A DNA stretch of 52,382 nucleotides, taken from the NCBI GenBank assembly GCA_029572955.1, contig JAKPQE010000031.1, forward strand, positions 1 to 52,382, in the 5' to 3' direction. This document shows, piece after piece, positions 1 through 52,382 of this stretch. The stretch comes from Pseudomonadota bacterium (GTDB taxonomy: Bacteria; Pseudomonadota; Alphaproteobacteria; Rhizobiales; JAKPQE01). The notes under the pieces were generated by a model that was given only the letters and a program-made list of their open reading frames with translations, searched no databases and was not told the DNA's origin. Within the stretch, counting starts at the first letter, position 1. Each line of letters opens with the position of its first letter. The position numbers and the translations under genes are program-made.

Positions 1-2
1 CG

Positions 3-698
3 CTGGAAATGTCGTCCGAGCAGCTCGCCACCCGCATCCTGTCCGAGCAGACCGAGATCCCCTCGCACAAGATCCGCCGCGGCGACATCTCCGACATGGA
101 GTTCGAGAAGCTGGTCGGCGCCTCGCAGATGATGCAGTCGATCCCGCTCTATGTCGACCAGACCGGCGGCATCTCGATCGCCCAGCTCGCCGCGCGCGCG
201 CGGCGGCTGAAGCGCCAGCGCGGCCTCGACTTCCTCGTCGTCGACTATCTGCAGCTCCTGCAGGGCACCTCGCGGCGTTCCTCGGAAAGCCGCGTGCAGG
301 AAATCACCGAGATCACGACCTCGCTGAAGGCACTCGCCAAGGAACTGCACGTGCCGGTGATGGCCCTCTCGCAGCTCTCCCGTCAGGTCGAAAGCCGCGA
401 CGACAAGCGCCCGCAGCTCTCGGACCTGCGCGAATCCGGCTCGATCGAGCAGGACGCCGACGTCGTCATGTTCGTGTTCCGCGAGGAATACTACATGAAG
501 AACAAGAAGCCGAAGGAGGGCTCGGAAGAGTTCTTCAAGTGGCAGTCGGAAATGGAACAGGTCGCCGGCATCGCCGAGGTGATCATCGGCAAGCAGCGCC
601 ACGGCCCGACGGGCACGGTGCCGCTGCAGTTCGACGCCGAGGTGACGCGCTTCGGCAATCTCGCCCGTACCGACTACCTGCCGGCGCGGATGGACTGA
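3..698 (+). CDS. dnaB: Replicative DNA helicase DnaB, C-terminal part (5' end outside window)
   Basis: This is the ATPase half of the hexameric replicative helicase, which unwinds DNA at the replication fork and binds primase. The reading frame is open from base 3, and the first residues (LEMSSEQLATRI) match the conserved SLEMS motif just after Walker A, so the N-terminal domain and P-loop lie upstream of the window. Visible motifs are the Walker B region FLVVDYLQLLQG, the H3 glutamine region LSQLSRQVE, the H4 region LRESGSIEQDADVVMF, and the C-terminal GKQRHGPTGTV arginine-finger region. The stop is at 696-698. The gene is followed after 27 bases by alr, the usual rhizobial order. The identification is secure. 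Confidence 0.97.
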   Translation: MEMSSEQLATRILSEQTEIPSHKIRRGDISDMEFEKLVGASQMMQSIPLYVDQTGGISIAQLAARARRLKRQRGLDFLVVDYLQLLQGTSRRSSESRVQEITEITTSLKALAKELHVPVMALSQLSRQVESRDDKRPQLSDLRESGSIEQDADVVMFVFREEYYMKNKKPKEGSEEFFKWQSEMEQVAGIAEVIIGKQRHGPTGTVPLQFDAEVTRFGNLARTDYLPARMD

Positions 699-725
699 TC
701 CGACCCTTTCACGCAGGACACCGCC

Positions 726-1889
726 ATGCAGGCCGAACATCGGAGCACTGTCGCGCCGGACCATCCCGAGATCGGCGATGCCGGCGCACTGCTGACCATC
801 GATCTCGGGGCGCTTGCCGACAACTGGCGGCTGCTCGCCGCGACGGCCTCGGGCGCCGAATGCGCCGGGGTCATCAAGGCGGACGGCTACGGCGTCGGGC
901 TCGAACATGCGGCGCGCATCCTCTTTGCCGCCGGCTGCCGGACCTTCTTCGTGGCGCTTCCCGAGGAGGGCCGGCGCGCGCGCGTCGCCGCCCCCGGCGC
1001 CACCATCTACGTGCTCGACGGGCTGATGCCGGGCGCAGCCGCCGACTATGTCGGGGCGGGCCTCAGGCCGGTGCTCGGCTCGATCGAGGAGATCGCCGAG
1101 TGGGGCGCGTTCTGCCGCCTCGCCGGCGACCAGCCCGCCGCCGTCCATGTCGACACCGCGATGAACCGGCTCGGCATCCGCATCGACGACGCGGCGATGC
1201 TGGCCGCCGACGGCGAGAGCTTCGCGGCGTTCACGCCGGCGCTCGTCATGAGCCATCTCGCCTGCGCCGACGATCCGGACGATCCGCTGAATGCCCGCCA
1301 GCTCGACCGCTTCGGCACGGTCCGGGCGCTTTTCCCCGGCATTCCCGCCTCGCTCGCCAACTCGGCCGGCATCCTGCTCGGCCCGGCCTATCATTTCGAT
1401 CTCGTGCGTCCCGGCATCGCGCTCTATGGCGGCGCGCCGCGGATCGCCGGCTTCGACAATCCGATGCGGCCGGTGGTGCGGCTCGAGGCGCGGGTCCTTG
1501 CGGTTCACGACGGCCGCGTCGAGGAGACGGTCGGCTACGGCGCGGCCGAGACGCTGGTGCGCGATTCGCGCATCGCCGTCGTCGCGGTCGGCTACGCCGA
1601 CGGCTTCCTCAGGGCCGGCAGTTCGAGCGATGCCCATGCCGGCGGCCGGGCGATCGTCGCCGGGCAGCCGGCACCGATCCTCGGGCGCATCTCGATGGAC
1701 CTCACCGCAATCGACGTCACCGACCTGCCCGAGGGCGCGGTCAGGCGCGGCGACCTCGTCGAGCTAATCGGCGAAACGATCACGATCGACGAGGTGGCGA
1801 CGAGCGCCGGCACGATCGGCTACGAGATCCTGACCAGCCTCGGCCGGCGCTATCGCCGTCGCCATGTCGGCGCCGGCATCGGGGCCTGA
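726..1889 (+). CDS. alr: Alanine racemase
   Basis: A PLP enzyme of 387 residues that converts L-alanine to D-alanine for peptidoglycan synthesis in the cytoplasm. The PLP lysine is K51 in GVIKADGYGVG. The motif GYGAAETL followed by IAVVAVGYADGF matches the catalytic tyrosine region and the conserved GYADG signature near the C-terminal beta domain. The ISMDLTAIDVT motif holds the conserved methionine-aspartate segment. The ATG at 726 gives a normal family length and sits 27 bases after dnaB. The next gene, radA, begins 3 bases after its stop, so these two are probably co-transcribed. Confidence 0.95.
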   Translation: MQAEHRSTVAPDHPEIGDAGALLTIDLGALADNWRLLAATASGAECAGVIKADGYGVGLEHAARILFAAGCRTFFVALPEEGRRARVAAPGATIYVLDGLMPGAAADYVGAGLRPVLGSIEEIAEWGAFCRLAGDQPAAVHVDTAMNRLGIRIDDAAMLAADGESFAAFTPALVMSHLACADDPDDPLNARQLDRFGTVRALFPGIPASLANSAGILLGPAYHFDLVRPGIALYGGAPRIAGFDNPMRPVVRLEARVLAVHDGRVEETVGYGAAETLVRDSRIAVVAVGYADGFLRAGSSSDAHAGGRAIVAGQPAPILGRISMDLTAIDVTDLPEGAVRRGDLVELIGETITIDEVATSAGTIGYEILTSLGRRYRRRHVGAGIGA

Positions 1890-1892
1890 GCG

Positions 1893-3293
<1,401 letters not shown>

Positions 3294-3334
3294 GCGCCGG
3301 AACGGCGTTGCGTTGCGGTAACGACGACGACAAT

Positions 3335-3360
3335 GCGCTCGCCCGCGGGCGACGCTTTTT
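3335..3360 (+). terminator. Rho-independent terminator after radA
   Basis: A perfect 14-base palindrome (TCGCCCGCGGGCGA, 3339-3352) is extended by a GCG/CGC pair with one bulged base and is followed directly by five T residues (3356-3360). It lies about 40 bases beyond the radA stop and before cvpA, separating the two transcription units. Confidence 0.75.
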
Positions 3361-3454
3361 GTGTTATAGAGGCACCCGATTTCCGGCGGGATTTCGGGAC
3401 CGGCGTCCGCCGGAGCGAGCCGGGAACGAAGTGAGCCGCCAGGGAAGGCCGAAT

Positions 3455-4093
3455 ATGCCGATCACCCTCCTCGACGGAATCGTCATCGCCGTCATGCTCC
3501 TGTCCGCGATCCTCGCGATGATCCGGGGCCTGGTGCGCGAAGTGCTGTCGCTGGCGTCCTGGGCGGCCGCGGCCGCCGCGGCCTGGTATTTCTTCCCGAT
3601 CCTGCTGCCGCTCGCCAAGGAGCACATCCAGGAAGACATCGTCGCCAAGGGCGTCGTGGTCGGCGGCACCTTCATCATCGTCCTCCTCATCGTCTCCTAC
3701 GTCACGATGCGGATCTCCGACTTCATGCTCGACAGCCAGATCGGCGCGCTCGACCGCTCGCTCGGCTTCGTCTTCGGCGCGGCCCGCGGCCTTCTGCTCT
3801 GCGTCATCGCCGTGATGTTCTTCAACTGGCTCGTCGCGCCCGACCGGCAGCCGAACTGGGTCGCCGGCGCCAAGTCGAAGCCGATGCTCGACGGACTCGG
3901 CAACCGCATCGTCTCGGCCCTGCCGGAAGACCTCGAGAGCACCATTCTCGACCGGGTCAAGAAGAAGGTGCTCGGCAAGGACGGCCAGGGCGAGGATGCG
4001 ACGCCGGCCGAGCCCGACACCGATCCGGCCTACAATCCGGCCGAGCGGCAGAACCTCGACCAGATGATCCAGGATTCGGCGCCGGCCCGCTGA
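3455..4093 (+). CDS. cvpA: CvpA family membrane protein
   Basis: A 212-residue inner-membrane protein of the CvpA (colicin V production) family. Its biochemical role is not settled, but it is widely linked to purF and to envelope homeostasis. Several hydrophobic segments are visible: about residues 4-22 (ITLLDGIVIAVMLLSAIL), 27-50, 65-85 (FIIVLLIVSYVTM) and 105-125. The conserved RGLVREVLSLASW segment follows the first helix. The tail is soluble, charged and proline-rich. The start was set at the ATG at 3455, which has AGGGAAGG at 3441-3448 and begins at the family's typical MPITLLD. An upstream extension of the frame reads through the radA terminator and is not credible. purF follows. Confidence 0.92.
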   Translation: MPITLLDGIVIAVMLLSAILAMIRGLVREVLSLASWAAAAAAAWYFFPILLPLAKEHIQEDIVAKGVVVGGTFIIVLLIVSYVTMRISDFMLDSQIGALDRSLGFVFGAARGLLLCVIAVMFFNWLVAPDRQPNWVAGAKSKPMLDGLGNRIVSALPEDLESTILDRVKKKVLGKDGQGEDATPAEPDTDPAYNPAERQNLDQMIQDSAPAR

Positions 4094-4159
4094 CGGATGA
4101 GGCGGGCGACAACGCTTTCGCGAGGAGCCGCAGGGCTCCCCACACACTCGGCGATACGA

Positions 4160-4195
4160 GGCCGGCATGCCGGCCGGGCGCCCGTTCGCGGGCGC
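4160..4195 (+). promoter_or_regulatory. Two adjacent hairpins in the purF leader
   Basis: A perfect 16-base palindrome (GGCCGGCATGCCGGCC, 4160-4175) is followed by a 7-bp stem with a TTCG loop (GCGCCCG-TTCG-CGGGCGC, 4178-4195). They end 20 bases before the purF start. No T-run follows, so this is not a classical terminator. It could stabilise the mRNA or pause transcription. The structure is seen in the sequence; any role is inference. Confidence 0.45.
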
Positions 4196-4215
4196 GGAGC
4201 GAAGGATGCGACGTC

Positions 4216-5685
4216 ATGATGCCACCGGTCTCACGCGACGCTCTCGACAAGTCCGACGATCATCTTCGCGAGGAGTGTGGCGTCTTCGGCATTTTCGGCC
4301 ATCCGGAAGCGGCGGCCGTCACGGCGCTCGGCCTGCACGCGCTGCAGCACCGCGGCCAGGAAGCGGCCGGCATCGTCACCTATGACGGCCACCAGTTCTT
4401 CAACGAGCGCCACATCGGCCTCGTCGGCGACAACTTCACCAAGCGCTCGGTCATCGACCGGCTGCAGGGCACCCGGGCGATCGGCCATGTGCGCTATTCG
4501 ACCACCGGCGCGCCGGTGCTGCGCAACGTCCAGCCGCTCTTTGCCGAATTCGCCGGTGGCGGCTTCGCCGTCGCCCACAACGGCAACCTGACCAATGCCC
4601 GCACGCTGCAGCGGCGCCTGCAGAAGACCGGCTCGATCTTCCAGTCGACCTCGGACACCGAGGCGATCATCCATCTCACCGCGACGAGCCCGCGCGCCCA
4701 TCTCGTCGAGCGCTTCGTCGATGCGCTGACGCAGATCGAGGGCGCCTATTCGCTGGTCGCCATGTCGGAGAAGAAGCTGATCGGCGTGCGCGACCCGCTC
4801 GGCGTCCGACCGCTGATCCTCGGCGAACTCGACGGCGCCTATCTCTTCGCCTCGGAAAGCTGCGCCCTCGACATCATCGGCGCCAAGTTCATCCGCGACG
4901 TCGAACCGGGCGAGATGATTATCGTCACCGAGGACGGCATCGAGACCCTCAATCCGTTCCCGAAGATGCGCTCGCGCTTCTGCATCTTCGAGTATGTCTA
5001 CTTCGCCCGGCCGGATTCGATCATCGAGGGCCGCAGCGTCTACGAGGTGAGGAAGCGCATCGGCGCCGAGCTCGCGGCGGAATCGCCGGTGCCGGCCGAT
5101 GTCGTCGTGCCGGTTCCCGATTCCGGCGTTCCGGCGGCGATCGGCTTTGCCCAGGCGGCGAACGTGCCGTTCGACCTCGGCATCATCCGCAACCACTATG
5201 TCGGGCGCACCTTCATCGAGCCGAGCGACTCGATCCGCCACATGGGCGTCAAGCTGAAGCACAACGGCAACCGCGCCGTGCTCGAGGGCAAGAAGGTGGT
5301 GCTCGTCGACGATTCCATCGTACGCGGCACGACGTCCCTCAAGATCGTGCAGATGGTGCGCGACGCCGGTGCGGCCGAGGTGCACATGCGCATCGCCAGC
5401 CCGCCGACCACCGATTCCTGCTTCTACGGCGTCGACACGCCGGAGAAATCGAAGCTGATCGCCTCGCGCATGTCGGTCGAGGAGATCGCCCAATACATCA
5501 AGGTCGACAGCCTCGCCTTCCTGTCGATCGACGGCCTTTACCGGGCGGTGGGCCTCGAAGGCCGCCACGCCGACGCCCCGCAATATTGCGACGCCTGCTT
5601 CACCGGCGATTACCCGACGCGGCTGACCGACCGGTCGGGCTGCGACCAGATGCGGCAGCTTTCGCTACTCGCCGAAGCGAGCTGA
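4216..5685 (+). CDS. purF: Amidophosphoribosyltransferase
   Basis: The first committed enzyme of purine synthesis, making 5-phosphoribosylamine from PRPP and glutamine in the cytoplasm; 489 residues. The N-terminal Ntn glutaminase domain has its nucleophile at C21 (EECGVFGIFG), so about 20 residues must be removed to expose it. Other glutaminase motifs are LQHRGQEAAGI, HVRYSTTG and AHNGNL. The PRPP-binding loop VVLVDDSIVRGTT lies in the C-terminal phosphoribosyltransferase domain. Two ATGs (4216 and 4219) are possible starts. guaA and guaB lie further along the window but are not linked to this gene. Confidence 0.97.
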   Translation: MMPPVSRDALDKSDDHLREECGVFGIFGHPEAAAVTALGLHALQHRGQEAAGIVTYDGHQFFNERHIGLVGDNFTKRSVIDRLQGTRAIGHVRYSTTGAPVLRNVQPLFAEFAGGGFAVAHNGNLTNARTLQRRLQKTGSIFQSTSDTEAIIHLTATSPRAHLVERFVDALTQIEGAYSLVAMSEKKLIGVRDPLGVRPLILGELDGAYLFASESCALDIIGAKFIRDVEPGEMIIVTEDGIETLNPFPKMRSRFCIFEYVYFARPDSIIEGRSVYEVRKRIGAELAAESPVPADVVVPVPDSGVPAAIGFAQAANVPFDLGIIRNHYVGRTFIEPSDSIRHMGVKLKHNGNRAVLEGKKVVLVDDSIVRGTTSLKIVQMVRDAGAAEVHMRIASPPTTDSCFYGVDTPEKSKLIASRMSVEEIAQYIKVDSLAFLSIDGLYRAVGLEGRHADAPQYCDACFTGDYPTRLTDRSGCDQMRQLSLLAEAS

Positions 5686-5743
5686 GGCGGCTATGCCTCG
5701 CCGCGGGGCGAAGCGATCCGATTTGTTGTACCGGAGGACCTAG

Positions 5744-6490
5744 ATGAGCGCGAAACCGCTTGAGGATCGTATCGTATTGGTCACGGGCGCCTCGCGCGGC
5801 ATTGGCTATCACGCGGCCAAGGCATTGGCCGAGGCCGGCGCCCACGTCATCGCCCTCGCCCGCACGCAAGGGGGCCTGGAAGAACTCGACGACGAGATCC
5901 AGGCGATCGGCGGCAGCGCCACGCTGGTGCCGCTCGACCTCATGGACTACGAGGGCATCGACCGGCTCGGCGCGGCGATCTACGAGCGCTGGGGCCGCCT
6001 CGACGGCCTGCTCGGCAATGCCGGCGCCCTCGGCCAGCTCGCCCCGGTCGGCCACATCGACCTCAAGGTCTGGGACAAGACCTTCGCCGTCAACGTCACC
6101 GCCAACTGGCGGCTGATCCGCTCGCTCGACCCGCTGCTGCGCCGGTCCGACGCCGGCCGGGCGGTGTTCCTGACCTCGGGCGCGCCGCACAAGTGCCGCG
6201 CCTATTGGGGCGTCTATTCGGCCTCCAAGGCGGCGATGGAAGCGATCGTGCGGACCTATGCCGACGAGGTGCGCAACATCACCGAGGTGCGCGCCAACAT
6301 GCTCAATCCGGGGCCGATGCGCACCGCGATGCGGGCCCAGGCGATGCCGGGCGAGGACCCCAACACCCTGCCCCATCCGTCCGAGATCGCGCCGACGATC
6401 GTCGAGATGCTGTCGCCCGGTTTCGACGAGACCGGCAAGATCTTCGATTTCCCGTCCGGCAAGCTGCTGACGCCGCAAATGCCGGCCTGA
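5744..6490 (+). CDS. Short-chain dehydrogenase/reductase
   Basis: A 248-residue SDR-family oxidoreductase, probably NAD(P)H dependent. The cofactor motif TGASRGIG lies near residues 14-21. NAGALG matches the structural NNAG position, and the catalytic YSASK follows SGAPHKCRAYWGV. The serine of the catalytic triad is in LTSGAP. This gene commonly sits next to purF in rhizobia, but the substrate cannot be read from the sequence. The start ATG at 5744 follows GGAGG at 5732-5736. The C-terminus matches normal SDR length. Confidence 0.9.
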   Translation: MSAKPLEDRIVLVTGASRGIGYHAAKALAEAGAHVIALARTQGGLEELDDEIQAIGGSATLVPLDLMDYEGIDRLGAAIYERWGRLDGLLGNAGALGQLAPVGHIDLKVWDKTFAVNVTANWRLIRSLDPLLRRSDAGRAVFLTSGAPHKCRAYWGVYSASKAAMEAIVRTYADEVRNITEVRANMLNPGPMRTAMRAQAMPGEDPNTLPHPSEIAPTIVEMLSPGFDETGKIFDFPSGKLLTPQMPA

Positions 6491-6818
6491 GGGCGGCGGA
6501 CCTGTCGGCATCCGTCGGGATTTCGCGTCTCCCCCTCGTTCCGACTCCCCTCCCTTTCCCCCTCAACGCCTTGCCTTTTCCCCCTCACCCAACCCTCTCC
6601 CCCAAGGGGGGAGAGGGCTCTGGGCGTGCGCGGGCTCTCGGTGGGCACGGGCTTTGGGTGGGCATGGGGGCTTCTGGCGGGGCGAAGGCTTTCGGCGCCC
6701 GCGAGGACCACGGGCGTTGAAAACCTGCGTTCCCTCTCCCCGGCGGGGAGAGGGACAGGGTGAGGGGGGCGAAGCCGCCGGGAAACAGCGTCGAGCGGAT
6801 GCCCGACGGCGTTCCGCC
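6491..6818. other. Gene-free stretch holding a repeat element
   Basis: This stretch lies between the convergent ends of the SDR gene (plus) and the alpha/beta hydrolase gene (minus). No credible coding region is seen; the reading frames crossing it are compositional. It is pyrimidine-rich at the left and contains the paired palindromic element annotated separately. Confidence 0.7.
6580..6768. repeat. Paired-palindrome intergenic repeat (REP/MITE-like)
   Basis: Outer arms CCCCCTCACCC (6580-6590) and GGGTGAGGGGG (6758-6768) are perfect inverted repeats. Just inside them are two hairpins of nearly the same sequence: CCCTCTCCCCC/GGGGGAGAGGG (6593-6603 with 6607-6617) and CCCTCTCCCC/GGGGAGAGGG (6732-6741 with 6745-6754). 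Each half can fold alone, and the halves can pair with each other over about 140 bases. Repeats of this kind occur in many copies in proteobacterial intergenic regions. I see only this one copy in the window. Confidence 0.7.
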
Positions 6819-8240
6819 TCAGTCGCCGATCGACCAGAAGGTGCCGGCCGCCGTCAGATGCGGCACGAGCGCCCGCTCCTCGGGCGTCTCGCCCTTGAGG
6901 ACGGCGATCATGTCCGTGATGACCTTGGTCTTCGTCGCATAGTAGGAATGGAACTCCGGCACGTTCCACGGCGTCACCTCGATCTTGGTGGCGTCGATGA
7001 TCTGGTAGCCGTCGATGACGGTGAGCGGCGTGCCGAGGCGCTCGACCGCGTTGATGGTCGAGGAGATGTTGAGCGCGCCGTCCTTTTCCGAGGTGTAGAT
7101 CACCCAGTTGGCCGAGAGCGGCCGGATTTCGGCGGCGATCTGCTCGGAGAAGAGGCCGGCGTCGAAGTCCGGCGCGGCGAGGATCACCGTCTCGAACAGC
7201 GGCTCGGCGGCATTGCGGTAGGCGATCAGGCGCAGGCTCTGCAGCAGCACCTGGCTGCCCATCGAGTGGGCGACGACGTGGAGCCGCTTGTGGCCCGTGC
7301 CGGCGCGGAGCTTGCGGAAGAATTCCTCGGCATACTTGACGCTCCAGTAGGCGTCCTCGCGGTCGGCGTTGTAGCCGACGAGCGAGCCGTCCGACGGCCA
7401 GGAGAAGGCCACGACCTCGCCCGGGAAGCCGAAATCGAAGGCGATCTGGGCGCCGCGGCGGATCGCTTCCTCGAACGGCACATTGAAGCCGTGGATGTAG
7501 ACGAGCACGTCCTCGGCGGTGGCATCCGAGCCGAGCGTGTCGAAGAACTGGCGCTCGCCGAGCTTGGAAAGCTCGGAAATGAAGATGTGCTTGCGCGGAT
7601 CGTTGAGCGAGGCGATCTGCATCCACGGCGTCTCGAGCTGGCCGCGCTTGTGGCTCTTGGGGATATTGACCTTGGCGACGCCGTAGTGGAGCTGGCGATC
7701 GCGGGTGCGGGCGCCGGAGAAATAGACGCCGGCGCCGGCCGGCTCGCGGTTGGTGGCAAAGAAGATGGTCTGGAGATAGTTGTCGTCCTCGCCCTCGGCG
7801 AAACCGCGCATCTTGGTCTCGCCCGGCGCTCCGGCCTGGCCGCCCTCGGCGAAGGCGTCGGGCTTCGTCGCCGGCCCTTCCTCGCGGGCCGCGGCGGGGG
7901 GAGCCTTCTCCAGATAGCGCACGATGTCGGCGACCCTGGTCGGCGTCTCGGCGGGCTCGGCAAGGCCATAGCCCTCGCAGATCTCGACGACCGCATAGAC
8001 CACGTCGGACATGTCGAGCTGCAGGTCGGCGACGAGGTCGGTTTCGGCCTTCAGCTTCTCCATCGGCACGCCGAAGCGGCGCGACAGGTAGCTGCGCACC
8101 TCTTCGAGACGATTGCCCTTCTCCAGACTGAAAGCCCGCGAGCCACCCTCGCCGGCGGCATAGGCCGGCAGTGGACTTGCGGCGAGGATGCCGAGGATCA
8201 CGGCACCGCTCAGGATCTTGATCAAATCGCGCCCGAACAT
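6819..8240 (-). CDS. Exported alpha/beta hydrolase (DUF900-like) with acyl-carrier-like N-terminal domain
   Basis: A 473-residue protein with an N-terminal signal peptide (hydrophobic about residues 6-27, likely cleaved after AYA). Residues about 44-113 resemble an acyl carrier protein: VADLQLDMSDVVYAVVEICEGYGL then VADIVRYL. The position of the phosphopantetheine serine in DSLD reads DMSD (76-79), so normal modification is doubtful. A linker rich in Ala, Pro and Gly follows. The C-terminal part is an alpha/beta hydrolase of the DUF900 kind, with VLVYIHGFN (oxyanion region, about 245-253), FSWPSDG and the nucleophile elbow VAHSMGSQ (S326). The substrate is unknown. Transcription is divergent from nothing close by. 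The FAH-family gene ends 86 bases upstream on the same strand. Confidence 0.8.
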   Translation of the reverse strand: MFGRDLIKILSGAVILGILAASPLPAYAAGEGGSRAFSLEKGNRLEEVRSYLSRRFGVPMEKLKAETDLVADLQLDMSDVVYAVVEICEGYGLAEPAETPTRVADIVRYLEKAPPAAAREEGPATKPDAFAEGGQAGAPGETKMRGFAEGEDDNYLQTIFFATNREPAGAGVYFSGARTRDRQLHYGVAKVNIPKSHKRGQLETPWMQIASLNDPRKHIFISELSKLGERQFFDTLGSDATAEDVLVYIHGFNVPFEEAIRRGAQIAFDFGFPGEVVAFSWPSDGSLVGYNADREDAYWSVKYAEEFFRKLRAGTGHKRLHVVAHSMGSQVLLQSLRLIAYRNAAEPLFETVILAAPDFDAGLFSEQIAAEIRPLSANWVIYTSEKDGALNISSTINAVERLGTPLTVIDGYQIIDATKIEVTPWNVPEFHSYYATKTKVITDMIAVLKGETPEERALVPHLTAAGTFWSIGD

Positions 8241-8325
8241 CTCTTCGTTCCCAGTTGTCGATCAGCACTGCCCCGATCGGGGGCTAGCGCATCTTCGCGG
8301 CAACCTCGTGACGGCCACCTGCCCG

Positions 8326-9162
8326 TCACACGACCCGCTGGGTCTGCTCCCCGAGTCCCTCGATTCCCAAATGCATGACGTCGCCGGATTTCAGGAAACG
8401 CTGCGGCTTTTTGCCCATGCCGACGCCCGGCGGGGTGCCCGTGGTGATGACGTCGCCCGGCTCCAGCGCCATGAAGCGCGACAGGTAGGAGACGAGGGTC
8501 CTGACCGCAAAGACCATGGTCGCGGTCGTGCCGGTCTGCATGCGCTCGCCGTTGACATCGAGGAACATCGCAAGGTTCTGCGGGTCGGCGACCTCGTCGC
8601 GGGTGACGAGCCAGGGTCCGAGCGGGCCGAAGGTCGGGGCGCTCTTGCCCTTCACCCACTGGCCGCCGCGCTCGATCTGGAAGGCGCGCTCGGAGACGTC
8701 GTTGCAGATGCAGTAGCCGGCGACGTGGTCGAACGCCGCGTCCTCGGAAACGTCGACGGCGCGCTTGCCGATGACCACCGCGAGCTCGACCTCCCAGTCG
8801 CTCTTTTCCGAGCCCTTCGGCAGGACGACGTCGTCGTTCGGGCCGTTGAGGCAGCTCGGCGCCTTGGTGAAGACCACCGGCTCGGTGGGCACCGGCATGC
8901 CGGCTTCGGCGGCGTGGTCGGCATAGTTGAGGCCGATGGCGATGAAATGGCCGATGCGCGGCAGGCAGGGGCCGATCCGCGTTGCCGGATCGACGGCCGG
9001 CAGGCTCGCCGGGTCGATGGCGGCAAGGCGGGCGAGCGAGGCATCGTCGAGCACGGCGGCATCGATGTCCTCGACATGGGCGGAAAGATCGCGGATGGTG
9101 CCGGCGGCATCGACGAGGCCGGGGCGCTCGGCGCCCTTCTGGCCAAAACGCAAGAGTTTCAT
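8326..9162 (-). CDS. Fumarylacetoacetate hydrolase family protein
   Basis: A 278-residue FAH-superfamily enzyme (MhpD/2-keto-4-pentenoate hydratase or 2,4-diketo-3-deoxyfuconate hydrolase type). These metal-dependent enzymes act on C-C or C-O bonds of keto acids. Visible motifs are IAIGLNYADHAAE, the metal-site region DWEVELAVVIGK and VAGYCICNDVSER, and the C-terminal GDVITTGTPPGVGMG. The ATG at 9160-9162 follows GGGAGAC and gives the canonical MKLLRFG start; a longer upstream frame is compositional. Its start codon overlaps that of the divergent BtuF-like gene. The exact substrate is not determined. Confidence 0.9.
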   Translation of the reverse strand: MKLLRFGQKGAERPGLVDAAGTIRDLSAHVEDIDAAVLDDASLARLAAIDPASLPAVDPATRIGPCLPRIGHFIAIGLNYADHAAEAGMPVPTEPVVFTKAPSCLNGPNDDVVLPKGSEKSDWEVELAVVIGKRAVDVSEDAAFDHVAGYCICNDVSERAFQIERGGQWVKGKSAPTFGPLGPWLVTRDEVADPQNLAMFLDVNGERMQTGTTATMVFAVRTLVSYLSRFMALEPGDVITTGTPPGVGMGKKPQRFLKSGDVMHLGIEGLGEQTQRVV

Positions 9163-10084
9163 GACGTCTCCCAACTCTAGAACTCGCAAGGATGATGGGC
9201 GAGGCCGGAGCCTTCGGCAAGCCTTGCGCGGCATGCTTTTTGGGCTTTGCGCATCCGCTGTCGCGCCGGGTCTCGTCGCGGCGCCCGCGCCGGCCCGCGC
9301 CGAGCCGGCATTCTCGCGGATCGTCTCGCTCAATGTCTGCGCCGACCAGTTCCTCATCGCCTTCGGTCTTGCCGACCGGGTCGTCGCCTTCGGGCCGATC
9401 GTTCGCGACCCGGTGCTCTCGTTCTATGCCGACCGGGCCGGCGGCCTGCCGACGACCGCGGCGAGCGCCGAGTCGGTTCTCCTGCTGCGGCCCGACATCG
9501 TGCTCGCCGGGCCGTTCGCCGGGCTCCTTGCCAAGAGGGTGCTGCGGGCGGAAGGGGTGCGGATCGAGGAGATCGGCATCCCGCAGACGATCGCCGAGGC
9601 GCGCCGGCAGATCCTCGATCTCGCCGCCTTCTTCGGCGTGCCGGAGCGCGGCGCGGCGATCGTCGCCGAACTCGATGCCGTGCTCGCCGCGGTTCCGGAC
9701 GGGCCGCGGCCGCGGGCGCTCTACCTGCAGCGGCGGCTGTTCGCGACCGGCGAGGGCACGCTGGTCGACGACCTCCTTGCCCATACCGGCTTCGACAACG
9801 CCCTCTCGGGCACCGCGCCGCCCGGCATTTCGCGGTTCTCGCTCGAATCCCTCGCCGGCATTCCCGCCGACGTTCTGGTGCTCGACGGGCGCGGCGGCGG
9901 CGACGGCGACCAGGGCGCCGCCGTCCTGCTCCATCCGCTCGTCGAAAGGCTCTATCCGGCGGACCGGCGGATCGTGCTACCGCTCTCCTCGATCGTCTGC
10001 GCCGGGCCACCGCTCGTCGAGGCGGTGAAGACGCTCGTCGCCGCCCGCCAGCGGCTCGGCAGCACCGTGGGGACCAGGCCATGA
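9161..10084 (+). CDS. Periplasmic cobalamin/iron-type ABC transporter substrate-binding protein (BtuF-like)
   Basis: A TroA/BtuF-fold (class III) binding protein of about 307 residues. The N-terminus has arginines, a hydrophobic stretch (about residues 25-42) and a cleavage-like ARA, consistent with export. The mature part begins FSRIVSLNVCADQFLIAFG, typical of vitamin B12 and Fe-siderophore binding proteins. SAESVLLLRPDIVLAG is the usual linker into the second lobe. No permease or ATPase gene is adjacent. The start is uncertain: the ATG at 9161 gives a basic n-region, TTG at 9224 or ATG at 9233 would shorten it. The stop overlaps the next gene by ATGA, implying translational coupling. Confidence 0.8.
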   Translation: MTSPNSRTRKDDGRGRSLRQALRGMLFGLCASAVAPGLVAAPAPARAEPAFSRIVSLNVCADQFLIAFGLADRVVAFGPIVRDPVLSFYADRAGGLPTTAASAESVLLLRPDIVLAGPFAGLLAKRVLRAEGVRIEEIGIPQTIAEARRQILDLAAFFGVPERGAAIVAELDAVLAAVPDGPRPRALYLQRRLFATGEGTLVDDLLAHTGFDNALSGTAPPGISRFSLESLAGIPADVLVLDGRGGGDGDQGAAVLLHPLVERLYPADRRIVLPLSSIVCAGPPLVEAVKTLVAARQRLGSTVGTRP

Positions 10085-10791
10085 CCGACACCACCGACCT
10101 TTCCGCCGCGACGGCCGCGACCGGCACGGCGCCGCGCGCCTGGCTCTCCTGGAGCTCGGGCAAGGACGCCGCCTTCGCGCTCGTCGAGGCCCGCCGGCAA
10201 GGCCTTGCCGAGATCGTCGGGGTGCTGACGACGGTCAACGAGGTCGCCGACCGCGTCGCCATGCATGGCGTGCGCCGCGAACTCCTCGAACGCCAGGCCG
10301 AAGCACTCGACCTGCCGATGCTGCAGGTGCCGCTGCCCTATCCCTGCAGCAACGAGATCTACGAGGACCGCATGCGCGCGGCGACCGACCGGCTGCGCGG
10401 CGACGGCATCGCGACGATGGTGTTCGGCGACCTCTTTCTCGAGGACATCCGCGCCTACCGGGAAGACCGGCTCGCCGCCGCCGGCATGCACGGCGTCTTT
10501 CCGCTCTGGCAGCGCGATACTGCAGCCCTTGCCCGCGAGATGATCGCGAGCGGGCTCGTCGCCCATCTCGTCACCATCGATCCGCGGCGCCTCGACCGCA
10601 GCTTCGCCGGCCGGCGCTTCGATGCGGCGCTGCTTGCCGACCTGCCGGGCGACGTCGACCCGTGCGGCGAGAACGGCGAGTTCCATACCGTCGTCTCCGC
10701 AGGACCGATGTTCCGCCACCCGATCGAGGTCGCGGTCGGCGAGATCGTCGAACGGGACGGCTTCGTCTATGCCGACGTCATCCCGCTCTGA
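10081..10791 (+). CDS. DUF71/COG2102 ATP-binding protein (diphthine-ammonia ligase superfamily)
   Basis: A 236-residue PP-loop ATPase of the DUF71 family. The motif WSSGKDAAFAL (about residues 22-32) is the SGGKDS-type PP-loop. The family's central FGDLFLEDIRAYRE and C-terminal CGENGEFHT signatures are present. Eukaryotic and archaeal members amidate diphthine on EF-2, a modification absent from bacteria. Comparative genomics has proposed a B12-salvage role for a bacterial subgroup. The ATG overlaps the stop of the BtuF-like gene, which supports that reading here. The actual reaction is unproven. Confidence 0.85.
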   Translation: MTDTTDLSAATAATGTAPRAWLSWSSGKDAAFALVEARRQGLAEIVGVLTTVNEVADRVAMHGVRRELLERQAEALDLPMLQVPLPYPCSNEIYEDRMRAATDRLRGDGIATMVFGDLFLEDIRAYREDRLAAAGMHGVFPLWQRDTAALAREMIASGLVAHLVTIDPRRLDRSFAGRRFDAALLADLPGDVDPCGENGEFHTVVSAGPMFRHPIEVAVGEIVERDGFVYADVIPL

Positions 10792-10797
10792 GGCCGC

Positions 10798-11577
10798 TCA
10801 GAAGGCGCTCGTATAGAGCCCGCCGTCGACCGGGATGTTCTGGCCGGTGAGATAGCCGGCATGGACCGAGCAGAGAAAGGCGCAGAGCGCGCCGAACTCG
10901 GCCGGCGTGCCGAGGCGTCCGGCCGGGATCGCCTTCAGCTGGTCGGCCTCGACCTCGGTCAGCGTGCGGCCCGAACGCTCGGCGAGCCAGTTCATGCCGG
11001 CGCGCTGGCGGTCGGTGTCGATCTTGCCGGGCAGGAGATTGTTGATCGTCACGTTGCTCGCGGCGACGCCGCGCGCGACGCCGGCAAGGAACGCGGTCAG
11101 CCCCGCGCGGGCGCCGCTCGACAGGTCGAGGCCGGGGATCGGCATCAGCACCGAGAGCGAGGTGACATTGACGATGCGGCCGAAGCGGCGCGCCGCCATG
11201 CCGTCGATCACCGCCTGAATGAGCTCGATCGGCGTCACCATGTTCTGGGCGACGCCGGCCAGCATCGCCTCGCGGTCGAGGGTGCGGAAATCGCGGAACG
11301 GCGGGCCGGCATTGTTGTTGACGAGAATGTCGGGCTCCGGGCAGGCGGCGAGGATCGCGTCCTGGCCGGCCCGCGTCGAAACGTCGGCGGCAACCGGGAT
11401 GACCGTCGCGCCGCTCGCCGCGGCGATCTCGCCGGCGACGCGGGCGACGCGCCCGGCGTCGAGGCCGTTGACGACGACCGTGCAGCCGGCCCCGGCGAGG
11501 GCCTCGGCGCAGCCCCGGCCGATGCCGCGGCTCGATGCACAGACGATGGCCTTGCGGCCGGCGATGCCGAGATCCAT
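10798..11577 (-). CDS. Short-chain dehydrogenase/reductase
   Basis: A 259-residue SDR enzyme. ASSRGIGRG (near residues 14-22) is the nucleotide-binding motif and NNNAGPP matches the NNAG position. The catalytic region is atypical: the usual tyrosine-lysine segment YxxxK reads LSSGARAGLTAFLAG, so the canonical Tyr and Lys appear to be replaced. C-terminal LLPGKIDTDR and YLTGQNIPVDGG are typical SDR features. The start ATG at 11577 follows GGAG. It converges on the DUF71 gene with 6 bases between the stops. It may act in 3-oxoacyl reduction or be a non-canonical SDR. Confidence 0.85.
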   Translation of the reverse strand: MDLGIAGRKAIVCASSRGIGRGCAEALAGAGCTVVVNGLDAGRVARVAGEIAAASGATVIPVAADVSTRAGQDAILAACPEPDILVNNNAGPPFRDFRTLDREAMLAGVAQNMVTPIELIQAVIDGMAARRFGRIVNVTSLSVLMPIPGLDLSSGARAGLTAFLAGVARGVAASNVTINNLLPGKIDTDRQRAGMNWLAERSGRTLTEVEADQLKAIPAGRLGTPAEFGALCAFLCSVHAGYLTGQNIPVDGGLYTSAF

Positions 11578-11757
11578 GGGAAGGCTCCTTCGCTCCTCCG
11601 ATTCCGTTGCCGCCACGTTGCCCGATGCGGGCGGCAAACGGAAGCGCCGGCCGCCGCCGCCGCCTCGCGGCGACCTTGCCCGCCCGCTGCAACCGTGCAA
11701 AACATTGGCGCGAATGGTCGGCGCGCCGCCGGCCCTCGCCCGGACGGCACGGCCCTC

Positions 11758-12348
11758 ATGGACATCATCCTTTCGCTGATCGGCTTTTCCCTTGCGACCT
11801 TCATGACGCCGGGGCCGAACAACATCATGCTGCTCTCATCGGGCGCGCGCTTCGGCTTCGAGCGCACCGTCATGCACATCCTCGGGGTGGCTCTCGGCTT
11901 TGCCGTGATGGCGACCATCGTCGGCCTCGGCCTTGCCCAGGTCTTCGTCACCCATCCCGAGATCCACGACACGGTGAAGTGGGTGGCGGCGGCCTATCTC
12001 GTCTATCTCGCCTGGCGCATTTCCGGCGCCGGCGGCCCGCATGGCGCCGAGGGACGCGGCCGGCCGCTGACCTTCCTCGAGGCGGCGCTGTTCCAGTGGA
12101 TGAACCCGAAGGGCTGGACCATCGCCCTCTCCGTCATCCCGCTCTACATGACCGGCAACGACGACCCGTATTTCCAGATCGCCCGCATCGCCACGGTCTT
12201 CCTCGTCGTCGGCCTGTGCTCGGCGTCGGTGTGGACCGCCTTCGGCAAGGCGATCTCGGGCCTCGTCGCCAAGCCGCGGGCGGCCCGCTTCTTCAACATC
12301 TCGATGGCGGTGCTGCTCGTCGCCTCGATCGTGCCGATCCTGTTCTGA
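11758..12348 (+). CDS. LysE/RhtB-family amino-acid exporter
   Basis: A 196-residue inner-membrane efflux protein with about six hydrophobic segments. The N-terminal FMTPGPNNIMLLSSGARFGFERT is the family signature. A further helix lies near VAAAYLVYLAWRI, followed by the conserved FQWMNPKGWTIALSVIPLYM. Family members export amino acids such as threonine, homoserine, lysine or cysteine; which one is not visible. The threonine dehydratase-type gene starts 23 bases downstream, so the pair may control hydroxy-amino-acid levels. The ATG at 11758 gives the family length. Confidence 0.88.
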   Translation: MDIILSLIGFSLATFMTPGPNNIMLLSSGARFGFERTVMHILGVALGFAVMATIVGLGLAQVFVTHPEIHDTVKWVAAAYLVYLAWRISGAGGPHGAEGRGRPLTFLEAALFQWMNPKGWTIALSVIPLYMTGNDDPYFQIARIATVFLVVGLCSASVWTAFGKAISGLVAKPRAARFFNISMAVLLVASIVPILF

Positions 12349-12371
12349 CCCCGCCCGCCGCCGGAGCACCG

Positions 12372-13361
12372 ATGTTCCCCAACCCCAGAATCCCGACCTT
12401 TTCGGACCTGCGCGCCGCCGAGAAGCGGCTTGCCGGGTTCGCCGTGCGCACGCCGCTCGTTTCCTCGCCGGTGCTCGACGACCGTGTCGGCGGCCGGGTG
12501 CTGCTGAAGCCGGAGATCCTGCAGCGCACCGGCTCCTTCAAGTTCCGCGGCGCCTACAACCGCATCGCCATGATCCCGGCGGAGGAGCGCGCCGCCGGCG
12601 TCGTCGCCTGCTCGTCCGGCAACCACGCGCAGGGCGTCGCCGAGGCGGCGCGCCTCTTCGGCATCCCGGCGGCGATCGTCATGCCGTCCGACTCGCCGAA
12701 GATGAAGCGCGAGCGCACCGCGGCGGCCGGCGCCGAAATCGTCGAATACGACCGCATGACCGGCAGCCGCGAGGCGATCGCCACGCAGCTCGCCCATGCG
12801 CGCGGCGCGACCTTCGTCGCCCCCTACGACGACCCCGGCGTGATCGCCGGCCAGGGCACGGTCGGCCTCGAGATCGCCGAGCAGGCAACCGCGATCAGCG
12901 CCCTGCCCGATCTGGCGCTGGCGCCGGCGAGCGGCGGCGGCCTCATCGCCGGCATCGCGCTGGCCCTCGGCACGCTGATGCCGAAGGTCGAGATCCGCTC
13001 TGTCGAGCCGGAAGGCTTCGACGACCACGCCCGCTCGCTGGCCGCCGGCAAGCGCCTCACCAACGAGCTGCTCTGGGGCTCGGTCTGCGACGCGCTGATG
13101 GCGCCGATGCCGGGCGAGATCACCTTCGCCGTCAACGCCTCGCGGCTCGGCCCCGGCCTTGCCGTCAGCGATGCCGAGGTGCTCGCGGCGGTCGCCTTCG
13201 CCTATCGCGAGCTGAAGCTCGTCGTCGAGCCGGGCGGCGCCGTGGCGCTCGCCGCGTTGCTGTCCGGCAAGGCCGATGTGCGGGGCAAGACCGTCGTCGC
13301 CGTCCTCTCGGGCGGCAACATGGACGGCGACACGCTCGCCCGCGCCCTCGCCGAGGGCTGA
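12372..13361 (+). CDS. Threonine/serine dehydratase (PLP fold type II)
   Basis: A 329-residue PLP enzyme of the threonine ammonia-lyase/serine racemase group. The PLP lysine is K57 in TGSFKFRGAYN. SSGNHAQGVAEAA binds the substrate carboxylate and the glycine-rich ASGGGLIAGIALA binds the PLP phosphate. There is no C-terminal ACT regulatory domain, so it is the short catabolic or racemase-like form, not IlvA. It lies 23 bases after the LysE-type exporter on the same strand. Substrate choice (L-Thr, L-Ser or D/L-Ser) is not certain. Confidence 0.88.
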   Translation: MFPNPRIPTFSDLRAAEKRLAGFAVRTPLVSSPVLDDRVGGRVLLKPEILQRTGSFKFRGAYNRIAMIPAEERAAGVVACSSGNHAQGVAEAARLFGIPAAIVMPSDSPKMKRERTAAAGAEIVEYDRMTGSREAIATQLAHARGATFVAPYDDPGVIAGQGTVGLEIAEQATAISALPDLALAPASGGGLIAGIALALGTLMPKVEIRSVEPEGFDDHARSLAAGKRLTNELLWGSVCDALMAPMPGEITFAVNASRLGPGLAVSDAEVLAAVAFAYRELKLVVEPGGAVALAALLSGKADVRGKTVVAVLSGGNMDGDTLARALAEG

Positions 13362-13374
13362 GCGCGCATCGGAA

Positions 13375-13425
13375 ATGACATTGCCGCCCATTTCGACTAT
13401 ATTGGTCAAAATGGTCATTTTGATC
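13375..13425 (+). promoter_or_regulatory. Promoter and operator of the toxin-antitoxin pair
   Basis: A -35-like ATGACA (13375-13380) and a -10-like TATATT (13398-13403) are separated by 17 bases. Directly after the -10 lies an imperfect palindrome, GGTCAAAATGG-TCATTTTGATC (13404-13425), matching its reverse complement at 18 of 22 positions. It ends 17 bases before the antitoxin start. Placement over the likely transcription start suggests autorepression by the antitoxin or the complex. The motifs are seen; the function is inferred. Confidence 0.6.
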
Positions 13426-13442
13426 GCTGGCAGGTCGATCCC

Positions 13443-13679
13443 ATGAAGAAGATGAGCGCAGCCGAGGCCAAGACGCGCTTCGGCGAATTTCTCGATATGG
13501 CGCAGCGCGAGCCCGTCCTCGTGACGAAGAAGAACCGTCCCGTCGGCGTGATGTTCTCGATCCGCGACATCATGGACACGATGTGGGCAGAAGAGGCCCG
13601 CAAGGCGATGGACGAAGGGTTCGTCGGAAAGGACGAAAGCGCAAAGCTGATTGCCGCCCTGCTCGATGCTCGAGATTGA
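13443..13679 (+). CDS. Phd/YefM-family antitoxin
   Basis: A 78-residue protein of the Phd/YefM DNA-binding antitoxin family. The N-terminal SAAEAKTRFGEFLDMAQREPVLVTKKNRPVGVM region carries the typical dimer/DNA-binding fold, with the KNRPVGVM strand. The C-terminal part is helical and charged and would wrap the toxin. Its 3' end overlaps the next gene by 14 bases, a usual arrangement for a type II module. The upstream palindrome is a likely operator. Confidence 0.87.
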   Translation: MKKMSAAEAKTRFGEFLDMAQREPVLVTKKNRPVGVMFSIRDIMDTMWAEEARKAMDEGFVGKDESAKLIAALLDARD

Positions 13680-13941
13680 TCTTTCCAAAAAGGCGGCCGA
13701 CTTTCTCGGCAAGCTCCCGCCGAAACACGCAAGGCAGATCGCCGAACGCCTGCAGGCGCTGCGCGAAGACCCCGACGGCGTTCCGAGTTCGGAACTCAAG
13801 GGTTACGCGCCGCTGCGCCGGGCCAGAGCCGGTGAATACCGCATCACCTTCTTCGTCGAGGACGGCGTGCTGCGTGTGCCGCTTGTCGGAAAACGCAATG
13901 ACGACGAGATCTATCGGCTCATCGAACGTTTCATGAGATAG
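13666..13941 (+). CDS. RelE/ParE-superfamily toxin
   Basis: A 91-residue basic protein of the RelE/ParE fold. Features are DFLGKLPPKHARQIAERLQAL, the LKGYAPLRRARAGEYRITFFVEDG core (GYRI-type strand) and the C-terminal GKRNDDEIYRLIERF. RelE members cut mRNA on the ribosome and ParE members poison gyrase; the sequence does not settle which. ATG at 13666 was chosen over TTG at 13651 because it gives MLEIDLSKKAADFL, the usual start. The gene is coupled to the antitoxin. Confidence 0.87.
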   Translation: MLEIDLSKKAADFLGKLPPKHARQIAERLQALREDPDGVPSSELKGYAPLRRARAGEYRITFFVEDGVLRVPLVGKRNDDEIYRLIERFMR

Positions 13942-13943
13942 GC

Positions 13944-13960
13944 GCCCGCGCTCGGGCTTT
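13944..13960 (+). terminator. Weak terminator-like hairpin after the toxin gene
   Basis: A 5-bp stem GCCCG/CGGGC with a 4-base loop is followed by three T residues, immediately after the toxin stop. The stem and T-run are both short, so termination may be partial. Confidence 0.35.
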
Positions 13961-14043
13961 CCGACCTATTTCGCCTTGGACCGGCGCCCTCGATTTGCTA
14001 AGCCCTTCAGCGGCCGACGGGGCGGCGCGGAAAGGCAAGCGAC

Positions 14044-14622
14044 ATGACCGTACTGATCATCGGACTGATCCTCTTTCTCGGCGTCCACATGGTGCCGGCA
14101 TTCCCGGATCTGCGCCGCGCGCTCCACGACCGGCTCGGCGAGGGCGCCTACAAGGGCCTCTTCTCGCTCGCCTCGCTCGTCGGGCTCGCCGTCCTCATCT
14201 GGGGCTATGGCCTGGCACGTGCCGCGGGGCCGGCGATCCTCTGGGAGCCGCCGGCGTTCCTGCGCCATATCGAGCATCTCCTGATGCTGATCGCCTTCAT
14301 CGTGCTCACCGCCGCCTATGTGCCGGGGCGGATCAAGGCGAAGCTGCGCCATCCGATGCTCGTCGCGGTCAAGACCTGGGCCTTCGCCCACCTTCTCGTC
14401 AACGGCGACGCGGCCTCGATCCTGCTCTTCGGGGCGTTTCTCGCCTGGGCGGTGTTCGACCGCATCTCGGTTGCCCGGCGAGAACGGGCCGGCCTCCTGC
14501 CGGCGCAGCTGCCGGTCGGGCCGGTGAAGAACGACATCATCGCCGTCGCCGTCGGCACGCTCGTCTTCCTCGCCTTCTTCTTCAAGCTGCACATCTGGCT
14601 GATCGGCGTTCCCGTCTACTGA
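14044..14622 (+). CDS. NnrU family membrane protein
   Basis: A 192-residue integral membrane protein of the NnrU family, found beside nitric-oxide and denitrification genes in some rhizobia and related to isoprenoid/carotenoid-modifying membrane proteins. Its biochemical role is unclear. Five or six hydrophobic segments are visible, beginning with [20 protein letters not shown]. The family motifs [13 protein letters not shown] and [13 protein letters not shown] are present. No other denitrification gene is seen nearby. panB starts 25 bases after its stop, so the two may be co-transcribed. Confidence 0.85.
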
Positions 14623-14647
14623 GCGGCCGGAAAGGAGCGTTTCCCCC

Positions 14648-15469
14648 GTGTCCATCCAATCCGACATCAAGCGCAAGACGGCGGTCGACATCCGCGCCAT
14701 GAAGGGCGGCAATCCGATCGTCTCGCTGACCGCCTACCACGCCCACACCGCCCGGATCATCGACGAGTTCGTCGACTTCATGCTGGTCGGCGACTCGCTC
14801 GGCATGGTCATGCACGGCCTCGAGACGACCGTGCCGGTGACCCTCGACATGATGATCCTGCAGGGCCACGCGGTGATGCGCGGTTCGAAGAAGGCGCTCG
14901 TCGTCGTCGACATGCCGTTCGGCTCCTACGAGGCGAGCCGCGAGGACGCGTTCCGCTCGGGCGCCCGGGTGATGAAGGAGACCGGCTGCGGCGCCATCAA
15001 GATGGAAGGCGGCGTGCGCATGGCCGACACCGTGCGCTTTCTCGTCGAACGCGGCATCCCGGTGATGGGCCATGTCGGCCTCACGCCGCAGGCGATCAAC
15101 ACCATGGGCGGCTTCCGCGTGCAGGGCCGCGAGGAAGCGCAGTGGGCGGCGATCGAGGAGGACGCCATGGCGATCGCCGAGGCCGGCGCCTTCGCCATGG
15201 TGCTCGAGGGCATGGCCGAGCCGCTCGCGGCAAAGATCACCGAGCAGGTGCCGGTGCCGACGATCGGCATCGGCGCCTCGCCGGCCTGCGACGGCCAGAT
15301 CCTCGTGCTCGAGGACATGCTCGGCCTGTCGCCGTGGGTGCCGAAGTTCGTCAAGCGCTTCGGCTCGCTCGGCGGGATGATCCAGGGTGCCGTCGAGGAC
15401 TACGCCCGCGAGGTGCGCCAGCGCAGCTTCCCGGCGCCGGAACATACCTACGGCATGAAAAAGAAATAG
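14648..15469 (+). CDS. panB: 3-methyl-2-oxobutanoate hydroxymethyltransferase
   Basis: This enzyme adds a hydroxymethyl group from methylene-tetrahydrofolate to alpha-ketoisovalerate, giving ketopantoate, the first step of pantothenate and coenzyme A synthesis. The protein has 273 residues. It starts at GTG 14648 with GGAAAGGAG about 10 bases upstream. Conserved segments include [39 protein letters not shown] and [22 protein letters not shown]. The decamer fold and magnesium ligands (Asp in GDS and VDMP) are as expected. panC is not in the window. Confidence 0.97.
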
Positions 15470-15660
15470 CCGGCCGGCCTCAAATTGGCCACGGATCGGC
15501 GCAACAGGAAACGTGGAGCGGTTCGCAGTTCGTTAACCACAGGCTCAAACCGGGCATTAACGTTGTTTGCCTATGCCCGGGAATGGCGGTATTTTTTGCA
15601 GGATGCCGCCCGGGCCGGGCTTGACGTATCGCGTAGCCGAGCCGCGAGGGGCGAGGGTTT

Positions 15661-16341
15661 ATGTCCGACATATTTCACGAGGTCGACGAAGATCTGCGGC
15701 GCGATCGCGCCAAGGCGCTGTGGGACAAGTACGGCATCTACGTGCTCGGACTTGCCGTGGCGATCGTCGTCGTGACGGCCGGCGTGCGCGGCTGGCAGTA
15801 CTGGCAGGAAACCCGGGCCCAGGCGAGCGGCGACCGCTATCTCGCCGCCCTGCAGCTCATCGACGAAGCGCGCTACGAGGATGCCGGCGCGGCCTTCGCG
15901 GCGCTCGCCGCCGACGGCAGCGGCGACTATCCGACGCTCGCCAAGTTCGGCGTCGCCGACGCCAAGCTCGATGCCGGCGACTTCGACGGCGCGGCCAAGG
16001 AATTCGACGCGATCGCGACGGGCGGCACCAAGGACGCCCTGCTCGCCGACATCGCGCTCTTGCGCGCGGCGATGATCCTCGTCGACCACGGCGACCGCAA
16101 GGACGTCGAGTCGCGGCTCGTGCCGCTCGCCGACGGCCAGGGCGCGGTGCGCTTCTCGGCGCGCGAGACACTCGGCCTCGCCGCCTGGAAGGCCGGCGAC
16201 TTCGCCGCGGCACAGAAACACTATTCGCAACTTTTGGGAGATCCGGCCGCGCCGGAAGTGCTGCGCCAGCGGGCGGATCTCGCCCTGGCGGTCATCACTT
16301 CGCAGGGCGGCCCGACCACGACGCGTCGCGACGACGACTGA
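15661..16341 (+). CDS. YfgM-like TPR membrane protein
   Basis: A 226-residue protein with a short cytoplasmic N-terminus, one membrane helix (about residues 24-44) and a periplasmic part made of tetratricopeptide-like helices. Repeats such as YEDAGAAFAALA, DFDGAAKEFDAIA and DFAAAQKHYSQLL are visible. It is in the position of yfgM in enterobacteria (yfgM-bamB-der), where the protein contacts the Sec translocon and periplasmic chaperones. It probably assists periplasmic or outer-membrane protein traffic. bamB starts 32 bases downstream. Confidence 0.85.
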   Translation: MSDIFHEVDEDLRRDRAKALWDKYGIYVLGLAVAIVVVTAGVRGWQYWQETRAQASGDRYLAALQLIDEARYEDAGAAFAALAADGSGDYPTLAKFGVADAKLDAGDFDGAAKEFDAIATGGTKDALLADIALLRAAMILVDHGDRKDVESRLVPLADGQGAVRFSARETLGLAAWKAGDFAAAQKHYSQLLGDPAAPEVLRQRADLALAVITSQGGPTTTRRDDD

Positions 16342-16373
16342 GATCGCGCCAAGCGTATTCGAGGAGAACATCC

Positions 16374-17729
16374 GTGAGTGCCATCGTTCGGGGGACCAAG
16401 GTCCGCAAGATGTTCGCCATGGCCGGCATCGCCGTCCTTCTGGCGTCGACCGCCGGCTGTTCGTCGGTCGGCGATGCCGTCGGCTCGTTCAATCCCTTCC
16501 GCGAGAAGGAGAAGATCCTGCCGGGCGAGCGCAAGCCGATCCTCGCCTCGACCGATCCGGTCATCGACCCCGCCGCCGGCGCCAAGACCGTGTCGGTGCC
16601 GGGCGCCAGCGCCTTCGGCGAGTGGTCGCAGCCGGGCGGCAACGCCCTCAACGATCCGGGCCACGTCTCGCTGTCCGACGGCGCCAACTGGCGCACCAGC
16701 GCCGGCGAGGCGGGTGGCGGGCGCAATCTCGCGGTCACCGCCGCGCCGCTCGTCTATGGCGGCCGGGCCTTCGTCTACGATCCGAACGGCAACGTCACCT
16801 CGATGTCGCTCGGCAATGGCGGCCGCATCTGGCGCACCTCGCTGAAGCCCGAGGGCGAACGCTCGGCGGTGCCGGGCGGCGGCATCGCGGCGGCCGACGG
16901 GCGCATCTTCGCGGCGACCGGCTATCGCCAGGTGGTGGCGCTCGACGCCGGCAGCGGCGCGCAGGCCTGGGCCAAGGAGCTCGACGATCCGGCGCGCGGC
17001 GCCCCGACCGTCGCCAACGGCAAGGTCTACGTGGTCACCGCCAACCAGGTGCTCTACGCGCTTTCGGCCGCCGACGGCACCGAGCTCTGGTCCTATCGCG
17101 GCATTCCGGAAACGGCCGGCCTCCTTTCCAACGCCAGCCCGGCGGTGGCGGGCAACCTCGTCGTCGTTCCCTATTCCTCGGGCGAGATCGTCGCCTTCGA
17201 CGCCGGCAGCGGCAAGCTGAAGTGGCTCGACACCGTGGTGCGCGGCTCGCGCACCAGCGCCGTCGCCGCCCTCAACGACGTCGCCGCCCGCCCGGTCGTC
17301 CATGACGGCATCGTCTATGCCACCGGCATTTCCGGCCGCATGGTCGCGGTGAAGCTGGCCAATGGCGAGCGCATCTGGGAGACCAATGTCGGCAGCGCCT
17401 CGACCCCGGTCGTTGCCGGCGAGGCGATCTTCGTCGTCGACATGAGCGAGCGCGTGCTCGCCCTCTCGCGCCGCAACGGCGAGCTGATGTGGGCGACGCA
17501 GCTGCCGGCCGGCGAGAAGAAGAAGCGCGAGCGCTGGTCCGGTCCGAGCCTTGCCGGCGGGTCGCTGTGGGTCGCCTCGAGCAAGGGCAACCTCTATGCG
17601 CTCAACCCGGCGACCGGCCAGATCACCGGCACCCGGGCGATGAGCGCGCCGGTCTATACGAGCCCGATCGCGGCCTCCGGCTCGCTGTTCGTCCTGTCGG
17701 GCAACGGCACGCTGACCGCCACGAACTGA
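16374..17729 (+). CDS. bamB: Outer-membrane assembly lipoprotein BamB
   Basis: A 451-residue lipoprotein of the BAM complex, which inserts beta-barrel proteins in the outer membrane. The start is GTG 16374, with GAGGAG at 16361-16366. The signal sequence contains a lipobox LLASTAGC, with the lipidated Cys at residue 29. An eight-bladed PQQ-like beta propeller follows, with repeated W-containing strands such as [35 protein letters not shown] and GELMWATQL. The region after the Cys (residues 30-65) is a flexible linker. A second frame begins at an ATG 4 bases later and is a shadow. Confidence 0.92.
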
Positions 17730-17740
17730 CGCCCTCGGGA

Positions 17741-17775
17741 GCCGCCGCGCCGGGTCCGGCGTTCGGCGGCTTTCG
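17741..17775 (+). terminator. Likely terminator after bamB
   Basis: A long GC stem (GCCGCCG-CGCCGG / CCGGCG-tt-CGGCGGC, 17741-17770), interrupted by a 2-base bulge, is followed by TTT and a T-rich stretch. It sits 11 bases after the bamB stop and before der. The T-run is broken, so efficiency is uncertain. Confidence 0.55.
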
Positions 17776-17853
17776 ATTCTTGCTTTCTCACGCTTTTCGC
17801 GGAAGATCGGTTCCGACCTTTACCGAAAACGCTCCAGACGGAACCGTCGTTCG

Positions 17854-19212
17854 ATGAGCTACACCGTCGCCATCGTGGGGCGGCCGAATGTCGGCAAATC
17901 CACGCTTTTCAACCGTCTCGTCGGCAAGCGCCTGGCGCTCGTCGACGACACGCCGGGCGTGACGCGCGACCGGCGCGAGGGCGAGGCGCGCCTCGGCCCC
18001 CTCACCTTCCGCATCATCGACACCGCCGGCCTCGAGGAAGCCGAGGCCGAGAGCCTCACCGGGCGCATGCGCGCCCAGACCGAGGCGGCGATCGCCGATG
18101 CCGACCTGACGCTGTTCCTCATCGATGCGCGCGCCGGGGTGACCCCGGTCGACGCGCATTTCGCCGACCTCATCCGCCGCTCCGACAAGCGCGTGCTGCT
18201 CGTCGCCAACAAGGCCGAGGGGCGGCCCGGCGAGGCCGGCTATTACGACGCCTTCTCGCTCGGCTTCGGCGAGCCGATCCCGATCTCGGCCGAGCACGGC
18301 GAGGGCCTTGCCGATCTCGCCATCGCCATCGAACAGGACATGCTGGAGGCCGGCATCGCCGACGACGACGAGGACGAGGCGGAGGACCGCGATCGCCCGG
18401 TGTCGATCGCCATCGTCGGGCGGCCGAACGCCGGCAAGTCGACGCTCGTCAACCGGCTGATCGGCGAGGAGCGGCTGCTGACCGGTCCGGAGGCCGGCAT
18501 CACCCGCGACTCGATCACCATCGAATGGGAATGGCGCGGCCGCCGGGTGCGCCTCGTCGACACCGCCGGCATGCGCAAGAAGGCGCGCGTCCAGGAAAAG
18601 CTCGAAAAGCTCTCGGTCGCCGATGCGCTGCGGGCAATCCGCTTCGCCGAGGTCGTCGTCCTCACCCTCGATGCCTCGATCCCGTTCGAGAAGCAGGACC
18701 TGCAGATCGCCGACCTCGTCGAGAAGGAAGGCCGGGCGATCGTCGTCGCGCTCGACAAGTGGGACGTCATCGAGGACCGCGGCGAGACGCTGAAGACGTT
18801 GCGCGAGGAGGCCGAGCGGCTGCTGCCGCAGCTTCGCGGCCTCACCATCGTGCCGGTCTCGGGCCTCACCGGCGAGGGCCTCGACAAGCTGATGGCGGCG
18901 ATCTTCTCGACCCACGACGTCTGGAACCGCCGCATCCCGACCGCCAAGCTCAATCGCTGGCTGGAAGGCGTGATCGAGCATCACCCGCCGCCGGCGGTCT
19001 CCGGGCGCCGGCTGAAGATCCGCTACATGACGCAGGCGAAATCGCGCCCGCCGACCTTCGTCGTCTTCTGCTCGCGGCCGGACGCCCTGCCCGACGCCTA
19101 CCGGCGCTATCTCGTCAACGGCCTGCGCGACACCTTCAAGCTGCCCGGCGTGCCGCTGCGGCTGATGCTGCGCGGCGGCGAGAACCCCTATGTGAAGAAG
19201 GACGGCCGCTGA
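17854..19212 (+). CDS. der: Ribosome biogenesis GTPase Der (EngA)
   Basis: A 452-residue GTPase with two tandem G domains that helps 50S subunit maturation. The first P-loop is GRPNVGKST (near residue 9) and the second GRPNAGKST (near residue 190). Both G3 motifs DTAGL and DTAGM and NKAEG/DKWD-type G4 motifs are present. The two domains are joined by an acidic linker ([13 protein letters not shown]). A KH-like domain forms the C-terminus. cysQ begins by a TGATG overlap at the stop. All motifs are intact. Confidence 0.97.
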
Positions 19213-20030
19213 TGCCGGTGTCGCCGCAGCTCGCCGACGGCATGATCACCGCCGCGCTCGCCGCCGGCCGGGCGATCATGGCGGTCTACGCCACCGACTT
19301 CGAGGCCCGCGACAAGAGCGACCGGACGCCGGTGACGGAGGCCGACGAGACGGCCGAGGCGATCATCCTCGAGCATCTCGCCCGGCTCGCGCCGGAGGTG
19401 CCGGTCATTGCCGAGGAGTCGGTCGCGGCCGGGCGCATCCCGGAGATCGGCAAGCGCTTCTTCCTCGTCGATCCGCTCGACGGCACGCGCGAATTCATCG
19501 GCCGGCGCGACGAGTTCACGGTCAACATCGCCCTCATCGAGGATGGCCGGCCGCTCGCCGGCGTCGTCTACGCCCCGGCGCTCGGGCGGCTCTTTGCCGG
19601 AACCGAGGGCGGCGCGGTCGAGTTCGAGATCGAGGATTTCCGGCTCGGCACCGCCCGGCCGATCGCCGTGGCACGGCCCGGCAGCCCGCTGCGCGTCGTC
19701 GCCAGCCGCTCGCACCGCACGGCCGAGACCGACCGCTTCATCGCCGAGTATCCGGGCGCCGAGACCGTGTCGGCCGGCTCGTCGCTGAAATTCTGCCTCG
19801 TCGCCAGCGGCGCCGCCGACCTTTATCCGCGCCTCGGGCGGACGATGGAATGGGATACCGCGGCCGGCCACGCCGTGCTCGCCGGCGCCGGCGGCATCGT
19901 CGTCAAGGCCGACGGATCGCCACTTGACTACGGCCGGGCCGAACAGGCAAACGAGACGCCGTTCGCCAATCCCTGGTTCTTCGCGGCGAGCGACAGCGCG
20001 CTGATCGAACCGGGCCGGGCGGTTCTCTAG
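19212..20030 (+). CDS. cysQ: 3'(2'),5'-bisphosphate nucleotidase CysQ
   Basis: A 272-residue member of the inositol-monophosphatase superfamily. CysQ removes the 3' phosphate from PAP, the by-product of PAPS use, or from PAPS. The metal-site motif [10 protein letters not shown] (near residue 90) and the C-terminal [10 protein letters not shown] are characteristic. The ATG shares one base with the der stop (TGATG), implying coupling. The gene 133 bases downstream encodes an APS kinase fusion, consistent with a sulfate-activation and recycling unit. HisN-like activity on other phosphates cannot be excluded. Confidence 0.9.
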
Positions 20031-20163
20031 AAGCCGTTCGTTCCTTCGCGGGATCGACGAGCGGCCTCTGGTTTTTGTTCAGTCGCGTTGCCGATGGCGA
20101 ACCGGCCACCGCTTCGCCCGGAAACGCTCCAGCACCACGCGATCGGCTCGAGGAGCCGCTGCC

Positions 20164-21579
20164 ATGACCGACACCACGTCACCGACATCCGTTCCGGGAA
20201 AGCTGCTGATCGTTGCGAGCGATGCCGCGCTCGGCGAGACGGCGGCGGCCGAACTGCGCGGCGGCGCAGAGTTCGGCGACGCCGAAATCGCGATCGCGAC
20301 CACCGGCGACCGGCTTGATGCGGCGCTCGTCGCGGCCATCGCCGAGGCCGATGCCGTCGCCATCGTCACCGACGCGGCGCGCGGCTGCACCTTCGATCTC
20401 AGGACCGCGATGGTGGTCGCGGCAACCTCCGGGCTCGCGCGCCTCGTCGTCGCGGTCGGCCGGCTCGACCGACTGCCGCGGGCCGACGAGCGCTTCGAGG
20501 CGATCCGCGGCGACGTCCTCGCCTTCGAGGCCGGCTTTGCCGACGTCGACTTCCACGTCGTGCCGATCGGCGGCGCGGCGCTCGGCTGGGAATCGGTCGA
20601 CACGCTCGCCGGGGCGCTGGCGGTGCCGGCGCACGGCACCCCCGCCGCGCTCGCGCCGGATCATGCCGACCAGTTCTCGGCCCATGTCGTGTGGACGGGC
20701 GCAGCGCCGCTGCTGCCCGGCCGGCGCTACGACCTGACGATCGGCAGCCGCACCGTCGCGGCGACGGTCACCGACCTCCGGCACCGGCTCAACGTCTTCG
20801 ACCTCAGCCATCTCGCGGCGCGCCGGCTGCAGCAGGAGGACATCGGCCTCGTCAATCTTTCGACCGCCGAGGCGATCGATTTCGCCCCGGTCGGCGAGGA
20901 CCGGCCGATGGGGACGTTCCGCATCGCCGAGGCCGGCGGCGGCGCGACCCTCGCCTACGGCTTCATCCGCTTTGCCCTCAGACGCGCGACCAACCTCGCC
21001 TGGCAGGGGCTCGACGTCGACAAGGCGGCGCGACGCACGCTGATGGGCCAGCGCGCCTGCGTGCTCTGGTTCACCGGCCTTTCCGGCTCCGGCAAGTCGA
21101 CGGTCGCCAATCTCGTCGAAAAGCAGCTGCATGCCCGCGGCCGCTTCACCTACATCCTCGACGGCGACAATGTCCGCCACGGCCTCAACCGCGACCTCGG
21201 CTTCACCGAGGCCGACCGCGTGGAAAACATCCGGCGGGTCGGCGAGGTCGCCAAGCTCTTCGTCGATGCCGGGGTCATCGTGCTCGCCGCCTTCATCTCG
21301 CCGTTCCGGGCCGACCGGCGGATGGCGCGCGACCTCGTCGGCGATGGCGAGTTCCTCGAGATCTACATGGAAACGCCGCTCGACCTGTGCATCGCGCGCG
21401 ACCCGAAGGGGCTCTACAAGAAGGCGCTGGCCGGCCAGATCAAGAACTTCACCGGCCTCGATTCACCCTACGAGCCGCCGGAGCGCTGCGAGATCACGCT
21501 GGCGACCGCCGGGGCGAGCCCGGAAGAGCTGGCGAGCCGCGTCATCGCGCAACTGGAAGCGAGCGGCTATCTCGCCTGA
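20164..21579 (+). CDS. Adenylylsulfate kinase (CysC) fused to a degenerate CysN-like domain
   Basis: A 471-residue protein. The C-terminal part (about 290-471) is a complete APS kinase: P-loop GLSGSGKST (305-313), [26 protein letters not shown] and [13 protein letters not shown]. The N-terminal part resembles ATP-sulfurylase subunit CysN, but the GTPase has no P-loop. The segment [13 protein letters not shown] and the position of NKMD, here GRLD (near 99-102), mark the remnant. Residues 171-260 ([19 protein letters not shown] onward) match the CysN C-terminal barrel. Ordinary CysN-CysC (NodQ) proteins are about 630 residues. The kinase should make PAPS; the N-terminal role is unknown, and no cysD is adjacent. 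Confidence 0.9.
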
Positions 21580-21593
21580 CCGGCCGACGCCGG

Positions 21594-22208
21594 TCACTCC
21601 ATCACGGCCGCCTTCAGGATGCAGACCATCGTCGCGTGGGCCGGCTCCTTGCCGATATTGCGGATGATGTGGAGGCCGTCGGAGCGGTAGCGCAGGGTCT
21701 CGCCGGGGCCGACCTCGTGGCGCTCGTCGTCGATCTCCACCTCGAGCGTTCCGGCGAGCACGCTGAGGCATTCTACCGAGCCGCGCTGATGGCCCTCGGA
21801 CTCCAGCATGCCGCCCGGCTCGGCGCGGAAATCGTACCACTGCAACCAGTCGACGGTCTTGATCCAGCCGATGATGGCGAGATGGCAGAGGCCGTCGTCG
21901 GAGACGAGGATCGGGGTATCGGCCTTGGTCACCTTCTCGACGAAGGGGCTTTCCTCGCCGACGCCGAGCACGCGGTCGATCGAGACGTCGAGCGCCTGGG
22001 CAAGGCGCCAGATCGTCGCCAGCGTCGGATTGGTCTCGTTGCGCTCGATCTGCGAGATGATCGACTTGGCAACGCCCGACTGCTCGGAAAGATCGGCGAG
22101 CGACAGGTTGTAGGCCTTGCGCAGGCGCTGGACCGTCTTGCCGAGCTGGCCCGACAGGGCGGCGACGCCATCCTCGACCTCGGTACCGCGAGAGGGCTTG
22201 TCGTTCAT
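21594..22208 (-). CDS. XRE-family regulator with C-terminal cupin domain
   Basis: A 204-residue regulator. Residues about 20-75 are a helix-turn-helix of the Cro/C1 type (LGKTVQRLRKAYNLSLADLSEQSGVAKSIISQIERNETNP holds the fold). Residues about 125-195 are a cupin (PGGMLESEGHQRGSVECLSVLAGTLEVEI and later GPGETLRYRSDG), which likely binds a small ligand. PuuR-like proteins share this layout, but the ligand is unknown. The ATG at 22208 was chosen because the frame upstream has no better start. The intergenic region ahead has an AT-rich CAAATCGTTTG element (partly palindromic) that may be an operator. The gene converges with the CysC fusion. Confidence 0.87.
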   Translation of the reverse strand: MNDKPSRGTEVEDGVAALSGQLGKTVQRLRKAYNLSLADLSEQSGVAKSIISQIERNETNPTLATIWRLAQALDVSIDRVLGVGEESPFVEKVTKADTPILVSDDGLCHLAIIGWIKTVDWLQWYDFRAEPGGMLESEGHQRGSVECLSVLAGTLEVEIDDERHEVGPGETLRYRSDGLHIIRNIGKEPAHATMVCILKAAVME

Positions 22209-22397
22209 TCGTTTTAGAGAACAAATCGTTTGATTGGACAAACGGACCCTACGCCGGGCCTGCCCGCCCGGCAAGGAAAATCCGCGTTCGCGGACCGCCC
22301 GTCGCCCGCCCTTCGGCGGTCCGGGGCGGCATTTTCTTGCAGTCGCCGTCTATTGCGGTATACCGGCCGGCAAGGACGTCCCGACAAAAGAGCCGAT

Positions 22398-23126
22398 ATG
22401 TTCAAGTTCCCCTCCAGCATGCGCAAGCGCTTCTTCCGCGCGCGCGACCGGGTGATCATCCGTCACACGCCCTACGGTGCCTATGTGCTCGACCCGCGCG
22501 ACCAGCTCGACCTCAACATGGCGGCGGGCCGGGTTCCCGAGCGCAACACCTTCGCCGAACTGCGGCGGCGGCTGGCCGAGGCGAAGCCGGACCTCTTCCT
22601 CGACATCGGCTCGAATTTCGGCCTCTACGCCGTTCTCGCCGGCACCATGGGTGTGAAGGAAATCCACGCCTTCGAGCCGGTGCGGCGCAAATTCGACCAG
22701 ATCTGCGGCTCGATCGCGGCCAACCGCTTCTCCGACCGGGCGCGGGCGCACCACATGGCGCTCGGCGAGGAGGAAGGCGTCGCCATCATGCATCTCGTGC
22801 CGGGCCTCTCGGCCGTCTCGCGCTTCGAGGATGCGACCGAGGGTGCCGTCTGGGATTTCACCGAGCGTCAGGAGGTCCGCGTCGCCGCGCTCGACGACCT
22901 CTTCGACTGGTCGGGACGGCGCGCCTTCGTCAAGATCGACGTCGAGGGCGCCGAGAGCATGGTCCTCACCGGCATGGAAAAGTTCCTGCAGAACAACGTC
23001 GTCGACATGCAGATCGAGGTGTTCCCGCAGAACCGCGACCATGTCTACGCGCTGATGGAACGGTTCGGCTACGGAAAGACCGGCCAGGTCGCCGACGACC
23101 ACTATTTCGCCTCGCCGAAGCGCTGA
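22398..23126 (+). CDS. FkbM-family methyltransferase
   Basis: A 242-residue SAM-dependent methyltransferase of the FkbM family, which acts on sugars, polysaccharides or natural products. The SAM motif I is FLDIGSNFGLYAVLAG (near residues 67-82), motif II is IHAFEPV and the later FVKIDVEGAES is diagnostic of the family. The start ATG at 22398 follows AAAAGAG and gives the usual length. It is next to the XRE-cupin regulator (divergent) and no glycan gene is adjacent, so the acceptor is unknown. Confidence 0.88.
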   Translation: MFKFPSSMRKRFFRARDRVIIRHTPYGAYVLDPRDQLDLNMAAGRVPERNTFAELRRRLAEAKPDLFLDIGSNFGLYAVLAGTMGVKEIHAFEPVRRKFDQICGSIAANRFSDRARAHHMALGEEEGVAIMHLVPGLSAVSRFEDATEGAVWDFTERQEVRVAALDDLFDWSGRRAFVKIDVEGAESMVLTGMEKFLQNNVVDMQIEVFPQNRDHVYALMERFGYGKTGQVADDHYFASPKR

Positions 23127-23258
23127 GCCGGCTCACCTCGACAACCCGCCGGGCGGCCTTCGGGGCTGCCGCGGTCAGTATTTCCCGGCAAAAACCGCAG
23201 CCTGCGGCGCCTCTTCGCGTCGATGTGAATTGAAATGTAATTCTTTCGTGGTCAAACT

Positions 23259-23298
23259 TTGCCTCTCAAAAAGGGGAAAACGGACTGAGAGGCAACGG
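23259..23298 (+). promoter_or_regulatory. Hairpin able to mask the ribosome-binding site of the first L,D-transpeptidase
   Basis: Perfect 10-base arms TTGCCTCTCA (23259-23268) and TGAGAGGCAA (23286-23295) flank a 17-base loop. The right arm contains GAGAGG, the only candidate ribosome-binding site, 3 bases before the ATG at 23299. Folding would hide it. An upstream AT-rich promoter-like region contains GAATT/AATTC inverted arms (23227-23243). The structure is seen; regulation is inference. Confidence 0.5.
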
Positions 23299-23724
23299 AT
23301 GACTGCTACCAGACTCATTACTTCGGCGATCCTGATGCTGTGCCTTGGCACTCTCGCCGCCAGGGCCGACATCGTCGCCAAGATCGATCTGTCGTCGCAG
23401 CGCATGAACGTCTATGTCAACGGCGCTGCCAAATACACTTGGCCCGTCTCGACGGCGCGCCGCGGCTACCGCACGCCGGTCGGGACCTTCCGGCCGCAGT
23501 CGCTGCAGCGGATGCACTATTCCAAGAAGTACCACAACTCGCCGATGCCCCATTCGATCTTCTTCCGCGGCGGCTATGCCATTCACGGCACCGGCGCGGT
23601 GAAGTCGCTCGGCCGGCCGGCGAGCCATGGCTGCGTCCGCCTGCATCCGGCCAATGCGGCGACGCTCTACAGCCTCGTCCAGAACCACGGGCCGCGGAAC
23701 ACCCGCATCGTCATCACGCGATAG
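23299..23724 (+). CDS. L,D-transpeptidase (YkuD family), first copy
   Basis: A 141-residue periplasmic enzyme with a signal peptide (MTATRLITSAILMLCLGTL, cleavage after ARA). The YkuD catalytic motif is ASHGCVRLHPA, with the catalytic Cys in HGCVR and the conserved IHGTGAVKSLG upstream. The family forms 3-3 cross-links in peptidoglycan or attaches proteins to it. The ATG at 23299 matches the signal peptide. A second copy of the same length lies 69 bases downstream. Confidence 0.9.
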   Translation: MTATRLITSAILMLCLGTLAARADIVAKIDLSSQRMNVYVNGAAKYTWPVSTARRGYRTPVGTFRPQSLQRMHYSKKYHNSPMPHSIFFRGGYAIHGTGAVKSLGRPASHGCVRLHPANAATLYSLVQNHGPRNTRIVITR

Positions 23725-23740
23725 CTGCCGACAAGCGGCA

Positions 23741-23764
23741 CGGCGACCGCCGAGGCGGTTGCCG
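23741..23764 (+). other. Hairpin between the two transpeptidase genes
   Basis: An 11-bp stem CGGCGACCGCC/GGCGGTTGCCG with one G-U pair and a 2-base loop lies 16 bases after the first gene. No T-run follows, so it may protect the first mRNA rather than end it. Confidence 0.4.
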
Positions 23765-23793
23765 CGCCCGGCGGGACGCGTTAGAGCATTGCC

Positions 23794-24219
23794 ATGCTCA
23801 TGCGGTGTGTTCTCGCCCTCTTCGTCCTTCTCGCCTGGCTCGCGCCTGCGCGTGCCGAGGCGGAGGTGATCGTGCGCATCGACCTCTCCGACCAGCTGAT
23901 GACGGTCTATGTCGACAACCGGCTGATGCACGAGTGGCCGGTCTCGACGGCGCGGCGCGGCTATCGCACCCCCGTCGGCACCTATCGGCCGATCCGCCTC
24001 GAGCGCTACTGGCGCTCGCGCAAATACGACAATGCGCCGATGCCCTGGTCGGTGTTCTTCCACGGCGGCTATGCCATCCACGGCACGACCGCGATCAAGC
24101 AGCTCGGGCGGCCGGCAAGTCACGGCTGCGTGCGGCTCCATCCCGACAATGCCCGGACGCTGTTCGAGACGATCGTCGAAAACGGCAAGGCCAACACCAT
24201 CATCGCCGTGGTGCGCTGA
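23794..24219 (+). CDS. L,D-transpeptidase (YkuD family), second copy
   Basis: A 141-residue paralogue of the gene upstream, with a signal peptide (MLMRCVLALFVLLAWLAPARA). It shares WPVSTARRGYRTPVGT, GGYAIHGT and the catalytic SHGCVRLHP with the first copy, while the region near residue 70 differs (LERYWRSRKYDNAPMPWS). The equal length and side-by-side position point to a local duplication. Both are minimal YkuD domains without LysM or peptidoglycan-binding parts. Confidence 0.9.
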   Translation: MLMRCVLALFVLLAWLAPARAEAEVIVRIDLSDQLMTVYVDNRLMHEWPVSTARRGYRTPVGTYRPIRLERYWRSRKYDNAPMPWSVFFHGGYAIHGTTAIKQLGRPASHGCVRLHPDNARTLFETIVENGKANTIIAVVR

Positions 24220-24356
24220 CGCTCCCGCGAAATCGCCGGCCGCGACCGAACCTCCTTGATTAGATCGGGCGACCGGGGGACGATCGCCCTGTCCGCGCGC
24301 CCGAGGGCTGTCCCGGGCCGATGACCGCCCGACCACCGGCAGGCCGGAGACCCGCG

Positions 24357-25097
24357 ATGTCCGCACAGCAACTCCTCGACGATATCCTCGCCAGCCACGG
24401 CGGCCGCGAGCGCTGGCAATCGGTCACGGCAATCGACGCGTCGCTGTCGTCCGGCGGGTTCGCCTTCACGAGCCATTGCCAGCCGACGGCGCTGCGCAAC
24501 CTGACGATCCACCTCGCCCCGCACGAGCGCCGCGTCGTATTCGGCAATTTCGGCGGGCCCGGCGGAAGCGGGCATTTCGCGCCGGACCGGGTCGCCATTC
24601 ACGACGCGGACGGCAGGCTGGTCGCCGAGCGGCACGATCCGCGCCGCAGTTTCGCCAGGCCGATCAAGAACATCGCCTGGGACAGGCTCGACATCCTCTA
24701 TTTCGCCGGCTACGCCATCTGGAACTATCTCTGGTTTCCCGGCCTCCTCGACGAGCCGGACGTCACCGTGTCGCTGCCGAAAGCCGGCGATGCGGGCAGC
24801 GGCCTGCGGCTCGCCGCCGAATTCGCGCCCTCGGCGCCGACCCATTCGGCCCGCCAGCTCTACCATTTCGACGACCAGTTGCTGCTCACCCGGCACGACT
24901 ATACCGCCGACGTCATCGGCGGCTGGGCAACGGCGGCCAACTGCGTTCTCGCCTCCGAAATCGTCAGCGGCTTGCGCTTCTACACCCGGCGCAAGGTCTT
25001 TCCGCGCATGGGTCCGCGGCAGACCGTATTGCCGCTGCCGCTCCTCGTCTGGATCGAGATCGACGATCTCGCCGTCACCTTCGCGGCCGGCGGCTGA
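24357..25097 (+). CDS. Conserved hypothetical protein
   Basis: A 246-residue protein with no signal peptide or membrane helix. The sequence LLDDILASHGGRERWQSVTAIDASLSSGG at the N-terminus and the later THSARQLYHFDDQLLLTRHDYTADVIGG read like a conserved family of unknown function, possibly with a LolA-like lipid-binding beta fold. The ATG at 24357 has a GGAGA upstream; an earlier in-frame ATG (24321) lacks one. It converges on the Usp-like gene with a 26-base gap. I do not recognise a function. Confidence 0.7.
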   Translation: MSAQQLLDDILASHGGRERWQSVTAIDASLSSGGFAFTSHCQPTALRNLTIHLAPHERRVVFGNFGGPGGSGHFAPDRVAIHDADGRLVAERHDPRRSFARPIKNIAWDRLDILYFAGYAIWNYLWFPGLLDEPDVTVSLPKAGDAGSGLRLAAEFAPSAPTHSARQLYHFDDQLLLTRHDYTADVIGGWATAANCVLASEIVSGLRFYTRRKVFPRMGPRQTVLPLPLLVWIEIDDLAVTFAAGG

Positions 25098-25123
25098 GCG
25101 CCCTGCCGCAACGCCGTGCCCGA

Positions 25124-25825
25124 TCAGGCCGGCGCGGGCGCACTGTCGGCGCCGATGACGAAGACCGGCGCCCGGGCGGCCTCGACGAGGCGGCGCAGTT
25201 CGGCCTCGCCGCGCAAGGGTCCGGCGGTCAGATCGGCGACGACGGCGGCGGCGCTCGCCCGGCTGATCCGGTCGAGGAGGGTCGTGACATCCGCGGGCGT
25301 CGGCGCCGGACTCGACAGCGGCACGACGCTCGTTGCGAGCGCACCGGCGACGGTTTCGGCGAGCATGCGCGCCGGCGAGGCGGCACCGGCCGGCGGTTCG
25401 AGGAGGATGACGCGGCCGCCGTGGCGATGGACCCGGCACTGGCCGACGACGAGAAGGTCCCATTCCCGGGCGGCGGCGAAGAGACCGGCGACGAGCTCGC
25501 CGGCGCGGCGCTCGAACGACCATCTGAGGGTGTGCGCCTCGGCGAGCCGGGCAAGGCGCGTCTCGAAGGCACGGGCCTGGCTGGCGACGACGAGACCGAA
25601 ATCGCGCGCCGAGGGCGCGACGACGACGGCACCCGAGGTCGCGACGATGCGCCGGCCGGGACCGCCGACGAGCGCGGCGACGGTCGTATCCTCCATCATC
25701 AGGCCGCCGAGGTCGGCGACGAGCGGCCCGACGATGCGCTCGGCGATGCGCAGCGCGCTCTCGGCATCGGCAAAGCTCGCCGCGCCGATCAGGATCCGCC
25801 GCAGGGTGCGCTCCGCCTCGCTCAT
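25124..25825 (-). CDS. Usp-like protein coupled to the Lon-type protease
   Basis: A 233-residue protein resembling tandem universal-stress-protein folds. The N-terminal ERTLRRILIGAASFADAESALRIAERI suggests a Rossmann-like start, and EWDLLVVGQCRVHRHGGRVILLEPPAG is like the Usp ATP loop but degenerate. The C-terminal LVEAARAPVFVIGAD could be the last strand. It overlaps the stop of the protease by ATGA (25822-25825), so it is translated with it. Usp membership is tentative. Confidence 0.6.
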   Translation of the reverse strand: MSEAERTLRRILIGAASFADAESALRIAERIVGPLVADLGGLMMEDTTVAALVGGPGRRIVATSGAVVVAPSARDFGLVVASQARAFETRLARLAEAHTLRWSFERRAGELVAGLFAAAREWDLLVVGQCRVHRHGGRVILLEPPAGAASPARMLAETVAGALATSVVPLSSPAPTPADVTTLLDRISRASAAAVVADLTAGPLRGEAELRRLVEAARAPVFVIGADSAPAPA

Positions 25826-28266
25826 ACGCCCGTCCGATCCTTGCCGCCCTCGCCATCGCGCGCGAAGCGCCGGCGCATTTCGGCAAATTCCCTGAGCCGT
25901 GCCTCGACCCGGCCATTGACGCTTTCCGCCGGGAAGGCGCCGTCGGCGGCGCGGCGGCCGGCCGCGACGCCGGTCAGGATCTCGATGCCCTCGTCGATAG
26001 TCTCGACCGCGATGACGCGGAACCTGCCCTCGGCGGCGGCCGCGACGATATCGGGACGCAGCATCAGGTGGTCGACATTGGCCTTCGGGATCAGCACCCC
26101 CTGCCCGCCGGTCAACCCGCGACGCAGGCAGGCATCATAGAAACCCTCGATCTTCTCGTTGACGCCGCCGATCGCCTGCACCTCGCCGAGCTGGTTGACC
26201 GAGCCGGTGACCGCGAAGCCCTGGGCGATCGGCAGCTCGGCGAGCGCCGAGAGCAGCACGTAGAGCTCGGCCGAGGAAGCGCTGTCGCCGTCGACGCCGC
26301 CGTAGTTCTGCTCGAAGACGAGGCTCGCCTGCATCGAGAACGGCACGTCGGGGGCGTAGGTCGCGGCGAGATAGCCCGAGAGGATCAGCACGCCCTTGGA
26401 ATGGAGCGGCCCGCCGAGCTCCACCTCGCGCTCGATGTCGATCAGCTTGCCCGATCCCATGCGCACCCGCGCGGTGATGCGCGAGGGCTGGCCGAAGCGG
26501 TATCGGCCGAGGCCGACGACGGAAAGGCCGTTGACCTGGCCGACCTTCTCGCCGTCGGTGTCGATGAGGATGGTGCGCCGGGCGATCGCCTCCTGCAGGC
26601 GGTCGCGGACGCGGGCGGCGCGGCGATCGGCCTCGCGCACCGCACGCTCGACATCGTCGGCCTCGATCAGCCCGTGGCCGTTGCCGCCGGCATAGTGGTC
26701 GGCCTCGCGGATGAGATCGGTGAGGTCGCCGAGATGAAGGCTCAGCTTCTTGCTGTCCCCGGCAAGGCGGATCGCCTCGTCGAGGACGCGGGCGACGCCG
26801 CCGGCCGAGAGATGGCGCAGGCCGTCACGCCGTGCCTGGGCGGCGATCAGCCGGGCGAGCAGCATCAACGATTCCGGCGAGCGGTCGATCTCGTCCTCGA
26901 AATCGGCCTGGAGCTTGAAGAGGTCGAGGAAATCGGGCTCGAGCAGCGTCAGCAGCGTGTGGAGCAGCCGGTCGCCGATCAGGATGACGCGCACCTCGAG
27001 CGGGATCGGATCGGGCTGCAGCGAGGTCGTCGAGACGAGGCTGAAGCGTTCGGCGAGCGAGGTGATGGTGATCGACTGGTGGGTGAGGCAGCGCTTCAGC
27101 GCGTCCCAGGCATAGGGCTCGGCGAGCAGGCGGCTGGCATCGAGCACGAGGAAGCCGCCATTGGCGCGGTGGAGCGCGCCGGGCTTGATCATGGTGAAAT
27201 TGGTGACGAGCGTGCCCATCTGCGAGGCGTGCTCGATGCGCCCGGTCAGGTGGTCGAGCGTCGGCAGTTCCTCGACCTCGAGCGGCGCCCCATTGGCGCC
27301 CTGGCGCGATACCATGACGTTGACGACGTAGCGGCCGAAGGCCTCGTCGGCATGCGACTTGCGGATCGCCTCGGGGAACGGGCCGCCATTGCCTTCGCCG
27401 CGCGCGGCAAGGAACAGCTCGGCATTCTCGATCATGTCGCGGCGCACTTCGGCGAGGTAGGCGCGGACCGCCTCGATCGCGGAGAACTGCGCGACGAGAT
27501 CGTCGACGCGGGCCGAGACGGCGCGCTCGGCCATCGACGCGTTGAGGCCCTCGATGCGACCGCGCAGCTCCTTGTCGAGCTTCGGTGCCTGGCGCAGCAC
27601 GTCGGCGAGCCCCTCCTGCAGGCGCTCGATCCTCGTATCGATCTCCTGCTGCTCGGCCTCGGAGAGGGTGTTGTAGACGTCCGGCTTGACGATCTCGCCG
27701 TTTCGTACCGCCGCCAGCATGAAGCCCATCGGCGTGCGCAGCAGGGCGACGTTCTCGGCCTTCGCCTTCTCGACGAAATCGGCCATCGCACCCTCGTGGC
27801 GCTGGCCGAATTCCTCGTCGAGGGCGCGGCGCTGGCTCTGGTATTCGTCGCTCTCGAAAAGCGCCGGGATCTCGACGGCGAGGTCGTCGACGAGACCCTG
27901 CATCGCCGTCTTCAGCGTCTGGCCGACGCCCGGCGGCAGGCGCATGGCGCGCGGCCGGTCGGGCGCCTCGAAATTGTTCACATAGGCCCAGTCGTCGGGC
28001 ACCGGCATGGTCTCGGCCTGGCGGCGGACGAGGCCGTCGACCGCCCAGTGGCGGCCGCTGCCGGTCGGTCCGAGCACGTAGAGATTGAAATCGCGATGCG
28101 GGATCTCGACGGCGAGCCGGATGGCATCGACCGCGCGCTCCTGGCCGATCAGGTGGTCGAGCCCGTCGAGCTCCTCGCTGGAACGGAAAGAGAAAGCCGA
28201 CGGATCGCAGCCCGGGCGCAGGAGATGCGGGGCAAGCCCGCCCTCGTCGCGGGAACGTGACGCCAT
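25822..28266 (-). CDS. ATP-dependent protease of the LonB-like (AAA + Lon C-terminal) type
   Basis: An 814-residue protein. The N-terminal AAA part has Walker A-like LGPTGSGRHWA (about residues 66-76). A central helical region follows (EEFGQRHEGAMADFVEKA). The C-terminal Lon-type proteolytic domain has the catalytic serine in DGDSASSAEL and lysine in GGVNEKIEG. Related proteins are the LonB-like YcbZ group, which degrade abnormal proteins. The Usp-like gene downstream is coupled by ATGA. The AAA Walker B is less clear, so ATPase activity should be tested. Start is the ATG at 28266. Confidence 0.85.
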   Translation of the reverse strand: MASRSRDEGGLAPHLLRPGCDPSAFSFRSSEELDGLDHLIGQERAVDAIRLAVEIPHRDFNLYVLGPTGSGRHWAVDGLVRRQAETMPVPDDWAYVNNFEAPDRPRAMRLPPGVGQTLKTAMQGLVDDLAVEIPALFESDEYQSQRRALDEEFGQRHEGAMADFVEKAKAENVALLRTPMGFMLAAVRNGEIVKPDVYNTLSEAEQQEIDTRIERLQEGLADVLRQAPKLDKELRGRIEGLNASMAERAVSARVDDLVAQFSAIEAVRAYLAEVRRDMIENAELFLAARGEGNGGPFPEAIRKSHADEAFGRYVVNVMVSRQGANGAPLEVEELPTLDHLTGRIEHASQMGTLVTNFTMIKPGALHRANGGFLVLDASRLLAEPYAWDALKRCLTHQSITITSLAERFSLVSTTSLQPDPIPLEVRVILIGDRLLHTLLTLLEPDFLDLFKLQADFEDEIDRSPESLMLLARLIAAQARRDGLRHLSAGGVARVLDEAIRLAGDSKKLSLHLGDLTDLIREADHYAGGNGHGLIEADDVERAVREADRRAARVRDRLQEAIARRTILIDTDGEKVGQVNGLSVVGLGRYRFGQPSRITARVRMGSGKLIDIEREVELGGPLHSKGVLILSGYLAATYAPDVPFSMQASLVFEQNYGGVDGDSASSAELYVLLSALAELPIAQGFAVTGSVNQLGEVQAIGGVNEKIEGFYDACLRRGLTGGQGVLIPKANVDHLMLRPDIVAAAAEGRFRVIAVETIDEGIEILTGVAAGRRAADGAFPAESVNGRVEARLREFAEMRRRFARDGEGGKDRTGV

Positions 28267-28685
28267 GAAATCACCCCCGTTGGTCTCGGATCAGCCTCGG
28301 ACGGACCCGGCTCGCCTTCAATGACATCGCTCTCATGGGAGAAGTCTAGCGCGGCCCGGGGGCGTTGGGGAGCGCGGCGCGGCGACCGCAGACGTGACCC
28401 ATTGCCGTCGGCGCATCGGCGACGGGCAAATGCCGTGGTTGAACGCTTTTTCCGGCCCATCCAGAGCGCTCACCGACCGAACCCAATCGTTCGGTCGATA
28501 AGAAATCGCTTCAGATTCAATTAGCTGGAGAAAAATCTCGCCGAAAAGTCGATCAACTCTTTCGAATTTGCTCTAGTGTGGCGTGCGTCAGCCACGGCCC
28601 GAGACCCTGCGCCACCGATTGCAGGGAGGAAGACCGGCGCGAATCCTCGCAATAACCCCGCTCCTCCAGTTTGTCATGCGCCGCC
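28267..28685. other. Divergent intergenic region with an inverted repeat
   Basis: A 419-base gap between the divergent protease (minus) and membrane-protein (plus) genes. It has lower GC than its surroundings near 28490-28570. A perfect 9-base inverted repeat CGACCGAAC/GTTCGGTCG with a 6-base loop lies at 28474-28497. No credible coding region is seen. It may be an operator or hairpin shared by the divergent promoters. Confidence 0.5.
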
Positions 28686-29426
28686 ATGCGTAGCCTGTCC
28701 GACGTCCTCGATACTCTGTTCGCGCCGCTGGAAACCAGCAGGCGCGCCAGAACAGGCGTGTTTCTCTTCCCGGTCGTTCCGATCGTCATCTTCCTGTCGA
28801 TCAAACTGCTGGCGCCGGACACCTATCCGACGCTGATCACCGAAGATTCGGCGGTCGAGCGCCTGCAGGCATTGTTCTATTTCGCGGCCTCGGCTCTGGC
28901 CTTTTCTTCCTTCGCGACCTTCCTGAAAAACCGGCTCCCCCTCATCGCCATCCTCTACGGCGTGCTGGCCTTCGGTCTTCTGCTCGTCGCCGTCGAGGAA
29001 ATGAGCTGGGGTCAGCGGGTTTTCGAAATTGCGACGCCCGCCTATTTCGCGGCTCACAACACCCAGAACGAAATATCCTTGCACAATCTCGATTTCATCC
29101 AGCCGATCCTCCACAACATCTACATTGCGACCGGCGCCTATGGCGCATTCGGCTGGATCGTTGCGGCGCTCCTGTCTTCGGAGACGAAAAAGAACTGCCG
29201 GCACATTGTGAACTACGTCACCACCGACTGGTTCGTCAGCTCCTATTTCTTCTGCACCTTCCTCATGTACACGCTGCTCGAATACATCGCGCGCCCGCAT
29301 CCGGGCGGTTTTCTCATCTGGCGCGACCAGGAACCGGCCGAGCTGCTCTTTGCCCTCGGCTTCTTTCTCGTGCTGGCGACCAAGCACGTCCGGCTGCGGC
29401 GCTGCCTCGAGGGGCTCGCCGCATAG
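28686..29426 (+). CDS. Conserved integral membrane protein with EEMSWGQR motif
   Basis: A 246-residue protein with about six hydrophobic segments (for instance FLFPVVPIVIFLSIKLL, LFYFAASALAFSSFATFL, LPLIAILYGVLAFGLLLVAV, and two near the C-terminus). Just after the third helix comes EEMSWGQRVFEI, a charged motif in a membrane setting that recurs in a conserved family of unknown function. Codon use is slightly less GC-rich than neighbouring genes. The ATG at 28686 was preferred to TTG at 28671. I do not recognise a function. Confidence 0.7.
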   Translation: MRSLSDVLDTLFAPLETSRRARTGVFLFPVVPIVIFLSIKLLAPDTYPTLITEDSAVERLQALFYFAASALAFSSFATFLKNRLPLIAILYGVLAFGLLLVAVEEMSWGQRVFEIATPAYFAAHNTQNEISLHNLDFIQPILHNIYIATGAYGAFGWIVAALLSSETKKNCRHIVNYVTTDWFVSSYFFCTFLMYTLLEYIARPHPGGFLIWRDQEPAELLFALGFFLVLATKHVRLRRCLEGLAA

Positions 29427-29457
29427 CGGCACCGGCGCAGTGCTTTGGCCGCAGGCG

Positions 29458-29859
29458 TCAGGTATCCCCGAGCCGCAGGCCGAGGACGGCATCGCGCAAG
29501 GGCCGGCCAGGGCCGAGGCCGAGGCCTGCGGCACGCGCATTGACATGGGAGACGATGCCGTTTTCCCACATGTCGGCGGCGTCCCCGATGCGGGCGCTGT
29601 CGTGGCCGACGGTCGCGGCGGCGACGCCCGCTTCCTCGAGGATGTCGAGCGCGGCAATCCCCGCCCGGTCCTTGCCGACGCCGGCATCGTTGAAGACGAC
29701 GAGGCCGAAGGGATGTTCGAGCGCGAAGGCGGCCGAACTCGTGCCGCCATGGGAGGCCGAGACGACGACGGCGCCGGTATCGGCTGCATCGAGCTTGGTG
29801 ATCGTGTCGGTGAGGATCACCGGCCGGCCGGAGACATGGGCAACGATGCGCTTGAGCAT
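29458..29859 (-). CDS. Conserved hypothetical protein
   Basis: A 133-residue protein of unknown function. Its core GAVVVSASHGGTSSAAFALEHPFGLVVFNDAGVGKDRAGIAALDILE is rich in glycine and small residues and looks enzymatic. ATVGHDSARIGDAADMWENGIVSHVNA follows, with a conserved-looking His, Asp and Arg. The ATG at 29859 was chosen; the longer upstream frame is compositional. It converges on the membrane-protein gene with a 31-base gap. No family name is offered. Confidence 0.6.
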   Translation of the reverse strand: MLKRIVAHVSGRPVILTDTITKLDAADTGAVVVSASHGGTSSAAFALEHPFGLVVFNDAGVGKDRAGIAALDILEEAGVAAATVGHDSARIGDAADMWENGIVSHVNARAAGLGLGPGRPLRDAVLGLRLGDT

Positions 29860-30101
29860 GGGGTCTCCGGTTCCACCCGTGCAGCCCCGCGACGGCCGCA
29901 CCTTGCCGCAAGTCTCGCCGCCACGTCCGCCATTCGCAAGGGCGAGCGACGCGGCGATGCCGAGACCATGAGGGACAACCATACCTTCGCGATGCCGTCC
30001 CGGCATCGACCGTTTGGCATGCCGTCGGAAATGGCTTACCTGCAAACTCTGACCTCCTCGGAACATCCTTCGGCGTATTCCCGGTTTGAAAGGTGCCGCC
30101 A

Positions 30102-31451
30102 ATGACCATCCGGATTGGCAGACGGCAGGTTCTGGCAGGCCTCGGCGCGCTCGGGGCATCGGCGCTGGCCGCACGGCGCGTCACGGCGCGTCCGGCCGGC
30201 TCGACGCTCGTCATCGGGGCGGGCCTTGCGGGCCTTACCGTCGCGCGGGCGCTGCAGGATGCCGGCCACGCGGTCACAATCCTCGAGGCGCGGGCGCGGA
30301 TCGGCGGGCGCATCCACACCTCGCGGCTCTGGCCGGACCTGCCGATGGACCTTGGCGCGAGCTGGATCCACGGCCAGCGCGGCAATCCGCTGACGGCCCT
30401 TGCCCGAAAGGCCGGCGCACGGACGCTCGCGACGAGCTATGACGCCTCGATCATTCTCGGGCCCGACGGCGGCGAGATCGATCCCGACCTTCGCCGGGCC
30501 GAGCGCCTCCTCAGCCGGGCGCTCGACGCAACCGAGGAACTCGACAGCGACGTGTCGGTGACCGAGGCGCTCGAGGCCTCGGCCGACTGGCGGTCGGCGT
30601 CGGCCGACCTGCGCCGGCTGGTGCTCCATCTCGTCAACAGCACGCTCGAACAGGAATATGGCAGCCCGGCGCACCGGCTTTCGGCCTGGTACGGGCAGGA
30701 AGACGAGGAATTCGGCGGCGCCGATGTGCTTTTCCCCGGCGGCTTCGACCAGATCACCGCCCATCTGGCGCGCAGGCTCGACATCCGCCTCGGCACCGAG
30801 GTGACCGCGATCGCCCCCGGCGAGGTGCGGCTGGCCGATGGCGGCCGGATCACGGCCGACCGGATCGTCTGCACCCTGCCGCCCGGCGTCCTGCAAGCCG
30901 GGCGCCCGCAGTTCGCCGAACCCCTCGCCCCCGACCGTCAGGCGGCCATCGACGGGCTCGGCATGGGGCTCCTCGACAAGTGCTGGCTGCGGTTCGAGCG
31001 GATCGCCTGGCCGCGCGACGCCGACTGGATCGAATGGCTCGGGCCGCGCCCGGGCTACTGGGCGGAGTGGGTGTCGCTGGCGCGGGCCGCCAAAAAGCCC
31101 GTCCTCGTCGGCTTCAACGCCGCCGACGCGGCGGGCGAAATCGAGCGCCTCGACGACCGCGACACCATCGCCGCGGCGCACGAGGCTTTGCGCGCCATGT
31201 TCGGCACGGCCTTTCCCGCACCGCTCGCCGGTCAGGTCACCCGCTGGCGGCAGGACCGCTTCGCGCTTGGCAGCTACAGCTTCAACGCGGTCGGGACCAG
31301 CCCCGATACCCGCCGCGCGCTCGCCGGCGCCGACTGGGACGGCAAATTGTGGTTCGCTGGCGAGGCATGTTCGGCCGGCTACTTCGGCACCGCGCACGGG
31401 GCGCTGCTTTCAGGAGAGGACGTGGCGCGCCGGCTCCTGGCGGGCGATTGA
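30102..31451 (+). CDS. Tat-exported FAD-dependent amine oxidase
   Basis: A 449-residue flavoprotein of the monoamine oxidase/polyamine oxidase family. The N-terminus [22 protein letters not shown] resembles a twin-arginine signal, so a folded cofactor-bearing enzyme is probably exported. The FAD motif is [19 protein letters not shown] (about 39-57), followed by [12 protein letters not shown] and DLGASWIHG. The C-terminal [23 protein letters not shown] is the second FAD signature. The substrate amine is unknown. The ATG at 30102 follows AAAGG; GTG at 30093 is a less likely start. Confidence 0.87.
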
Positions 31452-31546
31452 GGGATTGGGCACGGCGCCGGTTTTTTTGGCGGCGGGGCCGATGCCCCTC
31501 ACCTCGTTGGTGGGACAGGTCACGGCACTGAAGGCCGGCAAGCCGT

Positions 31547-31639
31547 CCGTAGGGTGCCGTTAGCTGCGGCACGCGGCGTAACGCACCGAAAGACGGGACG
31601 GCAGAGCGGTGCGTTACGCTTCGCTAACGCACCCTACGG
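31547..31639. repeat. Nested palindromic intergenic repeat
   Basis: Outer arms CCGTAGGGTGCCGTTAGC (31547-31564) and GCTAACGCACCCTACGG (31623-31639) pair with one extra C. Inner arms GCGTAACGCACCG (31576-31588) and CGGTGCGTTACGC (31607-31619) pair perfectly. The sequence GGTGCGTTACGC and its inverse belong to a repeat type seen between genes in many bacteria. It sits between the amine oxidase and guaA. Confidence 0.7.
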
Positions 31640-31739
31640 GGCCCTGCCCCTGAGGGCCGCGGGCCGTTGATCCAGCCTATGCCGCGCTGGAATCCCGTTT
31701 GTCATCGGGAATGACGACAACAACACCCCTATCCGCCCC

Positions 31740-33287
31740 TCACTCCCACTCGATGGTTCCGGGGGGCTTCGAAGTGATGTCGTAGACGACGCGGTTGACG
31801 CCCTTGACCTCGTTGATGATGCGGGTCGCGGCGCGGCCGAGGAAATCCATGTCGTAGTGGAAGAAGTCCGCCGTCATGCCGTCGACCGAGGTGACGGCCC
31901 GCAGGGCCAGCACGTAGTCGTAGGTGCGGCCGTCGCCCATGACGCCGACGGTCTGGACCGGCAAGAGCACGGCGAAGGCCTGCCAGATGGCGTCGTAGAG
32001 GCCGGCCTTGCGGATCTCGTCGAGATAGATCGCGTCGGCCTTCTTCAGTATCTCGAGCTTGTCGCGGGAGATGCCGCCCGGGCAGCGGATGGCAAGGCCC
32101 GGCCCCGGGAAGGGATGGCGGCCGACGAAGACGTCGGGCAGGCCGAGCTCGCGGCCAAGGGCGCGGACCTCGTCCTTGAAGAGTTCGCGCAAGGGCTCGA
32201 CGAGCTTCATGTTCATGCGCTCAGGGAGCCCGCCGACATTGTGGTGCGACTTGATCGTCACCGAGGGGCCGCCGACGAACGAAACGCTTTCGATCACGTC
32301 CGGATAGAGCGTCCCCTGCGCGAGGAATTCGGCGCCGCCGACCTTGCGCGCCTCCTCCTCGAAGACCTCGATGAAGAGGCCGCCGATGGTCTTGCGCTTC
32401 TTTTCCGGGTCGCTCATCCCCTCGAGCGCACCGATGAAGCGCTCGCTCGCGTCGACATGGACGAGCGGGATGTTGTAGTGGCCGCGGAACAGCGAGACGA
32501 CTTCCTCGGCCTCGTTCATGCGCATCAGGCCGTGGTCGACGAAGATGCAGGTGAGCTGGTCGCCGATCGCCTCGTGGATGAGGACGGCGGCAACGGCCGA
32601 GTCGACACCGCCGGAAAGGCCGCAGATGACCTTGCCGGTGCCGACTTGGCGGCGGATCTGGTCGATCGCCTGGTCGCGGAAGGCGGCCATGGTCCAGTCG
32701 CCGGCGCAGCCGCAGATGTTGTGCACGAAATTCGAAAGGAGCTTCGCCCCGTCCGGGGTGTGCACCACCTCCGGGTGGAACTGCACGGCATAGAAGCGCC
32801 GCGCCTCGTTGGCGATCGCGGCGAAGGGCGCGCCGTTCGAGACCGCGACCGGGTGGAAGCCCTCCGGAATGGCCGTGACGCGGTCGCCATGGCTCATCCA
32901 GACCTGGTGGCGCTCGCCGGGGTTCCAGACGCCGCTAAAGAGGGCGCAGGTGTCGGTCACCTCGATGAAGGCGCGGCCGAATTCGCGCTCGTTGCCCGGC
33001 TCGACCTTGCCGCCGAGCTCGGCGCACATGGTCTGCTCGCCATAGCAGATGCCGAGCACCGGAATGCCGGCCTCGTAGATCTTCGCCGGAGCGCGGGGCG
33101 TGCCGATATCGTGGACGCTCGCCGGGCCGCCGGAGAGGATGACGCCCTTCGGCGCGAATTCCTCGAAGACCTCGCCGGCCTTCTGGAAGGGCACGATCTC
33201 GGAATAGACGCCGGCCTCGCGCACGCGCCGCGCGATGAGCTGCGTGACCTGGCTGCCGAAGTCGATGATGAGGATGCGGTCGGTCAT
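31740..33287 (-). CDS. guaA: GMP synthase (glutamine-hydrolysing)
   Basis: A 515-residue enzyme that converts XMP to GMP. The N-terminal class I glutaminase has its cysteine in [10 protein letters not shown] and the His/Glu in FHPEVVHT. The ATP-pyrophosphatase PP-loop [12 protein letters not shown] and the C-terminal dimer domain with [11 protein letters not shown] complete it. The ATG at 33287 ([13 protein letters not shown]) was chosen over a longer upstream frame. guaB lies about 6 kb away on the same strand. Confidence 0.97.
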
Positions 33288-33497
33288 GGGGACGGGATCT
33301 CTCCGGATAAGAGCGACATGGGGCGGAATACCCCCGCCGGCCGCGTCTGTCGACCGGAATCCGGCATGGCGCGGCGTTCGCCCGCCGCAAGTCCCCAAAA
33401 GATCGGCGGCCTTGCCGCCGCCGCCCGCTTTCCGGCGCAGAACGCCTTCACCGGTCCCCATCTTCCCTGAAAGAGCGGCCAGAACGGGAGGCGGCAA

Positions 33498-33830
33498 ATG
33501 TCGATGGGATTCCTCGGTGCGACGATCCTCGGTCTTGCGATCGTCGGCGGTGCGTCGGGTCTGCCGGCGGCGACGCCTTTCGCAGAGCGCCCGATGCTCG
33601 TCGTCATGAAGGATGTCGCCTGCGTGCAGGCGGCCAATGCCCGCAAGCGCTCGTGCGACTCCTACTGCAACAGTGCCTGGGAGCAGGACTGCATCGGCGC
33701 CTGCGAGAGCGACGCCCCCTGGGAGACGGCGGGTGCCTGCATCGCGCTCTGCCAGCGCAGCGCCAACCAGTGCTACCGCGATTGCATCGACAGCCACAAT
33801 TCCGAGGTCGATGCCTGTCCGAACCGGTAG
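33498..33830 (+). CDS. Small secreted protein with four CX3C motifs
   Basis: A 110-residue protein with a signal peptide ([21 protein letters not shown]). The mature part has ten cysteines, eight of them in four CX3C units: CDSYC, CIGAC, CIALC and CYRDC, with gaps of 7, 11 and 6 residues, plus one before and one after. The pattern suggests a disulfide-stapled helical protein in the periplasm or outside. RBS GGGAGG lies 6 bases before the ATG at 33498. I do not recognise a family. Confidence 0.7.
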
Positions 33831-33945
33831 GACGGCGGGCCCTTCAAAAAACCGTCACGGCGAATCGCCTATGACTGCGGCCATGCGACAGCGCACTCAT
33901 TGCGCCGCATGTGATGAAACACTGTCGACCGGAGAAGGATTGCCG

Positions 33946-34182
33946 ATGTCCGTTGTCACCGAGGAAGCCGTTCGCACCGCCGCCCACCAGATCTGGCTCG
34001 ATGAGGGCTGCCCGGACGGCCGGGCCGAAACGCACTGGCACCAGGCGCGCGAAATGATGGAAAAGGCCGCCGCGCCGAAGCGCAAGGCCACTGCGCCGAA
34101 GAAGAAGGCCGCCGCGGCCGGCGAGGCGGCGGTCGCAAAGGCGACCCGCGCACCGGCGCGGCCGCGCAAGACGGCGAGCTGA
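33946..34182 (+). CDS. DUF2934 protein
   Basis: A 78-residue protein. Its first half, EEAVRTAAHQIWLDEGCPDGRAETHWHQAREMM, is the DUF2934 domain, widespread in rhizobia and of unknown function. The second half is a Lys/Ala/Pro-rich tail that may bind nucleic acid. The ATG at 33946 has GGAGAAGG at 33931-33938. It ends 2 bases before the convergent methyltransferase gene. Confidence 0.8.
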   Translation: MSVVTEEAVRTAAHQIWLDEGCPDGRAETHWHQAREMMEKAAAPKRKATAPKKKAAAAGEAAVAKATRAPARPRKTAS

Positions 34183-34184
34183 GA

Positions 34185-35492
34185 CTACGCCGCCCGCCGC
34201 ATCACCGCGACGAAGAAGCCGTCGGTTCCGGCGCTCGCCGGCGTCAGGCGGATCGCATCGCCGAGACCCGCGACGGGCGCGCGGAAGGCCTCGGGAAGAT
34301 CGTCGCCGAGGGCGGCGCGCCAGACGGCGGCGGCATCGGCGAGGGCGAAATCGGGGTGACCGCCGAGAAATTCGGCGACGCGATCCTCGTTCTCCTCGGG
34401 CAGCAGCGAGCAGGTGACGTAGACGAGGCGGCCGCCGGGCTTCACCTTCGGCTCGGCGAGGGCGAGCACCTCGTTCTGGTCGGCGATGCGCTGCTCGAGC
34501 TGGGCCTGCGAGAGGCGCCATTTGGCGTCCGGACGGCGGCGCCAGGTGCCGGTGCCGGTGCAGGGCGCATCGACGAGCACGAGGTCCATGCGGCCGTCGA
34601 GGGCGTCGAGGCGGTCGCGCTCGTTGGCGGCGATGACCTGGACATTGCGCGTGCCGGCGCGGTCGAGGCGCTCGAAGATGCCGGCAAGGCGATTGCGGTC
34701 GGCATCGAAGGCGTGGATCTGGCCCTTGTTCGCCATGATCGCGGCAAGCGCCAGGGTCTTGCCGCCGCCACCGGCGCAGACGTCGGCGACCTGCTCGCCG
34801 GCCGTGGCGCCGGCAAGGAGCGCGGCGAGCTGCGAGCCCTCGTCCTGAATCTCGAACCAGCCCTTCTGGTAGCCGGGCTCGGCCTGGACCTGCGGCGCGC
34901 GGGCCGGCCCCTCGCCGGGGGCGAGGCGGATGCCGAGCGGCGAGAGCGTCGTCGGCGCCGGCGCGAAGCGCGACAGGGCGCCGAGCACCTTGTCGCGCGT
35001 CGATTTCAGCGTGTTGGCGCGCAGATCGACCGGCGCGCGGGCGGCAAGGCCCCTGCCCTCCTCGACGAGGCGCGGACCGAAGGCGCGCGAAAACGAGGGC
35101 GCCAGCCATTCGGGAATGTCGGCAAGGACATGGGTCGGGGCGCCCGCGGCAGCCTCACCGGCAAGAGCCGCCCGCTCCGCCTCGCCGAGCGGCGCCGGCG
35201 CATGACGGTCCTCGGCAAGGAGCGTCTCCAGCCGTCCGAGCGGCACGCGCCACAGCACGACATAGGCGGCGAGCACCAGCGCCCGCGGGCTTTCCGACCC
35301 CATGCGCCAGGCGAGCGAGGCGCGGCAGCGCAGGGCATCATGGACGAGATTGCCGATCGCGGCGCGGTCGCCGGAGCCGGCGAAACGGTGGGCGTTGCCC
35401 CAGTCGCGCAGCACGTCGGTCGCCGGGCGGTGCTCCCGCTCCAGCCTTTCCAGCACCTCGATCGCCGCCTCGATCCGGCCGCCGTCCCTCAT
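34185..35492 (-). CDS. RsmB/NOP-family RNA cytosine methyltransferase
   Basis: A 435-residue SAM-dependent RNA m5C methyltransferase, probably acting on 16S rRNA. The N-terminal part resembles the NusB-like domain of RsmB. The SAM motif is VADVCAGGGGKTLALAAIM, and the two catalytic cysteines lie in VDAPCTGTGTWRRRP and YVTCSLLPEENED. The ATG at 35492 is favoured over GTG at 35498 because GGAG lies at a better distance. It is divergent from irr. Confidence 0.88.
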   Translation of the reverse strand: MRDGGRIEAAIEVLERLEREHRPATDVLRDWGNAHRFAGSGDRAAIGNLVHDALRCRASLAWRMGSESPRALVLAAYVVLWRVPLGRLETLLAEDRHAPAPLGEAERAALAGEAAAGAPTHVLADIPEWLAPSFSRAFGPRLVEEGRGLAARAPVDLRANTLKSTRDKVLGALSRFAPAPTTLSPLGIRLAPGEGPARAPQVQAEPGYQKGWFEIQDEGSQLAALLAGATAGEQVADVCAGGGGKTLALAAIMANKGQIHAFDADRNRLAGIFERLDRAGTRNVQVIAANERDRLDALDGRMDLVLVDAPCTGTGTWRRRPDAKWRLSQAQLEQRIADQNEVLALAEPKVKPGGRLVYVTCSLLPEENEDRVAEFLGGHPDFALADAAAVWRAALGDDLPEAFRAPVAGLGDAIRLTPASAGTDGFFVAVMRRAA

Positions 35493-35643
35493 CGTCACGC
35501 TCCATCGTTCGGCGTCACGCGAGCCCTTCGCCGGGCCCGCGACCGCCGCTGTGTTTGACCCGGCGCGCCGTGACGTTCAAGTGACAATGCAAACGGTTCA
35601 TCAACCGCCACAATTTTTTCCGAATTTTTGGCTTGAATCTTTT

Positions 35644-35662
35644 CAGAATGGTTTTAATTCTG
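35644..35662. promoter_or_regulatory. Candidate operator upstream of irr
   Basis: CAGAAT and ATTCTG are perfect 6-base arms 7 bases apart, in an AT-rich stretch 34 bases before the irr start. It could be a Fur-family site for autoregulation. It does not match the ICE consensus fully. Confidence 0.4.
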
Positions 35663-35696
35663 ATCTTGCCAATTTGTCGCAGCTACGGAGAGCACC

Positions 35697-36110
35697 ATGT
35701 CGCAGATGCCTGCGATCCAGACGATCCTCGCCAAGGCGGGCCTGCGTCCGACCGCCAAGCGCGTTGCGCTCGCCAAGCTGCTGTTCGACGGCGTCGACAA
35801 GCATGTGACCGCCGACGACGTCATGGAGATGGTCCGGCGCAAGCGGCTTCGCGTCTCCCAGGCGACGGTCTACAACTCGCTCAACCAGTTCTGTGCGGCC
35901 GGGCTCCTGAAGCGGATCGTGATCGACAGCTCGAGTACCGTCTTCGACACCAACACCTCGCACCACCACCACCTCTTCTACGAGGACGACGGCCACATCG
36001 TCGACCTGGCCGGCGACAGCATTTCGCTGCTCGGCCTGCCCGACCTCGCCGAGCACGAGTCGCTGCTCTCGGTCGACCTGATCCTGCGCGTCGGCCGCGC
36101 CCACGACTGA
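35697..36110 (+). CDS. irr: Irr, Fur-family iron-response regulator
   Basis: A 137-residue regulator of the Irr branch, which in rhizobia represses or activates iron and haem genes in response to haem status. A winged helix covers about residues 10-80 (GLRPTAKRVALAKLLF and SQATVYNSLNQFCAAGLLKRI). FDTNTSHHHHLFYED contains the His cluster that binds haem in the family. The N-terminal Cys-Pro haem motif of Bradyrhizobium Irr is absent, so stability control may differ. RBS GGAG is 6 bases from the ATG. Confidence 0.92.
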   Translation: MSQMPAIQTILAKAGLRPTAKRVALAKLLFDGVDKHVTADDVMEMVRRKRLRVSQATVYNSLNQFCAAGLLKRIVIDSSSTVFDTNTSHHHHLFYEDDGHIVDLAGDSISLLGLPDLAEHESLLSVDLILRVGRAHD

Positions 36111-36427
36111 GCTCCCTCCCCGCCCGATGATCGTCGAGCCCGGCGTCGCACCGCGATGAAGCGCGACGATTTGCCGGCTCGCGGCGTGTTGCGGCCGTGA
36201 CCTGCCAGCCCCATTTTTTTGGCTGAAAGCGGCACTTGCTGCGAGCCGTTCGCAGCGAGGTCCATAATATTAGAATTTTTCTAGAAACTTTCTCAGAAGG
36301 TGTTGACCACAGGGCTTCGACGCATATTCTAGGGCGGCAAGTTCGACGCGCGGCGGCGGGAGCGCCGTTGCAATCCGGTACGCCGGCTCGCGCGGGGAAA
36401 GACCCAAACCAGCATCAGGAGGACATG
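36111..36427. other. Intergenic region between irr and rubrerythrin
   Basis: A 317-base stretch with no credible gene. The first 150 bases show nothing notable apart from a T-run (ccattttttttgg). It then holds the ICE-like element and the leader of the rubrerythrin operon, ending in an AGGAGG ribosome-binding site at 36417-36422. Confidence 0.6.
36270..36286. promoter_or_regulatory. ICE-like (iron control element) palindrome upstream of rubrerythrin
   Basis: TAGAA-TTT-TTCTA (36271-36283) is an inverted repeat inside TTAGAATTTTTCTAGAA, close to the Irr-binding ICE consensus (TTTAGAA...TTCTAAA). It overlaps a second palindrome, TTTCTAGAAA (36278-36287). A CATAAT lies just upstream at 36263-36268 as a possible -10. 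With irr 160 bases upstream, Irr control of this operon is likely. Confidence 0.6.
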
Positions 36428-36844
36428 ATGGATCTGGCCAAGAGCAAGACTCTCGACAATCTGAAGGAAGCCTTCGCCGGCGAGAGCCAGGCGAACCGCC
36501 GCTATCTCTATTTCGCACAGAAGGCCGATGTCGAGGGCTACAACGACGTCGCCGCGGTGTTCCGTTCGACCGCCGAAGGCGAGACCGGCCACGCCCACGG
36601 CCATCTGGAGTTCATGGAGTCCGTCGGCGACCCGGCGACCGGCATGCCGATCGGCTCGACCTCGGACAACCTGAAGGCCTCGATCGCCGGTGAGACGCAC
36701 GAGTACACCGACATGTACCCGGGCATGGCGCGCACCGCCCGCGACGAAGGCTTCGAGGAGATCGCCGACTGGTTCGAGACCCTCGCCAAGGCCGAGAAGT
36801 CGCACGCCGGCCGCTTCACCAAGGCTCTCGAGAGCATGGACTGA
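36428..36844 (+). CDS. Rubrerythrin (erythrin domain only)
   Basis: A 138-residue four-helix di-iron protein that reduces hydrogen peroxide in the cytoplasm. Candidate iron ligands are E19, E52/H55 (EGETGHAH), E89/E92 (GETHEY) and E123/H126 (EKSHAG). The usual C-terminal rubredoxin domain is missing, so electrons must come from another protein; the Fe-S oxidoreductase downstream is a candidate. ATG 36428 is 5 bases after AGGAGG; an ATG at 36425 is too close. The ICE-like element upstream suggests iron regulation. Confidence 0.93.
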
Positions 36845-36862
36845 GCGCCACGGCGCCTTATT

Positions 36863-36888
36863 CGGGGCGGCGCTTCGGCGCCGTCCCG
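36863..36888 (+). other. UUCG-capped hairpin between rubrerythrin and the Fe-S oxidoreductase
   Basis: An 11-bp stem (CGGGGCGGCGC/GCGCCGTCCCG, one G-U pair) closed by a TTCG loop sits 18 bases after the rubrerythrin stop. There is no T-run. It may raise the level of the first mRNA segment over the rest by blocking 3' exonucleases. Confidence 0.45.
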
Positions 36889-36935
36889 CCCTCCTTCACC
36901 GATCTCCGCATAATCCCGCAAGGGGAGACGAGGCC

Positions 36936-38285
36936 ATGTCCGGCAAAGCCACCAGGGAAGGCTCCACGCAAGCCCCCACCCGCCATCCGCTCAACTGGCA
37001 GGACGAGTCGTTCTACGATCTCGACGCCATCGAGAAGGAGATGACCCGGGTCTTCGACATATGTCACGGCTGCCGGCGCTGCTTCAATCTCTGCGATTCC
37101 TTCCCGCGCCTGTTCGACATGGTCGACGAGTCGCCGACCGGCGAGATGGACGGGCTCGACCCGAAGCGGGACTATCCGAAGATCGACGAGGCCTGCACGC
37201 TCTGCGACATGTGCTTCCTGACGAAGTGCCCCTACGTGCCGCCGCACGAGTTCGACCTCGACTTCCCGCACCTCATCCTGCGCTACCGCGCGGCGATGAT
37301 GCGCCAGAAGGACGTGCCCTTCACCGTCAAGCAGCTCTCCCAGACCGACCGCAACGGCAAGCTCGCCGCGCCGGTCGCCGGCCTTGCCAACTGGGGCTCG
37401 AAGCGCGGCAATTCGCTGACCCGGCCGCTGCTCGAGGCGACCCTCGGCATCGACAAGGACGTCGAGCTGCCGAAGTATCATTCCAAGCCGTTCTCCAAGA
37501 CCGCGGTCGCGACCAAGCCGGCGCTCAACACCGCCGCGCCGGCCCATGGCCGCAAGGCCGTGCTCTACGCCACCTGCTTCGTCGACTACAACCAGCCCTC
37601 GACGGGCGTCGCCGCCCAGGCGGTGCTTGCCCGCAACGGCGTCGAGACCGAGGTGGTCTATCCGGCCTGCTGCGGCATGCCGTATCTCGAGCATGGCGAC
37701 ATCGCCAAGGTCGCCGAGCAGGCGCGGATCGTTTCGGCCGAGCTCGTGAAGTGGATCGACAAGGGCTACGACGTCATCTCGCTGACGGCGAGCTGCGGCC
37801 TGATGCTGAAGTTCGAGTGGCCGCTGATCCTGCCGCAAGACGAGACCGTCAAGAAGCTCGCCGGCGCGGTCAAGGACATCTCCGAATACGTCGTCGACAT
37901 CGCCAAGAAGGAAGGCCTCGCCGAGGGTCTTTCGCCGGTCGAGGGTGGCGTCACGGTGCACATGGCCTGCCATGCGCGGGCCCAGAACATGGGCCAGAAG
38001 GCGGCCGAGATGCTGCGCTTCATCCCCGAGACCAAGATCGACGTCGTCGAGCGCTGCTCGGGCCATGGCGGCACCTTCGGCGTCCTCAAGGAGACGCGCG
38101 GCTGCGCGGTGAAGGTCGCCAAGCCTGCCGCCAACCAGGTCAAGCAGAAGGGCAACAAGCAACTCTGCTCGGAGTGCCCGCTGGCGGCCAAGCATCTCGC
38201 CCAGGTTCTCGGAGACGGCGGCACGCCGATCGCCGAGGGGCACCCGATCGAGATTTTCGCCCGGGCCTATGGCGCGGCCGTCTGA
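36936..38285 (+). CDS. Fe-S oxidoreductase with two ferredoxin clusters and CCG domains
   Basis: A 449-residue protein related to GlpC and HdrD. The N-terminal part has two [4Fe-4S] motifs: CHGCRRCFNLC (about residue 43) and CTLCDMCFLTKCPYVP (near residue 85). The C-terminal part has CCG-type cysteine segments: ATCFVDYNQPSTG, PACCGMPYLEHG, and CSGHGGTFG after MACHARAQNMG. Such proteins pass electrons between quinols or ferredoxins and a thiol or flavin partner. Its position after rubrerythrin suggests it feeds electrons to that protein. ATG 36936 follows AGGGGAG. Confidence 0.88.
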   Translation: MSGKATREGSTQAPTRHPLNWQDESFYDLDAIEKEMTRVFDICHGCRRCFNLCDSFPRLFDMVDESPTGEMDGLDPKRDYPKIDEACTLCDMCFLTKCPYVPPHEFDLDFPHLILRYRAAMMRQKDVPFTVKQLSQTDRNGKLAAPVAGLANWGSKRGNSLTRPLLEATLGIDKDVELPKYHSKPFSKTAVATKPALNTAAPAHGRKAVLYATCFVDYNQPSTGVAAQAVLARNGVETEVVYPACCGMPYLEHGDIAKVAEQARIVSAELVKWIDKGYDVISLTASCGLMLKFEWPLILPQDETVKKLAGAVKDISEYVVDIAKKEGLAEGLSPVEGGVTVHMACHARAQNMGQKAAEMLRFIPETKIDVVERCSGHGGTFGVLKETRGCAVKVAKPAANQVKQKGNKQLCSECPLAAKHLAQVLGDGGTPIAEGHPIEIFARAYGAAV

Positions 38286-38337
38286 GGACGACCGCCCCGG
38301 ACCACGACAGACAGGATTCGAGAAGGAGGCACCCAAG

Positions 38338-38931
38338 ATGCCGGCTGCCGAGAAGCGCATCACGCGCGAGGACGTCATCGATTTCGACAAGTTCGCCCGC
38401 GAGCGCGGCGAGCGGCGCAAGGCGCTGATCCCGACCAAGCGGCTGCGCCGCATCGAGGTCGGCCCGGTCGCCACCTTCTATTTCGAGAACTTCGAGACGA
38501 TGCTGTTCCAGGTGCAGGAGATGCTGCACATCGAGCGCGGCGGCGAGGAGCAGATCAAGGACGAGCTCCATGCCTACAACCCGCTGATCCCGCAGGGCTC
38601 CGAGCTCGTCGCCACGGTCATGTTCGAGATCGAGGATGCGCGCCGGCGCGAGGAGATGCTGAAGCGTCTCACCCATGTCGAGGAGCATCTGTTCCTCAAG
38701 ATCGGCGACGACAAGATCTACTGCAAGCCCGAGGAAGACGCCGAGCGCACCAGCCCGGACGGCAAGACCTCGTCGGTGCATTTCGTCCGCTTCCCGATCA
38801 CCGACGCACAGAAGGCGGTGTTCCGCTCGCCGAGCGTCGAGATCTTCGCCGGCGTCGACCACGAGAACTACGCCCACATGGCGGCGCTTTCGCCGGCCAG
38901 CCGGGCGGAACTCGCCAAGGATTTCGAATAA
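38338..38931 (+). CDS. DUF3501 protein
   Basis: A 197-residue soluble protein of the DUF3501 family, unknown in function. The sequence ITREDVIDFDKFARERGERRKALIPTKRLRRIEVGP is its conserved start. Charged helices follow, with no signal peptide and no cysteine cluster. It is repeatedly encoded beside rubrerythrin and the Fe-S oxidoreductase, as here, and probably serves the same peroxide-detoxifying unit. RBS AAGGAGG at 38323-38329 fits the ATG at 38338. Confidence 0.88.
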   Translation: MPAAEKRITREDVIDFDKFARERGERRKALIPTKRLRRIEVGPVATFYFENFETMLFQVQEMLHIERGGEEQIKDELHAYNPLIPQGSELVATVMFEIEDARRREEMLKRLTHVEEHLFLKIGDDKIYCKPEEDAERTSPDGKTSSVHFVRFPITDAQKAVFRSPSVEIFAGVDHENYAHMAALSPASRAELAKDFE

Positions 38932-38967
38932 GGCCAGCGGACTATCGGCCACGACACCGGATGGAAG

Positions 38968-38996
38968 CGCCGGCGACCGAGGTCGCCGGCGTTTTT
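38968..38996 (+). terminator. Strong rho-independent terminator after the rubrerythrin operon
   Basis: A perfect 11-bp stem CGCCGGCGACC/GGTCGCCGGCG with a 2-base loop is followed by five T residues at 38992-38996. It sits 36 bases after the DUF3501 stop and closes the rubrerythrin-oxidoreductase-DUF3501 operon. Confidence 0.9.
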
Positions 38997-39010
38997 GTAT
39001 GCGGCGTGTC

Positions 39011-41211
<2,201 letters not shown>

Positions 41212-41261
41212 TCATCGGTCTGCCGCCAGTGACATTTCGACGATGGCAACGAAAGTCGGCG

Positions 41262-41285
41262 GGCGGGCGCGCCGCGGCGCCCGCC
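41262..41285 (-). terminator. Hairpin at the end of the chemoreceptor gene
   Basis: A perfect 9-bp GC stem GGCGGGCGC/GCGCCCGCC with a 6-base loop lies just beyond the chemoreceptor stop (41293) on the minus strand. The bases after it contain only a short T-run, so it is a weak terminator. Confidence 0.4.
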
Positions 41286-41292
41286 GGCCCGA

Positions 41293-43725
41293 TCAGGCGG
41301 CTTCGGACGCGGCCTTTGCGGCGAGCGCATCGCCGAGCTCGGTCAGGCGGCGAACGACCTCGTCGCTCGCCGCGTCCATCGTCTCGGCTTCCTCGATGGC
41401 GGCGGCGACCCGGCCGGCGGCATGGGCCGTGAGGGCCGCTTTGGCGGCGGCGTGAACCCGTGCATGCGGACCCTGCAGGGCGGCAAAGGCCGGATGCCCG
41501 GTGATCGCCGGATCGTTCATCGTGCCGACCCACTTGCCGAGGCGGCAGCCATGATGATCGCCGAGATCGGCGGCCTTCGCCTGCTCGCCGCCGAGCAGCG
41601 TGTCGAACACCCGCTTCTTGAACAGGATGTGGTCGATCTTGGCTATCTCGCAGAGCTCGCGGGCCGAATCGGGCTCGAACTGGCGCCGCGCGATTTCGGC
41701 GACGCGCCGGTTGGTATCCTGGATGCCGCGCGAGATCGTCTGGACGATCTCGGCATTGGCGACGGCGAGGTCGGTGACGCCGGAAATGCTCGTGGCAATC
41801 TCGCCGCTGGCGCTCATCTGCTGGGCAAGGATCGCGGAAATCTCCTGCATGTTGCCGGCAACCCGGGTCACCCGGCCGCTGACCGAGGAGATCGTGCTGG
41901 CGGCGAGATCGACCGCCCCTTCGCCGGCGGCCACCGCCTGCTGCGAGTGTTCCATGTTGGCGCCGATCATCGAGATGCCCTGGCGCAGCGCGTCGATGCG
42001 CTCGCCGATTTCCTCGGTGAGGCTGGAGGTCTGGCTGGCCAGAGACTTGACCTCGGCGGCAACGACGGCGAAGCCCTTGCCCATCTCGCCGGCGCGCGCC
42101 GCCTCGATCGTGGCATTGAGGGCGAGGAGGTTGGTCTGGCTGGAAATGTCCTGGATCGCCCCGAGGATCTGGCCGATCTGCTGGGACGCCTCGAGCAGTG
42201 TCTTCATGCTCGCCGCGGTGCCTTCGGTCGCATCCGCGATGGCGCCGATGGTCTCGGCGACACGCTCGACGGCACGACGGCCCTCGCTCGCGGCCTGATC
42301 GGCGGTATCGGCCTCGGTGGCCGTCTCGGTGCTCGAACAGGAGATCGCCTCGACGGAGGCGACGAGTTCTTCGGCGGCGGCCGAAATGGTCTGCGAACCG
42401 GCGCTGGCGTCGTTGGAATTCTTGGCGAGACGCGCCAGATCGATGGTCGAGCGGTTGATGCTGTCGAGCATTTCGGCGTAGCGGCGCAGGTTCTGCACGC
42501 GGGCCTCCTCGCGGCCGCGTTCGCCGGCACGACGCTCGGCGCCGGCGAGCTGCTCCAGTTCCTTGCGCTCGACCGCGACGAGACGCAGCCGCTCGACCGC
42601 CACGGCCATCTCGCCGATCTCGTCGCCGCGCTCGCGGTCGACGATTTCGATCGAGGTGTCGTCGGCGGCAAGGCGCGCCATGTTGACCGAGAGGCGATGC
42701 AGCGGATTGGCGAGCGACCGCGCGACGACGATCGAGATGACGATAACGGCGAGGAACAGCGCGACGAGCAGGCCGGCCAGCACGATGAGGCCGCCATTGG
42801 CCCGGGCGGCGGTGGCGCGGGCCAGGTCGACGACGTCCTTGGCGAGGCGGTCTTCCAGCATCTTCATCGCATCGATGCGGCGGGTACTGGCCTCGAACCA
42901 GGCCGGACCCGTCACCGCGGAGATGTCGCCGCCGAACGGTGCCTCATAGGCGAGGCCGCGCATGCGGTCGACCTCGGTTTGCACCGGGCCGGACAGCGCC
43001 TCGTCGAGAGCGGCGCCCTGCTCCGGGCTGGCGTACCGCCGGAACATGCCGGCATAAGCGTCCTGCATGGCGCCGAGGCGAACGAAATTGCGGTGGATGG
43101 CGGGCGCGAACTTGCCGCCGCCGAAGCCGGTGGCGCCCATCGCACGCTCGATGCCCGCGCGTTCCTTGCCCTGCAGGAAGGCGACATAGGCGGTCATGGC
43201 GCGCACGATGTCGCCGTCACCGGAGGTCAGCGCGACGCTTTCGACCATGGCGAGGAGTTCGGCGATGAGCGGCGTGTAGTAGCCGGCGACCTCCGGCACG
43301 CCGATCGACAGGGCGTCGACCTTGCCGCGCATCTCGACGAGACGGGCGAGGCCCTCGTCCGCCGCCGCGCGCGGCTTCGCAAAGCTGTCGAAGCGCAGGC
43401 GGGATTCGATGGCCGGCATCGCCGCCCGGAAGGCCTCGAGCGCGGCATCCGTCTCGGCCCGGCGCGCCTTGATCGCATCGGCGAATCCGCCGCCCTTCGA
43501 GCCGATGAAGCCGGCCGAGGTGCCGCGCTCCTTCTGCAGCTCGTGGACGAGCTGCGAGATCACCGGCGCTGCCGCGACGACCTCGACGACGGTCGCCGCA
43601 TCGTCGGCGACGGCGCGCCGGTCGAGCAGCTGAACGAGGCCGACGCCGAGCAAGGCGAGAGCCGGCACCAGCACCAGAAGTGCGATGCGGACCATGATCG
43701 AGGCATTCCGGAAGAGGCGGGTCAT
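41293..43725 (-). CDS. Methyl-accepting chemotaxis protein with NIT, HAMP and CZB domains
   Basis: An 810-residue chemoreceptor. The N-terminal helix is [25 protein letters not shown]. Residues about 35-300 form a nitrate/nitrite-sensing-type (NIT) domain, with [23 protein letters not shown] second helix and HAMP follow ([20 protein letters not shown]). The signalling hairpin is near [24 protein letters not shown]. The C-terminal CZB zinc-binding domain has [21 protein letters not shown] and [22 protein letters not shown] supports ATG 43725. Confidence 0.9.
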
Positions 43726-43771
43726 CGCGCGTATCCCCTGACAAATCACGCAAGGCCCATTGCTGACGTCG

Positions 43772-43805
43772 ATTGGTTAAAAAAATCGTGACAATTGTAA
43801 CCAAT
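43772..43805. promoter_or_regulatory. Inverted repeat upstream of the chemoreceptor gene
   Basis: ATTGGTTA (43772-43779) and TAACCAAT (43798-43805) are perfect 8-base arms 18 bases apart, in an AT-rich segment 47 bases upstream of the chemoreceptor start. A regulator site is possible. No function is shown. Confidence 0.35.
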
Positions 43806-43858
43806 TCGCCGGCAAATCTATATTTTTCAGTCGCTTGCGGCGTCATCCACCGTGTCGG

Positions 43859-44587
43859 TCAAAAATCTTCTTCGTCGTTTTCGGCCTGCGTGTGTCCGCG
43901 AAAGCCGGTCGCCAGAACGTAGAGTTCGGGGCTCTCGTCGCGGCTCGCCGGCGGCTTGATGTGCTGGACCTTGGCGAAGTCGCGTTTCAGCTCGGCAAGC
44001 AGCGCGGTTTCGGTGCCGCCGCGAAACACCTTGGCAAGGAAAGTGCCGCCGGGCTTCAGAACGTCGCGGGCGAACTCGGCCGCGACCTCGAAGAGATGCG
44101 TCGTGCGCAGGTGGTCGGTCTTGCGGTGGCCGGTGGTCGGGGCCGCCATGTCGGAGAGGACGAGGTCGGCCTCGTTGCCGCCGAGCGCCGCGACCAGCGC
44201 GTCCGGCGCATCCTCGTCGAGAAAGTCCTTTTCGAGGATGACGACACCGGGGATCGGCTCCATGCCGAGATAGTCGATGGCGACGACCAGCGGGTCCTCG
44301 TCGGTCGAGCCGGTGCGGGCGGCGGCGACCTGCGACCACCCGCCGGGGGCGGCGCCGAGGTCGACGACCCGGAGGCCGGGCGCCAGCAGGTGCAGCCGGT
44401 CGTCGATCTCGATCAGCTTGTAGGCGGCGCGCGAGCGGTAGCCCTCGCTGCGCGAGCGGGCGACATAGGGGTCGTTGAGCTGGCGTTGCAGCCAGCGCGT
44501 CGAGGACGCGGAGCGCTTCTTGGCCGTCTTCACACGGACCTTGAGGTCGCTGCGACCCGGCTTCTTGCTGCCCGGTCCCCCTGTCAT
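43859..44587 (-). CDS. rlmE: 23S rRNA 2'-O-ribose methyltransferase RlmE (FtsJ)
   Basis: A 242-residue SAM methyltransferase that modifies U2552 in 23S rRNA, a late step of 50S assembly. [19 protein letters not shown] is the RlmE substrate-binding start, [15 protein letters not shown] is SAM motif [13 protein letters not shown] is the catalytic Asp segment and FLAKVFRGG the catalytic Lys region. The extra basic N-terminus (about 30 residues) is common in alphaproteobacteria. The ATG overlaps the ppx stop by four bases. Confidence 0.95.
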
Positions 44588-46065
44588 TCGCCTTCTCCCC
44601 CGCGTTTCGGCCCCTGGCCGCGGCCCGGACCGTTGCGCCGGCCGCCGCGCCGGCGCCGCCAGACGCCGTCGGCGGCCATCATCTCGGTCAATATACCCTC
44701 GCGCAGGCCCCGGTCGGCGACGCGCAGACGGCCGCACGGCCATTCGCGGCGCACCGCCTCGAGAATGGCGCAGCCGGCGAGCACCAGATCGGCCCGTTCG
44801 GCGCCGATGCACGGGCTCGCGACGCGCTCATCGAAGCTCATCGACAACACCTTGCCGATCATCGCCGAGACGTCGGCCTCGCTCATCCACAAGCCGTCGA
44901 CGCGGCGCCGGTCGTAGCGATCGAGGCCGAGATGGACGCCGGCGAGCGTCGTCACCGTTCCCGACGTGCCGAGCATATGTACGTTGCCGCCGGCGATCGT
45001 CCGGCCGAGCGCCTCGCGATCCGGGAAGGCGGCGAGCAGGCCGCGCACATCGGCGACCATCGCCTCGAAGGAGCCTTCGCTCACTTCCACGCCGCCATGG
45101 CGTTCCGACAGGCCGACGACGCCGATCGGCAGCGAGGTCCAGGCGCGGATGTGGCGGGCGAGCGGTCGATCCGGCCGGAACCGGCGCTCGGAGAAGTCGA
45201 GCCAGACGAGTTCCGACGAGCCGCCGCCGATATCGAAGACGATGACGCCGCGAGCGCCCGGATCGACGAGCGAGGCACAGCCGGCGACCGCCAGGCGCGC
45301 CTCGGTCTCGCGGTCGACGATCTCGAGGGTGAGGCCGGCCTCGGCCTCGACGCGGGCGAGGAATTCGTGGCTGTTGCCGGCGGCGCGGCAGGCCTCGGTG
45401 GCGATCAGCCGGGCGCGGGCGACCTGGCGCAGCTCCATCTTCGAGCGGCAGACCTTCAGCGCCTCGACGGCACGGTCCATCGCCGCGTCGGCAAGGCGGC
45501 CGGTCTGGCTGACGCCCTCGCCGAGCCGGATGATCCGCGAAAAGGCGTCGACGACGCGAAAGCCGCGCTCCTGCGGCAGGGCGACGAGCAGGCGGCAGTT
45601 GTTGGTGCCGAGATCGAGCGCGGCGTAGAGCTCGCGCTGCCGCGGTGCGGGACGGGCCGGATCGACGGCCTCGCGCCCGGCCTGCGGACGGGCGGGCGCG
45701 GTCTCGCTCGCGGCAGGTTCGGCGACGCGGCGCGGCGCCCCGGGCACGGCCTCGGGCGCCGGCGCCGACTGCCGGTTCGCCGTCGCACCGGCTTCGCCGG
45801 CGTGACGCTTGCGCCGGCCGCGCCGGCGTGCCTTGCGGCGCTTGCCCTGTCCCGGCGCCGGCACCGCGCTGCCGGCCTCGGCCAGGCGCTTGTTGCCATG
45901 GCCGGGCGAACGCTCCGCCGCGGATGGCGGCGACGCGTCAGCAGGGGGCGGCGGGCCGTCCCGTTCCTCGATCAAGGGCCATTCCTTGCCGCCGGCCAAG
46001 GACCTGCAGGGTCGCGCCTTCCGGCGCGCCGGCCCGCAAGGGGCCCCGCCGCGGCTGTTCGTCAT
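44584..46065 (-). CDS. Exopolyphosphatase/pppGpp phosphohydrolase (Ppx/GppA)
   Basis: A 493-residue protein of the ASKHA fold. The conserved part starts near residue 145 with [17 protein letters not shown] (phosphate loop) and has [15 protein letters not shown] and [16 protein letters not shown]. Before it lies a long low-complexity region rich in Pro, Ala, Arg and Lys, including [15 protein letters not shown], which may bind nucleic acid or membrane phosphates. rlmE is coupled by ATGA. The ATG at 46065 is not certain, since the long disordered N-terminus blurs the start. Confidence 0.9.
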
Positions 46066-46301
46066 TACGGTTCGATGTCGAGTGTATGACGGCGCGCGGG
46101 CAATTGGAATCGATTCTCTGCAGCATCCTGCAGGAGGTGGTGCGGGCCGTAGCGGGCAGGGCCGCCGGGCCGCGTCCCTCGCCGCAGCATTTGCCGTCAC
46201 GATGCGCGCGCGGCGGGGGGTTGAAATCGCGAACCCGTGGTGTTAGCTAACGCCTCACCGCGCAGGCGGTGCCATTCTCGTCCCGCCCGCCGGGACCCGG
46301 A

Positions 46302-46375
46302 TGGGGGATAGTTTAATGGTAGAACAGCGGACTCTGACTCCGTTAGTCTTGGTTCGAATCCAGGTCCCCCAGCCA
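46302..46375 (+). tRNA. tRNA-Gln (anticodon CTG)
   Basis: The sequence folds into a cloverleaf: acceptor TGGGGGA/TCCCCCA, D-arm, anticodon stem GCGGA/TCCGT with loop CTCTGAC (46332-46338), T-arm with TTCGAAT, and encoded CCA at 46373-46375. The anticodon at 46334-46336 is CTG, reading the glutamine codon CAG. The gene is 74 bases with CCA. It lies on the plus strand, with its 3' end facing the nif cluster. Confidence 0.95.
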
Positions 46376-46568
46376 AACTTTTCCTGAAAAATCATTGGAT
46401 TGATGCCAATCTCGAGGCTGGCGTCGCGGTTCGCGCATGGCGCCTCGGAAAAACGACGCCAACACGGCGCGCGGTCGTGCCAATCGAAAACCGAACGTCG
46501 ATCCCGTTCCGGCTGTCGGTACCTTCAGAATTTCGAATCCGCCGGATCGTGCGGCAGCGACCCGCAAG

Positions 46569-47546
46569 TCACGAAGCCGCCGCGCCGTCTCCAGCGAACG
46601 CCGCATCGCCGACGAGGACGGCACGAGGCTGGAGACGGGAGATCTGCCGGCCGGCCTCGACGGGGCACCAGCCGGTGGCGTCGGCAAGGCCTGCACGCAG
46701 CGCGAGCTCGCCGGCCATCTGCGCCGGGACGAAGTTGACGACATCGGCGGCGAGCCGCCCGTTCCTGCCGTGGATCGTGCGCGTCGCGGCATCGACCCGC
46801 TCGACCGGACCGAAGCTCGCGCCGGAGACATAGTCGACGTTGCGGCCGAACGCCCGGACGAGGTCGGCGGCGCGGTCCGCGCCGGTATTGCCGTGGTCGA
46901 GCAGCACCACCGTCGATGCCGGCTTTTCCCGCGCCAGATAGCCGGCGATTTCCGCCGCCCGCCGAAACGGCCCTTCGGGGAAGCGCATGCGACCGGGCGG
47001 AACGCGGATCGCGACCGTGCCACCATCCGCCATGGCCCGGATCTGCGCGGCGAGCCGCCGGATGCTCGTCGTTCCGAACCAGCCGTGCGGCATCGCCTCG
47101 GCGGCGTCGCGGTCGTAGCCTTCGATTCCCTCGTCGCGGGCCGCGACGCCCGGTGCGACGACGATGCGATCGAAAGCGAAACTCCGGCCGCTGATCGCCG
47201 CAGCGGTGCCGCGCTGCCAGTCGATGTCGCGGATTTCGTCGACGGCGATCGAAACGCCGGCGGCGGCGAGCGCGTCATAGCCGGCGCCGGCGAGCGGCCC
47301 GGACACCGGACCTGCCGGACGGCCGGGGCGAAGCTGGGTCGGGTCACGCTCGACCAGAAGAACCTTCGTCGCCGGCTGCGCGCCGCGAAGGGCGATCGCC
47401 GCGGCTGCGCCGGCGGGACCGCCACCGACGACGAGCACGCGTTCGCCGGATCGGCCGCGAAGGAGAGCGGGCGCCGCGCCGGCGAGAGAGGCCGCGCCGA
47501 CCGCGGCGCCGGCGACGAGCAGATGACGACGAGAGAACTCAGGCAT
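46569..47546 (-). CDS. FccB-like flavoprotein, C-terminally short, Tat signal
   Basis: A 325-residue protein related to the flavin subunit of flavocytochrome c sulfide dehydrogenase. Residues 1-28 look like a Tat signal (SRRHLLVAGAAVGAAS). The FAD motif VLVVGGGPAGAAAAIAL follows (about 37-53). FccB uses a redox disulfide: one Cys is kept at C294 (GWCPV), but the other (FRCPPGP in FccB) reads MRFPEGP (F189). It also ends at GDAAFAGDG, about 70-80 residues earlier than FccB. No homologous sequence continues past the stop. It overlaps nifM by 8 bases. Confidence 0.75.
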   Translation of the reverse strand: MPEFSRRHLLVAGAAVGAASLAGAAPALLRGRSGERVLVVGGGPAGAAAAIALRGAQPATKVLLVERDPTQLRPGRPAGPVSGPLAGAGYDALAAAGVSIAVDEIRDIDWQRGTAAAISGRSFAFDRIVVAPGVAARDEGIEGYDRDAAEAMPHGWFGTTSIRRLAAQIRAMADGGTVAIRVPPGRMRFPEGPFRRAAEIAGYLAREKPASTVVLLDHGNTGADRAADLVRAFGRNVDYVSGASFGPVERVDAATRTIHGRNGRLAADVVNFVPAQMAGELALRAGLADATGWCPVEAGRQISRLQPRAVLVGDAAFAGDGAAAS

Positions 47547-48432
47547 GGCTGGCCTCCATTCCGGTTGGATCGGGGTCGGTGGCGCGGGCGATGCCCGGCG
47601 CACGCTTCATCAGCTCCGCGAGCCAGGCCACCTGCCGCGTCTTGCGGCGCGTCTTTTCCATGGCGTCGCGGATCCTGCTGCGCGCCGTCTCGAACGGGAC
47701 GACCGCGGCCGGAAAGATCGTCTCGCAAAGAACGAGGTGAAAGCCGAGCTCGCTTTCGAGCGGCGGGCTGATCTCGCCCTCGTCCATGGCAAAGAGCGCG
47801 GCATCGAGGGTCGGATAGAGCTGGCCGCGGGCAATGCGCCCGAGCCGGCCGCCATCGAGCGCGCTCGGGCATTCCGAATGGCGGCCGGCGAGCGCCCGGA
47901 ACTCGGCGAGATTGCCGCCCATGCCGGCGCGGAGCGCGGTGATCCGCGCTTGTGCCCGCTCCCGCGAATTCTCCGGGATGGCGGCGTTCACGGTGACGAG
48001 GATATGGCTGGCAAGGCGGATCTCGGGCAGATCGAACTTCTCGGGATGGCGGTCGTACCAGCCCCGCACCTGCTCCTCGGTCGGCGTCGGGACGCTGGCG
48101 GCGACCTTCTCCAGGACCGCCTCGACCTTCAGTTCGCGCGCCAGCGCGACGACGAGGTCGGCCTCGTCGAGACCGTTGCCCGCCATGTCGGCGGCGAAAT
48201 CCTCGGGGCTGTCGTAGCGGCTTCTGACGTCCTCGATGGTCTCTTCCAGCGTCCGGTCGGGAATGACGATGCCGGCCGCCTCCGGGCTTGCAAGCACCCT
48301 TGCCTCGATGTCGATGGAGCGCCGGGCCTCGGCCTCGGCCGCCGCCCGCTCGTCGAGACCGAGTTCGGCGAAGCGCCGGCCGAACAGCGAAAGCGCCGCC
48401 CGCAAACGGTGATGGGCAAGGACGCCACTCAT
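47539..48432 (-). CDS. nifM: NifM, parvulin-type peptidyl-prolyl isomerase for nitrogenase maturation
   Basis: A 297-residue protein. NifM folds the NifH iron protein in Klebsiella and Azotobacter. The N-terminal helical part includes LAHHRLRAALSLFG and the PPIase domain holds IRLASHILVTVNA, SALDGGRLGRI and the later FHLVLCETIF. The ATG at 48432 overlaps the nifZ stop by ATGA. NifM occurs mainly in gammaproteobacteria, so its presence here is unusual. The identity also rests on its position after nifZ. Confidence 0.85.
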   Translation of the reverse strand: MSGVLAHHRLRAALSLFGRRFAELGLDERAAAEAEARRSIDIEARVLASPEAAGIVIPDRTLEETIEDVRSRYDSPEDFAADMAGNGLDEADLVVALARELKVEAVLEKVAASVPTPTEEQVRGWYDRHPEKFDLPEIRLASHILVTVNAAIPENSRERAQARITALRAGMGGNLAEFRALAGRHSECPSALDGGRLGRIARGQLYPTLDAALFAMDEGEISPPLESELGFHLVLCETIFPAAVVPFETARSRIRDAMEKTRRKTRQVAWLAELMKRAPGIARATDPDPTGMEASHA

Positions 48433-48953
48433 GCATCGCCCTCGCGGTCGCCATCTTCCAATGCCGGCCAGTCGGCGACATCCGCGCCGTCGGGCGCGCC
48501 GTCGGGCGCACCGTCGGGCGCGGCGTCGAGCGCCGCCTCCGGCACCTGCAGCATCTTGCCGGGAAAATTCACATGATAGGCGACGCCCGCCGGCAGATCC
48601 CGCAGCACCTTGATGATCTCGCCGCTCGCGCCCTTCCCGACGACGACGTTGCCGCCAATGCCGAGATCGATCGCGGCAATGACCTTCTCGCCGAACTCGA
48701 ACCGGCTCTGCACCCAGGCCGCGTCGATGCCGATGAGTTCGCGGTCCCGGCAACCGACGAGAATATCCGCCTCGGTGAAATGGACCGTGTAGATGACCTG
48801 ATCCTGCAGGAAGGTTCCGATGTCGCGCACGACGCCGGTCGAGCCGCGCCTGACGAGCAGCACGCCGGTTGCGATGCCCGGAAAGGTACCGTCGTTGCGC
48901 AGGTTGCGCACGACACGCACCTCCTCGCCATAGTCGAAGCGTGGCCGGTCCAT
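48429..48953 (-). CDS. nifZ: NifZ
   Basis: A 174-residue protein needed for P-cluster formation in the MoFe protein. The two NifZ-type segments are FDYGEEVRVVRNLRNDGTFPG and FEFGEKVIAAIDLGIGGNVVVG, each beginning with the G-E-x-V pattern. The C-terminus bears three APDGA-type repeats (encoded near 48486-48521), a low-complexity tail. The ATG at 48953 is supported by AGGTGAGGG ahead. GTG at 48962 is possible. Confidence 0.92.
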   Translation of the reverse strand: MDRPRFDYGEEVRVVRNLRNDGTFPGIATGVLLVRRGSTGVVRDIGTFLQDQVIYTVHFTEADILVGCRDRELIGIDAAWVQSRFEFGEKVIAAIDLGIGGNVVVGKGASGEIIKVLRDLPAGVAYHVNFPGKMLQVPEAALDAAPDGAPDGAPDGADVADWPALEDGDREGDA

Positions 48954-48962
48954 CGCCCTCAC

Positions 48963-49283
48963 CTACTTCAGGAGCTCTTCGACGGGCACGAAGGCCGGCT
49001 TCTTCGCCTCACCGTGGAAGACCTTGAAGACCTTCTCGGTGCGGGCGTCGGAGACGACGAAATCGTCATAGGCGCGGCGCAGGTGCCGCGTGTAGTAGTC
49101 CCACCAGGATTCGCCCATGGCCGGCCCGTCGGTGTCCGCCTCGAGATAGTCGTGGAAGCGCTGCAGGATGTGCAGCCGGTTGACGAAGACCACCTGCGGC
49201 TCCGTCTCGATGTTGAAGAAGTGGAAGAAGTCCTCGGCGCTGGAGAGGTCTTCGAGTTCCGCTTCGAGTTCGGCGTTGCGCAT
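48963..49283 (-). CDS. nifW: NifW
   Basis: A 106-residue protein that stabilises or protects the MoFe protein. The NifW features are LEDLSSAEDFFHFFNI, VVFVNRLHILQRFHDYL and the C-terminal KVFKVF. The ATG at 49283 shares one base with the stop of the TPR gene (TGATG); TTG at 49286 is a less likely start because it lies too near GGAG. nifZ follows 9 bases on. Confidence 0.93.
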   Translation of the reverse strand: MRNAELEAELEDLSSAEDFFHFFNIETEPQVVFVNRLHILQRFHDYLEADTDGPAMGESWWDYYTRHLRRAYDDFVVSDARTEKVFKVFHGEAKKPAFVPVEELLK

Positions 49284-49834
49284 CAATGGCTCCTTGTCTC
49301 GGCGATTTCGGACAGCGTTTCGCGGGCGATCTGCAGGAGCGCGGCGGTGCCGAGACGGTCGGCGCCATCGAGCGTGGCAAGCTTTTCGAGGCGGGCGAGC
49401 GCCTCGTCGAAACGGCCGAGGCGCATCAGGAGATACGCCTCCCCCTTGACGGCCCAGAGCAGGAACCGGGTCATCGCCATGCGCGACCGGCCGGAGCGCT
49501 CGATGTCGGCGACTTCGAGAACGCGCCAGTCGCCGGGAATGTTGAGGCGCCGGCCGGCGGCCTGCATCGCCCTCTCGGCAACCGGCAGCGCGGCGGCGTA
49601 GTCGTGCTGGAAATAGAAGAAGCGATAGAGCGCGACGATGACGGTGAGGTCGTCCGGCGCGAGGCGCAGCGCCTCTTCGAGCCGGGCGCGCGCCAGGGCC
49701 GGCGTCGACGCGCTCTGCGCCGCCGCCACGAGTTCGGTGACGACGGGCAGGCTCGGCTCGTCGAAATAGAGGGCCTCGCCGGCGAAATCGAGGAGGTCGG
49801 GGCCGGTCGCGGCGGAATGGACGACTTCAGCCAT
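49283..49834 (-). CDS. TPR protein embedded in the nif operon
   Basis: A 183-residue protein made largely of tetratricopeptide-like helices ([55 protein letters not shown]). It has no signal peptide. It overlaps cysE by 8 bases and nifW by one, so it is part of one transcript. The Azotobacter order cysE1-nifW has no gene here. A role in nitrogenase assembly or partner recognition is likely but unproven. ATG 49834 follows GGGAGG. Confidence 0.8.
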
Positions 49835-50564
49835 GAGCCACCTCCCGCCGCCGCTCGACACCTGCCTCGCAGACGGACGCCGCCGAGCAATCGCCGCACT
49901 CCTCGGCGGCGGCGGCCTTGCCGGCGAGCTGCCGCTCCAGCCCCTCGATCCGTTCGATCAGGCAGCCGATCGCCTCGGCGACCGGGTCCGGGATGAGATG
50001 GTGGTCGAGGTCGATGCCGTAGGGATTGAAATAGGCGACCTTCCCGGCGCGGCGCACGACCCGCCCCGGAATGCCGACCACCGTCGCCCCCGACGGCACG
50101 TTGCCGACGACCACCGAATTCGCCCCGATCTTGGAATTGCAGCCGACGCGAATGGCGCCGAGCACCTTGGCGCCGGCGCCGATGACGACGTTGTCCTCGA
50201 TGGTCGGGTGGCGCTTGCCCTTGTTCCATGTCGTGCCGCCGAGGGTGACGCCGTGATAGAGGGTCACGCCGTCGCCGACCTCGGCGGTCTCGCCGATGAC
50301 GACCCCGGCGCCATGGTCGATGAAGAAGCGCCGGCCGATGGTCGCGCCCGGATGGATGTCGACATTGGTGAGGAACCGGCCGAGCCAGGAGACGAAGCGG
50401 GCGGAAAAGCGCCAGCCGCCGCGCCAGAGGCGATTGGCGATGCGGTGCCAGATCAGGGCATGGACGCCTGGATAGGTGGCAAGGATTTCAAGGGTGGAGC
50501 GCGCGGCCGGATCGCGCTCGAAGACGCAGGCGATGTCGTCGCGGATCGTGCCGACGAGCGTCAT
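49827..50564 (-). CDS. cysE: Serine O-acetyltransferase
   Basis: A 245-residue acetyltransferase making O-acetylserine for cysteine synthesis; in nif clusters it raises cysteine for NifS-made Fe-S clusters. The left-handed beta-helix hexapeptides are [42 protein letters not shown] and [20 protein letters not shown]. The short form starts [21 protein letters not shown]. It lies between nifV (4 bases) and the TPR gene, matching Azotobacter cysE1. Confidence 0.93.
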
Positions 50565-50568
50565 GACC

Positions 50569-51708
50569 CTATCCCCCGCTCGCCTGCATCGCGTGGTGGA
50601 AGTCGAGGAGTTCGAGAACTTCCGGCGGCCGCTTCTTCATCTCGGCAAAACCGCGAATGGCACCGAGCAGGCGACCTGCCTCGTCGCGGCTGACCTCGAG
50701 GCCGATCGCGCCATAGGCATGGATAACCGAGGCCGTGCCGGAATGCTTGCCGAGCACGAGTTCGTGGTGCCGGCCAATCTCGGTTGGGTCGACGCCCTGA
50801 TAGTTGCGCGGGTCCTTCAGGATGCCGTCGACGTGAATGCCGGATTCATGGGTGAAAACCGAACGCCCGACGATGCTTTTCTGCTGCGGCACCGGGCGGC
50901 CGGACGCGGCGGCAACGAGATCGGAGACCTCGCCGAGGGCGGCGAGGGCAATGCCGGTGTCGCGGCGATGGAGATGCTTCATCGCCATGGCGAACTCTTC
51001 CAGCGGCGCGTTGCCGGCGCGCTCGCCGAGACCATTGACGGTCGTATTGACATGCGTCGCGCCGTGCATGGCGGCGGCCAGCGAATTGGCGGTCGCCAGG
51101 CCGAAATCGTCGTGGGCGTGCATTTCGAGTTCGAGATCGCTCGCCGCCCGCAGGCGCCGGAAAACCTCGGCCGTGGCGAACGGCTCCATGACGCCGACGG
51201 TATCGGCGAAACGGAAGCGGCGCGCCCCTGCCCCTGCTGCCGCCTCGACGACGGCCTCGAGGAAATCGAGATCGGCGCGCGATGAATCCTCGCCGCCGAC
51301 ACAGACGTCGAGGCCGGCATCGAGGGCGCGTGGCACGAGGGTGCGAATGCGCTCGAGCACCGTCTCGCGATTGCCGCCGAGCTTGTGCTCGATCTGCTGG
51401 TCCGAGACCGGTACCGAGAGGTCGACCATGCCGACGCCGAGCCCGATCGCGGCGGCAAGATCGGCTGCCGTCATCCGGCACCAGACGAGAAGCCGGGCAC
51501 GAAGGCCGAGGCCGGCGATGGCACGGATCACGTCGCGTTCTTCCGGCCCCATCGCCGGAATGCCGATTTCGAGTTCCGGCACGCCGATGGCATCGAGCCG
51601 ACGGGCGATCTCGAGCTTTTCGGCAAGCGTGAAGGCGACGCCGGCGGTCTGTTCGCCATCGCGCAGCGTCGTGTCGTCAATGATCACCGGCGGCAGCGGG
51701 TCGGACAT
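50569..51708 (-). CDS. nifV: Homocitrate synthase NifV
   Basis: A 379-residue enzyme that makes homocitrate, the organic acid of the FeMo-cofactor. [15 protein letters not shown] is the metal-binding start, and [34 protein letters not shown] and the loop [13 protein letters not shown] follow. [11 protein letters not shown] is the second signature. The alternative, alpha-isopropylmalate synthase, lacks this nif context and is longer. It ends 4 bases before cysE and begins 9 bases after nifS. Confidence 0.95.
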
Positions 51709-51717
51709 CGCGCCGCC

Positions 51718-52382
51718 TCACGAGTAGGCCGGAGCGAAGGCCGCGGCCGGATCCTCGACCGGGCCATTCCCGCTCCAATACGGCGAAAGCTTGCGGAGCT
51801 GGGCGATGATCGGCGGCACGGCCGCGACAACCCTGTCGATCTCGTCTCCGGTGTTTTCGTGCGAGAGCGAAAAGCGGATCGAGCCATGGGCCGCCGTATA
51901 GGGAATGTCCATGGCACGCATGACATGGGAGGGCTCGAGCGAACCCGAGGTGCAGGCCGATCCGGACGAGGCGGCGATGCCGAGCTTGTTGAGAAGCATC
52001 AGGATCGCCTCGCCCTCGACGAACTCGAAGGCGATGTTCGAGGTGTTCGGCAGGCGGTTGTCGACGTCGCCGGTGGCGAAGGCATGCGACACGGCGGCGA
52101 GGATGCCGTCCTCGAGGCGATCGCGCAGGGCGCGCACGCGGGTCTGCTCGTCCTTCATGCGAAGGAGGGCCAGCTCGGCCGCCTTGCCGAGGGCGACGAT
52201 CGAGGCGGTGTTCTCGGTGCCGGCCCGGCGGCCGCGCTCCTGATGGCCCCCGCGCAACAACGGCCGGAAACGGACGCCGCGCTTGAGGTAGAGAACGCCG
52301 ACGCCCTTCGGGGCATGCAGCTTGTGGCCGGAGAGCGACAGCATGTCGATCCCGGTGTTCTTCAGGTCGATCGGCAGCTTGC
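51718..52382 (-). CDS. nifS: Cysteine desulfurase NifS, C-terminal part (5' end outside window)
   Basis: A PLP enzyme that supplies sulfur for nitrogenase clusters. The frame is open to the window edge (residues KLPIDLKNTGID before MLSLSG). The PLP lysine is in LSGHKLHAPKGVG, and RGGHQERGRRAGTENT and the active-site Cys in SSGSACTSGSLEPSHV are present. Only the C-terminal 220 or so residues are visible. The next gene starts 9 bases after the stop. The upstream promoter is outside the window. Confidence 0.95.
   Translation of the reverse strand, partial: KLPIDLKNTGIDMLSLSGHKLHAPKGVGVLYLKRGVRFRPLLRGGHQERGRRAGTENTASIVALGKAAELALLRMKDEQTRVRALRDRLEDGILAAVSHAFATGDVDNRLPNTSNIAFEFVEGEAILMLLNKLGIAASSGSACTSGSLEPSHVMRAMDIPYTAAHGSIRFSLSHENTGDEIDRVVAAVPPIIAQLRKLSPYWSGNGPVEDPAAAFAPAYS

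Follow-up and report, generated by a model that had tools for sequence, protein, structure and literature searches.

The two halves of the protein

The question raised by this locus is why an APS kinase (CysC) carries in front of it a CysN-like half in which no GTPase motif can be read. The gene, at 20164..21579 on the plus strand of the window (the whole stretch of 52,382 nucleotides that was analysed), starts with ATG, has GAGGAG upstream, and codes for 471 residues which by profile matches are a degenerate CysN remnant fused to CysC. The kinase half, residues 284-471 (21013..21576, plus strand), was recognized by profile, motif, and structure. Residues 297-446 match APS_kinase (PF01583) at 3.6e-68 with 228.8 bits against a cut-off of 21.1, and TIGR00455, the profile for APS kinase, gives 250.2 bits against a cut-off of 138.7. 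The P-loop of CysC and the residues of its lid, among them KGLY, are intact, and the columns that are invariant across 38 relatives include G305, S307, G310, K311, D333, G334, and D335. With this match and these motifs the kinase half is complete, as an earlier note on this DNA had claimed, and we infer from its sequence that it phosphorylates APS to PAPS, the activated form of sulfate in the cell.

The earlier note had described the rest of the protein as a retained but non-catalytic CysN shell and had proposed a search with a CysN HMM, a structure prediction, and a survey of the genome for an intact cysD-cysN pair. By profile and predicted structure, residues 7-160 (20182..20643, plus strand) are what remains of the GTPase domain of CysN, without the P-loop, switch I, and NKxD, and directly after them comes the well conserved beta-barrel of CysN domain III, residues 163-270 (20650..20973, plus strand). 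The C-terminal barrel that had been seen by eye is therefore there, since residues 163-268 match CysN/EF1A domain III in TIGR02034 and in PF22594 (8.6e-15). The GTPase domain is matched only weakly and only in its back half (about residues 57-138; PF00009, 0.0015, below cut-off). The three-domain architecture of CysN is not found because domain II is wholly missing, so that the G-domain remnant runs into domain III. The score with TIGR02034 is 89.5 bits against a cut-off of 336.1, and that with NF004035, the profile for bifunctional CysNC, is 399.1 against a cut-off of 715 bits, the best stretch being 163-467. None of the motifs G1, G3, and G4 is present; at the NKxD position sequence comparison places GRLD (residues 99-102; 20458..20469, plus strand), just as the earlier note had read it, and its statement that the P-loop is absent was also right.

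The whole protein was modelled with AlphaFold2 on an alignment of 38 homologues. The model has a mean pLDDT of 88.9 but a pTM of 0.60, too low for it to show how domain III packs on the kinase. In this predicted model residues 1-270 align with CysN (1zun_B) over 268 residues with Z 23.1 and rmsd 4.2, and the N-domain alone (about residues 1-160; pLDDT 84.7), which has an alpha/beta fold, has 1zun_B as its top PDB match by both programs with Z 15.6; both of the alignments used for modelling included homologues with intact GTPase domains, so that the agreement with CysN is partly expected. Together with the PF22594 match these results argue for common descent with CysN. In the model strand 13-18 and helix 21-33 are only 2 residues apart, and in the predicted fold the phosphate loop is collapsed with no room left. 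Judging from its position right after strand 13-18, and from the intact form in relatives, the probable site of the lost P-loop is SDAALGET (residues 19-26; 20218..20241, plus strand) in place of GSVDDGKS, and it seems that the position is kept as S19-DAAL-GET26, with GKS changed to GET. Since the isolated N-domain, residues 2-160, models as a CysN GTPase domain, the CysN-derived part would begin near residue 7-13. The likeness to CysN that had been noticed earlier was thus real, but it had been made to start at a later segment, and the modelled start lies ahead of it. The non-catalytic shell as such is supported by the degenerate motifs, the CysN-like predicted fold, and the lack of cysD described below.

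Could an error in assembly or sequencing mask an intact CysN? The assembly is a draft and an aprA gene of the same genome has one in-frame stop, which would suit such a reading. However, only 133 bp separate the ATG from cysQ, the gene for the 3'(2'),5'-bisphosphate nucleotidase of PAP recycling (19212..20030, plus strand), no start codon lies in frame beyond the ATG, and a P-loop was found in none of the reading frames. An alternative start or a frameshift that restores the P-loop, the finding that the earlier note had named as fatal to its claim, is thereby ruled out. Codon usage of the N-part is normal, with a third-position G+C of 0.89 against 0.92 in CysC, and because these values match, the CysN remnant looks translated. 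Moreover, the same kind of loss is found in independent genomes, and error is a scarcely credible explanation. The position of cysQ just upstream on the same strand, also noted earlier, was confirmed. It is adjacent to the fusion in G012, G018, G059, and G095 as well, but as a special mark it was dropped because an intact fusion, that of G041, also has it nearby and most degenerate fusions lack it as a neighbour.

Sulfur genes of the genome

The window is contig C86 of the genome G000, a draft of 3.76 Mb in 182 contigs. No cysD had been seen beside the gene, and none was found anywhere in the assembly as a TIGR02039 or PF01507 match; with the draft 98.7% complete, this absence is very likely but uncertain. 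There is no PF01507 protein at all in G000 and hence no CysH, whereas 14 of 14 control genomes have one. The genome searches also gave no second CysN, no intact cysN, and no other CysC, so that the intact cysD-cysN pair did not turn up and a second cysN or cysC, or a cysD, elsewhere in the assembly is ruled out. What G000 does have is a full-length Sat on contig C132 (3.1e-88), divergent from genes for two HdrA/QmoA-like flavoproteins and HdrC/HdrB-like proteins (qmoAB/hdr-like; named by reading), and aprB-aprA on contig C91. By this gene set G000 would oxidise sulfur and run Sat in the direction from APS to ATP. A case for comparison is A. vinosum, which, however, keeps cysDN for assimilation (PMC3779200), whereas no cysDN was found in G000.

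The aprA on C91 (L042:3186-5769) is interrupted by a single in-frame TAG, part of a second aprA is found at C42:7104-8393, and a Sat C-terminus at the end of C91 has 64% identity over 44 residues to the copy on C132. These duplicates on C91 and C42 are either two apr/sat sets or contamination (3.6%).

G000 retains APS kinase and CysQ without CysH, and sulfotransferases of PF13469, PF00685, and PF09037 were not found in it, which removes these three families as users of PAPS there; most other genomes with a degenerate fusion do have sulfotransferases. A specialised PAPS supply, which had been suggested for this gene, is possible because there is no CysH, but the three sulfotransferase families are missing as well.

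CysN decay and CysD loss across the order

We searched 199 genomes of the order with the fusion protein, CysD (TIGR02039), and Sat (PF01747), and read the loci of CysD-negative genomes of two kinds, 16 in which some of CysN is left and two in which only CysC is (G036 and G049), and of about 70 CysD-positive genomes. CysD-negative genomes with a distant (about 40%) or possibly Sat-fused CysC, for example, G014, G047, G097, G125, and G166, were left unread, and G192 was excluded because the gene reaches the contig end and cysD cannot be placed. CysN was degenerate in all 16 of the examined CysD-negative genomes that retain CysN sequence, while G1 and G3 were kept in 65 of the 67 readable fusions of CysD-positive genomes (a strict motif pattern counts 62, to which G009, G019, and G065 were added, G1 and G3 being intact on reading). 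The raw Fisher value for degeneracy against CysD loss, 4e-13, is overstated as the rows are related. In G089 and G123, which make up the exceptions, cysD is encoded apart from the fusion and adjoins an intact cysN that stands alone, and because of these genes their fused CysN would have been redundant. Both states occur within each of five genera or families, and which genome has which follows the presence of cysD: G006 against G093/G057, G012 against G060/G096, G043 against G083/G117, G167 against G031/G074, and G022/G162 against G068/G103. As far as these loci tell, degenerate CysN without CysD is the rule across the order and not a one-off. Two further candidates were rejected, namely, a Burkholderiales match (L031), which is an intact CysNC, and G119 as a degenerate CysD-positive case, in which the contig ends inside cysN.

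What is left of CysN differs from lineage to lineage. G006 still has DNVDDGKS, DTPDH, and EKID but switch I is deleted; G012 keeps the P-loop and NKMD, and switch I is gone because the distance from G1 to G3 is 50 residues instead of the normal 79; G043 keeps NKMD and has lost the P-loop; and G016, G025, G037, and G046 have lost all motifs. Domain II is kept and the G-domain gone in G167 and G162, domain II is gone and the G-domain partly kept in G000, G022, G059, G062, and G095, and little beyond domain III is left in G018 and G048. Domain III is present in 16 of 16 CysD-negative remnants, and no other conserved stretch is common to them. In G036 and in G049, the latter of the same family as G000, CysC has no CysN part, that of G049 being a bare CysC of 205 residues.

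Sat and aprA, each over its cut-off, are present in all 16 CysD-negative degenerate genomes. No PF01507 protein is present in 13 of the 16, and G006, G018, and G037 have weak to moderate matches, some of them beside sat. The constant company of Sat and AprA is what one would expect if the remnant docks Sat (or AprBA) and hands APS to the kinase, the substrate channelling that the earlier note had considered. We nevertheless hold this to be highly improbable because the retained parts vary by lineage, with no common conserved stretch except domain III, and because G089 and G123 have a degenerate CysN-CysC with neither Sat nor aprA over cut-off. In addition, Sat is unrelated to CysD, so that an inherited docking surface is not expected, CysD, the partner that would feed APS, is absent, the shell evolves far faster than the kinase, and G049, in the family of G000, has a bare CysC. 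The channelling proposal thus found no support.

Two features of the surroundings were recorded. The degenerate CysN-CysC of G089 (L036), G059 (L034), and G095 (L035) lies among apparent sugar-nucleotide and surface polysaccharide genes (by reading, epimerase, WecA/MraY-like, and UDP-sugar dehydrogenase), hinting at polysaccharide sulfation. Sat also occurs in open frames of 564-756 residues (G125:C1:3697786, G166:C29:35660, G047:C134:2824, G036:C60:70069, and G112:C128:48983), which are probably Sat-CysC or similar fusions and thus an alternative architecture in the same order.

An early stage is seen in G006, which is congeneric with G093 and G057, both of which combine Sat and CysD with an intact fusion. 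Of cysD in G006 only the last 33 residues are left as a relic right before cysNC, at the place where the cysD of G093 ends, and the switch I region of cysNC has lost 70 bp. Between G006 and G093 dN is 0.139 in the CysN part and 0.012 in the kinase, about 12 times faster. Rates were compared by dN ratios only, synonymous sites being saturated in many pairs. The ratio of the CysN part to CysC has a median of 1.14 (0.67-2.27) in 20 intact pairs and of 3.69 (2.18-12.06) in 6 pairs with a degenerate member, and that of domain III to CysC is 1.07 in intact and 2.22 in degenerate pairs. These rates are what relaxed constraint on CysN and continued constraint on CysC would predict, and by them domain III appears to be the slowest-decaying part of CysN. 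The pair G038 (L099) and G143 (L101), both with Sat and CysD, has an intact CysN that evolves 2.3 times faster than CysC, the top value among intact pairs, and is possibly an early stage of relaxation.

It could be argued that the CysN shell was repurposed as a nucleotide-free oligomerisation or regulatory domain of the kinase, and the presence of domain III in every CysD-negative remnant at only about twice the rate of CysC, the modelling of the N-part with pLDDT near 90 and CysN as best match, and the dead APS-kinase domain that is retained in the ATP sulfurylase of filamentous fungi (PMC3779200) are in its favour. We consider this unlikely, as the retained parts vary by lineage, the remnant of the G-domain changes at 2-12 times the rate of CysC, G036 and G049 have no CysN part, and CysC domains dimerise and function without it (PMC4373884). 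The compact modelled fold and the slower domain III mean that the remnant may have some retained role. The wider proposal that repeated CysD loss gave a pseudo-GTPase-kinase, whose shell, chiefly domain III, is kept for a nucleotide-independent structural or regulatory role in PAPS synthesis of sulfur oxidisers, is doubtful, with about one chance in a handful in its favour.

In a tree of domain III plus kinase with 83 rows, the best tree has 8 changes of state for degeneracy, of which at least 4 are forced by supported branches. There are 4 independent pairs on supported branches and all go the way that was predicted, but at p 0.125 this number is too small to be significant on its own. The best tree puts G000 among intact sequences, although the data are also compatible with its grouping with the main degenerate clade (p-AU 0.45).

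Probable replacement of CysDN by Sat

The GTPase of CysN drives CysD (PMC1780047), and isolated CysC is an active dimer without CysN (PMC4373884). We think it probable that Sat replaced CysDN, that the GTPase half was left without a job and is decaying, and that only the kinase works. The ancestor would have been an ordinary CysNC (NodQ-type) fusion partnered by CysD, in a lineage that gained the unrelated ATP sulfurylase Sat together with genes for dissimilatory sulfur oxidation (aprBA and qmo/hdr-like). With the subsequent loss of cysD the sole known job of the CysN GTPase would have gone, and the GTPase half would since have lost the P-loop, switch I, NKxD, and the entire domain II, its reading frame being held open because the kinase lies downstream. 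At present, APS from AprBA or Sat would be converted to PAPS by the CysC half at the expense of ATP, GTP would be neither bound nor hydrolysed by the fusion protein, and PAP would be recycled by the neighbouring CysQ. Domain III would have been kept longest, probably, and this is a guess, by packing on or stabilising the kinase or its dimer.

Compared with CysNC/NodQ of M. tuberculosis (CysNC) and S. meliloti (NodQ), the protein of G000 has the same order of CysN and CysC and a homologous domain III and kinase, but not the P-loop, switch I, NKxD, domain II, or a CysD partner. The predicted fold of its N-half is like that of CysN in P. syringae CysDN (1zun_B) apart from the lack of domain II and a collapsed nucleotide loop. 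With stand-alone CysC (A. thaliana APS kinase 1; 3uie/4fxp) it shares 58% identity, Z 30, and all catalytic motifs, and it adds a CysN-derived N-terminus of 270 residues. A mirror image is the ATP sulfurylase of fungi and yeast, which carries a degenerate APS-kinase domain at its C-terminus and so keeps a dead domain on a live enzyme after fusion (PMC3779200). In that enzyme the kinase is the dead part and the sulfurylase the live one, with a regulatory role of the dead domain in filamentous fungi, whereas in the protein of G000 it is the GTPase that is dead and the kinase that seems to be alive.

A full-text literature search, with most subscription papers outside its scope, brought up no account of a CysNC whose GTPase is dead. 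The widest earlier survey that it found kept only proteins with intact G1, G3, and G4 and would for this reason have dropped the remnants (PMC1780047). The protein departs from the known forms of CysNC, and it is best explained as a vestige from the replacement of CysDN by Sat. An annotation as bifunctional CysN/CysC is accordingly no proof of GTP-driven sulfate activation, and the P-loop needs to be checked. The order offers a natural, repeated experiment on the fate of a fused enzyme half once an unrelated enzyme has taken over from its partner. G006 offers an early stage of decay, G012 and G043 a middle one, and G000, G048, and G049 a late one, and it is the repetition of the pattern that makes decay upon loss of a partner directly testable.

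Follow-up and report, generated by a model that had tools for sequence, protein, structure and literature searches.

By its sequence, the short flavoprotein gene that follows nifM in the window (the whole 52,382-nucleotide stretch of DNA that was analysed) is real and conserved, and encodes an unusual FccB variant that is linked to nif and Rnf genes and whose function we infer. Comparison with its relatives points to a distinct FccB subfamily under selection, in which the FAD-binding and central domains and a twin-arginine start are kept. It is more likely that the short protein is a working part of the electron supply of nitrogenase than that its gene is dying. Our tentative proposal, to which we give somewhat less than an even chance, is that it acts as an exported one-flavin redox module for Rnf and thereby serves electron supply to nitrogenase. 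A search of titles and the starts of abstracts in the open-licence PMC literature found no publication on the short FccB gene, and the terms 'sulfide dehydrogenase' and 'flavocytochrome c' are absent from the text of PMC8238504.

A short FccB-like gene behind nifM

The gene closes a block of nif genes that runs to the end of the contig:

46456..46470, minus strand: terminator-like hairpin, about 100 bp past the flavoprotein stop (consensus scan, weak)
46569..47546, minus strand: short FccB-like flavoprotein gene, an open reading frame of 325 aa without internal stop
47539..48429, minus strand: nifM (TIGR02933, 214.4 bits against a cut-off of 168.2)
47553..47557, minus strand: GGAGG, a ribosome-binding-type site within the 3' end of nifM, 6 nt 5' of the flavoprotein ATG
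48429..48962, minus strand: nifZ (PF04319)
48963..49286, minus strand: nifW (PF03206)
49283..49861, minus strand: TPR-like nif-block gene (TPR matches weak and under the cut-off)
49827..50564, minus strand: cysE (TIGR01172)
50569..51708, minus strand: nifV (TIGR02660)
51718..52344, minus strand: nifS, 3' part only, at the contig end (TIGR03402 profile positions 191-379)

Upstream of the flavoprotein gene the order is nifS-nifV-cysE-TPR-nifW-nifZ-nifM, all in the same direction, and the flavoprotein ATG lies within the last nifM codons, an overlap of 8 bp. Its downstream neighbour is a convergent tRNA-Gln gene. The consensus scan, a weak test, gave five terminator-like sites on the two strands of 46200-48000 against a shuffle mean of 1.2. 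Coding periodicity, measured as GC by codon position, extends to the flavoprotein stop and is absent from there to the tRNA. The open reading frame is a real gene and, because the periodicity ends at its stop, no frameshift conceals a further domain; the frameshift restoring a full-length FccB, which the earlier note had named as grounds for refutation, is thereby ruled out. We also considered an overlapping open reading frame past the stop, in another frame, as a candidate FCSD C-terminal domain; by eye its sequence is unlike one.

Two other features of the window may be recorded here. The TPR-like gene, which lies between cysE and nifW and overlaps cysE, is an unnamed nif-cluster gene with a 59% identical stretch at the same position in Rhodobium orientis. 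At 36690-38931, a gene for a CCG-domain protein (PF02754) is directly followed by a DUF3501 gene.

The protein was assigned to FccB by sequence and by fold. In Pfam it matched FCSD_central (PF21706, E 2.4e-18, 66.8 bits against a cut-off of 27) and Pyr_redox_2 (PF07992); all of its Pfam matches were to FCSD or flavin families, with no Rnf family among them. Searched against the sequences of solved structures at E <=0.001, it gave three matches, all FccB chains (5n1t, 1fcd and 3vrd; E 7.2e-49 to 8.5e-43; 32-34% identity). The same three chains were the best fold matches of its AlphaFold model (mean pLDDT 84.9; Foldseek TM by query length 0.75-0.78), with SQR ranking after FccB, and NDH-2-like and ferredoxin-reductase-like chains after SQR. 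The model of the R. orientis orthologue (pLDDT 84.0) gave VIA Z scores of 29.2-30.4 against the FccB chains over 303-306 residues and aligned to residues 1-319 of the 401 of 1fcd (Z 29.2); as modelled, this protein is FccB minus approximately its last 80 residues. The earlier description of an FccB-like flavoprotein in a nif cluster is borne out by the PF21706 match, the FccB chains and the nifS-to-nifM block upstream. SQR shares the general fold, but identities in the fold-match rows are 14-20%. SQR has a catalytic cysteine pair and a C-terminal membrane-binding part, whereas in the short protein the residue at the Cys161 position is not a cysteine and the C-terminal part is lacking.

The positions that matter for the chemistry of the protein are as follows:

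46605..46610, minus strand: second FAD-binding motif, GD (G313-D314), present in 52/52 canonical rows and 4/4 short members
46665..46667, minus strand: codon of C294 (GWCPV), the GWC position, C in 49/52 canonical rows
46962..46964, minus strand: codon of R195, at the position of Glu167 in FccB (alignment)
46980..46982, minus strand: codon of F189, at the position of the redox Cys161 in FccB (alignment)
47325..47327, minus strand: codon of P74, at the position of the FAD-linking Cys42 in FccB (alignment)
47409..47426, minus strand: FAD-binding glycine motif G41-G46, kept in 4/4 short members
47454..47546, minus strand: N-terminal twin-arginine signal region, MPEFSRRHLLVAGAAVGAASLAGAAPALLRG (TAT_signal PF10518, E 0.0071, below the gathering score)

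We aligned four short proteins with 52 canonical FccB rows, which represent 51 genes, L004 and L082 being a single gene. The FccB search had given 50 matches, 30 of them with loci (the window's own, the short form of R. orientis and 28 others), and L002 was contributed by a separate search; 18 of the 19 remaining matches were aligned as a further set, the last, G049:C102, running off its contig end with Cys42 and Cys161 kept.

The Cys42 column holds proline in all four short proteins but cysteine in 52/52 canonical and 13/18 further rows. At Cys161 the short proteins have F, F, F and Y in place of the cysteine of 52/52 canonical and 16/18 further rows, in agreement with the replaced redox cysteine that had been reported at F189. 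Six residues on lies Glu167, which we take to have an active-site role; it is R, Q, R and V in the short proteins and E in 52/52 canonical and 17/18 further rows. Cys337 is absent from all four, but is kept in 51/52 canonical rows (the remaining row being cut by a contig end) and in 15/18 further rows, one of the three misses being truncated by the end of its contig. In FccB the C-terminal domain, with this second redox cysteine, faces the cytochrome. The short chains lack the domain, stopping in or after the FAD domain, and in the window protein only 13 residues follow the GD motif, against 105-127 in complete canonical rows; the earlier report of a missing C-terminal domain was therefore right. 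The same report of 'one' redox cysteine lost stands for Cys161 but understates the case, for Cys337, Cys42 (P74) and Glu167 (R195) are gone as well. Nor does C294 survive as the kept redox partner it was thought to be: it is the GWC position, and the true partner, Cys337, belongs to the missing domain.

By contrast with these losses, several features are shared with FccB of known structure (1fcd, 3vrd, 5n1t): the FAD and central domain fold, the FAD motifs, the twin-arginine start and the GWC motif. The glycine motif corresponds to reference G45, G47 and G50, found in 52/52 canonical rows, and the short members also retain the PG turn and, in HxW, both H and W. All 4/4 short members keep the signal RR, and a 39-row alignment shows R6 and R7 conserved to 90% or more; the Tat-type start proposed earlier is thus present, with a TAT_signal match below its gathering score. 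This conserved start supports a predicted periplasmic location, with Tat as the putative export route.

In the portion of PMC3504083 consulted, Cys42 is the FAD attachment site of FccB and Cys161 and Cys337 form a disulfide; the active-site Glu is given there as Glu169 in that protein's own numbering, which is not matched to the Glu167 column. With the disulfide and the covalent FAD link both lost, the anatomy of the protein rules out the FccB mechanism of sulfide oxidation. From the kept motifs the short protein is predicted to bind FAD, most likely non-covalently.

Relatives of the short form

The searches turned up the short form in four genomes, which represent three lineages: the window's own (G000); the pair G060, taken as R. 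orientis DSM 11290, and G096; and one Sneathiellales genome (G397, taken as JANQFL010000034.1). G060 and G096 share a genus code and belong to a family other than the window's in the same order, and the Sneathiellales genome belongs to another order. Identity to the window protein is 52-53% for R. orientis, 51% for G096 and 44% for the Sneathiellales protein. All four short members found share the losses described above, which is more than chance, so that the alignment of homologues suggested earlier shows a conserved loss, including in the nif clusters of R. orientis and G096.

A maximum-likelihood tree of 56 rows (Cys42 and Cys161 columns removed; L003, L035, L036, L068 and L070 dropped as repeats) placed the four short proteins in one clade, 100/100, against 52 others, and the clade was still 100/100 against 69 others in a 73-row tree to which the 18 further rows were added and from which the Glu167 column was also removed. 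This clade sits on a long branch, and both trees are midpoint-rooted only and flag an odd letter make-up in the short rows; long end branches were flagged for L001 in the first tree and for L147 and L138 in the second.

The 52 canonical rows had led to the statement that only the short clade lost these residues, but this is refuted by a full-length homologue, G019:C71 (L138, 37597-38541), in which Cys42, Cys161, Glu167 and Cys337 are all lost while the 432-aa frame is intact. Besides it, Cys42 is lost in four more of the further rows, Cys161 in one other and Cys337 in one; in G047:C333 the FccB frame is present. G019:C71 shares all four losses with the short form but differs in its full length and in its place outside the short clade in the 73-row tree, and no nif, rnf or apbE gene was seen by eye in the approximately 5 kb read beside it. 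Loss of the redox residues therefore arose more than once and is not unique. On these alignments, the hallmark of the nif/Rnf group is the combination of the residue losses with removal of the C-terminal domain.

Three further full-length proteins (L143, L144 and L145, from G038, G007 and G057) have P for Cys42 and keep both redox cysteines. They form a separate clade, 100/100, and their FAD is probably non-covalent.

Our searches found the short form in at least 3 of 397 genomes of the order and at least 2 of 385 of the class. In the phylum sample 22 of 378 genomes matched; the window's own was the only short form among the matches listed, and all the other listed matches were frames of 423-464 aa. 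Because at most five candidates were scored per genome in these samples (E limits 1e-58 or 1e-56), the short form is rare and these counts are minimum values. Around the Sneathiellales genome, the order sample consisted of one genome. A first scan of genome contigs gave no matches; a later contig scan with two peptide patterns had the Sneathiellales member among the matches listed. A plasmid search returned 54 records, all below 60% identity, the 30 among the matches listed being 30.7-36.8% identical.

The company of nif, Rnf and ApbE genes

In G000, G060 and G096, which represent two lineages, the short fccB lies directly after nifM; it is a nif-cluster accessory gene in more than one lineage. 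In all three of these genomes rnf and apbE accompany nif, and RnfC is encoded on the nifH contig. In R. orientis the rnf genes, apbE, nifH and a nif block that terminates in the short fccB all share a single contig (rnfC, rnfG, rnfH, one Rnf-Nqr subunit and apbE were checked by profile; nifD, nifK and others were identified by reading their translations). In the window's genome a contig separate from the window bears nifH together with rnfC, rnfG, two Rnf-Nqr subunits, an RseC-like gene and apbE. The RnfG proteins of G000 and R. orientis have an SGAT site, with apbE in the same regions, and their ApbE proteins have lipoprotein-type starts (LAGC and IAAC, respectively).

The Sneathiellales genome shows the gene outside a nif setting. 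Its order is apbE, short fccB, an rnfB-type gene and a 2-oxoacid:ferredoxin oxidoreductase gene, at a contig end (apbE by PF02424; the rnfB-type gene over cut-off by TIGR01944), and the genome gave no match to nifH. The apbE is its only apbE match at 1e-15 and shares 53% identity with the apbE of the window's genome. RnfC was not found there, the operon running off the contig. A search with the rnfB-type protein at 1e-15 gave no counterpart in G000, G060 or G096; the Rnf of the nif genomes is therefore of a type other than the Sneathiellales one. A related arrangement occurs in G015:C374 (L066, 342-8666), where an rnfB-type gene and a gene for a 1651-aa 2-oxoacid:ferredoxin oxidoreductase are followed by rnfC and rnfD, which suggests an operon coupling POR to Rnf. 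The G015 rnfB-type gene is 68% identical to the Sneathiellales one and, from this gene order, the Sneathiellales fragment probably represents the beginning of an Rnf operon of this kind. Another Sneathiellales locus (L053, G397:C38, 6405-19381) has an HlyC acyltransferase-family gene beside a 3784-codon frame that runs off its contig.

The short gene is not present wherever its neighbours are. RnfC was found in 22 of 332 genomes of the order (21 over cut-off), all 22 of which, by their numbers, belonged to the order sample searched for the short form; 19 of them are without the short form, and 13 of the 16 NifM-bearing genomes (of 397 in the order) have no short fccB within approximately 1.5 kb of nifM; it follows that neither Rnf nor NifM needs the short protein. 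Since the 22 genomes with RnfC include at least 14 of the 16 that bear NifM, the Rnf link inside nif clusters is not independent of nif. Of 14 genomes tested, 8 had a close apbE type (>=52% identity): the four that carry the short form and four others that have Rnf but no short form (G015, G062, G012 and G101; 52-57%); of the rest, four had a distant apbE (30-33%) and two had none. Apart from the Sneathiellales locus itself, none of 34 rnfC or apbE loci contained an FccB-like gene. The short protein is thus an optional addition, and the nif-independent evidence for a link to Rnf is one locus. One rnf-type apbE of G015 (L121, G015:C66:331-1365) has a single in-frame TGA, from a broken gene or a sequencing fault.

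A possible role follows from this company. The consulted portions of PMC12174285 describe Rnf as supplying nitrogenase in Rhodobacter and Azotobacter and, with those of PMC12052999, RnfG and RnfD as working with ApbE-attached FMN. The short protein would fold around non-covalent FAD in the cytoplasm and be exported by Tat, folded and FAD-loaded. Its loosely held FAD would thereby be exposed in the periplasm, the site of action of RnfG and RnfD, and could exchange electrons with their periplasmic flavins or with a donor upstream of them; Rnf would thus be able to reduce ferredoxin for nitrogenase. The analysis shows the anatomy, the shared losses, the single clade, the selection and the gene company; FAD binding and export, both read from motifs, partnership with Rnf and the direction of electron flow are steps that we infer, and a new role is indirectly backed by the lost sulfide mechanism, the kept FAD motifs and the nif, rnf and apbE neighbours. 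The likeness to the Rnf and ApbE system (RnfABCDGE) is one of gene company only, with nif in G000 and R. orientis and with apbE and rnfB in Sneathiellales; the protein itself belongs to FCSD/flavin families and not to Rnf, and most RnfC-bearing genomes lack it. The small number of known lineages, three, the FAD-domain helix missing from the window copy and the G019:C71 homologue, which lowered our confidence slightly, also weigh against the redox-module proposal.

A second reading, which we regard as unlikely, gives the protein no redox chemistry of its own: it would be a Tat-exported carrier that hands cytoplasmic FAD to periplasmic ApbE for flavinylation of RnfG and RnfD. Consistent with this, the gene adjoins the sole apbE match of the Sneathiellales genome, the protein has retained its FAD-binding motifs but not the FAD-locking cysteine, and in G000 and R. 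orientis ApbE has a lipoprotein-like start, from which it follows that ApbE would cross unfolded and need FAD outside. A parallel exists in Paracoccus, where the ApbE homologues NosX and NirX are Tat-exported (PMC7660919, in the portion consulted, which also reports that NosX is proposed to flavinylate NosR). Like the short protein, as predicted, these are Tat-exported FAD-binding proteins of an alphaproteobacterium, but they belong to the ApbE family and not to FccB, and the parallel is functional only. Against such a carrier, rnf and the same apbE type occur without the short protein in G015, G062, G012 and G101, and the window copy is without one FAD-domain helix. Electron exchange, the conventional interpretation, is in our judgement more likely than supply of FAD to ApbE.

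We assign similarly little probability to a periplasmic protein that binds or senses sulfur compounds or thiols, transfers no electrons and is kept with the nif cluster. FccB ancestry and the presence of cysE and nifS in the same block would fit such a protein, but the known sulfide-reacting cysteines are lost and no signalling gene was seen beside the short fccB in the loci read.

It is also doubtful, to about the same degree, that the protein is a partner of NifM or of NifH maturation in the cytoplasm or at the membrane, with the twin-arginine start merely an anchor. The gene does follow nifM immediately, with an overlap in the window, and the two proteins show nearly the same identity between the window and R. 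orientis (52% and 53%). However, the Sneathiellales genome that carries the short form is the one without a nifH match, and the RR start is conserved.

Selection, decay and meaning

Between the two closest members, R. orientis and G096, dN/dS was 0.168 (NG86) and 0.116 (YN00) for the short fccB and 0.156 and 0.120 for nifM, so that the constraint check proposed earlier finds the gene constrained to the same extent as nifM. For the window against R. orientis the ratio was 0.44 for both genes, and against G096 it was 0.53 for the short fccB and 0.43 for nifM, in pairs whose synonymous sites are near saturation (dS 0.88-0.97) and which have no YN00 values. Other proteins of the nif block are more alike in window and R. 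orientis (nifS 83%, cysE 78%, nifV 74%). By these measures the short fccB evolves much like nifM.

The earlier note had allowed that the gene might be decaying, and a decaying FccB paralogue, on its way to becoming a pseudogene in the window's lineage, is in our judgement a very unlikely explanation. The window copy stops 14-18 residues before its orthologues and alone lacks the last FAD-domain helix, which may reflect a recent shortening or an assembly fault; its ratio against G096 exceeds that of nifM; and a canonical fccB is present elsewhere in the same genome. That copy (L002, G000:C140, 1189-3116) keeps all redox residues, and its neighbour has two CxxCH motifs, read from the translation. 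On the other side, the window gene has no stop and no frameshift, its periodicity running to its end; its dN/dS and protein identity against R. orientis match those of nifM; and the orthologues are intact with the same losses, the short form being shared by two nif lineages and one without nif. Since the two closest members give the same dN/dS as nifM does, decay is not supported.

A sulfide dehydrogenase working by another mechanism is extremely improbable: the FccB fold, at 32-34% identity, would suit it, but the protein has neither the FAD-linking cysteine nor the redox pair, Glu167 and the C-terminal domain are gone too, and the neighbours are nifM and tRNA-Gln, with no cytochrome gene such as would encode the partner subunit of FccB.

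Short genes of this kind may be annotated as sulfide dehydrogenase, yet they cannot work by that mechanism. Should the protein carry FAD to ApbE, it would bear on how exported flavin proteins acquire their cofactor, a supply still described as obscure in the consulted portion of a 2025 review (PMC12052999), and would answer, for one system, how FAD reaches ApbE. If instead it serves Rnf, as we tentatively prefer, it would be an exported flavin component added to the nitrogenase electron chain of some alphaproteobacteria. Overall, the subfamily appears to be an enzyme fold that has stayed under selection after losing its chemistry and that is tied to the electron supply of nitrogenase.
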